A stretch of DNA of 64,000 nt from Tridacna crocea. Its lineage: Eukaryota; Mollusca; Bivalvia; Cardiida; Cardiidae. Shown in pieces: positions 1 through 64,000 of the stretch. The stretch spans positions 57,356,192 through 57,420,191 of the forward strand of contig OX031061.1 in the NCBI GenBank assembly GCA_943736015.1. Direction: 5' to 3'. The notes beneath the pieces are model-generated. The model was not told the DNA's origin, ran no database searches, and worked only from the letters and a program-made list of their open reading frames with translations. Position numbers and translations under genes: made by a program. Numbering within the stretch: position 1 is the stretch's first letter; each line of letters begins with the position of its first letter.

Positions 1-99
1 TCTGAACAATCCTGAGTTCACACTCTCTTGGAAGAGAAACCTTACGAAAATACTGTGGAAACAATATTTGCTATCATTTGAGAAATAATTTCAATCATA

Positions 100-410
100 A
101 CTAGTGCTGTCACTGAATGTGACTTAATACCCCCGCCAGTGCTTTGACAGAAAAAAAGTGTCAAGTTTAATGGGAGATAATTCCTCAACCAGGAAGACTT
201 GACACTTGAAAATTGCATCTTGCAAATCTTCAAGATACGATCAATATATGTGCAAAGTTTCAATACAATTAAAGGAAAACTGTAGGAGGATTTTGCGACA
301 CAAAATTACTAGTATTTTGTACACAGACAACTGCACAGACAGACAGGCTGATTCCAGTATACCCCCCCCCCCCCAAAAACATTTGTTAAGCTTGTTAAGC
401 TGGGTATAAT
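100..410 (+). repeat. Dispersed repeat R1, copy 1
   Basis: Begins with the motif agtgctgtcac, carries ggagataattcc, a run of gacagacaggctg and ccagtatac followed by about 14 C. The same order of motifs occurs at 26553-26876 and its 3' part at 20595-20710. No reading frame is kept. The class is not certain: it could be a SINE-like or non-autonomous element. The poly-C run is a likely slippage site. Confidence 0.6.
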
Positions 411-484
411 GACCTCCATATACTTTGTTGTCCTCATAATTATGTTTTTCAATATGGAAAATAAATTGTTCAGTATTAAATAAT

Positions 485-3400
485 GAAATTGTTAGATAAG
501 CCATGGTAGCTCTGGTGCCAGAGATAAATCCCTAGTAGCTTGTACAGGAGATATGCGGCTCTTGTGTAGGAGACAAAGCCATAGTGGCTCTTGTTTAGGA
601 AATAAAGCCATAGTGGCTCTTGTGTAGGAGATAAAGCCGTAGGAAATAAAGCCATAGTGGCTCTTGTGTACGAGATAAAGCCACAGTGGCTCTTGTGTAG
701 GAGCTAAGGCCATAGTTGCTCTTGTGTAGGAGATAAAGCCACAGTGGCTCTTGTTTGGAAAATAAAGCCATAGTGGCTCTGTTTGTGTACGAGATAAAGC
801 CACAGTGGCTTTTGTTTGGGAAATAAAGCCACAGTGGCTCTTGTGTAGGAGATAAAGCCAGTGGCTCTTGTTTGGGCAATAAAGCCACAGTGGTTCTTGT
901 GCAGGAACTGAAGCCATAGTGGCTCTTGTGTAGGAGCTAAAGCCATAGTGGCTCTTGTGTAGGAGATAAAGCCACAGTGGCTCTTGTTTGGGAAATAAAG
1001 CCACAGTGGCTCTTGTGTAGGAGATAAAGCCATAGCGGCTCTTGTGTAGGCTATTAGGCAAGAGTGGTTCTTGCGAGGAGAAAAAGTCATTATGGCTCAT
1101 GATTAGGAGATAAAGCCATAGTGGTTCTTGTTTAGGAAATAAAGCAACGGTAGCTTTTGTTTAGGAGATAAAGCCATTGTGGTTCTTGTTTAAGAGATAA
1201 AGCCGCAATGATTCTTGTGTAGGAGAAAAGCCAAAGTACCTCTTAATTAGGTGATAAAGCCATAGTAAACCTTGTTTAGGAAATAAAGCCTTAGTGGCTC
1301 TTGTTTAAGTTCTTGTTTAAGAGATACAGACGCAATTTGGAGGTAAAGAAATAATGGTTTTTATTTAGGAGATAGAGCAAAAGTGGCTCTTCTGTAGGAG
1401 ATAAAGTCATAATGGCTCTTGTTAAGGAGATAAAGCCATGGTAGCTCTTGTTTAGGAAATAAAGCCATAGTGGCTCTTTTGTAGGATATAAAACCAGGGT
1501 ATTTCTTGTTTAGGAGATAAAGCCATGGAAGCTCTTGTGTTGGAGATAAAAGCCATGGTACCTTTTATTTAGGACATAAACCCATGGAGGCTCTTGTTTA
1601 GGAGATAAAGCCTCGGAAGCTCCTGTTGTAGGAGATAATGCCATGATAGTACTTGTTAAACAGATAAAGCCATGGAGGCTCTTGTAGGAGATAAAGTCAC
1701 GGAAGCTCTTGTAGGAGATAAAGTGATGGTACCTTTTATTTAGGACATAAACCCATGGAGGCTCTTGTATAGGAGATAAAGCCTCAGAAGCTTCTTTTGT
1801 AGGATATTATGCCATGATAGCACTTGTTCAACAGATAAAGCCATGGAAGCTCTTGTAGGAGATAAAGCCATGAAAGCTCTTGTAGAAGATAAAGTCACGG
1901 AAGCTCTTGTTGTAGGAGATAAAGCCATGGTAACTCTTGTAGGAGATAAAGCCATGGTAACTCTTGTTTAGGAGATAAAGTCATGGTAACTCTTGTTTAG
2001 GAGATAAAGTCATGGTAACTCTTGTTCAGGAGATAAAGCCATGGAAGCTCTTGTAGGAGATAAAGCCATGGTACCTCTTGTTGGAGATAAAGTCATGGTA
2101 GTTCACGTTCATGAGATAAAGCCATGGTAGCTCATGTTCAAGAGGTAAAGCCATGGTACCTCTTGTTGGAGATAAAATCATGGTGGCTCACGTTCAGGAG
2201 ATAAAGCCATGGTAGCTCATGTTCAGGAGATAAAGCCGGGGTAGCTCTTGTTCAGGAGATAAAGCCATAACTCTTGTTTAGGAGATAAAGCCATGGAAGC
2301 TCTTGAAGGAGATAAAGCCATGGTAACTCTTGTTTAGGAGATAAAGCCATGGTAACTCTTGTTTAGGAGATAGTCATGGTAACTCTTGTTGTAGGAGATA
2401 AAGCCATGGTAACTCTTGTTCAGGAGATAAAGCCATGGTAACTCTTGTTGGAGATAAAGCCATGGTAACTCTTGTTTAGGAGATAGTCATGGTAACTCTT
2501 GTTGTAGGAGATAAAGCCATGGTAACTCTTGTTTAGGAGATAAAGTCATGGTAACTCTTGTTTAGGAGATAAAGCCATGGAAGCTCTTGTAGGAGATAAA
2601 GCCATGGTAACTCTTGTTTAGGAGATAAAGTCATGGTAACTCTTGTTGTAGGAGATAAAGTCATGGAAGCTCTTGTTGGAGATAAAGCCATGGTAACTCT
2701 TGTTTAGGAGATAAAGTCATGGTAACTCTTGTTTAGGAGATAGTCATGGTAACTCTTGTTGTAGGAGATAAAGCCATGGTAACTCTTGTTTAGGAGATAA
2801 AGTCATGGTAACTCTTGTTTAGGAGATAAAGCCATGGAAGCTCTTGTAGGAGATAAAGTCATGGTAACTCTTGTAGGAGATAAAGCCATGGTAACTCTTG
2901 TTTAGGAGATAAAGTCATGGTAACTCTTGCTGTAGGAGATAAAGCCATTGAAGCTCTTGTAGGAGATAAAGCCATGGTAACTCTTGTTGTAGGAGATAAA
3001 GTCATGGAAGCTCTTGTTGGAGATAAAGCCATGGTAACTCTTGTTTAGGAGATAAAGTCATGGAAGCTCTTGTTGGAGATAAAGCCATGGTAACTCTTGT
3101 TTAGGAGATAAAGTCATGGAAGCTCTTGTAGGAGATAAAGCTATGGAACCTCTTGTTGGAGATAAAGTCATGGTAGTTCACGTTCATGAGATAAAGCCAT
3201 GGTAGCTCATGTTCAAGAGGTAAAGCCATGGTACCTCTTGTTGGAGATAAAATCATGGTGGCTCACGTTCAGAAAATAAGGCCATGGTAGCTCATGTTCA
3301 GGAGATAAAGCCGGGGTAGCTCTTGTTCAGGAGATAAAGCCATAACTCTTGTTTAGGAGATAAAGCCATGGAAGCTCTTGAAGGAGATAAAGCCATGGTA

Positions 3401-4318
3401 ACTCTTGTTTAGGAGATAAAGCCATGGTACCTCTTGTTTAGGAGATAAAGCCATGGTAACTCTTGTTGTAGGAGATAAAGTCATGGTAACTCTTGTTTAG
3501 GAGATAGTCATGGTAACTCTTGTTTAGGAGATAAAGTCATGGTAACTCTTGTTTAGGAGATAAAGCCATGGAAGCTCTTGTAGGAGATAAAGCCATGGTA
3601 ACTCTTGTTTAGGAGATAAAGTCATGGTAACTCTTGTTGTAGGAGATAAAGTCATGGAAGCTCTTGTTGGAGATAAAGCCATGGTAACTCTTGTTTAGGA
3701 GATAAAGTCATGGTAACTCTTGTTTAGGAGATAGTCATGGTAACTCTTGTTGTAGGAGATAAAGCCATGGTAACTCTTGTTTAGGAGATAAAGCCATGGA
3801 AGCTCTTGTAGGAGATAAAGCCATGGTACCTCTTGTTGGAGATAAAGTCATGGTAGCTCACAATCATGAGATAAAGCCATGGTAGCTCTTGTTCAAGAGG
3901 TAAAGCCATGGTACCTCTTGTTGGAGATAAAATCATGGTGGCTCACGTTCAGGAGATAAAGCCGGGGTAGCTCTTGTAGGAGATAAACCCATGGTAGCTC
4001 TTGTTGTAGGAGAGAAAGCTGTGGTAGCTCTTGTTGTAGGAGGCAAAGCCATGTTAGCTCTTGTTCAGGAGAGCTCTTGTTGTACGAGATCAAGCCGTGG
4101 TAGCTCTTGTTCAGGAGATAAAGCCATGGTAGCTCTTGTAGGAGATAAAGTCATGGTAGCTCACATACATGAGATAAAGCCATGGTAGCTCATGTTCAAG
4201 AGGTAAAGCCATGGTACCTCTTGTAGGAGATAAAGTGATGGTAGCTCTTGTAAAGGAGATAGCCATGGAAGTTTTTGTGTGGGAGATAAAGCCATAGTAG
4301 CTCTTGTGCAGGAGGAAA
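485..4318. repeat. Minisatellite array TR1, 27-30 bp unit
   Basis: About 130 imperfect units of the type ggagataaagccatggtaac + tcttgttta. Up to about 1500 the variant is catagtggc; beyond that catggtaac, catggaagc or catggtacc. Unit lengths of 27, 29 and 30 bp alternate, with some shorter units. A block beginning gtcatggtagttcacg at 2092 recurs at 3167 (period about 1075 bp) and, less exactly, at 3848 and 4150, so there is higher-order structure. Open frames within it (minus-strand 492-1100, plus-strand 3991-4188) follow from the repeat. The 29 bp units bring TAG in frame and break the phase, so I do not call a gene. Confidence 0.9.
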
Positions 4319-4519
4319 TGAAACCAAAAAATGTTTACTGATAAAGAAGTGGCAGTTTGAGTGTGACATATAAAGATGTCAGTGATAAAACTGCAGCTGC
4401 TGTTTTACATGGGACACCACCACAGGAAGCTGGTGGCAGCTGTAGTGCAGGCAAGAAACCTACAGCAGCTTTAGAGCAGGAGACCAAAAAATTGCAGCAG
4501 CAGTATCTCTAGTGCAGCT
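4319..4519. repeat. Decayed tail of minisatellite TR1
   Basis: Diverged pieces of the same theme (gcagcttta, gtgcaggagac, ataaagctgcaacag) continue past the clean array and resume after the MITE at 4520-4742, up to about 4810. The MITE therefore lies within an older end of the array. Confidence 0.5.
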
Positions 4520-4742
4520 TTAACCCTTTACCAAATGACAAAATTTAAGATCTCCAAATTGAAAGCACTTGCATAAGACAAAATAAACGTAATACTAAAA
4601 TTGAAATTTGTTTCCAGCAGGGTAGAAAACATTGTAGGAAAAGGAGAAAATGCAACCAGCATTTTCTCCTTTTCCCACAATGTTTCTAAAAGCCTTCTAC
4701 CTCAGGGTCCTTAAAACTGCAGATTGTGTGGTAAAGGACTAA
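4520..4742 (-). mobile_element. hpA MITE, complete but aged
   Basis: TTAA at the left and a mutated CTAA at the right. The palindrome centre is shortened to tgcaaccagc. Confidence 0.8.
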
Positions 4743-5099
4743 CACAGAAGACTGTGCCAGTGTCTCAAATGAAGGACATAAAGCTGCAACAGTTCTAGTG
4801 CGTACAAGAAAGTGACACAACCTACATCTTTCTAAAATATGTTATCACATTATCAAATCAATAATTATGTCATGGGCTACCCAAGAATGGGAAATTCATC
4901 TGTCGCCATATCATCAATATTCCATTAAAACATGGCAAAACCTTTACGGAGATAATATTTCAACATTGACAGTTGTAAAAGAAAGAAATTGAATAATCAT
5001 CCAGTAAGAATAATAGAGAGAAAATCAATGGCTGAATATGAGTTATTATACAAATAAGAGTGGATTTACCTCCAACATTTCTCTCCATATTTTACTTGA
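4743..5099. other. No recognisable feature
   Basis: Apart from the last TR1-like words near 4780-4810 I see no repeat, RNA gene or open frame here. Confidence 0.5.
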
Positions 5100-5274
5100 C
5101 TAATTACAAAACAGCAAAATTCTAGGTTTGTCCGAATCGAAAGCAGTTGCAGATGACAAAAGAAAACGTGGGAAAAGTAGAAATTGCTAGTTACCATAAT
5201 GTTTTCCCACAATGTTTTCTAAATGCTTCTTTCTCAGGGTCATCAAAAGTAGGGATTGTGTAATAATGGGTTAA
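5100..5274 (-). mobile_element. hpA MITE, internally deleted
   Basis: Ends ctaattac and gggttaa are present. The left stem is mostly lost, and only gttttcccacaatgttttc remains of the core. Confidence 0.65.
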
Positions 5275-5432
5275 AATTACCACACAATGCAGCGTTTTAT
5301 AAATACCATGACCGATGGCTTTGAAAACATAATGCCATAAAAGGAGAAAATTCTCGTAACAACCAGGTTTTATATCCCTTTCCTAACTAAATTTGGCAAA
5401 CTTTCATACAGAAATCTCATCATTACAGGATT

Positions 5433-5623
5433 TTAACCCATTACCACACAATCTCTACTTTTGACGACCCAGAGAAAGAGGCCTTTAGCATTTTCTCCTT
5501 TTCCCACGAAGTTTTCTACCCTTCACAAAACAAATTTCAAACTTTGAGTCACCATTATTTTGTTGTCTGCAAATGCTTTCCATTTGGATAAACCTAAGAT
5601 TTTGTTGTTTGGTAAAGAGTTAA
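5433..5623 (+). mobile_element. hpA MITE lacking the left stem
   Basis: Both TTAA ends are intact. The sequence jumps from gcctttag straight into cattttctcc, so one arm of the hairpin is deleted exactly up to the centre. Confidence 0.8.
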
Positions 5624-5762
5624 ACAATGTGTCTTTATTTTCTGAATTGCTGGCCTAAAAGTGTGTGGTTTGGTTACTTAGTTATGAAACATGGCCTGCC
5701 TTTTGGGGAAAATACAGAATAATAATTACGCTACACAAAATCTGCAACCAGGCCTTGTGTCT

Positions 5763-6761
5763 TACCGTAATTTGCTTAAATTTTGGGACAGCAAAAAATA
5801 ATTAATTTTTTTCGTGTCCCAATACTTTGGTCTACAAAAAATAATTATTCTGTCAGCTGTCCCAAAACTTAGGGTCAAACAAGACGGTCTGTCAAAGTGA
5901 AAGTCACTCGCCGCTAACACGTCGAATATTGCCGACGTTGAAATATTGCAACGTGCTTGATGTCAGGTTTGCAGGTTGGTCTATTTTTAGACTGATTGGA
6001 ATTCCACCGATCAGTTTGAGCACTAAGAGCTCGTGATTTTCCTTGATTATGAACTTTTCACTCATTTTTGTTTGCATCTTGGGATATCAATAAAGATGTT
6101 ATTTTGTGTTTGTAGAAAAAATTCACAACATATTTTACCTGCTTACATGTACGCGAGGTGAACGACGTTAACTGCACTCTTGACAAGTACCTGCTCGGAC
6201 CGTTCTCAAATTTGGTTGGTTCGTCGATCTTCGATCGATAAACCTTGGGTAAAACTGTGTACTTAGATTTCTATTTATAAACAACAAACTCGATTGACCG
6301 TAAAATACACGCGTGTCAACTCTCTTAACTTTTGATGTACACACACGTTATACATGTTATGGATCTTGGATAGAAGTTTATCACACCCTTTTTACAGTTA
6401 CGTCGGATTTCTTTTTGAATTGGGGTTTACATTAGACAATCAGGTGATCGGGTTTTTCGTCTTGGATCGGGTAATTCCCATTGAAATGGGGAGAGTTGGG
6501 AAGCATGCTTACGACGTTATGAGCGTAAAAATAAAACTACGAGAAATAAATATTTGCAAAGGGTAGGCCTATCAACGGATTGAAAAAAGAAAATTAAATA
6601 AGATATTCACTGTCCCAATTCTTTGGAACAAAAAATTACCGATCTTGCTTTGCAATTTTTAGTATGTCCCAAATCTTTGGGTCATGAAAAATAATTATTT
6701 TCGTGATTTTTGATGGTGTCCCAATTCTTTGGGTGTCCCAAAATATACGCAAATTACGGTA
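5763..6761. mobile_element. 999 bp non-autonomous TIR element, TA target
   Basis: Inverted ends read TACCGTAATTTGC..TTTTGGGACA on the left and the mirror on the right, bounded by TA. Subterminal words of the form tgtccca-aa/at-tctttggg recur about six times near both ends, the kind of array a transposase might bind. The interior is richer in CpG than the surroundings. The 70-codon frame at 6354-6566 resembles nothing I know. The TA target suggests the Tc1/mariner/pogo group, but without a transposase this is a guess. Confidence 0.7.
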
Positions 6762-6849
6762 TTAAAATTATCACTGAAAATAATCTTAGCTTTGCAACAT
6801 TAAAGGTTGAGGTTATTCTCTATGTATCTCTATTTATCTGAATAGTAAG

Positions 6850-7132
6850 AAGCCCTGCACAGGTGGCTCAGTGGTGTGTCAGACTCATAACCTGGTGGTT
6901 GGGAGTTCAATACCTGGTTGAGGCGAACTTTCTTTCCAGTGTATTTTTTCCAGTGTATTTCTGCTGAAGCATGTGAGAGAAGTAGTTGGTGGCTTTGGAA
7001 AGAAAGTGGTATTAGTACTGGTGTGAGAAAAAGCCAGGAAACATAATTATGTGCATCAACTACCGCCACGATATAACCATAGCTGTTAAAGTGGTGTTAA
7101 ACCCCAATACAACCAACCAACTACAACCAACT
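6850..7132 (+). mobile_element. tRNA-derived SINE, type b
   Basis: The head has an A-box-like ggtggctcagtgg and a B-box-like gggagttcaatacc, followed by a body with aactttctttcc and a tail gtggtgttaaacccc + (aacc)n. A sister copy lies at 15096-15333. No clear target duplication. Confidence 0.7.
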
Positions 7133-7153
7133 AAACAGTGGAAAAATTTACAG

Positions 7154-7380
7154 TTAACCCTTTACTCCATAGATACTCATTTCTATGCATTGCTTGGGAG
7201 CCGTTGGAAAACATTGTGGCAAAAGGTGAAATTGCTCGTCACGAGCAATTTCACCTTTTGCCACAATGTTTTCTGTGCTATCAAAAGGTGTCATATACAC
7301 ATAAGAAACAGCTTCATCCTTGCTGTTATTTAGGGTCAATTAGAGATACCATAGAAACACCTTATGGGGTAAAGGGTTAA
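7154..7380 (+). mobile_element. hpB MITE, complete
   Basis: Both TTAA ends intact. The core palindrome is cattgtggcaaaaggtgaaa..gctcgtcacgagc with mirror. The long arm carries ttgctgttatttagggtc and the right end gccttatggggtaaaggg-type sequence. Other hpB copies: 22918, 24434, 44279, 47813, 63080. Confidence 0.9.
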
Positions 7381-7383
7381 ATC

Positions 7384-7543
7384 GTTTTCTAAACAATCCT
7401 GACTTTTTAAAACCCTATAGAAGAGAGCTTTTGAGAACATTGTGAGAAAAGAAGAAAATGCTGTTACCCAACATTCTATCCTCATTTGATGTGCTGCTTA
7501 CAAATGCTTTTACAAAAAATTTTGTCATTCGATAAAGAGTTAA
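7384..7543 (+). mobile_element. hpA MITE, decayed
   Basis: aaacaatcctgac, attgtgagaaaagaagaaaatgc and the right end gataaagagttaa are recognisable. The right half of the hairpin is gone. Confidence 0.55.
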
Positions 7544-7862
7544 ACCACCAGGGTGTGAGATACAATTAAAAATCCAAAAGACAATTAATTTTGCATGAGA
7601 CCATTTTCCCATTATCCTCACAAAAAGGTTACCTAAGCAACAGAGGTTACCAGAAAACAAAGAGAAAATAAATGACTTTCATAATTATGCTTATTTCATC
7701 TCCCCTGCATGATTGACATGTCATGTGACCATGATTGACAGGCACATGCTGGTTCCCTGCAATATGCTCTGTGCATGTAATATTCTAATTAATTAACCAG
7801 CTCTGTTTTCACACTTAAATTGCACATTAATTGCTTGGCTCATCAAGAAACTGCTTGACAGG
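7544..7862. other. No recognisable feature
   Basis: AT-rich DNA; the minus-strand frame at 7415-7660 overlaps MITE sequence and is not supported as a gene. Confidence 0.5.
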
Positions 7863-8091
7863 TTAACTCTTTACCACACGAGAAAATTTTAGACTGGCCC
7901 AAATTGAAAGCATTTGCAGACGACAAAATAAAGGTGACTGAAAAATTGAAATTTGTTCTGGGAAGGGTAGAAAACACTGTGGGAAAAGGAGAAAATGCTG
8001 GTTACCAGCATTTTCTCCTTTTCCCACAGTGTTTTCAAAAGGCTTCTTTCTCAGGGGCGTCAAAAGTAGGGATTGTGTGGTAATGGGTTAA
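7863..8091 (-). mobile_element. hpA MITE, complete
   Basis: TTAA at both ends. The palindrome is perfect, including a mirrored change: cactgtggg on the left is matched by cccacagtg on the right. Confidence 0.9.
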
Positions 8092-8173
8092 GCCCCATCT
8101 AAGGACTGAAATTCCCCTGTTTAACCCATCTTTTTAAGTAGACATGTTTTGGAACACCTGTCATCAAACCTAG

Positions 8174-8400
8174 TTAACCTTTTCCCAAACAAGCCCTGCT
8201 TTTTACGTGTCTGCAGTAAAAGTCTTTTGAAACAGTATGGGAAAAGGAGAAATTGCTTGTAAGGAGCAATTTCTCCTTTTCCCACATTGTTTTCTACCCT
8301 TTTTGAGAACTTTCTGCCATTTTCTCCAAATCTAAAATAGTCGTCTGCAAACTCTTTCGGTTTGGAAGAGTCCAAAATTTGTCGTTTGGGAAAGGGCTAA
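8174..8400 (+). mobile_element. hpC MITE, complete
   Basis: Left TTAAcc-ttttcccaaac, right gtttgggaaagggctaa. Core ggagaaattgcttgtaaggagcaatttctcc. The hpC arms contain acgtgtctgcagtaaaag and gtcgtctgcaaactctttc. Other hpC copies: 41849 and 63601, both in the opposite orientation. Confidence 0.8.
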
Positions 8401-8481
8401 ATGAGTCAGTAACATACACTTGGCTAGTATTTTAGGCAGGGATGGTACATTTGAATTGCAGATCATAAATTCCTCAATTCT

Positions 8482-8702
8482 TTAACACCCAATTCTTACT
8501 TTTAATGACTTTGAGAAAGAAAGCTTTTGAAAGTATGTTGGAAAAGGGAGAAAATGCTGGTAACCCGCATTTTCTCCTTTTCCCACAAAGTTTTCTATCC
8601 TTCCCAAAACATATTTCAATTTTTGAGTGACAGGTAATAATGTTGTCTTTACACGCTGTGGATTTTGCAAGTCCAAAGTTTTCTCATCTGGCAAAGGGTC
8701 AA
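8482..8702 (+). mobile_element. hpA MITE, aged
   Basis: TTAA left, TCAA right. Core ggagaaaatgctggtaacccgc with mirror. The long arm is partly scrambled. Confidence 0.75.
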
Positions 8703-9022
8703 ATCAATCATACTTACAGGTTTGTTGTCAATTCTGTAGTATTAGACAATGGACTACTAGCACTGGAGTTATGTTTACCAAACAACAGCAAAATTCTGCC
8801 TATAATCTACAGCAATTTCATCACTGATAAATCTGAAAAGAACAAGAATTATAGAATGTGAATCTGGATCAATTGAAACAAAAAAAGAGATTAAAGTCAA
8901 CATCAGCAACGTTTTCAATTGCTTTCAACTTAGGGGAGGCACAAAAACATATGCCTCATGCTTTCTGAAATGGGGCCTTGTTCAGCAGGCGGACATATGG
9001 GTCGATACTTTTTGTCCATTCA

Positions 9023-9251
9023 TTAACCCATTACCACACAATCCCTACTTTTGACGCCCCTGAGAAAGAAGCCTTTTGAAAACACTGTAGGAAAAGGAGA
9101 AAATGCTGGTAACCAGCATTTTCTCCTTTTCTCACAATGTTTTCTACCCTTCCCAGAACAAATTTCAATTTTTCAGACACCTTTATTTTGTCGTCTGCAA
9201 ATGCTTTCAATTTGAACCAGTCTAAAATTTTGTCGTTTGGTATTGAGTTAA
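9023..9251 (+). mobile_element. hpA MITE, complete
   Basis: TTAA both ends; full short arm, palindrome and long arm. cactgtagg on the left is not mirrored on the right. Confidence 0.9.
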
Positions 9252-9387
9252 GCCCCCTTTCCAAAGAGCACGACTCATATACAAAAAATATTGACCTAGG
9301 ACAGCCTGTGCAAAATGACCCCCAATCTAAACTTCTTGAAATTGCTCCCTGTCTATAAATCCAAGAAGCAGTCCATCTCATAATTCA

Positions 9388-9690
9388 CCAGCTGATATAC
9401 CTCAGTAGGTAGAGCGTAGGACTCGTGAACACAATGTTTCGGGTCACTACACATTGTGGGTTCGAATCCCCGGCTGGCCAACTAAAATTACTAGTCTTTC
9501 AGATGAGACATTAAACCGAGATCCCGTGTGATGGTGCTAATGCCAAGCATGTAAAAGAACCAAGCGAAGCTCTCAGTAGTTAAGACCTGTATCCTTGCAC
9601 TATCCTCCGTAACAACTAACCGTCATCTGGGGTATAATCACTAGGATGGGCAACCGGTAGCGACGATAAATAAACAGAAATAACCAACCA
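9388..9690 (+). mobile_element. tRNA-derived SINE, type c, with target duplication
   Basis: The head carries tacctcagtaggtagagc and the B box gggttcgaatcccc. The body has gagacattaaaccgag, and the tail is aaccaacc-like. Flanking 13 bp repeats atctcataattca (9375-9387) and atctcatgattca (9691-9703) differ at one base. The same family occurs inverted at 16671-16966. Confidence 0.85.
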
Positions 9691-9711
9691 ATCTCATGAT
9701 TCAGTTTGCTT

Positions 9712-9956
9712 TTAACCCTTTTCACAACAACAAATTGTCGACACACAACAAATTGTCAACCCTACCAAACTGAAAGTATCTGCACACAACAAATTCGAAA
9801 ATTGTACAAATGAACTTTACTTTTTTCACAGGTCAGAAAACATTGTGGGAAAGAAGAAAATGCTGGTAACTAGCACTTTCTCTTTTTCCCACAATGTTTT
9901 CAAAAGGCCTCTTCCTCAGGGCTGTGAAATCATGGGATTGTTTGGTAAAGGATTAA
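9712..9956 (-). mobile_element. hpA MITE with internal duplication
   Basis: TTAA both ends. The long arm contains a repeated word acaacaaattgtc. Palindrome gaagaaaatgctggtaactagc is slightly decayed. Confidence 0.75.
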
Positions 9957-10009
9957 ACAAAACATTTTACTAGATGAACCTCTAATATGATGATAATCAT
10001 ACTAGGTAA

Positions 10010-10233
10010 AATACATCACACAACAAAGTAGTACAGTATTCTGAATTGAAAGCTTTTGCAAATAATAAATCGCGTGTTGCTCAAATGTTTATAGTTGTTT
10101 CTAAAGGAGTAGAAAACATAGTCGGAAAAGGAGAAAATGCTGGTTACCAGCATTTTCTCCTTTTCCCTCAATGTTTTCAAAAGGCTTCTTTCTCAGGATT
10201 GTTAAAACTCGGGATTGAGTGGTAAAGGGTTGA
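10010..10233 (-). mobile_element. hpA MITE, aged
   Basis: The core palindrome is nearly perfect. The left end is diverged and the right end reads gggttgaa. Confidence 0.7.
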
Positions 10234-10741
10234 ACCCCTTTGGTTTGAGAACCACTGTGATACCAATGCAACCAAGAGACTTCTTCATCAAATTTCCCCC
10301 ATTTGGTGTCACTTTTTACAAAAGTTGGGTGATAAATGAAGAGTAATCGGCAGCTGCATAGTCTGTAACTGGTGAAATTGAAACATCTCCAGCCTCTATG
10401 GGATATTCTTTTCTACCTACCTACCTACTGCTGACAATGTGCTTGTGTCTGCAAGATGCCTGGCAGTGATTGATAAGTTTTACAATCCAAGATAAATTTG
10501 ACTTACTCCACCATAATTCTGAAGAATCCATCACATTTATTATTCCCTTCAGGGCAGACATACCCATATTTTCTCTAATAGTTTCTCAGATATTCAAAAT
10601 ATTTCATCCTTTGAAAGAACTTGCCCATGCTCTGGAGGCTCAGTCAATAGCATACAGGACTTGAGAAAAATAGGTTCAATGATTTGATCTCTGGCTAGGC
10701 CAATTTCTTTTCAAGTTCTGAAGATAGTCATTGTGAAAGAA

Positions 10742-10968
10742 TTAACCCTTTACCACACAATCTCAACTTTTAACGACCCTGAGGAAGAAGCCTTTGGAAA
10801 CATTGTGGGAAAAGGAGAAAATGCTGGTTACCAGCATTTTCTCCTTTTCCCACAATGTCTTCTTCGCTTCCCATAGGAATTTCAAATTTTCAATCACTTT
10901 TATTTTATCGTCTGCAAATGCTTTCAACCTAGACCAGTCTACAATTTTGTCATTTGGTAAAGAGTTAA
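10742..10968 (+). mobile_element. hpA MITE inside a SINE, first of a pair
   Basis: TTAA both ends, perfect core. The centre base is T, unusual for this orientation. The right TTAA (10965-10968) is shared with the next copy. Confidence 0.9.
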
Positions 10969-11183
10969 CTCTTAACAATTTAAGGTATGTCCGAATCGAA
11001 AGCATTTGCGGGTGACAAAATAGAAGTGACTGAAAATTTTAAATTTGTTATGTGAAGGGCAGAAAACATTGTGGGAAAAGGAGAAAATGCTAATAACCAG
11101 CATTTTCTCCTTTTCCCACAATGTTTTCTAAAGGCTTCTTTCTCAGGGTCATCAAAAGTAGAGATTGTGTGGTAATGGGTTAA
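10965..11183 (-). mobile_element. hpA MITE inside a SINE, second of a pair
   Basis: Inverted relative to its neighbour. The left end is shortened (ctcttaacaatttaagg). Core perfect except at the centre, gctaataaccagc. Right end gggttaa followed directly by SINE body. Confidence 0.9.
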
Positions 11184-11395
11184 TTCCATTCTGACTGCTG
11201 ATCATAGTTTGTGTGAGAAAACTGCCTGTGGCTGGGAACCATTTTTGTGTGGAGTACTGGTAAAAGAAATTCCTGGAAAGCATGGATAGGTGCACTGGCT
11301 GCTGCGATATAACTGAAATAATGTTGAAAATGATGTTAAACACCACAGAATCAATAAATCAATTAATCATAGAAACAACTCCTTTTTTGCCATGG

Positions 11396-11616
11396 TTTAT
11401 CACACAATCACAGGTTTTAACAACCATTATTGAGAAAGATTTTAAAAATATTGTGAGAAATGAAGAAAATGCTGTAACCAGAAGTTTTCTTTTTTTGTTT
11501 CTTGCAACATTTTTCTCTCTCTAAGAGACAATTTCAACAATATGAGCATGTCATATAATATGTACTATTTCTGCTCTCAATTTGGACTAGTCTAGAATTT
11601 CTGTGTGTGGTAAAGT
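11396..11616 (+). mobile_element. hpA MITE, strongly decayed
   Basis: tttatcacacaatcac, a degenerate core and the end tgtgtggtaaagttg remain. Confidence 0.55.
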
Positions 11617-11844
11617 TGCCCCTTTATCAAACAATCTCTAGTTTTCACAACCCTTAGGAAGAAGGCTTTTGAAAACATTTGTGTGAAAAGCAGAAAAAGC
11701 TGGTAACCAGCATTTTCTTCTTTTTCCACAATGTTTTCCACCCTTCCCAAAACTTATTTCAATTTTTGAGTCGCCTTAATTTTGTCGTCTGTTAATGGTT
11801 TCAATTTGGAACAGTCAGTAATTCCGTCTTTAGGTATTGAGATA
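11617..11844 (+). mobile_element. hpA MITE, aged, adjacent to the previous
   Basis: ctttatcaaacaatc, core gcagaaaaagctggtaaccagc, long arm ttttgtcgtctg. The right end is diverged. Confidence 0.65.
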
Positions 11845-11861
11845 TCAGTCTGCACAGTTTG

Positions 11862-11905
11862 TATAGCCTGATCTTGATCTGTATTGTTCACAGGATATGC
11901 CTAGA
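11862..11905. repeat. famD palindrome, half copy
   Basis: gcctgatcttgatct with only one clear arm of the GATCAAGATCAGACTGCAC palindrome. Confidence 0.45.
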
Positions 11906-11915
11906 GATCCGAGTG

Positions 11916-12582
11916 TTAAACCAAACAATAAAACAGTACTGTAGACTAGTCAAAATTAAAAGCACAAGCAGATGACAAATGTAAGACTCAAATATGAAAT
12001 TTGTTTTTGGAAGGGTAGAAAACATTGTAGAAAAGGAGAAAAAGCTGATTACCAGCATTTTATTTCACTCTCTCCAGTAGGATATCGAGAAATAGCAGTG
12101 AAAATATTTTTCGATATTCCACAGGTATGATCAGTGAAAATACTGATTTTCATATTCTTGTTGCCTATGTAAGATGCGCATGGTTCACAAACCAAGATGG
12201 ACATACGACATCATTTATCTCACATTTCTCATGATGTAATAGTGTAATGTGTTGCTGTGCGGAGGGGGTACGCCACCAGGAATAAATGAAAAAGACTGCA
12301 CTTAAATTTGATAAGCTCCTCCCAGAAAGGGTCAAAAGCATGAAATAGTTTTTTTTTTTGGTGAAAGATTGAAATTTATTCCATCTCGTGAACACCATGA
12401 GTAATATTTTCACTTGTGGCTGTGCCACTTGTGAAAATATTACTGAAAATGTTCACGAGATTAAATAAATTTTGATCTTTCACCAAAAAAAAATATCCTC
12501 TATATCTCCTTTTCTCACAAGGCTTTGAAAAGGCATCTTCCATAGGGTAGGTAAAGCCAAAGATTGTTTTGTAAAGAGCTAT
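11916..12582 (-). mobile_element. hpA MITE interrupted by a 444 bp insert
   Basis: The left part runs 11916-12061 up to accagcatttt. The core resumes at 12506 as ctccttttctcacaagg and ends near 12582. The break falls inside the cattttctcc word of the palindrome. Confidence 0.75.
12062..12505. mobile_element. Foldback element inserted in a MITE
   Basis: The right part is a hairpin: tttggtgaaagattgaaattta..tctcgtgaacac and agtaatattttcac are mirrored by gtgaaaatattact..gttcacgag..gatctttcaccaaa (about 12358-12495). The left part contains gaaaatatttttcgatattcc and is not part of the hairpin. No coding capacity seen. Confidence 0.65.
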
Positions 12583-12767
12583 GATAGATCTGTGTATGGC
12601 ACTTCCTAAAGAACTTCAATGCTCTTGAGTACTGGAGGAATGTTTCTGAGGGCCATCAACCCTTAGAATGCCTGAAAAACATAACAGTTGTTATGTTTAA
12701 ACCCCTGAAAAATAGCTGTATTATTGCTTGTTTAAAGTTCTCTTGGCCAGAATATGTAATTAAATAG

Positions 12768-12836
12768 GGAACTATGTAGATCCAAGATCTGATTGCATGT
12801 TCTGTGCCGTCTGATCTTGATACGTTGTGACTGTAG
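12768..12836. repeat. famD palindrome, aged copy
   Basis: tgtagatccaagatctgattgcat faces gccgtctgatcttgatac; several pairs are lost. Confidence 0.55.
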
Positions 12837-12856
12837 AAGCAACTGATTTTTTTGGA

Positions 12857-13042
12857 CTAACCATTTACCAAATAATCCCTACGGCTGTAGAAAACATTGT
12901 GGCAAAAAGTAGAAAATGCTGGTAACTAGCATTTTCTCCTTTTCCCCATTATGTTTCCAACTCCTTCAAAGACATCTACAGACATGTAATCATCTATCGA
13001 AAGCTTTCAATTTATGCAAGTCTATAGGGTTTGTCTGTGATA
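12857..13042 (+). mobile_element. hpA MITE, shortened
   Basis: Starts CTAAccatttaccaaataatcc; core gtagaaaatgctggtaactagc; right end lost next to the following copy. Confidence 0.6.
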
Positions 13043-13262
13043 TATCTCTTTACCAAACAACAAAATTTGGGACAAACCAAAAATGAAAGCATTTGCGTAC
13101 AACAATCAAAATGTGGCTTAAATGATGCTTCTGATAAAGTAGAAAACATGGTGGAAAAAGCAGAAAATGCTGGTTACCAGCATTTTCTGCTTTTTCCACT
13201 ATGTTTTCAAAAGCCTTCTTCCTAAATGACATCAAAACTTGGATTGTGTGGTAAAGAGCTAG
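13041..13262 (-). mobile_element. hpA MITE with mirrored stem mutations
   Basis: The stem reads gtggaaaaagcagaaaatgc and its mirror ctgctttttccac. The change from aaaaggag to aaaagcag is present on both arms. Ends are diverged from TTAA. Confidence 0.8.
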
Positions 13263-13451
13263 CGAAATCCTTTTGGAACAATTTTGCTGCTTTTGTTCTA
13301 GAAATCGTCCTTAGGTTAATACCAGAAGGACCGACATCAACAAAGACTTTATACACAGAAATTGCAATCTCTCCACTTGCAACAATGTTTCAAAAGTAAT
13401 GTGCTGCTAGACCTAAAATAAAAAGCTGCCTGCAGAAGGTATTGTATTAAC

Positions 13452-13680
13452 TTAACTCTTTACCACACGAGAAAATTTTAGACTTTTCCAAATTAAAAGC
13501 ATTTGCAGACGACCAAATAAAAGTGACTGAAAATTTTAAATTTGTTTTGTGAAGAGTAGAAAATATTGTGGCAAAAGGAGAAAATGCTGGTTACCAGCAT
13601 TTTCTCCTTTTCCCAGAATGTTTTCTATAGGCTTCTTTCTCAGCGTTGTCAAAAGTAGGGATTGTGTGGTAATGGGTTAA
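13452..13680 (-). mobile_element. hpA MITE, complete
   Basis: TTAA at both ends; core near perfect (ggcaaaagg versus ccttttccc). Confidence 0.9.
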
Positions 13681-13898
13681 CTAATCCGAGACAAAATTTT
13701 AGACTTGCACAAATTGAAATATTGTTTTGACAAAATAATTTAATGATAAAATTTGTCTTTGAAAAGGTAAAAGCACTGTAAGAAAAGGGGATAAAATACT
13801 GGTTACCATGAACGATTTCCCCCTTCCTCAATGTTCTTACAAGCCATTTTTGTCAGGGCTTACCAAAACATAGAATTTTTGGCCAAGAGAATAAAGGT
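13677..13898 (-). mobile_element. hpA MITE, decayed, in tandem
   Basis: Shares the TTAA at 13677-13680 with the previous copy. acaaaattttagacttg and tactggttacc survive; the right stem is lost. Confidence 0.6.
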
Positions 13899-14039
13899 AA
13901 ATATCAAGAGGCTCTTAGATGAGACCATTGTAGAGTACAAAATAGCAAAGTACTCATTATGAACATCTAAAGCTAATAGACTCCAAGAGCATTCCTGGGA
14001 AAGAACCATATATAATATTGCTAATTATAAGGAGAAAGT

Positions 14040-14070
14040 TTGTTAACCCCCCCCCCCCCCCCTTTTTTTT
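14040..14070. repeat. Poly-C / poly-T junction
   Basis: A run of about 17 C followed by eight T. Length in the assembly may be uncertain. Confidence 0.7.
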
Positions 14071-14164
14071 CCAGCAAGAACTGGTATACGGTTGACGCCG
14101 CCTTTGCACATGCCAAAAGTGTAATGTGTAATAAATTCGTGCGTATATATAACACTGGGTTCCA

Positions 14165-14278
14165 CCAAAGTTTTCCAACAAAATTTTTCTACGCTCCAAA
14201 ACTAAATTTCAGATTTTGAGTCTAATCTGTAAAGACTTTCAATCTGGATGTGTGCAGTATTTTTCTGTTTGGTAATAT
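14165..14278 (+). mobile_element. hpA long-arm remnant
   Basis: aaatttcagattttgagtc and ctgtttggtaat are the long arm; the short arm and half of the core are missing. Confidence 0.5.
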
Positions 14279-14279
14279 G

Positions 14280-14475
14280 ATATTTATCTACAAAATTTTA
14301 GACTTGTCCAACCCCAAGGCATTCTGCAAATAAAATGTCCCAAAAATTGTTGGATTTGTTTTCAAAAGATAGAAAACTGTTGGAAAATACTGTGCTTACC
14401 AGCATCTTCTCTTTTTCTCAAATTGTTTTCTAAAGCTCGATTTCTCGGTCAATGAAACTTCAAATAGCTTGAGAA
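14280..14475 (-). mobile_element. hpA MITE, decayed
   Basis: acaaaattttagacttgtcc, a reduced core (gtgcttaccagc) and gatttctcggtc remain. Confidence 0.5.
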
Positions 14476-14560
14476 CACTTTCAATGTTACGGGAGACCAG
14501 TCCGTCATGCAAAGCTTCATCCCGATTTTAATACGATACCCGACAACTGCATTGGGGAGA

Positions 14561-14930
14561 TGTCTCATTAGCTCAGTGGTTATGGTATTGGCCTTTTAAC
14601 CCATTACTACACAATCCCTACTGTTGACACCCCTGAGAAAGAAACCTTTAGAAAACATTGTGGGAAAAGGAGAAAATGCTGGTTACCAGCATTTTCTCCT
14701 TTTCCCACAAAGTTATCTACCCTATGAAAGTAAAATTGCACAATTTGAGCTACAGTACTTTAAAATTGTCATCTGCAAATGCTTTCAATTTCGATGGGTC
14801 TAAAATTTTTCTGTGTGGTAATGAGTTAACCTCAAAAATGAGGATATTTGCCCGTCATGGGTTTGAATCCCGTCAGTTGTGGTTTGTATTTCAGCTACGC
14901 ATTTGTCGCGAACTTTCATGTTCGTAAGAA
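14561..14930 (+). mobile_element. tRNA-like SINE head split by a MITE
   Basis: The left part gtctcattagctcagtgg..ttggcctt joins after 14829 with cctcaa and gggtttgaatcccg (B box). Across the insert the anticodon-loop position reads CTTTTAA, as in a lysine tRNA (UUU). The body after 14900 has no copy I recognise here, and its end is uncertain. Confidence 0.65.
14596..14829 (+). mobile_element. hpA MITE in a tRNA-like anticodon loop
   Basis: TTAA both ends, perfect left and inner stem. The right stem reads cccacaaagttatc. The centre base is T, unlike most plus copies. Confidence 0.9.
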
Positions 14931-15029
14931 CAAGTTGACATATTTCAGACTCCTCCATGGTAAGAGCAAGTCTTGCAAACAACAAACTAAATATCAGTCA
15001 TGTGATGGAAATTAAGATAAGAAATTGAG

Positions 15030-15092
15030 GGAGCCTGCATGATCTCTTCTTCTCACAATGTTTTCAGAAGATTTCTTTCTCATTGTTATAAC
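15030..15092 (-). mobile_element. hpA remnant
   Basis: Only cttctcacaatgttttcagaag and tttctttctca are left. Confidence 0.45.
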
Positions 15093-15095
15093 CCA

Positions 15096-15333
15096 GCCTG
15101 GTAGCTCAGCGGTTATAGCATATCTGGACTGATCATGATGTGTTGGGTTGAGGGTTTGATACCCAGTGAAGACAAACTTTCTTTCCTACCATATTTCACC
15201 TCTGATCTCAGACAGTTGTGTCAAAAATGGAGTGAGAAAGCTGGGAAACACATGCGTAAAGTAACTGACGGCTATGATATGACCTAAGCTTTTAAAACAG
15301 CCATAAAGTCTATAATTCAATCAATCAATTCTT
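15096..15333 (+). mobile_element. tRNA-derived SINE, type b
   Basis: cctggtagctcagcggttat (A box), gagggtttgatacc (B box), body aactttctttcc, tail caatcaatcaatt. Same layout as 6850-7132. Confidence 0.75.
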
Positions 15334-15382
15334 ATCATCAAAACTGGAAGTTGCTAAGTGGTAAAAAGTAAACTTCAAGCCA

Positions 15383-15593
15383 TTAACCCTTTACCAAACA
15401 ATCCCTGGTTTTACGACCACGAGATATATGCCTTTTAAAACCATTGTGGGAAAAGCAGCATTTTCTCCTTTTCCCACAATGTTTTCTACCCTGGTGGAAA
15501 GGAATTTCAATTTTTGAGTTATGTTTATTTTGTCATCTGTAAGTGCTTCCAATTTGGACCAGTTTAAAATCTTATCATGTGAGAAAGGGTTAA
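15383..15593 (+). mobile_element. hpA MITE with left stem shortened
   Basis: TTAA both ends; the left stem jumps from gggaaaagcag into cattttctcc, deleting the centre. Confidence 0.8.
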
Positions 15594-15713
15594 TTAATAT
15601 GATATCCTGCTAAATAACTAACATGAAAACTTCAAGTCAATTGTAAAAACACAAAATTAATGTTGCAAAATCAAAGGTTTTTTGTTATTGGTAAAATATA
15701 TCCTTATTGGACA

Positions 15714-15775
15714 GTGCAGATCTAAGATCAGACTGCACATTCTGTGCAGTCTGATCTTGATCTACACTGTCCACG
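15714..15775. repeat. famD palindrome, well preserved
   Basis: ggacagtgcagatctaag..cagactgcac faces gtgcagtctgatcttgatc..actgtcc; stem about 28 bp with a 5-base loop. Confidence 0.75.
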
Positions 15776-16256
15776 AAAGATCAGTGATTTGCACTTAGCA
15801 GCGTAAGTGTTAGAGCTTCAGGGGGATACAAAATGACAGGTCTCTCTCCACAAAAAAAAAAGGTGTAATAAGATCGTTCATTCACACATAAACACAACTT
15901 GGTCCATTTACACGACTATCGATGATGTGACAATTTGTTCCCATCCAAACAAATCAGTTCCCCGTCCAATCAAGGTTCGGTTGTACGCTTCACTGCCAAA
16001 TAATGTCAGAAAGAGATAATGGCTCCGCCAGTCTGCCTATCAAATTAAACACTTCGGCGGGCAGGATTTCATGGCCAATGCAGAATTCAGATCTATTTAT
16101 GCCCATACATAGTAACTAAGTTATACAAACAATTAGACCCTTTCTGTGCCCGAAGGCTTCCCGTCTTTTTCTTGGGAATTGTAGAATTTTAGGAAGGTGA
16201 GACTTACCCTACATGAGTTGAACTTCAGCGTATATTGAAAGCATTTACATACATGA
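15776..16256. other. No recognisable feature
   Basis: No repeat seen elsewhere in the window, no RNA gene, no convincing coding frame. Might be host single-copy DNA. Confidence 0.4.
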
Positions 16257-16259
16257 ACT

Positions 16260-16480
16260 CTAATCACACAATCCCGACTTTTAACCACCCTGAGAAAGAA
16301 GGCTTTTGAAATCAATGCGAGAAAAGGAAAAAATGCTGGTAACCAGCATTTTTTTCCTTTACCCACAATGCTTTCTTCTCTTTAAAAGTCAAGTTTCAAG
16401 TTTTGAGCCACATTTATTTTGTCACCTGCAAATGCTTTCAATTTGGGACAAGCCTAAAATGTTGTTTGGTAATGAGTTAA
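16260..16480 (+). mobile_element. hpA MITE, aged
   Basis: Left CTAAtcacacaatcccg, core ggaaaaaatgctggtaaccagc, right gagttaa. Confidence 0.75.
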
Positions 16481-16670
16481 ATGTGATACAATTCAGTCAT
16501 AAAGTTTGTCTTTCATAGGATAGGAAGCACTGAGGGAAAAGGAAAGGTGCCTCAGCTAAAGTCAATCAGAACAGTTACTACTGTTGCAGTTCCAGTCAAT
16601 CAGAGATTAACCGTTAACAAGTACTTATTCAAGATGTTAAATGATTGCAATAGCTTGAATGGCTGTTTTG

Positions 16671-16966
16671 ATTGATTGAATTTGCGTTTCATTTATCGTC
16701 GCCACCGGTTTCCCATATGGGCGATATCCCCTGAAGACTGTTAGTATTGTTACAGGAGATGGTGCAGATACAGGACGATACCCATCCTAAGTTAGGCTTG
16801 GTTCTTTAAAGTGCTCGATGTATAGTACTGCCACACACAACTTAACTTTATTGTCTCATGCAAAAGACTGTTAGTAATTTTAGATGGCCAACAGTGGGAA
16901 TCGAACCCACACCCTCATGATCATGAGTCTTGTCCTCTACCAGCTGCACTATGCAGCTGGCCAATG
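16671..16966 (-). mobile_element. tRNA-derived SINE, type c, inverted
   Basis: Reads backwards: tail gattgattgaa, body ttatcgtcgccaccgg, then gggaatcgaaccca (complement of a B box) and ctaccagctgcac. Same family as 9388-9690. Confidence 0.8.
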
Positions 16967-17299
16967 GCTGTACTGCTAAGAGATACATGCCTTGAAAGAA
17001 TGCCCGTAGTCCAAAAAGGAAACATCCTTCACAGGCCCGTAGGAACAGGGGGGCTGGGGGGGGGGGGCTATGAATATCATAGTAATTAAAATACGGGTTC
17101 TTAGCGCAATGACACAACCATGCAAAAAATCTCAGTATTTCGAAGTTAGCCCCCCCAATCTTGAAATCCTTCCTACGTCGCTGCTTCATCCAAGTATGTT
17201 TTCAAATGACCCTGCTCAGGTTCATTGAACCTAGCGATTATGTAGTTGAGGGTTAAACTTGTATTTTTCAGCGTTATAAAATAAGTGCTTACATTAACT

Positions 17300-17498
17300 T
17301 TTCAATCAAGAAAAAACTGGACTTGTCCAAATCAAAAATATATAAAAAATAAATTTCACAGTTGACTTATTAACCTTGGCTCAAATCTACTTAGTTTTAT
17401 TTCGAAAGGATCAACAGATAAAAGAACTGTTTACATGCATTTTCTCCTTGCCCTACAATGTTTTAAAAATTGTCAAAACTTTGAGACTGTGTGGTAAT
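17300..17498 (-). mobile_element. hpA MITE, strongly decayed
   Basis: actggacttgtccaaatc, tgcattttctccttgccc, gactgtgtggtaatc. Confidence 0.45.
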
Positions 17499-17561
17499 CA
17501 AATAATGAAAAATCACATTTAACTACATGATACTTGTTGTTGACTTCTGGGTGTTTACTTC

Positions 17562-17762
17562 TTTTCCACAAATGACGATTTTTAACCACCCAGAGGAAAA
17601 ACCCTTTTGAAAAGATTGTGGGAAAAGGAGAAAATATGGGTAACCACAAAGTTTTCTACCTTATCAAAGAAAAAATGCATCATTTGAGCCACTATGAAAT
17701 TGTCGTCTACAAATGCTTAAATCTGAAAAGGTCTAAAATTTTGCCATGCGGTAAAGTTTTAA
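17562..17762 (+). mobile_element. hpA MITE, right stem deleted
   Basis: Left half up to ggtaaccac, then directly aaagttttctacc; right end gcggtaaagttttaa shared with the next element. Confidence 0.7.
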
Positions 17763-17987
17763 CCCTTTACACTATAGATATCATTTTGACACATCAACAA
17801 CAGACAGCTTTTGAAAACATTGTGGGAAAATGAGAAATTGCTCGCAACGAGCAATTTCTCATTTTCCCACAATCTTTTTCACTCAATCAGATATTTGTAT
17901 CCTCATTTGTCTATATTTTTGACATCATATCTTCATTTGCTGCTGAAATGGAAGAGCCTCAAATTGGCATATCAGGTAAAAGGTTAA
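17759..17987 (+). mobile_element. hpB/hpC-like MITE variant
   Basis: TTAA both ends. Stem gtgggaaaatgagaaattgc is mirrored by gcaatttctcattttccc, so the unusual aatgag is on both arms. The arms differ from all other copies (gatatttgtatcctcatttg). Confidence 0.8.
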
Positions 17988-18009
17988 AGCCTTACACACC
18001 TGTTACAAC

Positions 18010-18092
18010 CTGCCTAATCTGCCAGTGTTAATAAAGTAGATAAAGATCAGACAGCACAAAACATGCAGTCTGATCTTTGAACACTGTCTACC
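18010..18092. repeat. famD palindrome, aged copy
   Basis: gtagataaagatcagac..acatgcagtctgatcttt, stem interrupted by a few changes. Confidence 0.55.
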
Positions 18093-18738
18093 CCTACCAG
18101 TGCCTGCTATGTTATTGTTGGGTAGAAATAAAATTTCGTTTCGCTAGCTCCCCACTCCCCTCAGCATGTTACATCACAATCTTTCTCAAAATCTTATCTA
18201 ATACTGCCAATGATAATCATAGGATAAACAATTAACAGCCACACTTGTAATGTGTGAAATGGAATTCAATTTATACTGGTATATCTAAATACAATCCTCA
18301 GGCATCTCTTTTAACAATCCACTTTGGGACACATAGAAAAAACATTTAAAAACATAATATTTCATTGGTAGAAATCTCCTGACAGTAAAGTATGTTTTCA
18401 TAGGATTCATCAAATCATGAAGAATATTTGGAGAAGATTTGCAAGATAAATACACAAACGATTTAAACCATTTGGGTAAGAAAATAAAAAAACAAAACAT
18501 TTTACGCTTGAACTTTGCGTATTACACTGGCAGCCATTTGGGTTACAAAAAGAACTGCATCGGGTTCAAACATTTATTGACCCCCGTTTGGCGGTTTGGC
18601 CCAACTCAAGGCAGATTTTTTGACTGTAAAGATCAAGATCAGACTGCAAAATAATGTCTGATATATTGAGATTTTTCTACAAAAATTGCTTTGAACTATT
18701 GCAATCATAATAGGGTTTCTACTAGATGGAACTTTTCA
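18093..18738. other. No recognisable feature except a famD half at 18630-18660
   Basis: The half palindrome reads aagatcaagatcagactgca. Overlapping frames at 18285-18654 show no domain I recognise. Confidence 0.45.
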
Positions 18739-18967
18739 TTTATCCCTTTACCGCATGAAAAAAATTACACTTGTCCAAAATGAAAACATTTTGAAGACCA
18801 CAAATCAAATGTGATTACAATGGCAATTAGTTCTATAAAGTGAGTAGAAAACATTGAGGGAAAGGGAGAAAATGCTGGTTACTAGCATTTCTCCTTTTCC
18901 CACAATGTGTTCAAAAGGCTTCTTCCCCAGGGTTGTTAAAATTTGGGATTGTGTGGTAAAGGGTTGC
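18739..18967 (-). mobile_element. hpA MITE, aged
   Basis: Left tttatccctttaccgcatg, core ggagaaaatgctggttactagc, right gtggtaaagggttgc. Confidence 0.75.
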
Positions 18968-18997
18968 AAAATTAAACCATTTCCAGAGAACAAATTA

Positions 18998-19220
18998 TTA
19001 ACCCATTACCACACAATCACTACTTTTGACGCCCTTAAGAAAGAAGCCTTTTTAAAACACCATGGGTAAAGGAGAAAATGCTGGTAATTTTCTCCTTTTC
19101 CCACAGTGTTTTCTACCCTTCCCAGAACAATTTTCTATTTTTTAGTCACATTTATTTTGTCGTCTGCAAATACTTTCAATTTGGACCAGTCTAAAATTTT
19201 CTCGTGTGGTAAAGAGGTAA
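18998..19220 (+). mobile_element. hpA MITE with core centre deleted
   Basis: TTAA left, GTAA right; atgctggtaattttctcc shows loss of the accagca word. Confidence 0.8.
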
Positions 19221-19472
19221 GCGTGTCACAAATTACAATTCTTTTTCTGTAAAAGGGTAGAAAACATAGTGGGAAAAGGAGAAAATGTTAGTTACAATTT
19301 CTATTTCTCCGACGAAGCTCTCAAAACTCCTTTCTTTGGGGTTGTTAAAACTTGGGATAACTGTATGAGCAGATTATGGGCTGACAATGTCAGAATAGGA
19401 AAAAATGCTGGTTACCAGCGTTTTCTCCTTTTTCAATGTGTTTTTAAAAGCCTTAGTTTCTCAAGGTTGTTG
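19221..19472 (-). mobile_element. Two decayed hpA fragments
   Basis: gggtagaaaacatagtggg..gttaaaacttggg (about 19221-19357) and aaaaaatgctggttaccagcg..ctcaaggttg (about 19380-19472). Confidence 0.5.
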
Positions 19473-19573
19473 CCAAGGAAACATTCTGCGCAGCCTGATC
19501 ATGGACTACAAAGTCCCCAAAAGCAGTCAGGGTTGGATTTAGACTCCTCCCAGTCTTACTGAAACACTAGAGC

Positions 19574-19774
19574 CTGGGCTGGCATTCACCAACCATTCTT
19601 AAGAATATTCCTTGTTTTCTTCTCCAGAATTTTCTACATTTGTAAGTAACACAACTTTTGATTGGCTAAACCATTTGGTTTAGCCAATCAGGTTTGTGTT
19701 ACTTACACATGTAGAAAACCTTGGAGAATAAGACTAAGAATATTCTCAAGAATGTATATGGTGAATACTGGCCT
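19574..19774. mobile_element. Foldback MITE famE, copy 1
   Basis: About 200 bp folding on itself: attcaccaaccattcttaag, agtaacacaac and gattggctaaacc are each mirrored. Centre near 19675 (aaaccatttggttt). A second, better copy is at 54089-54286. Confidence 0.8.
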
Positions 19775-19777
19775 GCT

Positions 19778-19862
19778 GGTAACGCATAATAGCAGTTTAA
19801 AGTTAAACCTAGGTGAAGCCCGAGGTCAACTTTAAACTACCAGTATGCAACCAACCCTAGAT
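19778..19862. repeat. Short inverted repeat
   Basis: gcagtttaaagtt faces aactttaaactaccag with about 30 bases between. Confidence 0.5.
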
Positions 19863-20162
19863 CTAGTTCGTGGTCTTAAAACATACATAACCATAAATAA
19901 TAATATATTAGTTATGTCATTATGAAGTTAAGTTATGTGAGTGACATTTTTGAGATATCTACTTGTCCCAAATTTGTCAGGGATTTGACCCCTCTGGCAG
20001 GGGGAAGAGGGATCTGCCCCTCTGGGATAAGATAATTGGATAAATTAGTGTCAAAGACAATAGTCCTAATTGGCTGTCAATCACATTTCATTTCCCTTGT
20101 CCTACATATTAAACCCTTATTCTGCTGAATGAAAGTAAAGAAACTTTCAAGCCCATAGTATA

Positions 20163-20333
20163 AATAGAGTTTATTTCATCAGCTTGTGGATAATATGGCG
20201 AAATATTTGCCGAAAAAGGGAACGGTATGAAGAAATACAAGTGCCGTAAGGCGGGAATTATTTTTGCAGACATACCCTTTTTTGGCAAATATTTCCCCAT
20301 ATTAACTACAAGCTGATGAAATAAATTATATTT
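20163..20333. mobile_element. Foldback element, about 170 bp
   Basis: tttatttcatcagcttgtgg..aatatttgccgaaaaaggg is mirrored by cccttttttggcaaatattt..acaagctgatgaaataaa. Arms of about 50 bp with a 60-base interior rich in CpG relative to the flanks. Only copy in the window. Confidence 0.7.
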
Positions 20334-20561
20334 TATGTTTCCTCTGATTATTTTGTCAACAAATAATACTTTTATAACCAGTGATCTCAAGTAGAACAAA
20401 AAAAGTAGTTCCAGATTTTTGGCAGGAGGAAAATAATTTCCCCAGCTTTATTATGAAATTTCTTTACCTATAACATTTGTAAAAATCAAGACATGTGAAA
20501 TATAATATACCCAAATATTGCTGTTTGAAAGGTATTTTGGAGGAAAGATATCTCTGTATTA

Positions 20562-20596
20562 GACAATGTAGATCCAAGATCAGACTGCACTTTGAC
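20562..20596. repeat. famD half palindrome
   Basis: gacaatgtagatccaag..cagactgcac, cut by repeat R1. Confidence 0.55.
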
Positions 20597-20706
20597 AGTA
20601 TTTTGTACACAGATGGACACACGGACAGACATAAGGACAGGCACTGGGACAGATAGGCTGATTTTAGTTTTCCCCTGAAAACATTCGTTCTGTGGGGGGT
20701 ATAAAA
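20595..20706 (+). repeat. Dispersed repeat R1, 3' part
   Basis: acacagatggacacacgg, gggacagataggctg and gtggggggtataaaaa. The 5' two thirds are missing. Confidence 0.6.
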
Positions 20707-20795
20707 ATTGCACAATTAGAGCCACACTGAAGTACTTGTTTGCAAATGCTTTCAATTTGGATGAGGCTTAAATTTTGTCAACTGGTAAAGGGTTA
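20703..20795 (+). mobile_element. hpA long arm only
   Basis: Starts in attgcacaattagagcc directly after the R1 end and runs to ggtaaagggttaa. Confidence 0.6.
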
Positions 20796-21132
20796 ATATA
20801 GTACACCTTTACTATAACTCAATATGCTCGATTTGTTCTTCTGCAATACTACTTTCAAATGTGGTAAGGGCATCGAGCAAGAAAGAAAAGATCATCTGCA
20901 GGCAATAATAATTTTATTCCTTCCTGCTAGATTTGTTAGGTTATGTCTATTTCAGGGCAGGTACTACCTATAAATTGTTTAATGGGCCAACATAATTTGT
21001 GGGTGGGACATTTGTGACACAGACCTGTCAGTTTTATTGTTTTTGGTGTCCACATTAAGATGGTATCTTAAGTAATTGGTGTTTCTTTTCTAATTTATGT
21101 TACATGCAGTTTATGGAAGGTGTATTTTGACT
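20796..21132. other. No recognisable feature
   Basis: Nothing repeated or coding noticed. Confidence 0.45.
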
Positions 21133-21361
21133 TTAACTTTTTACTCAACGACGAAATTTTGGACTTGCCCAAATTCAGAGCATTTGCCGATGACAAAATA
21201 TATGTGAATCAAAAATTGAAAATTGATTTGGAAAGGATAGAAAACACTGTTGGCAAAGGAGAAAATGCTAGTCACCAGCATTTTCTCCTTTTCCCACAAC
21301 GTTTTCAAAGGCTTTCTTTCTTGGGGTTGTCGAAAGAAGGGATTGTGTGGTATAGAGTTAA
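21133..21361 (-). mobile_element. hpA MITE, complete
   Basis: TTAA both ends; core ggagaaaatgctagtcaccagc. Plus-strand open frame across it is incidental. Confidence 0.85.
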
Positions 21362-21556
21362 ACTCTTTTTAAACAAATATTTTAGACTTGATTATTTTGA
21401 TAGCATTGGTAGCTAACAAATTCATTAGTGGTGCCAATAAATTAGGCTTTCTCTTTGAAAAGGTAGTGAGTTTTGTGAGAAAAGAGGGAAACATAGGTCT
21501 GGGTGCAGTTTCTCCTCTCCCAACAATATTTTCGAACACCTTTTACTCAAAGACCC
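21358..21556 (-). mobile_element. hpA MITE, decayed, tandem
   Basis: Shares TTAA 21358-21361; caaatattttagacttg and tcctctcccaacaatattttc remain. Confidence 0.5.
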
Positions 21557-21592
21557 CCCCCCCCCCCCACACACACACACAAAAAAAAAAGG
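21557..21592. repeat. Poly-C, CA and poly-A run
   Basis: About 13 C, then (CA)6 and ten A in succession. Confidence 0.8.
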
Positions 21593-21650
21593 GACTTTTT
21601 GGTGAGGACAAAATCCACTACTTTCACCTGTTCACCTATGGGCAAGTCTG

Positions 21651-21805
21651 TAACTCTTTACCAAACAACTAAATGTTCTCCTTTTCCCGAAATGTTTTCT
21701 AAAATGCCGGAAACAAACTTCAATTTTTGAGTTACATTTACTTTGTCGTCTGCAAGTGCTTTCAATTTGGACCTGTCTAAAATTTGGTCGTTTGGTAAGG
21801 CTTAA
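21651..21805 (+). mobile_element. hpA MITE lacking left stem
   Basis: taactctttaccaaac then tctccttttcccg, long arm, and right end taaggcttaa. Confidence 0.65.
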
Positions 21806-21881
21806 AAGTGTTTCACTTTACGAAATTTGTCTCTGAAAGGGTAGAAAACCTTGTGGGAAAAGGAGAAAATGCTGGTTACCT
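21806..21881 (-). mobile_element. hpA fragment
   Basis: gtagaaaaccttgtggg..atgctggttacc, cut right after the palindrome centre. Confidence 0.6.
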
Positions 21882-22527
21882 GGGCTTTGAGTTCTTTGAT
21901 AAGTTCTGTTGATTGGAGAGGTCATCAGACCTCTCCAACAGTGTTGAGTTTAAAAGGCAGACTGCCTCAGAAATTGCTGTCTAAATCCAATCTTTGTAGG
22001 GGAATTGTTCCGATACACAGTCTGTTTCGTCATGATTTTATAAAGAAATCGAAGTCTAAAAACTGAAATAGGAAATAGACGTGGTTTGTTTCTATATCAC
22101 GAATTTCAACAAAATTGTAAGGATTTAATTGCATATTCCCCTTCCAACAATTTTAATTTTGTATTACAATCTTAAATCTTAACAAAAAGAAGAAAAAGAA
22201 AAAAGAATTTCGTTAAAAATAGCAACGAACACAGCGGAAAAAATCACGTGACCTTAAAACGCGGGAAGAAGGTCGTGTGACTTACATAAATTACAAGGAC
22301 GGATGAATACGGAATCCTGTTTTTGCCATCCACTTTGATGAATGTGTATTTACAACTGAACAGATTTCAACTACCCGTTTATTGTCTTGCTTGTTTCTTT
22401 ACATGTACCTAGATTATATTTAACCTAAAAGCATAAAAAGTATTAGAAAAAAATGATGTCGACCTCTCCTGGCTTCTTTTTTAAAGAAGCCACTTGTTTT
22501 ATACTGTACTCTTTACCCTAAAGGTGC
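21882..22527. other. No recognisable feature
   Basis: Contains ggtcatcagacc, locally higher CpG around 22240-22300, and a small inverted pair ggcttcttt/aaagaagcc at 22470-22490. No coding frame of note. Confidence 0.4.
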
Positions 22528-22756
22528 TTAACCCATTACCACACAAGCCCTACTTTTGCCAACACTGGGAAAGAAGCCTTTAGAAAACATTGTGGAAAAA
22601 GGAGAAAATGCTGGTAACCAGAATTTTCTCCTTTTCTCACGATGTTTTCTACCCTTCACAAAACAAATTTCAAATTTCCAGTCACTTTTATCTTGACGTC
22701 TGCAAATGCTTTCAATTTGGACCAGTCTAAAATTTTGTAGTGTGGTAAAGGGTTAA
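22528..22756 (+). mobile_element. hpA MITE, complete
   Basis: TTAA both ends; left stem ggaaaaagg, right ccttttctcacgatg. Confidence 0.9.
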
Positions 22757-22781
22757 AGCCCGACTCACTGACCATTTGTGG

Positions 22782-22848
22782 ACAGTGCAGATCAATATCA
22801 GACTGCACAGAAATCACACTATGATCTTAAATTTAAACTGTCCTTAAC
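22782..22848. repeat. famD palindrome, aged
   Basis: ggacagtgcagatcaatatc on the left; the right arm is heavily changed. Confidence 0.5.
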
Positions 22849-23265
22849 CCTTTATCAGATGACAACATTTTAGACTGGTCAAAGCTGAAAGCACTTTCAG
22901 GTGACAATTAACCCTTTACCGCATAAGGCATTTCTATGGTATCTCTAATTGACCCTAAATAACAGCAAGGATGAAGCCATTTCTTATGTGCATATGACAC
23001 CTTTTGATAGCATAACAAACATTGTGACAAAAGGTGAAATTGCTCGTCACGAGCAATTTCACCTTTTGCCACAATGTTTTCCAGAGGCTCCTATAGGCAA
23101 TGCGTAGAAACGAGTATCTATGGAGTAAAGGATTAAAATAAATATCTCAAATATTGAACTCTGTTTCCAGTAGTGGGAAAAGGAGAAAATGCTGGTTACC
23201 AATGTTTTCAAAAAGGCTTCTATGACAGGGTCGTAAAAACCAGAGATTGTTTGGTAAAGGGTTAA
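22844..23265 (-). mobile_element. hpA MITE interrupted by an hpB MITE
   Basis: Long-arm start 22844-22917 (gatgacaacattttagactgg..caggtgacaa); after 23136 it continues with aataaatatctcaaatattg..ttccagtag, a reduced core and ttggtaaagggttaa. Confidence 0.85.
22918..23136 (-). mobile_element. hpB MITE nested in hpA
   Basis: TTAA both ends; gacaaaaggtgaaattgctc with mirror; perfect inner stem around gctcgtcacgagc. Confidence 0.9.
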
Positions 23266-23392
23266 TGATGATTTCTGTCCAAGACTGGGCAGAAAAGATT
23301 GGGCGAAAAGGAGAAAAACCTGGCAACCAGCATTTTCTCCTTTTCTCCAAATGTTTTCAAATGCATACTCTTTCAAGGTAATTAAAGGGTTA
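23266..23392 (-). mobile_element. hpA fragment
   Basis: Adjacent to the previous end; gcgaaaaggagaaaaacctggcaaccagc with right stem, ending in aaagggtta. Confidence 0.55.
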
Positions 23393-23696
23393 CATTTAAA
23401 TTTTGGTCTTTTGAGAAAGAGTTTGCACAGCTGGGTTTAGCTAGACACATAAATTATCAAAAGAAAGCTCCCACACTCTACTGTCTAATATCTTATATAT
23501 TAGAACAATTTCCAGTGTAAATTACAAGGCAGAGAGTGATCCATTACACTTTATTACCAAATAAATTACAAATCCCAGCTCAAGCAAAAGAGGTCTTTTC
23601 TTGGAGAGCTACAAATTATTATTGTTTGTCCTTTCACAAACAAATCTGTTCCAGAAGGTTTGAAAATGTCTTTGTAAATATGTACAATCAACAGTG
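23393..23696. other. No recognisable feature
   Basis: Nothing repeated or coding noticed. Confidence 0.45.
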
Positions 23697-23975
23697 CCAA
23701 GCCTAGGTAGCTCAGTCAGTAGCGTGCATGACTTGAGAACGCAGGGTACAGGGTTAAATCCCCGTCCACAACCCCTGGCTCGGCCAATTTCTTTCCAAGG
23801 ATTGATGATAAGCACTGCCAAAGGATTCATTCTTTTCCCACTGCTGACATTTGTTTTGACGATGATCATGTGGGAGAACAGCCAGAGGCTTGGAGAAGAA
23901 AATTGTGCGAAGTACTGGTGAAAGAAACTAGGAGTGCATGGATAGGTGCACATACACCATACAATCAATCAATCA
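23697..23975 (+). mobile_element. tRNA-derived SINE, type a
   Basis: A box taggtagctcagtcagtag, B-like gggttaaatcccc, linker cctggctcggccaatttc, body gatgatcatgtggga, tail caccatacaatcaatcaatc. The frames across it are incidental. Confidence 0.85.
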
Positions 23976-23989
23976 AATATTAACTCTCT

Positions 23990-24190
23990 ACCAAACAATC
24001 CAGTGTTACATCAAGCATGAGGAAGAAAGGTTCTGAAAACATTGTGGGGAAAAGATAAAATTGTTGTAATTTTATTGGTTTTCCTCCAACTCCTTTCTTT
24101 TTTAAACCCAAATACATGTATTCAATTATGAGTAACATAAGACCTGTCAACTTCCACATACTTTCAATGAATGTCTAAAACTTTTGTACC
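23990..24190 (+). mobile_element. hpA MITE, decayed
   Basis: TTAActctctaccaaacaatcc directly after the SINE tail; core and long arm only partly recognisable. Confidence 0.6.
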
Positions 24191-24358
24191 AAAGGACAAA
24201 ATTTCGGACTTGTCCAAATTGAAAGCATTTGCAGACAACAGAATTGATGTACTGCCTCAAAATAGAAGTTTACTTTGGGAAGGATAGAAAACATTGTTGG
24301 AAAAGGTTTCTTTCTAAGAGTCCTGAAAATCTGTGATTGTATGGCAAAGTCCAGTTAA
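24188..24358 (-). mobile_element. hpA MITE lacking the hairpin
   Basis: Long arm gacaaaatttcggacttgtcc to aacattgttggaaaagg, then directly tttctttctaagag and ttaa. Palindrome deleted. Confidence 0.7.
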
Positions 24359-24433
24359 ACTAAAATATCTGGCTCTAAAATATAGTTGCAGTTTTGTAAA
24401 AATTTAATTGGTTCTTTCCCCCACCCCCCCACC

Positions 24434-24568
24434 TTTTGATAGCATAGAAAACATTGTGACAAAAGGTGAAATTGGTCATCATGAGCAATTTCACCTTTTG
24501 TCACCATGTTTCCCAATGGCTCCTACAAGCAATACGTTGAAATGAGTATCTATGAAGTAAAGGGTTAA
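24434..24568 (-). mobile_element. hpB MITE, 5' truncated
   Basis: Starts in ccttttgatagcatag, full core, right end gtaaagggttaa. Preceded by a C run. Confidence 0.75.
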
Positions 24569-24649
24569 AAAAAACAGGATAATAACAAAGTTAAGGATTA
24601 ATTGTTATTATTCTTCAGCAATTACGTTGACTTACATGAAAACTGTGTA

Positions 24650-24925
24650 TCTAATTCAGACAGGGCTGCAGATGAGTGAACTCCCAAATTAACGGATCTT
24701 GCCTAATTCATTACCTGCAGAGCTTTGATCTTTTTACCATCAAAGCACTCCATGTGTTAATTGCAGATTACCCACAGAGTTATTCAACAATTTAGAACCT
24801 ACTGAGCCTACTCTACATTTAAGAGTAAAGTATGCATATCTTTGAAATCTAGGTAAACAGGAAAACTTTTACCAATTGAATGCTGTTGAAAGAGCACAAG
24901 AAAACAAGGAAAATAATTTTTACAC
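24650..24925. repeat. Dispersed repeat famK, copy 1
   Basis: agctttgatctttttaccatcaaagcac followed by gtgttaattgcagattac and gttattcaacaattta; related blocks at 26190-26400 and 26428-26540. Confidence 0.5.
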
Positions 24926-25144
24926 AATTTTCAGACAAAACTCAAGGTTTGTCCAAATTGAAAGCAGTTGCACATGACAAAATAAAAGTGACTGAAAATT
25001 TGAAATTTGTTTTGTGAAGGGTAAAAAAAAATAGTGGGAAAAGCAGAAAATGCTGGTAACCAGCATTTTCTCCTTTTCCCACAATGTTTTCTAAAGGCTT
25101 TTCGCAGGGTCGTCAAAAGTAGGGACTGTGTGGTAATGGGTTAA
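24926..25144 (-). mobile_element. hpA MITE
   Basis: The left end is diverged; core gcagaaaatgctggtaaccagc, right TTAA 25141-25144. Centre base A, rare for this orientation. Confidence 0.8.
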
Positions 25145-25189
25145 CATTTAAGGCTTGGTCAGATTGGCTGACGGATATGTAATGGGGAA

Positions 25190-25600
25190 AACGGACAAAA
25201 TACATTCAGGAATTGGTTTTCATCTCTTCCGCTAGAGGCTCACACGAAGCCACACAATGACTGCACGTGTACCACAAATGTAATGGAAAAAACAAACCTT
25301 TGCCAGATATGTACCGGTTAATACACTGTCTATTAACAGACATCACCGAACAAATAACAGACATGTTCCGAATAAAACAGAACTGCAATACATAAGAACC
25401 CGACAAGACATTCTACCAACGATGAACTGAAATGTACGGAAAACCAAATACAAGGAACGTAACAGTCTCATGACACACCAAGGGTATAAATAGCCACATT
25501 CATCCAAAGTACCAGCATGTCATTTGCATGTCTCAGTCTGTTTTGTTCAGTAGAAACTTACGAACGTGCACCGATAGGAACGGATATCACCAGCCATCTT
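25190..25600. repeat. Dispersed repeat R2, copy without MULE
   Basis: Holds aaccaaatacaaggaac, atgtcatttgcatgtctc and aacggatatcaccag. The same order of words flanks the MULE at 55080-55236 and 58226-58370, so this is the uninterrupted relative. Confidence 0.7.
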
Positions 25601-25611
25601 CTTCATGCAAT

Positions 25612-25642
25612 TTAAACTTGGAAAAGTGTGGTAAAGGGTTAA
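25612..25642 (-). mobile_element. hpA end fragment
   Basis: gtgtggtaaagggttaa only. Confidence 0.5.
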
Positions 25643-25827
25643 TCCCTGCAGGATTGGCAAATTACAGTTTCCCAAATCTGTTCACATAGAATCACCTGCA
25701 GACAACTTTTTGTAGACCACCCATGTAAATATTGTGGAAAAGAGAAATTTAATGTTTTTTCCCCCTCTGTCCAAGTTCTTTTTAGACATTTGAAGTACAA
25801 AAACTGAAATTCATGTTGATTCACAAT

Positions 25828-26176
25828 ATTCAACTCTATACCAACACACAAAAAAAACAAAATGTACTTGACCAAATCAAAGGCATTTACTTGTTATAAG
25901 CTGTAGTTACAAGATTTTGGAAGCAAACCATCAAAATGACAAATTAATGGGTGAGTTCAACACATTTCTAAGTGCCTGTACAACATACAGGCATTTAGAA
26001 TAGTATTGCACTCACCTATCGAAATGCGGAGGAAAAGTCTTATATCAAGGTCTAGAAAACAATTTTGAAAAAGGAGAAAATGCTGGTTACCAGCATTTTC
26101 TCCTTTTCCAGAACTGTTTTCAAAAACCTTCTCCATCAAGGTTGTTAAAACATAAGAAAGTGTGGTAAAGATTTAA
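25828..26176 (-). mobile_element. hpA MITE containing a small hairpin repeat
   Basis: Long-arm start ttcaactctataccaac..cttgaccaaatc, then a foreign hairpin (25947-26022), then ggtctagaaaacaattttg, a full core and gatttaac. Confidence 0.65.
25947..26022. repeat. Hairpin repeat famH, copy 1
   Basis: ggtgagttcaacacatttct..gcctgta and tacaggcatttagaatagtattgcactcacc are mirror images with a 4-base loop. Confidence 0.75.
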
Positions 26177-26189
26177 CATTGGGTTTGCC

Positions 26190-26540
26190 CGAAGTTGTCT
26201 AACACAAATTATTTCAGGAAGTAATGAATTCACAAACTACTTCCAGTGCTTTGATTTTCTTTCAATCAAAGCACCTTAAGTGCTAATTCAATGGAGGTAT
26301 TCAACAGTTTGTTATGTAGCCACATATCTTTCAAATTAAGAAGGGAGGAAAAATTAACGCAGTCTAGTTGAAATACAAGGAAAAGAACAGAAGAAAAGCA
26401 TTACTTATATAGTACATAATTAGTGATAATAAGCTTCAGATTCTTTGCCATATTCATTGCAGCACTTTGATCCCCCCCCATTTTTAAGTACTCGGTGTTA
26501 ACTGCCAATTATCCATGTTGCTAGTGATTAAACAACTCAC
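26190..26540. repeat. famK repeats, copies 2 and 3
   Basis: agtgctttgattttctttcaatcaaagcac..gtattcaacag (26190-26400) and gcagcactttgatcc..gtgttaactgcc (26428-26540). Confidence 0.5.
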
Positions 26541-26985
26541 TGCCAAACCAAACTAGAGCTATCACTAAATATGATTATACCCCCACCTCCTTCTTGTCAC
26601 AAAAACAGGTCTTTGTCACAGAATTCAGAATGGTTTAGTACAAAAGTAATAGTTGAAATAAATTCAAGGGGAGATAACTCCATAACAAATCACAGCAGGT
26701 TCATGAAAATAGCACATGCACAACTTCATATAAATAGGAACCCTGTGTGTAAATTAGAGTTCACTACATGAAAAACTGGAGGAGTATTGCTCCAGAAAAA
26801 TTTGTGTCTATGGACGGATGGACAGACAGCCATGGCAATTCCAGTATACCCCCTCCACTACATTGTGGGGGGTATAAAAATTTAGACTTGTACCAACAGA
26901 TAGCATTCACAGACAACAAAATAAATGTTATTCAAATGACTGGAAGTTTTCTTTGAAAGGTAAGAATCGAAAAACCAGCATCTGC
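26528..26985 (-). mobile_element. hpA MITE interrupted by R1
   Basis: Left end ttaaacaactcactgccaaac, break, then tttagacttgtacc..gacaacaaaataaatg. Only a trace of the core (accagcat) is left. Confidence 0.65.
26553..26876 (+). repeat. Dispersed repeat R1, full copy
   Basis: agagctatcac, ggggagataactcc, ggacggatggacagacagc, ccagtatacccc and the end gtggggggtataaaaa. Confidence 0.7.
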
Positions 26986-27109
26986 AATCAAGACAAAAAG
27001 ACTAAGTTTCATGAGTGCTGGACTGAAAATGTTGCCTCTAGAGCACTTTAAGGGTAGAAGTTGACAAAGGTCATCACACATCTGATGACAGATATGACAT
27101 GAGGCCTAC

Positions 27110-27330
27110 AAAAAAACATCTGTGTTTACGATTTCAGTCCGAGATACTTTGGGTAGGGTAGGGATTTATTTTTTTCCAAAAACTTTTTACATGTAAATAT
27201 ATAGTGAAATCACACCCAACAGGCAACTTTTTTTCCAACCATGGCAAAAAAAAGGTTTAGGGTTGGCAGTATTTTCTAGGTAGGGAAGGGAAACCCTAAA
27301 CGTAGACCTGTATTTTTTTAGGCTGATCAC
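27110..27330. repeat. Dispersed repeat famJ, copy 1
   Basis: ggtagggtagggattta, gtttagggttggcagtattttctaggtagg and gaaaccctaaacg; the same order recurs at 50205-50405. Confidence 0.65.
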
Positions 27331-27729
27331 AAAAGCTCGCCTTCCGTACTTAGGGTAGCTAAAAATAAAACCTTCACAGATTAAGAGCTGTTGAATGATT
27401 ACAAGAAAAGGAGTTAAAAATAACATTTCAAACCGACATCACAAATGTTTATGTAACTTTCAATGAAACTCTTTCATTTGATGTTCTTACAGAGCAATTA
27501 TTCATTGGAAGTTGGCTAATTACAGGGTTTTTCAACTCTAAGACAGGGTCATTGTGCTTCTTTGTTTTGCAACAAGAAAGCTGCTAGTTATATTAGTATA
27601 AATTGCCTTTTAATGTCCCAAAAGACCTTATTGTACACTGGCCTGACCATCACAGGCTAGTGTGTTCAGTGATGATGCCATTTGACTATTGACTCTTTAC
27701 TACCAAGCACCAGTAGGTCAATCAGCATC
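27331..27729. other. No recognisable feature
   Basis: Nothing repeated or coding noticed. Confidence 0.4.
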
Positions 27730-28145
27730 TTTGCAAGCCAAGACTGACGATTCACTACCGTTACTCTACACTTGGTGGATCGAGCTTGATTTTTACATTC
27801 ACCCGATACGCTTTTTCATTGGATGCAGCCAGCTCTAACTGCAACGAATGAAATCGCTGGTAGCATTTCATCTTTGGTAAAAATAGCTACAATAGCTATA
27901 ACATCGCTACCTTTCGAATAGAAGGTAAACGTGGAAACCCACGTGGATGTCTGCTTATCACTTCATGTGTATTCGTAAGCGGTTTGTAAAACGATATTAC
28001 ATTGGCTTTTAGAAATATGATGTAAAGGGGGGTAATAACCAGCATCCAATAGAGGGCGCATCGCAGGAATCTCGAAATCAGGCTCAATCCACCAAGGTAA
28101 GATCCACATAGTGATCGTAACCTTAGCTCGCGAAGATGGTCAGTC
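27730..28145. mobile_element. Diverged foldback element, about 410 bp
   Basis: cacttggtggatcgagcttg..cattggatgcagcc (27768-27831) is mirrored by ccagcatccaatag..caggctcaatccaccaagg (28043-28106), and the outer parts pair more weakly. A minus-strand frame of 100 codons crosses it but has no known domain. Confidence 0.6.
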
Positions 28146-28159
28146 AGTGGCTCAAATGG

Positions 28160-28360
28160 ACTTAAGAAAGAAGTAGAGCTCTTCTCCTTGTCCCACAAAT
28201 TTTCAGACCGCTATTTGTGAAAACTGCGGATTCTGTGGTAAAGACCCAACTCTGTAGCAAACAATCCTATATTTTGATGACCACATGGAGGAAGCCTATT
28301 AAAATCATTCTAAGACGCGTAGAAATTGTTGGTACCAGAAAGGAGAAAGAATCTGGTTAC
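28160..28360. mobile_element. Two hpA remnants
   Basis: ctcttctccttgtcccac..ctgtggtaaag (minus, to about 28248) and caactctgtagcaaacaatcc..gtagaaattgttgg (plus). Confidence 0.4.
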
Positions 28361-28477
28361 GAAGAATCAGGTACATGGAACTATAAGACCCTAACTCTGT
28401 TGAAAATTGACCCTCATGATGCTTGTACATGCCTTGTTTGAAGCACACATTAAAGGGGGACATCTAAATTTCTTACC

Positions 28478-28600
28478 AGTTCATCTCAAACTGGGTGAGA
28501 AACATAAGGAATCTCTGAAAAATCAATGCCTTGTCTAAGTTTCAAGCTAAACCTTTGGAGTGCCAGATTGGTAGTCCTGTGGTTTATGACTGTGCCATTC
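28478..28600 (-). mobile_element. SINE type d fragment
   Basis: caaactgggtgagaaacata..ggaatctctgaaaaatc resembles the body of the element at 29560-29790. Confidence 0.4.
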
Positions 28601-28618
28601 AAGTCCTGATATTCAATA

Positions 28619-28799
28619 TTAACCCTCCACCACATAATCCAGAGTTTTAATGATCCCGAGGAAGAAGAACAGTGTAGAAGGTGAAAATGCTCACAACCAT
28701 TTTTTTTCCCATTTACCACAATGTTTTCAACCATTTCAAAGACAGGAATCTACCTCTCAGCCACAGATGAAATGTCATGTGCAAATGCTTTCCGTTTAA
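28619..28799 (+). mobile_element. hpA MITE, decayed
   Basis: TTAAccctccaccacataatcc; core disrupted; the end abuts the next copy at a shared TTAA. Confidence 0.6.
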
Positions 28800-29024
28800 C
28801 GCTTTACCACACAATGACGACTTTTAACGACCCCGAGGTAGAAGCCTTTAGAAAACATTGTGGGAAAAGGAGAAAATGCTGGTAACCAGCATTTTCTCCT
28901 TTTCCCACGATGTTTTCTGCCCTTTCCAAATCAAATTTCGATTCTTTAGTCACATTTATTTTTTCATCTGCAAATGCTTTCAATTTGGACTAGTCTATAA
29001 ATTTGTCGTTTGGTAAAGAGTTAA
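28796..29024 (+). mobile_element. hpA MITE, complete
   Basis: TTAA both ends; perfect inner stem, right stem cacgatg. Confidence 0.9.
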
Positions 29025-29127
29025 TATAGTCAAAACTGTAGTATAGAGTTAATTGAGGCTAGATACATTTGTACAACATTGTTGTAAAAGGATGCACTTT
29101 CCTACCATAGAGGACACAAGAAGCTTT

Positions 29128-29205
29128 GATGGATAGTGCAGATCAAGATCAGACTGCACAGAACATGCAGTCTGATCTCTGATCTGCACTGTCCACTGCT
29201 ATATT
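29128..29205. repeat. famD palindrome
   Basis: ggatagtgcagatcaag..cagactgcac faces acatgcagtctgatctctg..gcactgtcc. Confidence 0.7.
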
Positions 29206-29264
29206 CTAGATTGTGATCAAACTGTTTCTTGATGATGGTGATGATGATGACTGACTTTGTAGGA

Positions 29265-29493
29265 TTAACCCTTTCCCAAACAATCCCTGGTTTTTACGAC
29301 CCTGAGATGAAAGCCTTTTGAAAACATTGTGGGAAAAGGAGAAATTGCTGGTAACCAGCATTTTCTCCTTTTCCCACAATGTTTTCTACCCTGCTAGAAA
29401 CAAATTTTAATTTTGGAGTTACGTCAACTTTGTTGTCTGCAAGTGCTTTCAATTTGGACCAGTCTAAAATATTGTCGTTTGGTAAAGGGTTAA
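29265..29493 (+). mobile_element. hpA MITE, complete
   Basis: TTAA both ends; left stem gagaaattgctgg, right ccagcattttctcc (one mismatch). Confidence 0.9.
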
Positions 29494-29559
29494 GGTCCCT
29501 CCATGCTCTGGTATATTTGGTATGGACCATTAAAGAGAAAGAATCTAATATAAGGAAAT

Positions 29560-29795
29560 CCGGGCACCAGCCCCTAGCTTTTCTTCAAATAGACCTCCTT
29601 GGTTTTTCACTGCGCCGAGTGTAAAGTACGGATACATGCAAGGCTACCTCTGGGTTCCAAACCAGTTCACCTCTAGTTGGCTGGGAAACACAAGGTATCT
29701 CAGAAAGATCCTGGTTAGGCCAGGTATCAAACCTCAGGCCTCAGGAATGATAGTCCAGCGCTTTACCCTGTACCACCAGTCCACCCCTAACTTTC
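29560..29795 (-). mobile_element. tRNA-derived SINE, type d, inverted
   Basis: ggtatcaaacctcagg is the complement of a B box, and gcgctttaccctgtaccacc that of a tRNA D-arm region. A body piece, ggctgggaaacacaagg, lies upstream. Confidence 0.6.
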
Positions 29796-30117
29796 TCTTG
29801 ATCTTGCAGAGTAAATGCATTCAGAGCCTGTAAGAAAATGCAATATTTCTATTCAGCAGTGGCAATTAATCAATGCTGTTTTCTTTTACCACAATATTTT
29901 GAAAAGAATTCTCCCAACCCTATCTCAATACAAAGGTCAGCCCTAGGATATTTAGATAAAACAGGACCATAAAAGTCAATTAGTTCAATACCATTTCCCA
30001 CTGAATTGTTCCTGGAATTTTGATGTCCTTATAATTTACCTTGATGGGATGTTTTATTGTCCATGTTGATTACTCACCATTAACCGATAGGCTGCTAGGC
30101 ACGACTCAAAGACCTTT

Positions 30118-30200
30118 GGCAGACAATGTAGATCAAGATCAGACTGCACAGAATGTGCACAGAATGTGGAGTCTGATCTTGGTTTTACACTGTCAGATGA
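30118..30200. repeat. famD palindrome with duplicated loop
   Basis: gtgcacagaatgtg: the words acagaatgtg occur twice in the loop; stem pairs either side. Confidence 0.65.
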
Positions 30201-30289
30201 GGAGATATTTATCCCCCCAAAATAAAACTTCGATGTAGCAATAATTATTATTTAGGTTTCTTAATGTCAACTTGAGGTATCATTATAAT

Positions 30290-30444
30290 TTAACCCTTTA
30301 TCCCATAAGGCATTTCTAAGGCATCTCAAATTGACCCTAAATAACAGCAAGGATGAACCCGTTTCTTACGTGTACATGACAATGTTTTCAAAAGGCTACT
30401 ATTCTAGACCCGTAAAAACCAGGGATTGTTTGGGAAAGGGTTAA
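30290..30444 (-). mobile_element. hpB/hpA chimera
   Basis: Left TTAA with the hpB long arm (gaccctaaataacagc..tgtacatgac), then directly the hpA right half (aatgttttcaaaagg..gggaaagggttaa). No hairpin left. Confidence 0.85.
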
Positions 30445-30475
30445 GAATGGTTGGTGAATATGGGCCCTGATAGCT
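30443..30475. mobile_element. famE end fragment
   Basis: agaatggttggtgaatatgggccctg matches the right end of the copy at 54089. Confidence 0.65.
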
Positions 30476-30691
30476 CAGAGGGGATAGGAATGTATCAGCT
30501 AATACCATGGATAGCCATCACTGAAGTGCTCTTATCGAGGAACATTGTCATGTTGATGTATATATACATGTGGGAAAGCAGATTGGAAATGAAATTATGA
30601 ATAGCTATACCAAAAGAAACAAGGTGAATACACAGGTACATGTTGTGTATTTCCTGCAATGATACATTAGGAAATAGTGTGAAAAACCTAA

Positions 30692-30920
30692 TTAACTCAC
30701 TACCACAAGATCCCCACTTTTAACAACCCTGAGAAAGAAGCCTCTAGAAAACACTGTGGGAAAAGGAGAAAATGCTGGTAACCAGCATTTCCTCCTTTCC
30801 CCACAATGTTTTCTATTCTTCCTAAATCAAATTGCTATTTTTGAGTGACCTTTATTTTGTCGTCTGCAAATGCTTTGAATTTGGAATAGTCCAAAATTTT
30901 GTCGTCTGGTATAGAGTTAA
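30692..30920 (+). mobile_element. hpA MITE, complete
   Basis: TTAA both ends; cactgtggg on the left is not mirrored; right stem cctcctttcccc. Confidence 0.9.
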
Positions 30921-30989
30921 ACACCAAGCAGCTAAATCATGCTATAGATAAAACCTGTATTTGCTAACAGCATCAATTTGATAGGTATT

Positions 30990-31066
30990 TTGGTTGGTTG
31001 GTTGGTTGGCTGGGTTGGTTGGTTGGTTTGTTAGTTGCTTGGTTGGTTGGTTGGCTGACTGGTTTA
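30990..31066. repeat. (TTGG)n microsatellite
   Basis: Interrupted TTGG repeats. With atttcacc beyond, it may be the complement of an AACC SINE tail. Confidence 0.75.
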
Positions 31067-31262
31067 TTTCACCTGTGTGGCATGGCAACAGCCATAACTA
31101 AGCTGAGGGGCCTCATATGTCGTGCCTAAGATGATTGCCAATTAAAATCCCAGACCTTCAAATGAGATCAAAGCCAGGGCCTCTTTGTTCATATAATGCT
31201 GTGCTGATTTAGAGAAATACCATCAAAAACAGCATAAAACACCAAACAAACAAACAAACCAT
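31067..31262. mobile_element. SINE-like body and tail
   Basis: ataccatcaaaaacagc, ataaaacacc and (aaac)n at the right end look like a SINE 3' end; no tRNA head seen. Confidence 0.4.
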
Positions 31263-31404
31263 GCTAAGTGATAAAGACCTGTCTTGATTACAACATTGAT
31301 TTGATTGGCATTCTGTAGCATTCATCCAAACATGCTATCTATATCTCTGTAACAGCTTATAATAAACACTTCCTTATCAGATAGTTATCTTGTAATAGCT
31401 TCTC

Positions 31405-31631
31405 TTAACCCTTTAACCCAACAAAATTTTAGACTGGTCCAAATTGAAAACACTTGAAGACAACAAAATAAATGTAACTCAAAAATTGAAATTTGTTTCC
31501 AGTAGGGTAGAAAACATTGTGGTAAAAGGAGAAAATGCTGGTTACCAGCATTTTCTTCTTTTTCCACAATGTTTTCAAAAGGCTTCTATCTCAAGGTCGT
31601 AAAAACCAGGGATTGTTTGGTAAAGGGTTAA
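31405..31631 (-). mobile_element. hpA MITE, complete, tandem
   Basis: TTAA both ends; the right TTAA is shared with the next copy. Confidence 0.9.
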
Positions 31632-31851
31632 ACCTTTACCACTTGAATTTTAACGCCCCTGAGGAGGAAGCCTTGTTGAAACATTGTGGGAAAAGGAGAA
31701 AATACTAGTAACCAGCATTTTCTCCTTTTCCAACGAAGTTTTCTACCCTATCAAAGAAGAATTGCATCATTTTCAGCCACTATGAAATTTTTGTCTGCAA
31801 ATGCTTTCAATTTGGATAGGTCTTAAATTCTGCCATGTGAGAAAGGGTTAG
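31628..31851 (+). mobile_element. hpA MITE, complete, tandem
   Basis: Right end ttag; stem gtgggaaaaggagaaaatac versus ccaacgaag on the far side. Confidence 0.85.
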
Positions 31852-31925
31852 CTCTTTACTACACATCAAAGTGTTAAACTGTTCAGAATTGGGAGAATTT
31901 GTAGACAAAATTAAATATTGCCAAA
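31848..31925 (-). mobile_element. hpA long-arm fragment
   Basis: ctctttactacacatcaaag..gaatttgtagacaaa; the SINE starts just beyond. Confidence 0.5.
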
Positions 31926-31932
31926 TTAATTA

Positions 31933-32261
31933 GAGCCGAGTCCTGGTAGCTCAGGCGATAGCGTGCAAGACTTGAGAACATGGGGTCCAGGGACCAATCC
32001 ATGGCTTCGACCCCTGGCTCGGCCAATTTCTTTCTAAGGATTGATGAATGACAGTCACTGCAACAGGATTCTTTCCTCTCCAACCGCTGAACATTGTTTC
32101 TACGACGATTATTTGGGAAAGCAGCTAGTGGCTTGAAAAGAAAATTGTGCCGAGCTTTGGTAAAAGACACTCTAGGAAAGCATGCATAGGTGCAATGGCC
32201 GCTTTGATATACTGAAATAACATAGAAAATTGTGTTAAACACCATACAATCAATCAATCAA
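31933..32261 (+). mobile_element. tRNA-derived SINE, type a
   Basis: tcctggtagctcaggcgatag, cctggctcggccaatttc, gcatgcataggtgcaatgg, tail caatcaatcaatca. B box damaged. Confidence 0.85.
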
Positions 32262-32489
32262 AGCAATGCTCAATACAGTACAGTCAACAATACTGTACAA
32301 ACACTATTTCTGCTGGTGGAGGGGGGGATATTCACAATAGGTTCAGTAAAGACTATAATCTACTTAGAAAGATATTTATCTTAATTATGACCAATAAAGA
32401 TAAAACAATCCTAATAATTCACACCTGGTTTGACGGACCACCTTATCTAAGTTAGCTAATTGAACCGTGATTTCCAATACATGCAGTAT

Positions 32490-32612
32490 GGGATTTAACT
32501 CTAAACCAAAAAATCCTTGTTTTTCATAACAACTTAAACACAGGGCTTATGAAAATACTGTCGGAAAAAGAGGAAATGCCTGACAAAACTTTCAAAGATG
32601 AATTCTTTGATT
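32490..32612 (+). mobile_element. hpA fragment
   Basis: ttaactctaaaccaaaaaatcc..gaaaatactgtcgg, no right half. Confidence 0.5.
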
Positions 32613-32837
32613 TAATCCTTTACTGCACTGTGCTGCCTTTTAGCAACCTTGAAAAAGGCAGTTGGAAACATCGTGGGAAAAGAAGATAATGCTGGTAACC
32701 AGCATTTTCTCCTTTTGCCACAATGTTTTCTACCCTGTGAAGGATAAATTTTTACGTTTTGAGTAACATCTAATTTGTAGTCTGAAAATGCTATCAATTT
32801 GGACTAGTCTTAAATCTTGTTGTTTGGTAAAGATTAA
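32612..32837 (+). mobile_element. hpA MITE, complete
   Basis: TTAA both ends; core gaagataatgctggtaaccagc. Confidence 0.85.
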
Positions 32838-32849
32838 AACCATGCTGCT

Positions 32850-33235
32850 TTCTGACAATGCTTTTACCTAATTGGGACGAGTTTTAATATTTGTCATTTG
32901 GTAAAGAAATGAAATACTTACATGACTGTCATAACCTGCATTTTCTCAAGTTCTCACACTGTTTTCATAAGTATTTTTATTCAAGGTTGTTAAAACTTTT
33001 TTCCTATGGATTGTGTGATAAATGATACATGATACATGAAAACGTGAAAATACTTTGTGGGCAAAAAGAGAAACTTACTGTTACAAGCAATTTCTTCATT
33101 AGCAAATAGTGTCTTCAACAATGGTCAGTTACTAGACCCTTTACTAAACAATCCCATGTTCTAATGACCTTTAAGAACGAGCCTTTGTTGGAAAAGAAGA
33201 CATCACTGATGACCAGCATTAAAATCAAGTCAACT
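32850..33235. mobile_element. Cluster of hpA fragments
   Basis: A long arm (atgcttttacctaattggg..ttggtaaag, 32855-32908), a right half (tgcattttctcaagttctc..gtgtgataa, 32938-33022) and a short arm with part of the stem (ctttactaaacaatccc..ttggaaaag, 33137-33225). Confidence 0.5.
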
Positions 33236-33244
33236 GAGCTGCAT

Positions 33245-33474
33245 TTAACTCTTTACCACACAATCCCGATTTTTAACGACCCCTGCGGAAGAGGCCTTTT
33301 GAAAACATTAAGGGAAAAGGAGAAAATGCTGGTAACCAGCATTTTCTCCTTTTCCCTTAATGTTTTCTTACCTATCAAAGACAAGTACCGTTACCGGAGA
33401 CACATTTGAATTGTCATCTGCAAATGCTTTCAATTTGGACAAGTTTTCATTTTCATCGTGTGGTAAAGAGTTAA
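33245..33474 (+). mobile_element. hpA MITE with mirrored stem mutation
   Basis: TTAA both ends. The stem has cattaaggg on the left and cccttaatg on the right where other copies have cattgtggg and cccacaatg. Confidence 0.9.
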
Positions 33475-33539
33475 ATCATCGTCTGCAAATGCTTTCACCA
33501 CAGAAAAGTCTTAAGTTTTGTCAATTGCTATGAAGTTAA
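33475..33539 (+). mobile_element. Solo hpA long arm
   Basis: atcgtctgcaaatgctttc..tgctatgaagttaa directly after the right TTAA of the previous copy. Confidence 0.6.
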
Positions 33540-33647
33540 CCGTCAAAGCACTAGATAATTCCAATGGACATTTTCAGTCTAGAAATAAGAAGCCAATAAT
33601 TTACAATGTCAAGGCTGTGTTTGACTAAAGCACATTTCAGCCAAGCA

Positions 33648-33714
33648 GACAGTGTACATAAAAATTAGACTGCAGGTTCTGTGCAGTCTGATCCTGATCT
33701 ACACTGGCTATAAA
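33648..33714. repeat. famD palindrome, aged
   Basis: gacagtgtacat..attagactgca faces tgcagtctgatcctgatctacactg. Confidence 0.6.
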
Positions 33715-33779
33715 GGCAACAGTAGTTGTGAAGGGCATTTTGGGGCTAAAACTGAAGTCATCCTGCAGTGGTTCATGAG

Positions 33780-34008
33780 TTAACTCTTTACCAAACGACA
33801 AAGTTTTAGACTGGTCCAACTTGAAAGCATTTCCAGACAACAAAATAACAGTGACTGGAAATTTGAAATTTCCTTTAGGAAGAGAAGAAAATATTGTGGG
33901 AAAAGGAGAAAATGCTGATTACCAGCATTTTCTCCTTTTCCCACAATGTTTTCAGAAGGCTTCTTTCACAGGGTCGTTAAAAGTCGGGATTGGTTGGGAA
34001 AGGTTTAA
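33780..34008 (-). mobile_element. hpA MITE, complete
   Basis: TTAA both ends; core gctgattaccagc. Confidence 0.9.
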
Positions 34009-34204
34009 TCCCTAGCTATCAGATTGTGGCAGACATTAATGTCAACTGTGGCATCTCCCATGTCAGCTTCCACTACACTGGACATATCTATAATTCCATC
34101 TGTGATATCTGAAACAATCTTTTATACCATTATCATGTTTGACATCTTAAAGGTATAAGCTCAAAACGTTTCCATGATATAATTCAATTCAACATCTTAC
34201 TGTG

Positions 34205-34433
34205 TTAACCCATTACCACACAATCCCTACTTTTGACGCCCCTGAGAAAGAATCCTTTTGAAAACACTGTGGGAAAAGGAGAAAATGCTGGTAACCAGCA
34301 TTTTCTCCTTTTCCCACAGTGTTTTCTACCCTTCCCAGAACAAATTTCAATTTTTCAATCAACTTTATTTTGTCATCTGCAAATGCTTTCAATTTGAACC
34401 AGTCTAAAATTTTGTTGTGTGGTAAAGAGTTAA
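34205..34433 (+). mobile_element. hpA MITE, reference copy
   Basis: 229 bp including TTAA on both sides. The inverted ends CCCATTACCACACAA and CTCTTTACCACACAA (right end, complement) differ at two bases. Between them: short arm (about 45 bp: acttttgacgcccctgag), palindrome 34258-34324 with a one-base centre, and long arm (about 100 bp: ttttgtcatctgcaaatgc, gaaccagtctaaaatttt). The stem contains the pair cactgtggg/cccacagtg on both sides. The TTAA duplication and CCC..GGG-type ends are typical of the piggyBac superfamily. The element is non-coding. Confidence 0.92.
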
Positions 34434-34584
34434 ACAAGTACATGTTTATGGTAAATAAGACAAAATACTTAGAGAACACGGATTTACATGAAGAGCATAA
34501 AGTATGCAGAAAAAGCAAACACTGATATAAAGAGGTAGAGATAACAGTAATATTAAACTAGAAGAACTAATACAGGTACGTGCT

Positions 34585-34810
34585 TTCACCCTTTACCACA
34601 TGGCAAAATTTTAGACCTAACCAAATTCAAAGCATGTTCAAACAATTTTTTAGTACCTAAATTGAAATAAAATTTCTTTGAAAAGAAGAGTACTTTGTGG
34701 GAAAAGGAGAAAATGCTGGTTACCAGCATTTTCTTCTTTTCCCACAATGTTTTAAAAAAGGCTTCGTCCTCAGGGTTGTTAAAAGTCGTCATTGTATGGT
34801 AAAGGGTTAA
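34585..34810 (-). mobile_element. hpA MITE
   Basis: Left TTCA, right TTAA; core intact apart from cttctt on the right arm. Confidence 0.85.
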
Positions 34811-36469
34811 GCACAAGCAAATTTCTTAATGACGTGACACAATAAATAAATTTACTTAGGTTATTAATAACTGTTGCTGAAGTTCCTGTTAAAAGGTTAA
34901 TGAATTTGTGTTCATTCGGCCAAGAATAATTGTAAAGTTTAGGATACTGTTGACGTAAATGCATGAGTATATATTGGGCAAGAAATGGAATTCATCTTCA
35001 ATTATATTTTGATTACAAAATGCTCAGTTTAGTCCAACACTAAAATAACTTTGCCAAAAGCAACCCTCCAGTCACCTTTCACCTTTGAGCTACTGGGGCT
35101 CAGCCCTTTCAGTTTGGAACAGTCTGAAATTTCATAGTATATGACTTGTTTTTAAGACAATGAAGCAAAGAGGAGCTTGCTTTTAAGAAGTATTTATTAA
35201 TTGTTCCCACTGGAGATGTATTCTGGTCTGGTAGGTACACTGTGAAATCTTATAAAATATTGGAAGCCAAAACAACCCTTTGTCATCTTTCTCTTCATGA
35301 TATCTGCTTAAAATTAAAGTTGCCTAAATTACCTTAGTTTAGTTTAAACATATTTATTTTACATCAACTGAGAAACAAGTTCTCACAACTTACACTAATC
35401 TCTCTCTATTCTGCTTCCTGAGAACTACACCAGTATTCGTGCTGAATGTGTGTGCCAATGAAAAATCCAAAAGTAGACACCCGTTCCCAGGTATCAAACT
35501 CATGACTTACTTTATTACCTTCTATGGATTCCACTTAATTGCAACCCTGTTAATGGCTATTTTTGGTTATCAGCAATAAATAGTCCAGCACTGATCTTTT
35601 TCTTGTTAATTCAACTGCTTTTTAATGGTTCATTGAAATCCTGATAATGGAAAATTTCTGTTTTCTGCAAAAAAACTCTTCAATTTATTCAACACTTTGA
35701 TGCGAAATATCTGTGACAACTGACCTTACAATTAAGGGGATTGGAGAAAGTACTGCTGAAAGAAACTTTGGGCCTATACCTATCATCATAGTAAATATTA
35801 CATGGTTTGAAAAATGTGGATGTTCCTCCGACTCCAATGCCGATATCCGTGAAAGTGCAATAGCTCCGTCTGGACTAAGTAAGGAAACTTAATGCGCTTT
35901 TAGTCAAAACCATGACTTCAGGCAACTACATTATTGTGGCTGTCTCTCAAGAGGTAATGCACTAACCCATTCCCTATTATCTTGTCATTACTAATCTGAT
36001 ACAAATTTAAAACAGTTTTAGATTGCATAATTGTTTGAGGAAGGGTTGTTCCTCCTTTTGTAATGGTTTTAAAGATAATATCTACTCCATCCATGCTTTA
36101 ATTGTTAACATTTATAATCTTATTGTCAGATGTCATTTCAGAAGGCCCGCCCTGTAATTGCCAGTGATGTTAAGTGAACCAAACCCATGAACAGTGAAGC
36201 TCTGACAAATACCATGTGACCATGGCACACAGGTCACATGACCTGAAAGAAGTATTATTTCAGCTGTCTCCGACATGAAAATAAGGTATACAGATACGGT
36301 CCAAATGCCTTCAATTAGCCTGGTCAGATATTTGTTTATTTTTGTAAGTTAAAAACACATTTCACAATAAAATTGTCCTGATAACAAAATGTTAGACAGG
36401 CAAGCAACGTAACTAATATGTGACTGTCAAAATCATCTGGGCACTCATTCACTTGCATTTGAGAAAAAA
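34811..36469. other. Longest stretch poor in repeats
   Basis: About 1.6 kb with only a short hpA-like arm (cagtttggaacagtctgaaattt, 35117-35140) and a possible SINE type d fragment (caggtatcaaactcatgac, 35490-35508). No coding exon recognised. A candidate for host single-copy sequence. Confidence 0.4.
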
Positions 36470-36628
36470 ATAAATGTTAGATTATGACAAATTTAATGTA
36501 GCTTAAGTAATGATACTTGACTTTGAATGGGTAGGAAACATTGTGGGAAAAGGAGAAAATGCTGGAAACCAGCATTTTCTCCTTTCCCTACAATGTTTTC
36601 AAGAGGGTGTCATCCACTGCGTCATTAA
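36470..36628 (-). mobile_element. hpA MITE, partly decayed
   Basis: gggtaggaaacattgtggg, core atgctggaaaccagc, right end shortened, TTAA shared with the next. Confidence 0.65.
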
Positions 36629-36791
36629 CTCTTTACCAAACAACATAATTTTAGATGAATCCAATTGGAAGCATTTGCAGACAACAAAATAAATTCAATT
36701 CAAATAGTGAATTGTTTTGGGAAGGGAAGTATTTTCAGAAGGCTTCATTGTTCTGGACATGAAAATTAGGGAATGTTTGGAAAATGGTTGA
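36625..36791 (-). mobile_element. hpA MITE lacking the hairpin
   Basis: Full long arm to gttttgggaaggga, then directly gtattttcagaaggc; the palindrome is deleted. Confidence 0.75.
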
Positions 36792-37218
36792 AAAACCAAA
36801 CTGAGAGGTTTTATATGTAAAGCATCTCTTTGATGCACGATACAAGCAAGTTATTTTATAATAATGCAACCATACAGAACTTTTGTCTGATGTTCAATTA
36901 AACCTTGAGGTAGAATACTCCTTTGACATGCAGAAAAATGACCATCAGCAAAATACTTCAACCCAGATCACCTTGCGCAGACTTGACCTGCATTGCCACT
37001 TTTTGTAGATGCATTTAGCCCTCTTTTCACAAAGCATGGCTCATTTCAAATGCTTTCTAAAACAGTCCCATTGGAATTCCGCAAGCATAATGAAAATATG
37101 GCAGAGCTCAGCTGTTTCCGGACAGACTTCAATCTTGTACAGAAAATGAGTGGGTGGCTTTTCTTGATTGCTGGTAAACAGTGAATTTCTGAATTTTGCC
37201 ATACATAAAGTAACCCCC
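36792..37218. other. No recognisable feature
   Basis: A 63-codon frame at 36993-37184 has no recognisable domain. Confidence 0.4.
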
Positions 37219-37403
37219 TTGACCCTTAACTATGTAATCAAGAGTTTTAACAACCCTTAAGAAAGAAGGCTCTTTAAAACAATATTGGAAAAAGAGCTAA
37301 TGCTGGTAACCAAAAAACATCATTTGAATCGCATTTTTTCCATCATCTGCACATGCTTACAGTTTTGTTGGGCCAAAATCTTTGCCATGCAGTAAAGAGT
37401 TAA
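37219..37403 (+). mobile_element. hpA MITE, right stem deleted
   Basis: Left TTGA, ggtaaccaaaaaacatc marks the loss of the right stem, right TTAA. Confidence 0.7.
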
Positions 37404-37654
37404 CAAACTGTGCAACAGCAGTATATCTTTATTTCTTAAGTCCTTTTACAATAACTGTTGTCAGTGTTCGGGTGATATTTTTTTTTTCTTAATAAATCTT
37501 GTGATGAATATATTTGTAAACCTTGCAATACAGCTTGTAATAAGTATTAATCTGTAAAATCTGAATTGAAATATTTGAGTTATTGCTATTTAAAAGTTAC
37601 AAAGAAAGTAACAAAGTATATGACAGTATTGGTTCAAAATCTGAATGCACATTC

Positions 37655-38825
37655 TGCAATAAGTCGGAGACCTTCAAGAGCCAAAGCAATCAGTCCCACA
37701 ATCTGTGAGGTATTCTTCCATAAGATTTTGTAGCAATCAGTCCCACAACCTGTGAGGCATTCTTTCATGAGAGCTTGTAGCAATCTGTCTGACAATCTGT
37801 GACATACTCTTCCATGAGATTTTGAAGCAATCAGTCCCACAACCTGTGAGGCACTCTTCCAAGAGATTTTGTAGCAATCAGTCCCACAATTTATGACATA
37901 CTCTTCCATGAGATTTTGTAGCAATTAGTTTCACAATCCGTGAGGTATTCCTTCATGAGATTTTGTAGCAATCAGTCCCACAATCTGTGAGGTACTCTTC
38001 AAAGAGATTTTGTAGCAATCAGTCCCACAATCCATGAAGCACTCTTCCATGAGATTTTGTAGCAATCAGTCCCACATTTGTGAGGTACTATTCCCAAGAG
38101 ATTTTGTAGCAATAAGTCTAACAATCTGTGAGTCATTCTTTCATGACAGTTTGTAACAATCGGTCCCACAATCTGTGAGGTACTCTAGGTACTCTTCCAA
38201 TACATATTGCAGCAATCAGTCCCACAATCCATGAGGCACTCTTCTATGAGATTTTGTGGCAATAAGTCCCACAATCTGTAAGGTACCCTTCCATGAGATT
38301 TTGTAGTAATCAGTTCCACAATCTGTGAGGCATACTTCCATGAGATTTTGTAGCAATCAGTCCAACAATCTGTGAGGCATTCTTTCATGAGATTCTGTAG
38401 CAATCAGTCCAACAATCAGTGAGGTATTCTTTCATGAGATTCTGTAGCAATCAGTCCAACAATCTTTGAGGTACACTTCCATGAGATTTTGTAGTAATCA
38501 GTCCAACAATCTGTGAGGTATTCTTTCATGAGACATTGCAACCAGTCCCACAATCTGTGAGGTATTCTTCCATGAGATTTTGTAGCAATCAGTCCCACAA
38601 TCTGTGAGGCATTATTCTATTACATATTGTAGGAATCAGTCCCACAGTCTGTGAGGTATTCATCATGAGATTTTGTACCAATTAGTCCCACAGTATGTGG
38701 GGCATTCTTCTTTTAGATATTTTAGCAAACAGTCCTATATTCTATGAGGCATCCTTCCATGAGATTTTTTATTAATAAGTCGCACAATCTGCAAGCCATT
38801 CTTCTATGAGATTTTCTACTGTGAA
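37655..38825. repeat. Minisatellite array TR2, 47 bp unit
   Basis: About 25 units of gagattttgtagcaatcagt + cccacaatctgtgagg + attcttccat, with several 44-48 bp variants. Because 47 is not a multiple of three, a minus-strand frame runs through all three phases, yet stays open for 60 to 96 codons in places (37634-37924, 38185-38403, 38416-38598). No start context, cysteine pattern or family supports a protein. Confidence 0.9.
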
Positions 38826-38993
38826 GGAAAGCAGCTGTCTGATACTACAGCATTTGCTTGCTAGTAGTAGGCATTGATATTTTCAGATGTATAGATAGAT
38901 TGTAAGTAGTATTGGTAAAGCAGGTTTCATGTGAAAGCAGGTTTCATGTGAAAAGTAACTAACTGAACACATTCCTATCATTTCTTGCCCTGA

Positions 38994-39202
38994 TCTCTTT
39001 ACCACCTAGCAAATCACAACTTTTAACGAGCCTGAGGGATGCCTTTGAAAACACTGTGAGAAAAGGAGAAAATGCTTATAACCAGAAATTTCTCCTTTTC
39101 CTAAATGTTTTCTGCTCTATCTAAAGCTAAATTTATTATGTCATCTGCAAATGCTTTCAATTTAGTCTCGACCACAAATTTTGTAGTTTGGTAAAAAGTT
39201 GA
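38994..39202 (+). mobile_element. hpA MITE, aged
   Basis: ctctttaccacctagcaaatc; core gcttataaccagaaat; right TTGA. Confidence 0.7.
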
Positions 39203-39405
39203 CCATTTACCAAACAAGGAAAATCTGGAGCAGTGAAAACCGAAAGCATTAATTTTTTTCATACCACATAATCAAACACCACCATATTTTGGGAAAAGTA
39301 GAAAATTCTGGTCACCAGCATTTTTTCCTTTTCCCCAACAGTATTTTAAAAAACTGCTCACCTGTGGTGTGGTAATCAAAAGACAGAATTTTTGAGAAAG
39401 GGTGA
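39199..39405 (-). mobile_element. hpA MITE, aged, tandem
   Basis: Starts in the same ttga; core gtagaaaattctggtcaccagc; right end diverged. Confidence 0.6.
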
Positions 39406-39744
39406 AGCTCATTTTTGCCAGAAAAAAACTGATCTAATAATAACCTGAACGAGTTCAAAATGAATTCACCATGTGAAAAATTGACTGCCAACATTGATGT
39501 AGGGTCAGCCTAAACTTCTCTCCTGCTGACAGATTGAGATTATTTTCTTGTATCATCATGGTTGATATCATTTAAGTTTCAGAACGATTTACCTCTTTGA
39601 AAGTGAGGGCATTTTGTGCACAGTGCAGACCAAGATTGCAAAGAAATTGCCATGTAGATTTGAACAAGTTGTTTGAAATCTGATCAACCCTTTGAAATAT
39701 CTTCTGAAACATTAATTTGCTTGTTTCGTATCAGACCCTAGTAT

Positions 39745-39890
39745 TATCTAAAAGACAATTTTAGACTGGTCCAAATTGAAAGCACTTGTAGATGACAAAA
39801 TAAACCTAAATCAAAACTGAAATTACCAGCTTCATTTCTTTTTGTTTTCCACTATGTTTTTACTCTACTGAAAACTGAAATCACCAGTTA
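39745..39890 (-). mobile_element. hpA fragment
   Basis: gacaattttagactggtcc..gacaaaataaacc, core reduced to attaccagc. Confidence 0.5.
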
Positions 39891-40114
39891 ACCCATTACC
39901 ACATAATCCCTACTTTTGACTACCCTGAAAGAAGCCTTTAGAAAACATTGTGGGAAATGGAGAAAATGCTGGTAACCAGCATTTTCTCCTTTTCCCACAA
40001 TGTTTTCTACCCTTCCCAAATCAAATTTCGATTTTTTCGTCACATTTATTTTGTAGTCTGCAAATACTTTCGATTTGGTCAAACCTAAAATTTTGTCATC
40101 TGGTAATGAGTTAA
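39888..40114 (+). mobile_element. hpA MITE, complete
   Basis: TTAA both ends; inner stem perfect. Confidence 0.9.
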
Positions 40115-40190
40115 GCAACATTTATTTTGTTGTCTGCAAATGCTTTCAGTTTAAACTGTTTCAAATTTTTGTTCTTTGCTAATGAGTTAA
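40115..40190 (+). mobile_element. Solo hpA long arm
   Basis: acatttattttgttgtctgc..gctaatgagttaa immediately after a complete copy, as at 33475. Confidence 0.6.
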
Positions 40191-41038
40191 AACCACAATA
40201 AAGCCAAATAATAGGTAATTTTCACCATTTATAACTAAAAAATACAGCGGATTACCAATCACAATCACACAATATAATTATAAGATCAGCAAAAACCCGA
40301 ACATGTCAGTTACTGCACTGGTTGCTATGATATACATGTGCGAAAATGCATGGAGAAGTCTTTTCTTATTTTGATGTAATAAACTCTTCTTGTGCTGATG
40401 ATAACAATCAGCCTGTGTCGTAGTTTCTGTTTATAATGTAGATAAACTTGGGTTTTCAAGCCTGGAATGGGAACAAAACAATCAAGTGAATGAAAGTTTT
40501 GTTTTGACGCATTGAATTATCACATGGTGTTTACGTCACTATTACGTCACTGCAGAGATTTACAACAAAAAGTAGGCTATTCTTCGGCAATCTTTGATGT
40601 AAACAAACAGATCGGCATGGTAGGATCTGTTTGAGTTTCAAAACTCTTTTTTCTGCCATTGACTGAAACTTTTATGAACTGCAGCTTTATATAATTAACA
40701 TTACAGTCATAAAAATCACCATATTTTCACAAGGTAAAAATAATGAAATTTACTTTTATTCCTCCCGCCCCCCCACCTTTTACAGCTAATAAGCCCTATA
40801 GCACTAAAAAGATAAGGCTATTTGACATGAATATGTTTGTTGTTCTTTCCTCACATGTAATTATAATTAGCTTCCTTCCATGGTGTTTTGAGATTCAGCA
40901 GATACCTACCAGCTATAAATATTTACAGAATTAAATCAACCTTGCACAATAAATTCTGGAAACCAATGCCAAACCAGTTGTGAAAATGAACCAAACTTCA
41001 AAGAGACAAGCTCAAATGGCTGCCGACAGATTGCCAAT
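40191..41038. other. No recognisable feature
   Basis: No repeat shared with the rest of the window. The frame at 40743-40934 begins in a C-rich run and has no known domain. Confidence 0.4.
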
Positions 41039-41266
41039 GTAACCCTTTACTATACAAGTAAACTTTCAACATGTCTAACTTGAGAGCATTTGCAGATAAC
41101 AATAAACAAGTGGCCTAAATGATGAAATTTGTCTTTGATAGAGAGAAAACATTGTGGGAAAAGGAGAAAATGCTTGTTACCAGCATTTTCTCTTTTTCCC
41201 ATAATGTTTTCCAAACCCCTCCCTCTCAGTGTTGTTAAAACCGAGGAATGTTTGGTAAAGGGTTAA
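41039..41266 (-). mobile_element. hpA MITE
   Basis: Left GTAA, right TTAA; core gcttgttaccagc. Confidence 0.85.
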
Positions 41267-41404
41267 TCAAGTAAGCAAAAAGGTTAGTTAATCAACTCCA
41301 TCCATGTGATGAAATTTCTCAACCATCTCTGGTTTAGAATTTTAAGAAAACATTGCAGTCTACCGAAAAAACTGCAAATGATGGATTTTTAATGGCTTCT
41401 TGGC

Positions 41405-41825
41405 TTAACTCTTTACCATATAATTTCAATTTCAACACTGATAAGGAATCTGTATGGACTGAGCCCCTGAAGCTCAGTCGGTAGAGTGCAGGACTTGAGA
41501 ACAGGGAATCGAGGGTTCAACTCCTGGCTACAACCCTTGGCTCGGCAAATTTCTTTCCAGGGACTGATGATAGTCACTACAACAGGATTCATTCCTCTCC
41601 CGCCGCTGACCACTGTTTCTAAGATGATTATATGGGAAAGCAGCCAGTGGCTTAAAAAGGGTTGTGCAGAGTGCTGGTAAAGAGAATCCAAGAAAGCATG
41701 GACAGGTGCACTGATCACTGTGATATAACTGAAATAATGTATATAAATAATAACAAAAAACAGCGATAAACACCATACAATCAATCAATTAATCTTATAC
41801 TTTATGGCAACTGGTAAAGGGTTAG
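41405..41825 (+). mobile_element. hpA MITE remnant split by a SINE
   Basis: Short arm TTAActctttaccatataat..ctgataagg on the left; only gcaactggtaaagggttag on the right. Confidence 0.6.
41461..41794 (+). mobile_element. tRNA-derived SINE, type a, best copy
   Basis: gaagctcagtcggtagagtg (A box), cgagggttcaactcc (B box), ggctcggcaaatttc, ctgatgatagtcactac, gtgcactgatcactgtgatat, tail aacaccatacaatcaatc. Confidence 0.88.
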
Positions 41826-41848
41826 CATCTCTGAATCAAATTTTTCTA

Positions 41849-42075
41849 TTAAGCCTTTCCCAAACGACAAATTTTGGACTCTTCCAAACTGAAAAAGTTT
41901 GCAGACAACAATTTTAGATTCGGACAAAATGGCAAAAAGTTCTTAAAATGGGTAGAAAACACTGTGGGAAAAGGAGAAATTGCTCGTTATGAGCAATTTC
42001 TCCTTTTCCCATTGTGTTTTCAAAATACTTTTACTGCAGACATGTAAATCCAGGGCTTGTTTGGGAAAGAGTTAA
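41849..42075 (-). mobile_element. hpC MITE, complete
   Basis: TTAA both ends; gagaaattgctcgttatgagcaatttctc is a perfect inner palindrome. Confidence 0.88.
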
Positions 42076-42189
42076 TTTCATCTTGAATATTCCAGACAGT
42101 AAATAATGACACTTTTGCACATAATAAGAAAGATCTCAAAACCTTCAAGAGGAAATCTATTTCCTCCCGGCAGCAGACTTAAGTGTTGA

Positions 42190-42260
42190 AATCATTGTGG
42201 TAGAAGGAAACAAAACTTGTGACAAGCCACTTCTTTTGCCACAATTTTTTCACATAGTTA
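42190..42260. mobile_element. hp-type remnant
   Basis: aatcattgtggtagaagg..cttcttttgccacaat, hairpin much decayed. Confidence 0.4.
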
Positions 42261-42334
42261 CAGTGTAAGCTTATTTCTTGTTCATAATCATTATTTCAGT
42301 CGATTTTTTCAGTCTTTTGCTGCGTAATTTGGTT

Positions 42335-42560
42335 TAGGAAGGTTTTTCAATGCAGATTTGTGATGACCTTGGAAAAGAAGCCTTTTGAAAACATTGTGGG
42401 AAAAGGAGAAAATGCTGGTAACCAGCATTTTCTCCTTTTTCCACATTGTTTTTTACCCTATCAAAGAAAATGTGCACCATTTGAGCCACACTGAAATTGT
42501 CATCTGCAAATGCTTTCAATTTGGACAGGGCTAAAATTTTGTTGTTTGGTAACAAGTTAA
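42335..42560 (+). mobile_element. hpA MITE, left end diverged
   Basis: From gaccttggaaaagaagcc the element is clear; right TTAA 42557-42560. Confidence 0.8.
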
Positions 42561-42596
42561 AGCAGTTTTTGTCAGAGTACCTAGCACAGATAGGAA

Positions 42597-42662
42597 CATT
42601 GTAGATTCAGCACCAGACTGCATTTTCTGTACGGTCCAAGTTTGGTCTACACTGTCTGCACA
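42597..42662. repeat. famD palindrome, aged
   Basis: cattgtagattcagcaccag..tttggtctacactgtc. Confidence 0.5.
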
Positions 42663-43019
42663 AGTACTTCAGGTTCGGCATCACACAGGTTATTGTAAAT
42701 GAATGTAAAAGTCAATTATATTTTTAGGAAACAGATCTGTTTTTCCTATTTCTTCAAATCCATACTGGCTGAATGTTAGCTTTTCTGAAACCCAAGCTGT
42801 ATTTCCATGTGCTGCCAAGTTTTCCGTTCCGAGAGGGGAAAATTGCCAAATGAACTCGGAAAAATATGACATGTTTTCAAAAAAACATTGAATACATTCA
42901 ACACTTACCCTCCAACATTTGCAGCAGGCAGAGTCTCACTGATTTGCAATATGTCCCTTTTGATAGCCAGCATCTACTGTTTACTTACGGCGTGATAGTT
43001 GCAAGTAAAAGCCCAATTA

Positions 43020-43078
43020 ACTTCTTAACAAAATGACAAAATTTTAGACTCGTCCACATTTTCAGCTGTTACATATGG
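43020..43078 (-). mobile_element. hpA long-arm fragment
   Basis: aatgacaaaattttagactcg, cut by the next repeat. Confidence 0.5.
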
Positions 43079-43079
43079 C

Positions 43080-43262
43080 ATAAAATAAGGCGGAATAGGT
43101 TATTGTCCACACAAATAAAGTTTCAGGAAATTTTGTTTGATGGTATTGGAGATATTTTCCTGGATGGACGCATGGATGGACAGAAGGATAGTTGGAAACA
43201 CAGACAGACAGACAGAGAACGCTAAAAATACACCGTTCTGCATTTGGCGAGCGATAACAAGT
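43080..43262 (+). repeat. R1-like repeat
   Basis: gttattgtccacacaaataaag, ggatggacgcatggatgg, cagacagacagacag. Similar style to R1 but not the same sequence. Confidence 0.45.
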
Positions 43263-43318
43263 CTAAAATTTCTTCATTTGAAAAGAAGTTATGCTACTCT
43301 CATGGTTGCATATGTTTT

Positions 43319-43547
43319 TTAAACCTATTACCACACAATGACAACTTTTAACACCCCTGACAGAGATGGCTTATGAAAACATTGTGGGAAAAGGAGAAAA
43401 TGCTGGTTACCAGCATTTCCTCCTTTTCCCACAATGTTTTCTACCCTTCACAAAACAATTCTCAAAATTTCAGTCACTTTTTTTGTTATCTTCAAATGCT
43501 CTCAATTTGGATTAGTCTAACCTTAGTTGTCTGGGTAAATGGGTTAA
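43319..43547 (+). mobile_element. hpA MITE, complete
   Basis: TTAA both ends; centre base T, rare for this orientation. Confidence 0.88.
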
Positions 43548-43874
43548 AGGGCTTAAAAACATCTTGGGGGGGAAAAAGAGTTGATTTTGGTTTTCAGTAG
43601 GCTTACCATCGTGGTGCAGCCACTTACATACACTGCCAGCTGCAGATCAAACGTTTTTTTGGAAAAAATAGAACTAATGAAGAGCTTGTTCATAACAAGT
43701 TTTTTCTCCTTTTGTAACCATCTATTGCCACATATAAACTAACCCTCCATCCATGCTAATTATATGTACTTTAAAATGGATATTTCAAACGAAGTATGCT
43801 GTTAATTAATTTCCTATGGTAAGAAGTTAACATGTGAAGTGCTAACCACCAGATTTCTATATTTTAAGTTCAAA

Positions 43875-44085
43875 TTAACTCTTTACCACATCACAGATCC
43901 AAATTGGAAGCATTTCTAAAGGACATAGTAAATGTGGCACAAGTAACGGGCTTTTTCTGTAAAAGCTAAGGATACATTGTATTAAAAGAAGAAAATGCTG
44001 ATTACCAGCATTTTTTCCCACTATGTTTTCAAAAGTTTTCTTTCTCAGAATCATTACGACTAAAGATTGTTTGGTAAAAGTTTAA
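43875..44085 (-). mobile_element. hpA MITE, aged
   Basis: TTAA both ends; right stem lacks tctcctttt (gcattttttcccac). Confidence 0.75.
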
Positions 44086-44145
44086 TCTCCCAAAGACCTG
44101 TTTTGTTGCAAGGCTTTTATTGGACAAAATGTCCCGGCATAGCAG

Positions 44146-44212
44146 GTAGAGCAGATCCAGGGTCAAACTGCACTTTTTTAAGTCTGATCTTGATCTAAAC
44201 CATCAACAAAAG
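44146..44212. repeat. famD palindrome, aged
   Basis: agcagatccagggtcaaactgcac faces aagtctgatcttgatctaaac. Confidence 0.5.
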
Positions 44213-44278
44213 CAACAAGCGAAAAGCACCTCAACAGTTTATTCATGGCATCCAGTAAGACTATGTTAAGCACTGCAC

Positions 44279-44508
44279 TTAACACTTTACTCTATAGACA
44301 CTCATTTCTACGCATTGCTCGTAGGAGCCTTTGGAAAACATTGTGGCAAAAAAGTGAAATTGCTCATGACGAGCAATTTCACCTTTTGCCACAATGTTTT
44401 CTATGCTATCAAAAGGTGTCATATACACATAAGAAACAGCTTCATCCTTGCTGTTATTTAGGGTCAATTAGAGATACTATAGAAATGCTTTATGGGGTAA
44501 AAGGTTAA
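44279..44508 (+). mobile_element. hpB MITE, complete
   Basis: TTAA both ends; left stem caaaaaagtg against caccttttg. Confidence 0.9.
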
Positions 44509-45266
44509 ATAACCACAGAGCTATTAGGGAAAGAAGAAAATAGCTGACATGAAGAACTTCTTGACAAAACACTAGACTTCCACATTAGGACCATCATACA
44601 TGTAAGATTATCCAGTTCTCTTTGTAATCTATTCCATCTTTTCTAAAATCTCAAGGCAACAAAGTCATTGAGACAGCCACATTGTCTGGTATAGAGTTAA
44701 CTAATTACCTTTTAATCCATCACCATACAATCAGTTTGACGAAAAACATGGTATGCCAAGGATTTTGTTCATTTTTCCTCGATTTAAAAAGTTTGGTATA
44801 GTACCTCATGGTATAATCCATGACAAGCCATGGAGCAAACCGTACTTGCTCCAATATTGTGGGCAGCCATGTTACAGACAACTATGGACAAAACAGGATT
44901 GAAGAGATACAATGCAGAGGAACTGGATGAGCAAACTTTTAAGTCCATAATCGTCAGAGTTACTGGTCTGACTGTCAAAATTTGCCACAGCAGTCCTAGT
45001 GCTGAAGAGAAACGAAACAGACCGTAAGGGAACAGGTTGATGGTTGGGTTCTACAAGGGCCTGATTTATACCAGTGAAAAAAAGGCTTCCACATCCAAAC
45101 ATGGATCGTCTCAGAGTCTTGTTACTGCTTGTTACATGCTGGTAAGTTCTGATGCAATCAAGTTTGCTTATCTTCTGCATTGTATTACGCCAATCCTGTT
45201 TTGACCACTGTTGTCAGAAACAAGGTTGCCATGGCTGCTGGAAACATGGTATAAACATAGGGTTAA
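44509..45266. other. Mostly unique DNA with one non-repetitive frame
   Basis: The plus-strand frame 44830-45027 (65 codons, ...YNAEELDEQTFKSIIVRV...) does not follow any repeat in the window and has an ordinary amino-acid mix. I do not recognise it. A broken exon or retro-copy is possible. Fragments ttaactaattacc and ggtatagagttaa at 44685-44705 are hpA ends. Confidence 0.3.
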
Positions 45267-45411
45267 CAACAGCACTAAATTCGATAGGTGAGTGCAACAC
45301 TATTCTAAGTGTCTGTACAACAGCACTAAATTCGATAGGCGAGTCCAACACTATTCTAAGTGTCTGTACAATGTACAGACACTTAGAATAGTGTTGCACT
45401 CACCTATCGTA
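45267..45411. repeat. Hairpin repeat famH, copy 2, with duplicated arm
   Basis: A 51 bp unit containing tcgataggtgagtgcaacac and tctaagtgtctgta is present twice in direct order (45267-45317, 45318-45368). Then comes its complement (45371-45411). The second direct copy has cgagtcc where the first and the complement have tgagtgc. Confidence 0.8.
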
Positions 45412-45414
45412 ATG

Positions 45415-45530
45415 TCTGGTACAGAAACAGATTTTCACTGAAAATTCTAAGCCCAAAAAGAGTCATGCCTGTGTCAAAAACATTTTGATGGCTGCCTGCC
45501 ACTTTTTTTGGCGTTCCCCTTTAGATGGTT
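45415..45530. repeat. Dispersed repeat famP, copy 1
   Basis: ttttcactgaaaattctaag..ttttgatggctgcctgcc; matched at 58560-58650. Confidence 0.5.
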
Positions 45531-45860
45531 AACAGCTAATGCAAATATGAAGTAGATAGATCTTTGTGGAGTTTAAAGAAATGGCACGGTTATCATGAAA
45601 TGTCTGAAAGTTCAAGTTTTTGCTTGGACTACGCAGACGTAGACATCAGGGCTGTGACAACACCTCACTTTTTTCTTTGCAAACAGCCAAGCTAAAAACA
45701 TTCTGTAGGTAGAACAAGTCTTCTTTTTGTGATTCAGAAGATCACTTTTGAATGTTGAATGACAGTTGCAACATGAGAAATGGCAAAAAACATTTCATAA
45801 AAGACTATGTCTACTTCCGCCATCATACTTTCATTTACATGTATTCTTGGGTCTTGCCTT
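45531..45860. other. No recognisable feature
   Basis: Nothing repeated or coding noticed. Confidence 0.4.
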
Positions 45861-46088
45861 TTAACCCATTACCACTCAATCCCTCCTTCTGACGACCCTG
45901 AGAAAGAAGCCTTAAGAAAACATTGTGGAAAAAGGAGAAAATGCTGGTAACCAGCATTTTCTCCTTTTCCCACAATGTTTTCTACTCTTCACAAACAAAT
46001 TTTAAATTTTCAGTCACTTTTATTTTGTCATCTGGAAATGCTTTCCATTTAGGAAAGCCTAAAATATTGTCGTTTGGTAATGAGTTAA
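45861..46088 (+). mobile_element. hpA MITE, first of a chain of four
   Basis: TTAA both ends; right TTAA shared. Confidence 0.9.
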
Positions 46089-46300
46089 CCCAAAATGTTA
46101 GCCTTGTCCAAACTGAAAGCATTTGCAGACAACAATTTCAATATGGTTCAAATGGCACAATCTTGCTTTAATAAGGCAGAAAACATTGTGAAATAAGGAG
46201 AAAATGCTGGATACCAGCATTTTCTCCTTTTCCCACAATGTTTTTTAAAGGCATTATCTACTGGGTCGTGAAAACCTGAGTTTGTTTAATAAAGGGTTAT
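46085..46300 (-). mobile_element. hpA MITE, second of the chain
   Basis: Left end shortened (ttaacccaaaatgttagcc); core gctggataccagc; right ttat. Confidence 0.8.
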
Positions 46301-46301
46301 T

Positions 46302-46530
46302 TTTTCCCATTACAAGACAATCCCTACTTTTGACGCCCCTGAGAAAGAAGGCTTTAGAAAACATTGTGGAAAAAGGAGAAAATGCTGGTGACCAGCATTT
46401 TCTCCTTTTCCCACAATGTTTTCTACCCTTCACTAAACAAATTTTAAATTTTCAGTCACTTTTATTTTGTCATCTGCAAATGCTTTCGATTTGGACAAGC
46501 CCAAAATTTTGTCGTTTGGTAATGGGTTAA
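46302..46530 (+). mobile_element. hpA MITE, third of the chain
   Basis: cccattacaagacaatccc; core gctggtgaccagc; right TTAA shared. Confidence 0.85.
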
Positions 46531-46753
46531 ATGCTTTACCAAAAGACAAAAACATAGACCTGTCCTTATAGAAAAGCATTTGCAAACAACAAGTTAAATG
46601 TGTCTGAAATGACAGAATTCATCTTTGATAGGATAGAAAGCATTGTGGGAAAAGGAGAAAATGCTACCAGCATTTTCTCTTTTCTCCAAAAGGTGTTCAA
46701 AAGCCTTCCCCTTTTGGATCATTAAATCTCGAAATTGTATGGAACAGACTTAA
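46527..46753 (-). mobile_element. hpA MITE, fourth of the chain
   Basis: Core shortened to atgctaccagcat; right TTAA 46750-46753. Confidence 0.8.
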
Positions 46754-46904
46754 TCATAATTCATGCTGTTCACCCATATTTTACCGTCATCAGCTGAAGA
46801 ATTTATTACATGTGATAATGTGTTTTTAATGAAACTGATAGTTTCAGTCAGTTAACCTAACTTCAAAGGCAGACTGAGTAATACATGATTACCACCACAG
46901 ATCC

Positions 46905-46966
46905 TGTAGATCCAAGATCAGACTGCACTTTTTGTACCTCTGATCTCAATTTACACCATCAGCTAA
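46905..46966. repeat. famD palindrome, aged
   Basis: ctgtagatccaagatcagac faces cctctgatctcaatttacacc. Confidence 0.5.
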
Positions 46967-47036
46967 AGGACATCGAGTCACACTTAGCATACCTTTTAAG
47001 TTTAGATCTAACCACTTTAATTTTGTTTAACTCTCT

Positions 47037-47256
47037 TTAACCACATCACACAATCCCTGGTTTTTACCACCAAGAGGATGAATCCTTCTGAAACCATTGA
47101 GGGAAAAGAAGAAAATGCTGGTAACCAGCATTTTCTCCTTTTCCCACAATGTTTTCCACTCTTCTGAAGCCAAGTTTCAATTTTTGAGACACATTTGTTT
47201 TGTCATCGGCAAATGGTTTCAATTTGGACAAGTAGACATTTTTTTTTGTTTGGTAA
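47037..47256 (+). mobile_element. hpA MITE
   Basis: TTAA left, right end gtttggtaac without TTAA; core intact. Confidence 0.8.
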
Positions 47257-47432
47257 CCCCAGAGAAAAAGGCTTTAGTATTTGAAGGCTTTTGCTGGAGG
47301 AAAAAATGCAGGTAACAAACAATTTCTCCTCTTTCCAAAATGTTATCTGCCCCTTCAAAGACAATTTCCATTATGTCAGGCATCTTTAATTTGTAGCCTG
47401 CAAAAGTTTCCATTTGAGATATTTTTTGCTAA
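47257..47432 (+). mobile_element. hpA MITE, decayed
   Basis: agaaaaaggctttag, atgcaggtaacaaacaatttctcc, long arm without its end. Confidence 0.5.
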
Positions 47433-47520
47433 AAAAAACAAACAATGAGTTTTCAGCCATGTAATAAAAGCCTGCAACTTTACAGTAAAATTTTCAAACA
47501 AAATCTTTTAACCCTTTACC
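47428..47520. repeat. Flank duplication, copy 1
   Basis: gctaaaaaaaacaaacaatg..gagttttcagccatg..tttcaaacaaaatc before an hpA insertion; copy 2 at 47738-47825. Confidence 0.75.
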
Positions 47521-47736
47521 AAACAATCCTTGGTTTTTACTACCCCGAGATATAAGCCTTTTGAAAAGATTATGAGAAAAAGAGAAAATGCTGGTAACCA
47601 GTATTTTCTTCTTTTCCCACAATATTTTCTTCCCTTCTTAAAACAAATTTCAATTCTGTAGCCACATTTAATTTGTGTCTGCAAATGCTTTTGTTTTGGA
47701 CAAACCTCAAACATTGTTCTTAAGTAATGAGTTTAA
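47518..47736 (+). mobile_element. hpA MITE
   Basis: TTAA both ends; core agaaaatgctggtaaccagta. Confidence 0.85.
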
Positions 47737-47737
47737 C

Positions 47738-47825
47738 CGCTAACACATAAAACATTGAGTTTTCAGTCCTGTAATAAAAGCCTGAAACTTGACAATTTTC
47801 AAACAAAATCTTTTAACCCTTTACC
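47738..47825. repeat. Flank duplication, copy 2
   Basis: gctaacacataaaacattg..gagttttcagtcctg..tttcaaacaaaatc before an hpB insertion. Confidence 0.75.
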
Positions 47826-48039
47826 CCATAAGGCATTTCCATGGTATCTCTGACCCTAAATAACAGCAAGGATGAAGCCGTTTCTTATGTGTAAATGACA
47901 CCTTTTGATAGCATAGAAAACATTGTGGCAAAAGGTGAAATTGCTCGTCACGAGCAATTTCACCTTTTGCCACAATGTTTTCCAAAGTCTCTCCTACAAG
48001 CAATGCGTCGAAATGAGTATCTATGGAGTAAAGGGTTAA
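47813..48039 (-). mobile_element. hpB MITE, complete
   Basis: TTAA both ends, perfect inner stem. Confidence 0.9.
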
Positions 48040-48059
48040 ACAAATGAATTCCCAAAAAT

Positions 48060-48470
48060 TGGACGGTGTAGACCTAGTATCTGTGCACAATGGTCTTGGT
48101 CTACACTGTCAGCAAAACGGCATGCGAAAGGTTCACAACTAAACAACTACAATGAGGTAATGGATAAACATTCATTCCATCCCATTACAAGCCAGACATT
48201 GTTCATTATTTCATATTTCTGAGGAAATTACCGCCCTCTTCACACATGAAGTGTTTTTATAAAGGAAGTTTGCATTATCATTTCCACCCTTCGAAACCTA
48301 TTTGAATGAAAATGGACCCTTTCGAACTGGAAAACGGACCAAAGCATTGCAATTTTGATGGGTATGTTTTCACACTATGCCAGGAAATATACCAAAGTGT
48401 AGCATTATGTCTGTTACAGCAATTCATTGTCTACAAAAAAGTAGTCTGATCTTGGTCTACTTGTTTATGA
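48060..48470. repeat. famD pieces in otherwise unique DNA
   Basis: gtgtagacctagtatc..ggtcttggtctacactgtc (48062-48110) and agtctgatcttggtctac (48441-48459). Between them nothing recognised. Confidence 0.45.
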
Positions 48471-48477
48471 AAATAAT

Positions 48478-48675
48478 TTAACCCTTACCATACCATTCAC
48501 AAATTCTAACAAGCCTGGGAAAGCTTTTCAAAACAATTGTGAGAAAAGGAGAAAATGCTGGTAACCAGCATTTTCTCTTTTTCCTACACTGTTTTCTACA
48601 TTTTCATGATTTTGTCATCTGGATATGTTTCAAATTTGGAAGAGTCTAAAATCTGTCATTTTGGGCAAGTGTTAA
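48478..48675 (+). mobile_element. hpA MITE, shortened long arm
   Basis: TTAA both ends; the long arm lacks the tttcaatttttcagtcacc part. Confidence 0.8.
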
Positions 48676-48817
48676 ACTGCTTCTTCTTGGTGCTACCATG
48701 CTAAAAGGGATCACCCTCATCCTGCAGTATAAATGAAATGAAAATTTCAAGCCGATATTTAAATACCTTATTTTGGTTTTTTTTAGGAAATTTTTTGACA
48801 AAAAATATCTCCATATC

Positions 48818-48890
48818 AAACAGTGTAGATCTGAGATCAGACTGCACAGAATGTGCAGTCTGATCTTAATCTACACTGTCTGCAAGAGGT
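48818..48890. repeat. famD palindrome, best copy
   Basis: aacagtgtagatctgag..cagactgcac, loop agaat, gtgcagtctgatctt..ctacactgt. Confidence 0.78.
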
Positions 48891-48918
48891 CTGTGAGTCA
48901 TGATCAACAGCCCAAGGT

Positions 48919-49147
48919 TTAACCCATTATCACACAATCCCTACTTTTGACGCCCCTGAGAAAGAAGCCTTTTGAAAACACTGTAGGAAAAGGAGAAAAT
49001 GCTGGTAACCAGCATTTTCTCCTTTTCCAACAGTATTTTCTACCCTTCCCAGAACAAATTTCAATTTTTCAGTCACCTTTATTTTGTCATCTGCAAATGC
49101 TTTCAATTTGAACAAGTCTAAAATTTTGTCATGTGGTAAAGAGTTAA
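48919..49147 (+). mobile_element. hpA MITE, complete
   Basis: TTAA both ends. The left stem has cactgtagg and the right ccaacagta: partly mirrored. Confidence 0.9.
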
Positions 49148-49373
49148 AGAATACCAGATGACCCTCCATGTTTATTTCATTATAATCCAACATCATTTTT
49201 CCGTTAAGTCTAAATTAAAATATTATGTAAGGAAATGATGAGAAAATTAAGCCTACCACACTGTAAAAGTTTTTTGGATAACGAAATAAAACACAAATTC
49301 TTCAGATTTCATAATTGGAATATCTCAAATTCTATGAGTGTCATCATTAACTCTGCACAAAGTGACAAAGTTT

Positions 49374-49597
49374 TTAACCCATTACCACTCAATCCCTACT
49401 TTTGACGCCCCTGAGAAAGAAACTTTTAGAAAACATTGTGGGAAAAGGAGAAAATGCTGGTAACCAGCATTTTCTCCTTTTCCCACAATGTTTTCTACCC
49501 TTCACAACATGAATTTCAAATTTTCAGTCACTTTTATTATGTCATCTTCTGGAAGTGCTTTCAATTTGGACAAGTCTAAAATTCTGACGTCTGTTAA
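49374..49597 (+). mobile_element. hpA MITE, first of a twin
   Basis: Left TTAA. The right end is shortened to gacgtctgttaa and shared with the twin. Private words tcttctggaagtgctttc and attctgacgtctg. Confidence 0.9.
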
Positions 49598-49819
49598 CCC
49601 ATTACCACACAATCCCTACTTTTGACGCCCCTGAGAAAGAAACCTTTAGAAAACATTGTGGGAGAAGGAGAAAATGCTGGTAACCAGCATTTTCTCCTTT
49701 TCCCACAATGTTTTCTACCCTTCACAACACAAATTTCAAATTTTCAGTCACTTTTATTATGTCGTCTTCTGGAAGTGCTTTCAATTTGTCTAAAATTCTG
49801 ACGTCTGTTAATGAGTTAA
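49594..49819 (+). mobile_element. hpA MITE, second of a twin
   Basis: Same private words as the first twin, with the end gttaatgagttaa. One stem change, gggagaagg. Confidence 0.9.
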
Positions 49820-49940
49820 GCTAGTCCAAATTCAAAGCACCTGCAGATGACAACGTATATGCTGCTGAAAAATTGAAAATTGTTTCAGGGAAGGTCCAAA
49901 AACATTGTGTGGGAACAGAAGAAAATACTGGAAACTAAAA
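49816..49940 (-). mobile_element. hpA MITE left half
   Basis: agctagtccaaattcaaagc..aacattgtgtgggaac, cut before the palindrome centre. Confidence 0.6.
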
Positions 49941-50204
49941 GGACATGACTGTATGACGTTTCAGTACACCATGCGCGCTGACAAAAACCACCACCCTCTA
50001 ATCGTAGACATTAATGTTGGGAAATTTTATTACTCTAAAATTTTACAGACTCCTTGGGACTTACAGAGTACGGTCTACTTTAGGGACGATGATTAGATAA
50101 AAATATTGATGTCATATGGAATTAAAGGACACAACAAAGAATTGACGATAACTGCCGACGATCGACAATAGCCGACGTTGCTCTTCATACAAAACAATAT
50201 CTGT
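49941..50204. other. No recognisable feature
   Basis: Local CpG around 50140-50180 (gccgacgatcgac, gccgacgttg); gccgacgttg also occurs near 5930 inside the TA element. Confidence 0.4.
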
Positions 50205-50405
50205 GTTAAGGGTTTTGGTACGAGATACTGTTAGTACGATAGGTAGGGATTATTTTTTCAAGAAACTTACGTGAACTATGTACCAAAATCACACCTGGCA
50301 TACATATCTATAGAGTTTTTTCACGATCGATATTAAAGCGTAAAAAGTTTAGGGTTGGCAACATTTTCTAGGTAGGGTAGGGAAACCCTAAGCACAGACA
50401 TTTTG
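50205..50405. repeat. Dispersed repeat famJ, copy 2
   Basis: aggtagggattattt, gtttagggttggcaacattttctaggtagg, gaaaccctaagc. Confidence 0.65.
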
Positions 50406-50847
50406 TCATGTTAAGTCAAAATTCATCCTACCTTGTTTCTGTGACCTGCCTCTTGTCTCGTCCAAAATTTTCTCTTGAGCTTGGATATTGTTCGATTCCC
50501 TGTAATAAAAGAGATATAGGATCTGTCATGAGTTGGCATTCACGATAAAATTATATCAAATGAGTCTAGAAAAATGTTAGCAATCCTTTACTAAACAACC
50601 CAAAGTTTCAATGGTGCCCTGTAAACATCACTACACATGCAACACAACATCCAACATGGCTGCGTCGATTGATCACCAGACTGTACGTTTATGCACCAAA
50701 CTGCACGTTTTAGTGACGTCAGTTTTCATTGAATTGGGACACTCGTCAGCACACTCGAATACAGGAATATTTCGCATATGGCCCTTTGAAAGGGTAAAAC
50801 TTTGCAGTATAATAAATTTTGTACGGGACCCTGCCACCTGACTGTAA

Positions 50848-51072
50848 CTAATATTACCAAACAATCCCTTGTTTACACAACCCTAGGAAAAAAGATTTTT
50901 GAAAACATTGCGCAAAAGGAGAATATGCTGATTACCAGCATTTTCTCATTTTCCCTTAATGTTTCTTTCCCTATCAGAGAGCCCAAGTTCATTTGCATAA
51001 TTATGAATGTATTCCCTACAAATGTCTTGAAAAATGAAGAGTTCAAAAATTTGCTGGTTGATAAAGAATTAA
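50848..51072 (+). mobile_element. hpA MITE, aged, tandem
   Basis: Left CTAA; centre gctgattaccagc; right TTAA shared with the next. Confidence 0.75.
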
Positions 51073-51297
51073 ACCTTTCCTACACAACTCCGACTTTTAA
51101 TGACCCCGAGAAAGAAAGCTTTCAAAAACATTTTGGGTAAATGAGAAAATGCTGGTAACCAGCATTTTCTCCTTTTCCCACAATATTTTCAACCCTTCCA
51201 AAGAAAGAATTCAATTTTTAATTCACAATTACTTTGTCGTCTGCAAATCCTATCAATTTGGGTAAGTCCAAAATTTTGTCGTTTGGTAAAGCTTTAA
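51069..51297 (+). mobile_element. hpA MITE, complete, tandem
   Basis: TTAA both ends; left stem ttttgggtaaatgag versus ctccttttcccac. Confidence 0.88.
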
Positions 51298-51842
51298 ATG
51301 ACTTCTTCACCAGGGCAGTACAAACATGTAATTGTTTTGTAGGAATTTCTATGGGTTTGCAATGGAGGGCAAAAATGTCAAATTGCCCTTTGTTGGACTT
51401 CTGTGATGACAGATCCAGTTCTTGGCAAACCTGCTTAGCACAAGTCATGATCCATATCGTTCTGCAATCAATCTTTTTTTCCTCCATTTGTCACAACACT
51501 TTCTTGCATTTCTGCTATTAAAAATTTGAATCCAACTGAATATTTTCTAAAGTAGCCGATGTAAATCATCCCCCAAAGTTTGCATAATTATGATGTTCAA
51601 AAAATCATGAACCAAATGAATAAAATGAAAACTTCCTATCAGTGGAAAAACCACGTTGTGAAAATGTGACCCATCACGCAAAAAGGGACCTTCTGGGAAC
51701 TGCCAAAAGAGTCAGCCCTGGTCATACTGCGCAAATTGCACAGCCTATTTTACCAGCATTGACACTTTTTGCTTTAATGACATTTTCTGTATGAAAAGTG
51801 GTCATTGTACCTTGTTATACAATAATTTTTGTATTATCAACT
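51298..51842. other. No recognisable feature
   Basis: Nothing repeated or coding noticed; the minus-strand frame 51218-51487 starts inside MITE sequence. Confidence 0.4.
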
Positions 51843-52070
51843 TAACTCTTTACCACATGAACCCGACTTTTAACGACCCTGAGAAAGAAGCCCTTTGAAA
51901 ACACAGTGGGAAAAGGAGAAAATGCTGGTAACCAGCATTTTCTCCTTTTCCCACAGTGTTTTCTACCCTTCCCAAACCAAACCTTAATTTTTCAGTTACC
52001 TTTATTTTGACATCTGCAAATCCTTTCAATTTGGACCAGTCTAAAATTTTATCGTGTGGTAAAGAGTTAA
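51843..52070 (+). mobile_element. hpA MITE, complete
   Basis: TTAA both ends; stem cacagtggg versus cccacagtg. Confidence 0.9.
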
Positions 52071-52194
52071 ACTGACCTGCACTATGGTTGATCTGTTTTC
52101 ATCCAATTGATGTACAAAATTTCCAGATGGTTCCTTTTTGCGTGATGGGTCACAAATGCCTATACCAATAGGCCATAACATCTCATAAGATATC

Positions 52195-52260
52195 AGATAC
52201 AGTAGAGCCAGTATCAGACTACAGAAACTGTCCACTTTGATCTTGATCCACACCACAAAA
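52195..52260. repeat. famD palindrome, aged
   Basis: agagccagtatcagac faces tttgatcttgatccacacc. Confidence 0.45.
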
Positions 52261-52553
52261 GCATCTAAATTTATGCCAAACAAGCAAAAGGGGTTCATGG
52301 TGTTCCCCAATGAAAAGAAGGGCCATTACCAACAGTTGTTAATAATGGACTGTGTGACAGGCTTCAACAGTCTATTTCACCCAGGTTCTTAATGATTTTT
52401 CCAGAGACTGTGGAACATTCCTAAGCCTGTCTTAGTAAATGGAATGAAACATGTTCCTGTGCGGTCAATTCAATCTATTGTTATGAGTAATGTTAATAGG
52501 CCACCAATCCAAACCCCAGATATTATGAGCCATGCTCTCTAGCCAAAGAAAGT

Positions 52554-52687
52554 TTAACCCTTTACCACATAATCATGACTTTTACCGACCCTGAGAAAGA
52601 AAGCTTTTGAAAACATAAACCAGCATTTTTTTCCTTTTCCCACAGTGTTATCTCCTTTTCCCAAATTAAATTTCAATTTTTGATTCA
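52554..52687 (+). mobile_element. hpA MITE, truncated
   Basis: Left TTAA, reduced core, then cut at the following foldback; no right arm beyond it. Confidence 0.7.
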
Positions 52688-52924
52688 CAAAAGGGGCTTT
52701 CCGATATTTGCGTAAAGTGTCATGTTGGATTGGCCTGAGCAGTCTGTACAGGCCAATCAGAGCTGCACTTTATGATTACATTAGATTTCATGCTACAGTA
52801 GAATTGCGGACAAGACAGAAAACTACATTTAAACGGAAAAAGCTGTTTCAGATTAGCCTGCATGCACTGCGCAGAATAATCCAAGACCACACTTTACGCA
52901 AATGTCAGAATGCCCCTTTTTGTG
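52686..52924. mobile_element. Foldback MITE famN, about 239 bp
   Basis: Left caaaaggggctttccgatat and tttgcgtaaagtg; right cactttacgcaaatg and tgcccctttttgtg. The interior ggcctgagcagtctgtac and ctgcgcagaataatcc also pair loosely. Only copy in the window. Confidence 0.75.
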
Positions 52925-53204
52925 TGTTGTAGGCCATATAATTTTGGCACTAGCTGGAGTTGACCTTTCACACTATCACCAGCAAGCCTGTTTTTCGAGC
53001 ATTACACCAAATTTCTATCTGCAACATTTGTAACTTTCTCCTTTGAGAGGTCTGCTGGACTTACCAGAAATAATTTAACCAAGTCAGGGCATTAGAACAC
53101 AGGGAACAGTAATTTCAGAGCTCTACATTTTCAAAAATCTGCCCTTCATTCTTTTATTTTTCAACTGAAATCTTTGATATTGACCAGCAACACTGAAAAA
53201 GAAG

Positions 53205-53347
53205 TGTAGTGGCCTAAAATGTAACAGTTTAAGAAGCCATATCGGTTAGTGATTTGTGTAAGTGGTTGGTAGAGCACTCGCCCTGTAAGCGAGGGTTTCC
53301 GGGTTTGAGCTCTGGTCTTGCTGCATAAATTTTCTCACCTGGTTACA
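53205..53347 (+). repeat. Left LTR with damaged tRNA-like region
   Basis: ttggtagagcactcgccctg + taagcgagg and B box gggtttgagctc. The agctcag word of the A box is deleted relative to the right LTR. The anticodon stem ctcgc/gcgag is intact. Confidence 0.8.
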
Positions 53348-53497
53348 TTTGGCGCCCAATGTGGGATTGTTGTGATGATTGCTTGGTCAATTAATTAGTT
53401 CTCCCATGTATAACTGCTCTTGGGTTTGTCAAGAACATAGCAATTTGTTCTTTGTCCTGGGAATTTGGGGACGAATTCCAAATTGGCACAGGAGTAA

Positions 53498-53653
53498 TGT
53501 AATGGCCTATAATGTAATGGTTTAAGAACCTACATCAGTGAGTGATTTGTTTAAGCGGCCCAGTAGCTCAGTCGGTAGAGCACTCACCCTGTAAGCAAAG
53601 GATCCCAGGTTCGAGCTCCAGTCTGGCTGCATGAATTTTCTCACCTGATTACA
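53498..53653 (+). repeat. Right LTR with tRNA-like region
   Basis: The A box cagtagctcagtcgg, loop cctgtaa (UGU, threonine-like; position 33 is C), B box ggttcgagctc, and gcggcc/ggctgc as an acceptor-like stem are all present at about 53555-53630. Confidence 0.8.
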
Positions 53654-53872
53654 GAAGTTTCACTATAGGCACTGTAAAAACTTCAAATTCACTAAACTGA
53701 CGATGCAAGTTTTACATCTGAAACACGAAAACAGCAAGAGCTGTATGTGTCAAAGCTCAAGGAAAGCACTGATTTGCATCAGCTCATTATCAAAACTAAC
53801 CAATAGGAATTTAGTTCATTTGGATGTATACAATCAGAGGAAGTGAGGGTTTTCTAAATCCATTATTTCTCT

Positions 53873-53975
53873 TTAAACCCTTTGAAACCCTATGTTGTGG
53901 GTACTGATTAGAGTCGTTTCCATGAGACGATTCTAATTAGTACCCACAACATGGGGTTTCATGGACAATGGTTAA
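53873..53975. mobile_element. hpG: 103 bp TTAA hairpin
   Basis: TTAA both ends. gaaaccctatgttgtggg and tactgattagagtcgt are mirrored by acgattctaattagta and cccacaacatggggtttc around tttccatgag. Nearly pure hairpin, single copy here. Confidence 0.8.
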
Positions 53976-54088
53976 TATTTTCAATCTTGCAATCAAATTC
54001 ACTCTATCTGCAATCAAATTCACTCTGTCTAGCTGGAGTGTTCCCTAATAGCAAATGTTTTCAAATGTGTTCTGGACAATGAAAAACA

Positions 54089-54286
54089 GGGCCCGTATTC
54101 ACCAACCATTCTTAAGAACGTTCTTTGTCTTATTCTCTAGAATTTTTTACATTTGTAAGTAACACAACTTCTGATTGGCTGAGCCATTCGGTTTAGCCAA
54201 TCATAAGTTGTGTTACTTACAAATTTGGAAAACCTTGCAGAATAAAACTACGAATATTCTCAAGAATGGTTGGTGAATATGGGCCC
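54089..54286. mobile_element. Foldback MITE famE, copy 2
   Basis: GGGCCCGTATTCACCAACC..ACATTTGTAAGTAACAC..gattggctgagcc with full mirror. Short flanking words ca/tg only, so the target duplication is unresolved. Confidence 0.85.
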
Positions 54287-54534
54287 TGTTCATGCTAGAG
54301 GTAATGAGTTAACCAATCAAAAGAGTGCAGGAAGATCAAAGTGCTAATGGTGTCAGAACTGGGAGTACCAAACGACAACTGCCAAATTGAAAGTCTAGCC
54401 TGTCTGATCGGCAGACAACTCATCCTTCTGTCTGTCTGACAGATTCCATTCATAAGCATGTCTGTACAGCTGGTAAAAGTATTCAAATAACACATTCATC
54501 TTTCACCTCATTTACAAATACCTCCATTTAATGC

Positions 54535-54774
54535 TTAACCCTTTACCACACAGCAAAATTTTAGACCTGTTCACCTGTACAAAATTGGAAGCATTTGCAG
54601 ACGACAATTGAATAGGGGCTCAAATGACGCAATTTTTGTTTGATAGGTTAGAAAACTTTCTACAGTAGAAAACTTTACTAGCAGTAACCAGCATTTTCTC
54701 CTTTTCCCACAAAGTTTTCATCAGGCTTCTTCCTCAGGGTCGTTAAAAGGCATCATTGTGTGGTAAAGAATTAA
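54535..54774 (-). mobile_element. hpA MITE with altered left stem
   Basis: TTAA both ends; the left stem is replaced by gaaaactttctacagtagaa, right stem normal. Confidence 0.8.
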
Positions 54775-54986
54775 TGTGCCTTCACAAGTTTACTTACCTT
54801 TGCAGCCAAATAAGACTGCACTCAAAATGTGCTGCCTGACCTATGATCTCAATTACCTGCTCAGCACCAGGGACATTCTTATATCGGCTGACATTTGCTG
54901 AACAAGAGCAACTTTGAAAGTGCAATACTAGTGGTCTAATTTCTATCCTGATATGTTTTATGGGGTAATATTTTGTATTCTAGGAG

Positions 54987-55079
54987 TTAACTCTTTACCA
55001 CACAATCCAAATTTTTAATGACCCGGAGGAAATAGCTTTTAAAAAACCTCAAGTGAAAAGGAGAAAATGATGGTAACCA
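54987..55079 (+). mobile_element. hpA left half
   Basis: TTAA, short arm and stem to atggtaaccag, then cut by repeat R2. Confidence 0.7.
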
Positions 55080-55236
55080 GTAAACAGTCAACATCACCGT
55101 ACAAGTAACGGACTTCTACCAGATAAAACGGAAGCACAATGCATGAGAACCAGAAACAATGTTTTTTGAACATATGATCAACAGAAATGTACCAAACACC
55201 AACATACAAGGAACTTACAGGTCCTGTGATATGCAA
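55080..55236. repeat. R2 repeat, left part (MULE insertion site)
   Basis: aacagtcaacatcaccg, caccaacatacaaggaac, ending in the 9 bp gatatgcaa. Matches 25320-25460 in order. Confidence 0.7.
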
Positions 55237-55826
55237 GAATGTAGGACGTTTTGGCCACGGACGTTTTGGCCAGGACGTTTTGGCCACGGACGTTTTGGCC
55301 ACATATAGTGAAAAAATGGACGTTTTGGCCAAAATAATTTTATATGTACTTTTTATGTAAAATAAAGCTAAAAAAAATTTTTTTTTTATTTGATCAATTG
55401 TTTAGACTTTTGTTGAACTTTTGTTGAAATTTGGTAATAAATTTTAGAGTTTTACAGTTTTATTTATTCCTTTGAAGTAAAGGAAAACATCAACAATTTA
55501 ATGTTTTTAAATTATCTTCAATTTTCAAGTTTTGTCTTTTGATTGACAAACAGTTTGATTGACTAATTGCTTATTAATGATACTTTCTTGCATTTAATGT
55601 TGTTATTATTAGAAGTGTAAAGAGTTTCATTGTTCTTGTCTTTTAACACTAATGAATCTGTAGATCACACCACACTTTAATCATCTATTTCAATTAAAGA
55701 AATATGTGATTAATTAATTTGTTTGAAAAACTGTTAAGAAAGATCAAAGTTGCTAGTATAGAATTAATATATTTGTTTGATATGTAAATTTTTCTGAAAA
55801 AGTTCTGGTACATATATAAAGACATT

Positions 55827-57335
55827 ATGAGGACTGTAGCTTTATTTCAAAATAATATTCAAGTGGCAACTTATATTAACAGTACAATGGAGATTATTAC
55901 TACTAAGCACGGTGGTCAGAAGTTATGTTTAGATGGATTTATGTATACGTGCAAACATGTTGCCAAACAGAAAAACGAGATAACTTGGCGTTGTGTAAAA
56001 AGAACTTCTTCTGGATGCAAGGCAATTTTACAAACTACAAAGGATTATGAAGATGCCACTTTACAGACAGTTCATAATCATATATCTGACAATGTTGGTG
56101 CCGAAATTGAAATCACTAGACACGGAATGAAATCAACAGCCAAAACTACAAATGACAAACCTAACCAGATTGTTACTTTCGCAACATCAACAGCATCAGA
56201 CCAAGTGAAAGCCAGATTACCAGAAGCTGACACCCTAAAAAGAGTCCTCCGAAGAGTCAGGGCAGCTCATAGACCAAAAGAACCACAAACTCTACAAGAA
56301 TTGAGTATTCAACATCCATGGACTCAAACTGTTGGTGATAATCAGACCAATTTTCTACTATTTGACAACGGGCCACATGCTGATGAACGAGTCATAGTGT
56401 TTGCTACAGAAGACCATGTCAGGAAACTAGCAGGCAGTGATAAATGGTGCATGGATGGTACATTTGCGGTGGCACCTCTCCTCTTTACGCAGCTGTATGT
56501 CATTCAAGGACTTGTGAATGGTGTTTTTCTCCCACTCGTGTATGCCCTCCTACAGCGCAGAACTCAGACAACATATGAAACTCTCTTTCGTGTTCTTGAA
56601 CAATTTGGATGTGATCCGTCAACTGTAATAATGGATTTTGAACGCAGTGTGGAAATGGCTATTTTTTCAGTGTTTGGTGAACATGTGAACATCCAGTTTT
56701 GCTTCTATCACTTGACCCAATCAATTTGGCGTAAGATACAATCCCTCGGACTTACCAACAGATATGAGAACGACAATGAGTTTAGATTATTTTGTGGACA
56801 GATCGACGCACTGGCTTTCCTTCCACTGGAAGAAGTCAATGATGGAATAGAATACTTAAAAGAAACTGTACCCGAGGAAGCTGAAGCTCTTCTTAATTAT
56901 TTTGATTCTACATATGTGTCTGGACAACTTCGCCCAAGAAGAAATAATGATGGCCTTATAGTCCGTTTTCGAAGAACACCCCCACTCTTCCCACCTAACA
57001 GATGGAACTGTCACCAAGCAACAATGTTAAATCAACCAAGAACAAACAACGCATCAGAAGGATGGAACAATAAGTTCCACAATTTAGTTGGCCAAGACCA
57101 CCCATCCGTCTGGAAACTCATTGAGACTCTTCAACGTGAATGTGCTCGTGTAAGTGCTGTTCTTTTACAAGATGAACGTGGTGTTCGACCAAAGAAGAGG
57201 GTTAAAAAAGTGTACATTGAACTTCAGACTCGACTAAGGAACTTGTGCGAAGACAGAATATCTGAGAGGAAATCGATAGTAGAGTTCTTGCGTGGTGTTT
57301 CCAGCAACCTGAGAGCAGGTCAACCAGACATTTAA
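55827..57335 (+). CDS. MULE transposase with FLYWCH zinc finger
   Basis: 502 codons, uninterrupted. The product should cut and move its own element by binding the TIRs in the nucleus. Residues 22-85 hold a FLYWCH-type finger: F38, Y40, W54, C56, C64 and H83/H85 in the usual spacing. The MULE catalytic core follows: D210 in WCMDGTF, D270 in VIMDFE, the C292/H295 pair in CFYH, and E411 in NNASEGWN, so the DDE triad and the C-x2-H motif are all present. A basic stretch (RPKKRVKK) near residue 455 may be nuclear targeting. The first ATG is used; M21 is an alternative. No intron is apparent. Whether it is expressed cannot be told from sequence. The intact frame suggests recent activity. Confidence 0.9.
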   Translation: MRTVALFQNNIQVATYINSTMEIITTKHGGQKLCLDGFMYTCKHVAKQKNEITWRCVKRTSSGCKAILQTTKDYEDATLQTVHNHISDNVGAEIEITRHGMKSTAKTTNDKPNQIVTFATSTASDQVKARLPEADTLKRVLRRVRAAHRPKEPQTLQELSIQHPWTQTVGDNQTNFLLFDNGPHADERVIVFATEDHVRKLAGSDKWCMDGTFAVAPLLFTQLYVIQGLVNGVFLPLVYALLQRRTQTTYETLFRVLEQFGCDPSTVIMDFERSVEMAIFSVFGEHVNIQFCFYHLTQSIWRKIQSLGLTNRYENDNEFRLFCGQIDALAFLPLEEVNDGIEYLKETVPEEAEALLNYFDSTYVSGQLRPRRNNDGLIVRFRRTPPLFPPNRWNCHQATMLNQPRTNNASEGWNNKFHNLVGQDHPSVWKLIETLQRECARVSAVLLQDERGVRPKKRVKKVYIELQTRLRNLCEDRISERKSIVEFLRGVSSNLRAGQPDI

Positions 57336-57400
57336 ATTTGAAGTGATGAAATTATAATTATGAAAGAAAGTGGTGTTATAATAGCCTATACAATTGATTT

Positions 57401-57795
57401 ATGAAATCATTGTAAGAAAAAAAGAAATTGCTCAGAATGAGGATTTCTCTTTTTCTTCCAATGTTTTCCATCATATAAGAAAACATCAATTTCCTTGATC
57501 AATACTTTTGATTATCCTCTTCAGAAGCTCCCAATATGGAAGGATTAACTGTATTATGAAATCATTGTAAGAAAAAAAGAAATTGCTCAGAATGAGGATT
57601 TCTCTTTTTCCTCCAATGTTTTCCATCATATAAGAAAACATCAAATTCCTTGATCAATACTTTTGATTGTCCTCTTCAGAAGCTCCCAATATGGAAGGAT
57701 TAACTGTATTATGAAATCATTGTAAGAAAAAAAGAAATTGCTCAGAATGAGGATTTCTCTTTTTCCTCCAATGTTTTCTATCATATAAGAAAAAG
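57401..57795. repeat. 155 bp direct repeats inside the MULE
   Basis: Two and a half copies starting at 57401, 57556 and 57711 (atgaaatcattgtaag). Each contains a decayed hairpin gaaattgctcagaatgaggatttctc that resembles the hpC core. Units differ by only a few bases, so the duplication is young. Confidence 0.85.
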
Positions 57796-58225
57796 AATTA
57801 AACACTTCATTTGAAATTAAACATCTTTATTTTAAAGCTTCAAATTGTGTCTGAGTTGTAAAATAAATTTAGGTTCGTGTTTTATTTCTTTTGTCTCATT
57901 TTATATTTTTATAATGTACTACCAAACCTTCTACACAATTGTCCATGGCCATCAGTATATAAGTACTTATTAAAGATTGAAAAGACACAGATACAAAGTC
58001 TTGAAACCATCTGTTATAATAAAAAATTGCAATAAAGGTCTATAATGTTGATCAAATAAGTAAATTAAATATGTTTGTAGCTTTAATATCTATAATAAGT
58101 ACATATATAATAGATTTGGCCAAAACGTCCGTTTTTTCAATATAGGTGGCCAAAACGTCCGTGGCCAAAACGTCCTGGCCAAAACGTCCTGGCCAAAACG
58201 TCCGTGGCCAAAACGTCCGTCCTCC

Positions 58226-58400
58226 GATATGCAAAGGCAATAAACAGTCAGTAGCATCCAAAGTCTGTCATTTGCATATCTCCGTCTGTTTTGCCTGGTG
58301 GCAATTTTTTAACAGGCTCAAAACTTCCCACTGTACAGAGCGGACATCACCAGGCTTGCCAGATAAGTAGTGGATTCAACTGATAAAAAACGGACATAAA
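58226..58400. repeat. R2 repeat, right part
   Basis: After gatatgcaa: gtagcatccaaagtc, tgtcatttgcatatctccg, gcggacatcaccagg. Continues the match to 25500-25600. Confidence 0.7.
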
Positions 58401-58656
58401 ACGGATATGAACAAAATAAACTGATGTTTTATCCTAATACTCATTCGCTTGCTGTGACCAAACCTTTTGCTACAACCTTATTGAAAATGATCTACTGCAA
58501 AATAAACAACAGCATTACATTGTGGGAAACAATGCTTAGTTTCAGTTTCTTTTAGAAAAAGACTACTTTTCAGTGAAAAATTTAGGTCAAAAAGGGGCAT
58601 AAGTCTATCAAGAATAGTTTGATGGTTTCCTGCCCTATTTGTATGGGTCCCTCTTT
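58401..58656. repeat. famP copy 2 and unassigned DNA
   Basis: ttttcagtgaaaaatttagg..gtttgatggtttcctgcc (58565-58635) matches 45415-45530; the rest is unassigned. Confidence 0.45.
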
Positions 58657-58884
58657 TTAACTCATTACCACACGACAAAATTTTAGACTGTTTCAAATTG
58701 AAAGCATTTGCAGACGACAAAATAAAGGTGACTGAAAAATTGAAATTTGTTCTGGAAAGGGTAGAAAACACTGTGGGAAAAGGAGAAAATGCTGGTTACC
58801 AGCATTTTCTCCTTTTCCTACAGTGTTTTCAAAAAGGCTTCTTTCTCAGGGGCGTCAACAGGAGGGATTGTGTGGTAATGGGTT
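58657..58884 (-). mobile_element. hpA MITE, complete
   Basis: TTAA both ends; stem cactgtggg versus cctacagtg. Confidence 0.9.
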
Positions 58885-58970
58885 AACTCTATACCAGATG
58901 AGAAAATTTTAGGTTTGTCCAAATTGAAAGCATTTGCAGATGACAATTTCAATTTGGCTAAAATCAAGGT
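58881..58970 (-). mobile_element. hpA long arm, tandem
   Basis: Shares TTAA 58881-58884; gatgagaaaattttaggtttg..gcagatgacaatttc, then unrelated sequence. Confidence 0.65.
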
Positions 58971-59253
58971 CCAAAAACTTCCAGAAAAGGCACTCGTTCT
59001 TCAGGACAAGTGACTTTGAAAAAACACTTGCCCTACTTTGATCCTCACTTGTCCAGCGACAAAAACCTCCCAGAATCTGTCAGTTTGTTTTTCAGATGAA
59101 ATGGAAACCTTACAATGAACCTTAAAACCAGGTTTTAAAAACCGGTACCAGTTATCCAGTCCATTGACAGAAATGAATAAAGCCAAAATAATATGGTTTT
59201 TCAAACTGGTTTCGAGAGAGTTTTTGCGTTAATGTTAATATTGTCCAATTTGC
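58971..59253. other. Unassigned DNA at the 5' break of the retroelement
   Basis: Holds caggacaagtgactttg..cacttgtccagcg and an inverted pair aaaccaggtttt/aaaaaccgg. No RT or RNase H coding sequence, so the retroelement is broken just downstream. Confidence 0.45.
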
Positions 59254-61491
59254 AATGCCGATGCTGATGGCTTGAGTCGGTACCCCTATGAAACCGTTGT
59301 TGATCATGATAATCAGGAAAGAATAAGTCTACAGGACAAGACCGTCAAAGCCATTTGCAACCACCTCAATCCTACCCTGATTGAAATTCTCCCTGCATGC
59401 GATATGAACTTGGCAGACATTATTGATGAACCTGGATCTACCTTATCGCAGAAAGAATTTTGTGAGATACGACAAGCCCAGCGAAGAGACAAGTTGATTG
59501 ACAAGTGGAGGATAGCGGTCATTGATAAAAAGCTTCCATCTCGCTTCACCTGCAAAGACGACTTAACTATGCGGAAGCAATACAAAAACTTAAGAATAAA
59601 GAGAGGAATTCTATTTCGATGCATTCAAGAAGAAGACCAAATTATCGAACAACTAGTTGTGCCAAAGACATACAGGACAGAAATTCTCAAGGCAATACAA
59701 AATGACATAGGCCATCCTGGAAAGGAAAGAACACTTCGCCTTATCCGAGAATGGTTCTACTGGCCAGGCGTTGGATCAGATACATGCGAATGGGTGGAAA
59801 AATGTGATAGATGTATCCGGCGTCAGAGTACCATCGAAAAGGAACCTTTGGTCAATGTACATAGCACTTACCCTCTGGAACTGGTCTGCTTAGATTATTT
59901 GACTTTGGAACCTTCAAAAGGAAATATTGGCAACATTTTGGTTATAACAGACCACTACACCAAATTTCCAAAAGCGATTCCAACAAAAAACCAGACTGCG
60001 AAAACAACTGCAGAAACCTTATTCAACGAATTTTTTGTTCATTTTGGTATACCAGCCTGAATTCATTCTGACCAAGGAGCCAATTTTGAGAGCCAATTGA
60101 TACAAGAACTCTGCACTGTGATGGGAATAAAGAAAAGCCACACATCACCTTACCATCCTCAAGGTAATGCTGGTCCCGAAAGGTTCAACCGCACCCTCCT
60201 GAACATGCTTGGAACACTTGAAGACCATAAGAAAGGAGACTGGAAGCAGTTTGTAAAGCCACTAGTGTATTATTACAACTGCATTCCACACGAAACTACA
60301 AGAATGTCTCCTTACGAGCTTCTCTTTGGAAGAAAGCCCAGATTACCTGTTGATCTAGTGTTCGAAAAAGCCAGAGAGGGCTGCGAAAGTGAATCATTAC
60401 AAGACTACTTAGCTGAGCTTCAACTTAGAATGGCTAAAGCCCATGAGATAGTCTCAAGACATACTGACAGAGCAAAGACAAAAAACAAAGTCCTATATGA
60501 TAGAAGAGCGAAAGCTGTTAAATTGCAAGTTGGTGATAAAGTCCTGGTTAAGCAACTTGCATATAAAGGGAAACACAAGATAGCCGACAGATTTGAACCT
60601 GACACCTATATTGTCATGGACCAGGCAAGAACGGACATTCCTGTTTATAAGGTAAAATCTGAACAATCAGACAAAGAGAGACTGCTTCATAGGAACCACT
60701 TACTCTTGATTGAAAGTCAAGATGTACAGGTTGAAGAGTCTACTGAAGAGGATATTGTATCAGAAGAGGAGGATACAAAATCAAAACCCAGGGATGCATC
60801 CAAAGACAAAGAGATCACGGTCATTGATGACCATAGTGACATTGAACTCTTAAATGAGCTTGACTCTGAAGATGATGATGATTATGCTTATCATGCATAC
60901 GTCTATGGGGACGCCCATAATGTGCAAGATCAGAGTCGGGATAATGAAAATGATGCAGCAGAAGATCTACATGATGAATCTGCTGATCATACCTTTAGAA
61001 ACAGTAATGTTCCAGATACTACAGAAGATTTAGCCAGTAGTCATAGTACTGATGAGGTTAGGCATATTAATGAATCTTCTCTATCTTTTCAGGTTCCGAA
61101 GGAGAAAGATCAAGCCAACCTGGAAGAACAGTCGGCACACATAGAAGCTGAGAATGGCTCTGACATGACAGAACAGTCCTTGGAACAGTCAATGCAAACA
61201 CAAGCCGACCACTGTTTTGACATGAGGACCAGACAGCCCTCAGAAGTCGATAACAGTTCTACCACTGGAATTGAAGGGTCACAAGAGCTTGTCCAGCCTG
61301 TCCCTGCACCAAGACGGTCACAGAGACGAAAGAAACCACCAGACCGTTATGAAGACTTTATCCTGTATCAGATGTCTTCCAGGCAGCCGGATAGCCAGAT
61401 CCAAGCCCTTGATGCTCTCTTCCGGTCAGGTGTTCTGAATGATGTTGATTCCGTTACAGCTCGGAAGTTAGTGAATGCGGTAATGAAGTAA
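59254..61491 (+). pseudogene. Ty3/gypsy pol fragment: integrase and acidic tail
   Basis: The frame begins NADADGLSR, the usual C-terminal end of Ty3/gypsy RNase H, so gag, protease, RT and most of RNase H are missing. Integrase follows: a zinc-binding region (GHPGKERTL..FYWPG..CDRC) in which the first histidine position is Asn; the core with D in VCLDYL, D in HSDQGA and E in GPERFNRT; then ELLFGRKPRLP and a C-terminal module (DKVLVKQ). A TGA at 60058-60060 interrupts the frame between the first and second catalytic Asp; the frame is the same on both sides. After about 60720 comes a long acidic tail rich in E and D (EEDIVSEEEDTKS, DSEDDDDYAYHAY), then PAPRRSQRRKKPPDRY. Non-functional as it stands. 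Confidence 0.88.
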
Positions 61492-61615
61492 ACAGTAAAA
61501 GAACATTCCTTGATTTTTAACTTGTATGATATTGTTTTGTTTTACATGTAATAAAATACTGTTTACTCATGTAATTTGTTTATTATCACTTTGACTGAAG
61601 AGTCAAACACCCTTT

Positions 61616-61630
61616 AAAGGAGGGAGGGGA
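61616..61630 (+). promoter_or_regulatory. Polypurine tract
   Basis: aaaggagggagggga directly before TGTAATG, as expected for priming the plus strand of a Ty3/gypsy element. Confidence 0.8.
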
Positions 61631-62278
61631 TGTAATGATGTAATCTAATTTGTACATGTACACAAGATTAAGCCGTATGTAGTGTTAGTTGTATGTAGTA
61701 CAGCTAGTTCAATTGTTTTTTGTAAGTTCCCGACTGACTTGCATTACAGTAGTTTTGTAGTTAGTTAAGTTAGTAACTTGACAGACAATGACGGGACGTC
61801 ATTTTTCCACAGAGGGGGAGTATGTGACCAGGTGATAGGTTTTTCCTTTATGTGTGTACAGTACTGGTTGTACTTTGATTCCATGTTCTTCATTCCTTTT
61901 GGTTATTTTAATGTCCGTTTCATTCATTTCCGTTCATTGAAAGCATTGCATCTTTTAAGTCAGGTGATTGAGTTGAGCGGCAGATTTCATTGTGTTTAGA
62001 CGGCCATCTTGGCCGTATTAGAAAATTTACTTTTTCTATCAAGTTTAACTGGTTTTTGTAAGCTTATTTGGCTTTCAGTATAGGTTGCTTTAAGCCAGCT
62101 TGTTATCTCTACGCGTGTGCATTGAGAAATTATCGTATTATTATGAGTTTTCGTGTTCACTGACTTTGCGCGTTTATTACGGCAGCATTGGCTAATTTAG
62201 GCAACGACTGTGTTTTAACATTGCATGTTTTATTCATAATATTATTCTTGCATGTTCTTCTTATTACAGCTACTAACA
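61631..62278 (+). mobile_element. Putative 3' LTR of the Ty3/gypsy element
   Basis: Starts TGTAATGATG after the polypurine tract. The end is set at TTACA (62274-62278), which mirrors the TGTAA start, giving 648 bp. With no 5' LTR in the window this end is an estimate, and the LTR could run further, to about 62790. Confidence 0.6.
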
Positions 62279-62834
62279 GCACAGTGTGGAGCTGGTGTGG
62301 GAGTAGACAACCCCATTTGTACTCTGTGAAACCCACTTGTACTCAGTTCTGTGAATTGGTAAGTGACTGTGTAATGTGCTGTAATTCAATGTTTGTTGTA
62401 TGTCTTGTTCTATGGAGTCTTTAGTGTCTTTTAGTATTAACTATGTACATAAGTGAAAGAATGTTTCTGTCAACCCATTTCTTTATGCTTTGGATAAGGC
62501 ATAAAGTCCTAGGTTGTTGGTACTTGGGTAGATTGGTCAAGTTTGGTTAAAACCTGTTTTTATGATATCTACTTTGCAGGAAGTATCAAGTTATTTCTGT
62601 GAACAAGTATTTAGTATTGTTTTTATTGTATATTTCAGATACATGGTTTCATTGTTTAATGGTTTCATGGTTTCACGTATGATGTACTATGTATGCTACT
62701 GTCTACTTGATTAAGAAACAGTTTTAAGAAACCAGTGATTTTGTGTTTGACTTGAATCTTTAAAATAACCAACCGGTTATATATACAAGGGGATGAGTGG
62801 ATTTTTTGGACCCTGAAATAGTGCAACAGTTTAT
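62279..62834. other. Unassigned DNA downstream of the LTR
   Basis: Includes a short direct repeat, atggtttcattgtttaatgg, near 62643-62670. The 78-codon frame at 62188-62424 crosses the supposed LTR end and has hydrophobic and Cys-rich parts but no known domain. Confidence 0.35.
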
Positions 62835-62945
62835 TGAAACATTGTGGGAAAAGGAGAAATGCTGGTTACCAGCATTTTCTCCTTTTCCCACAATGTTTTC
62901 GAAAGGCTTCTTTCCAAATGTCGTCATGGTGTGGTAGAGGGTTAA
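62835..62945 (-). mobile_element. hpA MITE, left arm missing
   Basis: Starts at gaaacattgtggg; one base lost in the left stem (gagaaatgctgg); right TTAA 62942-62945. Confidence 0.75.
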
Positions 62946-63079
62946 TTACACCAAGTTTGAAATACTATCTTCAGTACTGATAGAAATGTTATGAAATATC
63001 AAAGTTTTTGCATGAGGACTAAGAGAGGCATGAGCATGTTTGCTTGTATAAAATAATGAAATAATCAAGTAATTTTGAG

Positions 63080-63308
63080 TTAACCCTTTACTCCACAGAT
63101 ACTCATTTCTACGCATTGCTTGTAGGACCCTTTGGAAAACATTGTGGCAAAAGGTGAAATTGCTTGTGACGAGCAATTTCACCTTTTGTCACAATATTTT
63201 CTATGCTATTAACAGGTGTCATACATGCACAAGAAACTGCTTCATCCTTGCTGTTATTTAGGGTCAATTAGAGATACCATAGAAATGCCTTATGGGGTAA
63301 AGGGTTAA
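63080..63308 (+). mobile_element. hpB MITE, complete
   Basis: TTAA both ends; core gcttgtgacgagc. Confidence 0.9.
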
Positions 63309-63419
63309 TGGTCGTGACTAATACTTCCACCTTTCATCCTGTTTTTCATCCTCGAAATATTATTGTAAAAATGATGATTACAGTCTTTACTACCCAACAT
63401 AATTTAGATTATCCCAACT

Positions 63420-63530
63420 AAAAGCATTTGAGGGGGACAAATTATGTTTGGTTCAGTATTGAAACACGAACTTCACAAAGCAGTGCATGTATGTCAGGAG
63501 GTTCCTCTAAGTGAAATGGGTTAAAAACTA
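63420..63530 (-). mobile_element. hp-type remnant
   Basis: ttagattatcccaactaaaag..catttgagggggac and the end gaaatgggttaa only. Confidence 0.4.
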
Positions 63531-63600
63531 GAATCCCCGCAGATATCCAAATTTTACAAGTAACATATACATCTACATATAGAGATTCTCTGTGGTAAGT

Positions 63601-63829
63601 TTAACCCTTTCCCAAACGACAAATTTTAGACTCTTCCAAACTGAAAGACTTTGCAGACGACAATTTCAACTTTAATGCAAATGGCCTAAGGTTCTCCACA
63701 TGGGTATAAAACAGTGGGAAAAGGTGAAACTGCTTGTTATGAGCAATTTCTCCTTTTCCCACAGTGTTTTTCAAAAAAAACTTATACCGCAGACACGTAA
63801 AAACAAGGGCCTGTTTGGGAAAGGTTTAA
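63601..63829 (-). mobile_element. hpC MITE, complete
   Basis: TTAA both ends; left tcccaaacgacaaatttt, right tgtttgggaaagg; core gtgaaactgcttgttatgagc. Confidence 0.85.
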
Positions 63830-63894
63830 ACTAATTACACGCAAACTGTAGGAGGAGTTGCACACACAATCCCTGCGAAAAGTAGTTCTTTAAT

Positions 63895-63997
63895 TTATGA
63901 ACAATTCCTGAACTACAGTTCATGAACAATCCCGTAACAGCAAATGGCCGGTTCATGAACCATTTTTGTTCATGAACTTTAGGTTTCGTTCAATGAA
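63895..63997. repeat. gttcatgaac-type palindromic words
   Basis: ttcatgaac or its variants occur about five times up to the end of the window; the start of a further repeat is likely. Confidence 0.5.
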
Positions 63998-64000
63998 CTG

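What the first reader, a model, noticed from the sequence alone, without database searches (positions are those of the whole stretch)
53201..53657. A 449 bp LTR element whose LTRs carry a tRNA-like Pol III promoter
Seen: two LTR-like direct repeats with TG..CA ends, identical GAAG on both sides, a primer site TGGCGCCCAATGTGGG directly after the left repeat, and no coding interior. Each repeat contains a tRNA-like segment with B box, and the right one also has an A box. Known: TRIMs are tiny LTR retrotransposons that move in trans; the plant Cassandra TRIMs carry a 5S rRNA-derived Pol III promoter in the LTR. Inferred: this is an animal counterpart with a tRNA-derived promoter, a cross between SINE and TRIM. 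The TGTAATG..TTACA termini match those of the Ty3/gypsy LTR at 61631, a possible helper type.
Basis: partly seen in the sequence, partly recalled or inferred. Interest (0 to 1): 0.86.

Follow-up and report, generated by a model that had tools for sequence, protein, structure and literature searches.

The report
Tiny LTR element with tRNA-like promoter
This is one old copy of a tiny animal retrotransposon whose terminal repeats each contain a tRNA-like stretch that probably served as its promoter; it is a real element, but the kind was described in 2024 under the name Helenus.

Summary
Window 53205-53653 is a 449-bp non-coding LTR element: LTRs of 143 and 156 nt, a 150-nt interior, GAAG on both sides, and a tRNA-Lys(CTT)-type primer site two bases after the left LTR. 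Its own 1.05-Gb genome holds a family (51 matching segments, a lower bound). Of 21 copies read (the window's and the 20 next-best), 10 have exact 4-bp target-site duplications, against 4 of 420 swapped controls. All 21 have a primer-site match and purine tract. Two solo LTRs with exact duplications and a tandem array occur. At 13 of 20 other loci the tRNA-like part passes Rfam's tRNA cut-off, which the decayed window copy does not. A copy of that gypsy carries the same kind of primer site and a similar purine tract, so a gypsy helper is plausible. The class is already published as Helenus (Kojima 2024, PMC10886601). Verdict: real, a new member of a known kind, low novelty. Pol III transcription is inferred, and my two sequence tests for it were negative.

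The parts
53201..53204 (.). left target-site duplication GAAG
   Evidence: exact 4-bp duplication in 10 of 21 copies vs 4 of 420 swapped pairs
53205..53347 (+). left LTR, 143 nt, TG..CA, lacking 13 nt across the A-box region
53302..53312 (+). B-box-like stretch in the left LTR (GGTTTGAGCTC)
   Evidence: motif name from own knowledge
53330..53333 (+). TTTT, possible Pol III terminator, left LTR
   Evidence: at 18 nt from the LTR end in 18 of 21 left LTRs
53350..53365 (+). primer-binding site, tRNA-Lys(CTT) type, 15 of 16
   Evidence: 12-18 of 18 letters in the 21 copies read
53348..53497 (+). non-coding interior, 150 nt
53483..53497 (+). decayed purine tract before the right LTR (other copies mostly CAGGGGAGTA-like)
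53498..53653 (+). right LTR, 156 nt, TGTAAT..ATTACA
53558..53632 (+). tRNA-like segment in the right LTR (decayed; Rfam tRNA 18.9 bits at 53561-53629, below the 29-bit cut-off)
   Evidence: other copies up to 49.9 bits
53564..53575 (+). A-box-like TAGCTCAGTCGG
   Evidence: motif name from own knowledge
53608..53618 (+). B-box-like GGTTCGAGCTC
   Evidence: motif name from own knowledge
53636..53639 (+). TTTT, possible Pol III terminator, right LTR
   Evidence: at 18 nt from the LTR end in 16 of 21 right LTRs
53654..53657 (.). right target-site duplication GAAG
61823..62781 (+). 3' LTR of a 5'-truncated Ty3/gypsy element (candidate helper kind, not part of the TRIM); end approximate

Best explanation
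It is an old, decayed copy of a Helenus-type TRIM: a non-coding LTR retrotransposon of about 450 bp with a tRNA-derived segment in each LTR. SHOWN by sequence: paired LTRs, 4-bp target-site duplications, Lys(CTT)-type primer site, purine tract, solo LTRs, a tandem array and many copies. INFERRED: in source copies, Pol III used the A and B boxes in the left LTR, read through the weak TTTT there, and stopped at the same TTTT in the right LTR. That gives a terminally redundant RNA whose repeated part runs from just upstream of the A box to the TTTT, leaving the last 14 nt of the LTR as U5. Reverse transcription would be primed by tRNA-Lys(CTT), and integration done in trans by proteins of a Ty3/gypsy element with the same kind of primer site, similar purine tract and LTR ends, and 4-bp duplications. 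The window copy itself looks dead: its left A box is lost and its LTRs are about 17% apart.
For: LTR pair and GAAG. Family of 51 matching segments in the own genome, the window's included (lower bound). Exact 4-bp duplications in 10 of 21 copies against 4 of 420 swapped pairs. Primer-site match after the left LTR in 21 of 21, at 12-18 of 18 letters, 16 of 21 with at least 15. Solo LTRs with exact duplications at L041 and L042. Tandem LTR-interior-LTR-interior array at L029. tRNA-like segment above the Rfam cut-off in 14 of 40 LTRs, at 13 of 20 loci; ARAGORN calls a tRNA at 9 of 20 loci, 7 of them Thr(TGT). TTTT at 18 nt from the LTR end in 18 of 21 left and 16 of 21 right LTRs. A gypsy copy has TGGCGCCCAACGT after its 5' LTR, a CAGAGGGGGAGTA purine tract and, by my reading, TACA on both sides. 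Kojima 2024 describes the same class, with 4-bp duplications and gypsy-like primer sites in animals.
Against: No RNA data. The boxes are not more conserved than the rest of the LTR: mean column agreement is 0.86 for the right A and B boxes and 0.85 for the left B box, against 0.89-0.90 for the 5' part and 0.91 for the interior; CpG decay may explain this but was not tested. The TTTT is 0.96 against 0.97 for the tail after it in the right LTR, and 0.97 against 0.93 in the left. T-runs are not depleted in the element as a whole (2 observed, shuffle mean 3.3; 2 against 2.1). The window copy's tRNA-like part scores only 18.9 bits, and the two tRNA-like parts fold no better than shuffles. A TTTT in the left LTR would have to be read through. 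11 of 21 copies lack an exact 4-bp duplication (4 match 3 of 4, 7 match 0-2), although the 20 copies were the best-scoring and so biased to complete ones. The two gypsy insertions examined have LTRs without a mismatch over 910 bp or more, while the TRIM LTR pairs are about 10-22% apart (30% in the disrupted L026 and L027), so that gypsy family is not shown to have moved these copies.
Confidence: 0.85

Rival explanations
1. A TRIM transcribed by Pol II from its LTR. The tRNA-like segment is a SINE-derived passenger that no longer promotes transcription.
For: Promoter boxes are not more conserved than other LTR parts, and there is no T-run depletion. No RNA data.
Against: tRNA-like segments above the Rfam cut-off (up to 49.9 bits) persist in 14 of 40 LTRs of diverged copies, and the TTTT sits 28 nt after the B-box start in both window LTRs (coordinates). 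Total size is within the Pol III range noted by Kojima.
Confidence: 0.25
2. Two independent tRNA-derived SINE copies lying close together, with chance GAAG flanks.
For: The tRNA-like unit resembles SINE heads; the window alone shows one pair.
Against: The same LTR-interior-LTR order with 4-bp duplications recurs. 41 of 44 listed LTR matches span at least 145 of 156 query letters (best-first scoring favours long matches). Solo LTRs with duplications occur.
Confidence: 0.01
3. The tRNA-like segment serves packaging or priming (a tRNA mimic bound by the helper) rather than transcription.
For: The tRNA-like part of the right LTR is closest to recalled tRNA-Lys among seven yardsticks, and the primer site is also Lys type.
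Against: By eye the 3' end of the tRNA-like part shows no convincing match to the primer (not computed), and Kojima reports no complementarity between LTR tRNA-like parts and primer sites.
Confidence: 0.05

Closest known systems
Helenus (Kojima 2024, PMC10886601), animal and especially bivalve families
   Same: TRIM size (311-1263 bp), tRNA-like sequence in both LTRs, primer site plus purine tract, 4-bp duplications in animals, gypsy-type primer sites including tRNA-Lys, solo LTRs and tandem arrays reported for some families, tRNA-Thr-like calls in seven bivalve families.
   Different: No family sequence could be compared, since the supplement and Repbase were not available here. Host unnamed, so it may be a listed or a new host. 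The fixed TTTT seems not to be discussed in the main text (no word beginning TTTT; Introduction seen only in passages).
Cassandra (plants)
   Same: TRIM with a small-RNA-gene Pol III promoter in the LTRs; transcript starts in the left and ends in the right LTR (passages).
   Different: 5S rRNA-derived, in plants, different primer site.
Ajax (nemerteans)
   Same: Animal TRIM with Pol III-type promoter.
   Different: 5S-derived, 5-bp duplications, tRNA-Leu primer.
biv-TRIM (PMC6934838)
   Same: Animal TRIM, found in bivalves, with solo and tandem forms.
   Different: Repeats 202-218 bp, interior 77-80 bp, no canonical primer site identified.
tRNA-derived SINEs
   Same: tRNA-like head with A and B boxes.
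   Different: This element has LTRs, primer site, purine tract and 4-bp duplications.

Membership tests
Helenus TRIM | short LTR element (311-1263 bp in the paper) with no coding capacity | tested here: met
   449 bp; no stop-to-stop frame of 120 aa or more overlaps it
[quoted passage not shown]
   Rfam tRNA above cut-off in 14 of 40 LTRs, at 13 of 20 loci; window copy below it at 18.9 bits
Helenus TRIM | primer-binding site just inside the left LTR | tested here: met
   21 of 21 copies, 12-18 of 18 letters to Lys(CTT) (yardstick tRNA recalled)
Helenus TRIM | purine tract before the right LTR | tested here: met
   6-8 purines in the last 10 nt in the 21 copies, mostly CAGGGGAGTA-like; decayed in the window copy
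Helenus TRIM | 4-bp target-site duplication (animals) | tested here: met
   exact in 10 of 21 vs 4 of 420 swapped; also solo LTRs L041, L042
Helenus TRIM | sequence membership in a named Helenus family | not testable with these tools
   Repbase and the paper's supplement not available
TRIMp3 (Pol III-driven TRIM) | transcription by Pol III | not testable with these tools
   no RNA or ChIP data
tRNA SINE | single tRNA-like unit without LTR structure or fixed-length duplications | tested here: not met
biv-TRIM | repeats 202-218 bp, interior 77-80 bp | tested here: not met
   143/156 and 150 nt
Cassandra | 5S rRNA-derived LTR segment | tested here: not met
   tRNA and no 5S match in Rfam scans

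The most novel reading that the evidence does not exclude
The LTR is organised as a Pol III unit in retroviral layout: Pol III start and TTTT bound the R region, U5 is only about 14 nt, and the left TTTT must be leaky. The ratio of stopped to read-through transcripts would then set how much short tRNA-like RNA versus mobile RNA is made.
Probability: 0.3. Interest if true: 0.5.

Novelty: new member of a known kind. Interest (0 to 1): 0.25.

Why it matters
It adds an example, with duplications, solo LTRs and a candidate helper in the same genome, to a class whose 2024 description says that functional Pol III promoters are not yet validated experimentally. A TTTT at a fixed place in most LTRs gives a simple testable prediction of where the RNA begins and ends. 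It also shows again that tRNA predictors count such LTRs as tRNA genes (9 of 20 loci here).

Tried and rejected
Two tandem SINEs: rejected by family copies with 4-bp duplications. Helper LTR at 61631: rejected, since other copies place the LTR start at 61823. T-run depletion as evidence for Pol III: tested, not significant for the element; only the window interior alone gave P 0.048. Conservation of the boxes over the rest of the LTR: tested, not seen. Self-priming by the LTR's tRNA-like end: no convincing match by eye, not computed. Folding the tRNA-like parts: no better than shuffles. Pattern scans of viral contigs and genome contigs for the LTR end plus primer site and for the LTR tail, and of viral contigs for the tRNA core: 0 hits. 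Integrase scan of viral contigs: 17 pattern matches, none a relative. Protein searches to name the host: named relatives in crustaceans, bivalves, gastropods and a few other animals, no host name. The separate interior search and a search with the short-interior variant L043 did not complete (interior; L043), nor was a pattern search of the own genome.

Full report
Anatomy. The element runs 53205-53653 (449 bp): LTR-L 143 nt, interior 150 nt, LTR-R 156 nt, flanked by GAAG. The LTRs share 119 of 143 ungapped columns (K2P 0.196) plus one 13-nt gap that removes the A-box part of LTR-L; the local score is 137 against a maximum of 28 in 500 shuffles. Similarity stops at the TG and CA ends by eye. 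A primer site of tRNA-Lys(CTT) type starts at 53350; within 3 mismatches it is the only one in the window, and shuffles average 0.08. The right LTR holds A-box-like (53564) and B-box-like (53608) stretches and TTTT (53636); the left keeps B (53302) and TTTT (53330). These two are the only runs of four or more T on the + strand of the element. The names of the boxes are recalled knowledge. The tRNA-like part scores 18.9 bits against Rfam tRNA, below the cut-off of 29; ARAGORN finds nothing in the window. Against seven recalled human tRNAs the right LTR is closest to the two Lys ones (58 each) and next to Thr (44); the left, which lacks the A box, is closest to Thr (36) and Lys-TTT (33).

Family in the own genome. 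After many unanswered requests, one search found 51 matching segments, the window's own included (99 candidates, 40 scored, so a lower bound), in a 1.05-Gb genome of 31 contigs. I fetched the 20 best-scoring matches other than the window's and read them with the window copy, 21 in all; this choice favours complete copies. Exact 4-bp duplications occur in 10 of 21, and 4 of 420 swapped flank pairs match by chance. Of the other 11, four match 3 of 4 and seven match 0-2; they include broken ends, a tandem array and a copy (L017) that shares its 3' flank with L021 on the same contig, probably a duplicated segment. A primer-site match follows the left LTR in all 21, with 12-18 of 18 letters and 16 of 21 at 15 or more. 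The purine tract is mostly CAGGGGAGTA-like. LTR pairs differ by K2P 0.10-0.26 (0.38-0.39 in L026 and L027, whose right LTR is disrupted), so all examined copies are old. Ten further, less complete matches were fetched: L029 shows LTR-interior-LTR-interior followed by a partial LTR, and the other nine carry the interior with one or two LTRs, in whole or part; these ten fetches are not in the counts above (L029 is a wider view of L019, which is).

Solo LTRs and a variant. An LTR-only search gave 44 matches, 41 of them over at least 145 of 156 query letters (116 candidates, 40 scored). Nine places without a counterpart were fetched and read. L041 and L042 are solo LTRs with exact 4-bp duplications. 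L039 and L046 match 3 of 4, L047 has none, and L045 lacks the start of the LTR. L044 keeps only the interior end and right LTR. L040 is an element with internal deletion and ATTG on both sides. L043 has LTRs of 148 and 150 nt around a different 62-nt interior with the same kind of primer site and TGTA on both sides.

tRNA-like part. At Rfam's own cut-off, 14 of 40 LTRs, at 13 of 20 fetched loci, are tRNA matches (best 49.9 bits). ARAGORN reports a tRNA at 9 of 20 loci: 7 Thr(TGT), 1 Arg(TCT), 1 Ile(TAT). The window copy is thus a decayed example. Kojima reports that seven bivalve Helenus families can encode tRNA-Thr.

Test of the Pol III reading. TTTT lies 18 nt before the LTR end in 18 of 21 left and 16 of 21 right LTRs, and 16 of 21 interiors have no T4 run. 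This fits a Pol III unit, but the statistics do not demand it: the element has 2 T4 runs against a shuffle mean of 3.3, and a column-majority count over 18 copies (L025-L027 left out) gives 2 against 2.1. Over the same 18, the TTTT is about as conserved as the tail after it (0.96 and 0.97 against 0.97 and 0.93), and the boxes (0.85-0.86) are slightly less conserved than the 5' part of the LTR (0.89-0.90). Pol III transcription therefore rests on analogy with Cassandra and on the persistence of tRNA-like segments. It is inferred.

Helper. In the genome, several copies of that stretch, among them the 5' LTRs on C14 and C1, match only from query position 190-193 onward, so the LTR starts at 61823 (TGTGACC) and runs to about 62781. 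In the copy on contig C14, the 5' and 3' LTRs matched without a mismatch over the 914 bp compared and again over an overlapping stretch of 169 bp that reaches the LTR end. By my reading it has TACA on both sides (the right one at the start of an AC repeat), purine tract CAGAGGGGGAGTA, LTR end GGTTATA, and TGGCGCCCAACGT (13 letters of the Lys(CTT) site) three bases on. TRIM copies typically have CAGGGGAGTA, LTR start TGTAAC, LTR end GGTTACA, and a TGGCGCCCAACGTGGG-like site two bases on. A gypsy of this kind is a fair helper candidate; other gypsy families were not surveyed. A second pair on C1 matched without a mismatch over 910 bp, so this gypsy moved recently while the TRIM copies are old.

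Comparison with the literature. Kojima 2024 (PMC10886601; abstract, Methods, Results, Discussion, legends and tables, and passages read; Introduction only in passages, supplement not read) defines Helenus as TRIMs with tRNA-like LTR segments, with 4-bp duplications and gypsy-type primer sites in animals; bivalve families use Lys among other primers. The structural features tested here agree. The listings showed no other paper whose title or abstract start describes this class; three papers were opened. biv-TRIM (PMC6934838; outline, abstract and passages) is different. For Cassandra I saw passages of PMC7215508.

Verdict.

Noticed in passing
window, e.g. 4518-4737, 34204-34434, 58656-58887: A short repeat of about 225 bp, with TTTAACCCTTT-like ends in inverted orientation and an inner palindrome, is scattered through the window (51 candidate end pairs at up to 2 mismatches, some overlapping, no shuffled control). 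It looks like a TTAA-targeting MITE; that label is recalled, not tested.
   Followed up: partly
window 55788-57335 +: Open 515-aa frame with FLYWCH and MULE transposase domains; a database protein is 99% identical with 47 member sequences, so probably a recently active MULE-type transposon.
   Followed up: partly
window 59239-62781 +: 5'-truncated Ty3/gypsy element: integrase domains, one in-frame stop inside the integrase, single 3' LTR from 61823.
   Followed up: yes
window 640-4314; 37685-38815; 57399-57839: Tandem arrays of 29-bp, 47-bp and 155-bp units.
   Followed up: no
window 53883-53961: Fold-back with 38-nt arms, 89% complementary, 3-nt loop, 230 bp downstream of the TRIM.
   Followed up: no
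L043 (reverse strand of 401-760): Related TRIM with the same LTR type but a different 62-nt interior, same kind of primer site, TGTA on both sides: interiors may be exchangeable under one LTR type. One copy only; its own search did not complete.
   Followed up: partly
L017 and L021: Two TRIM copies on contig C7, about 1.4 Mb apart, share the same 8 bases of 3' flank but not the 5' flank: probable segmental duplication.
   Followed up: no
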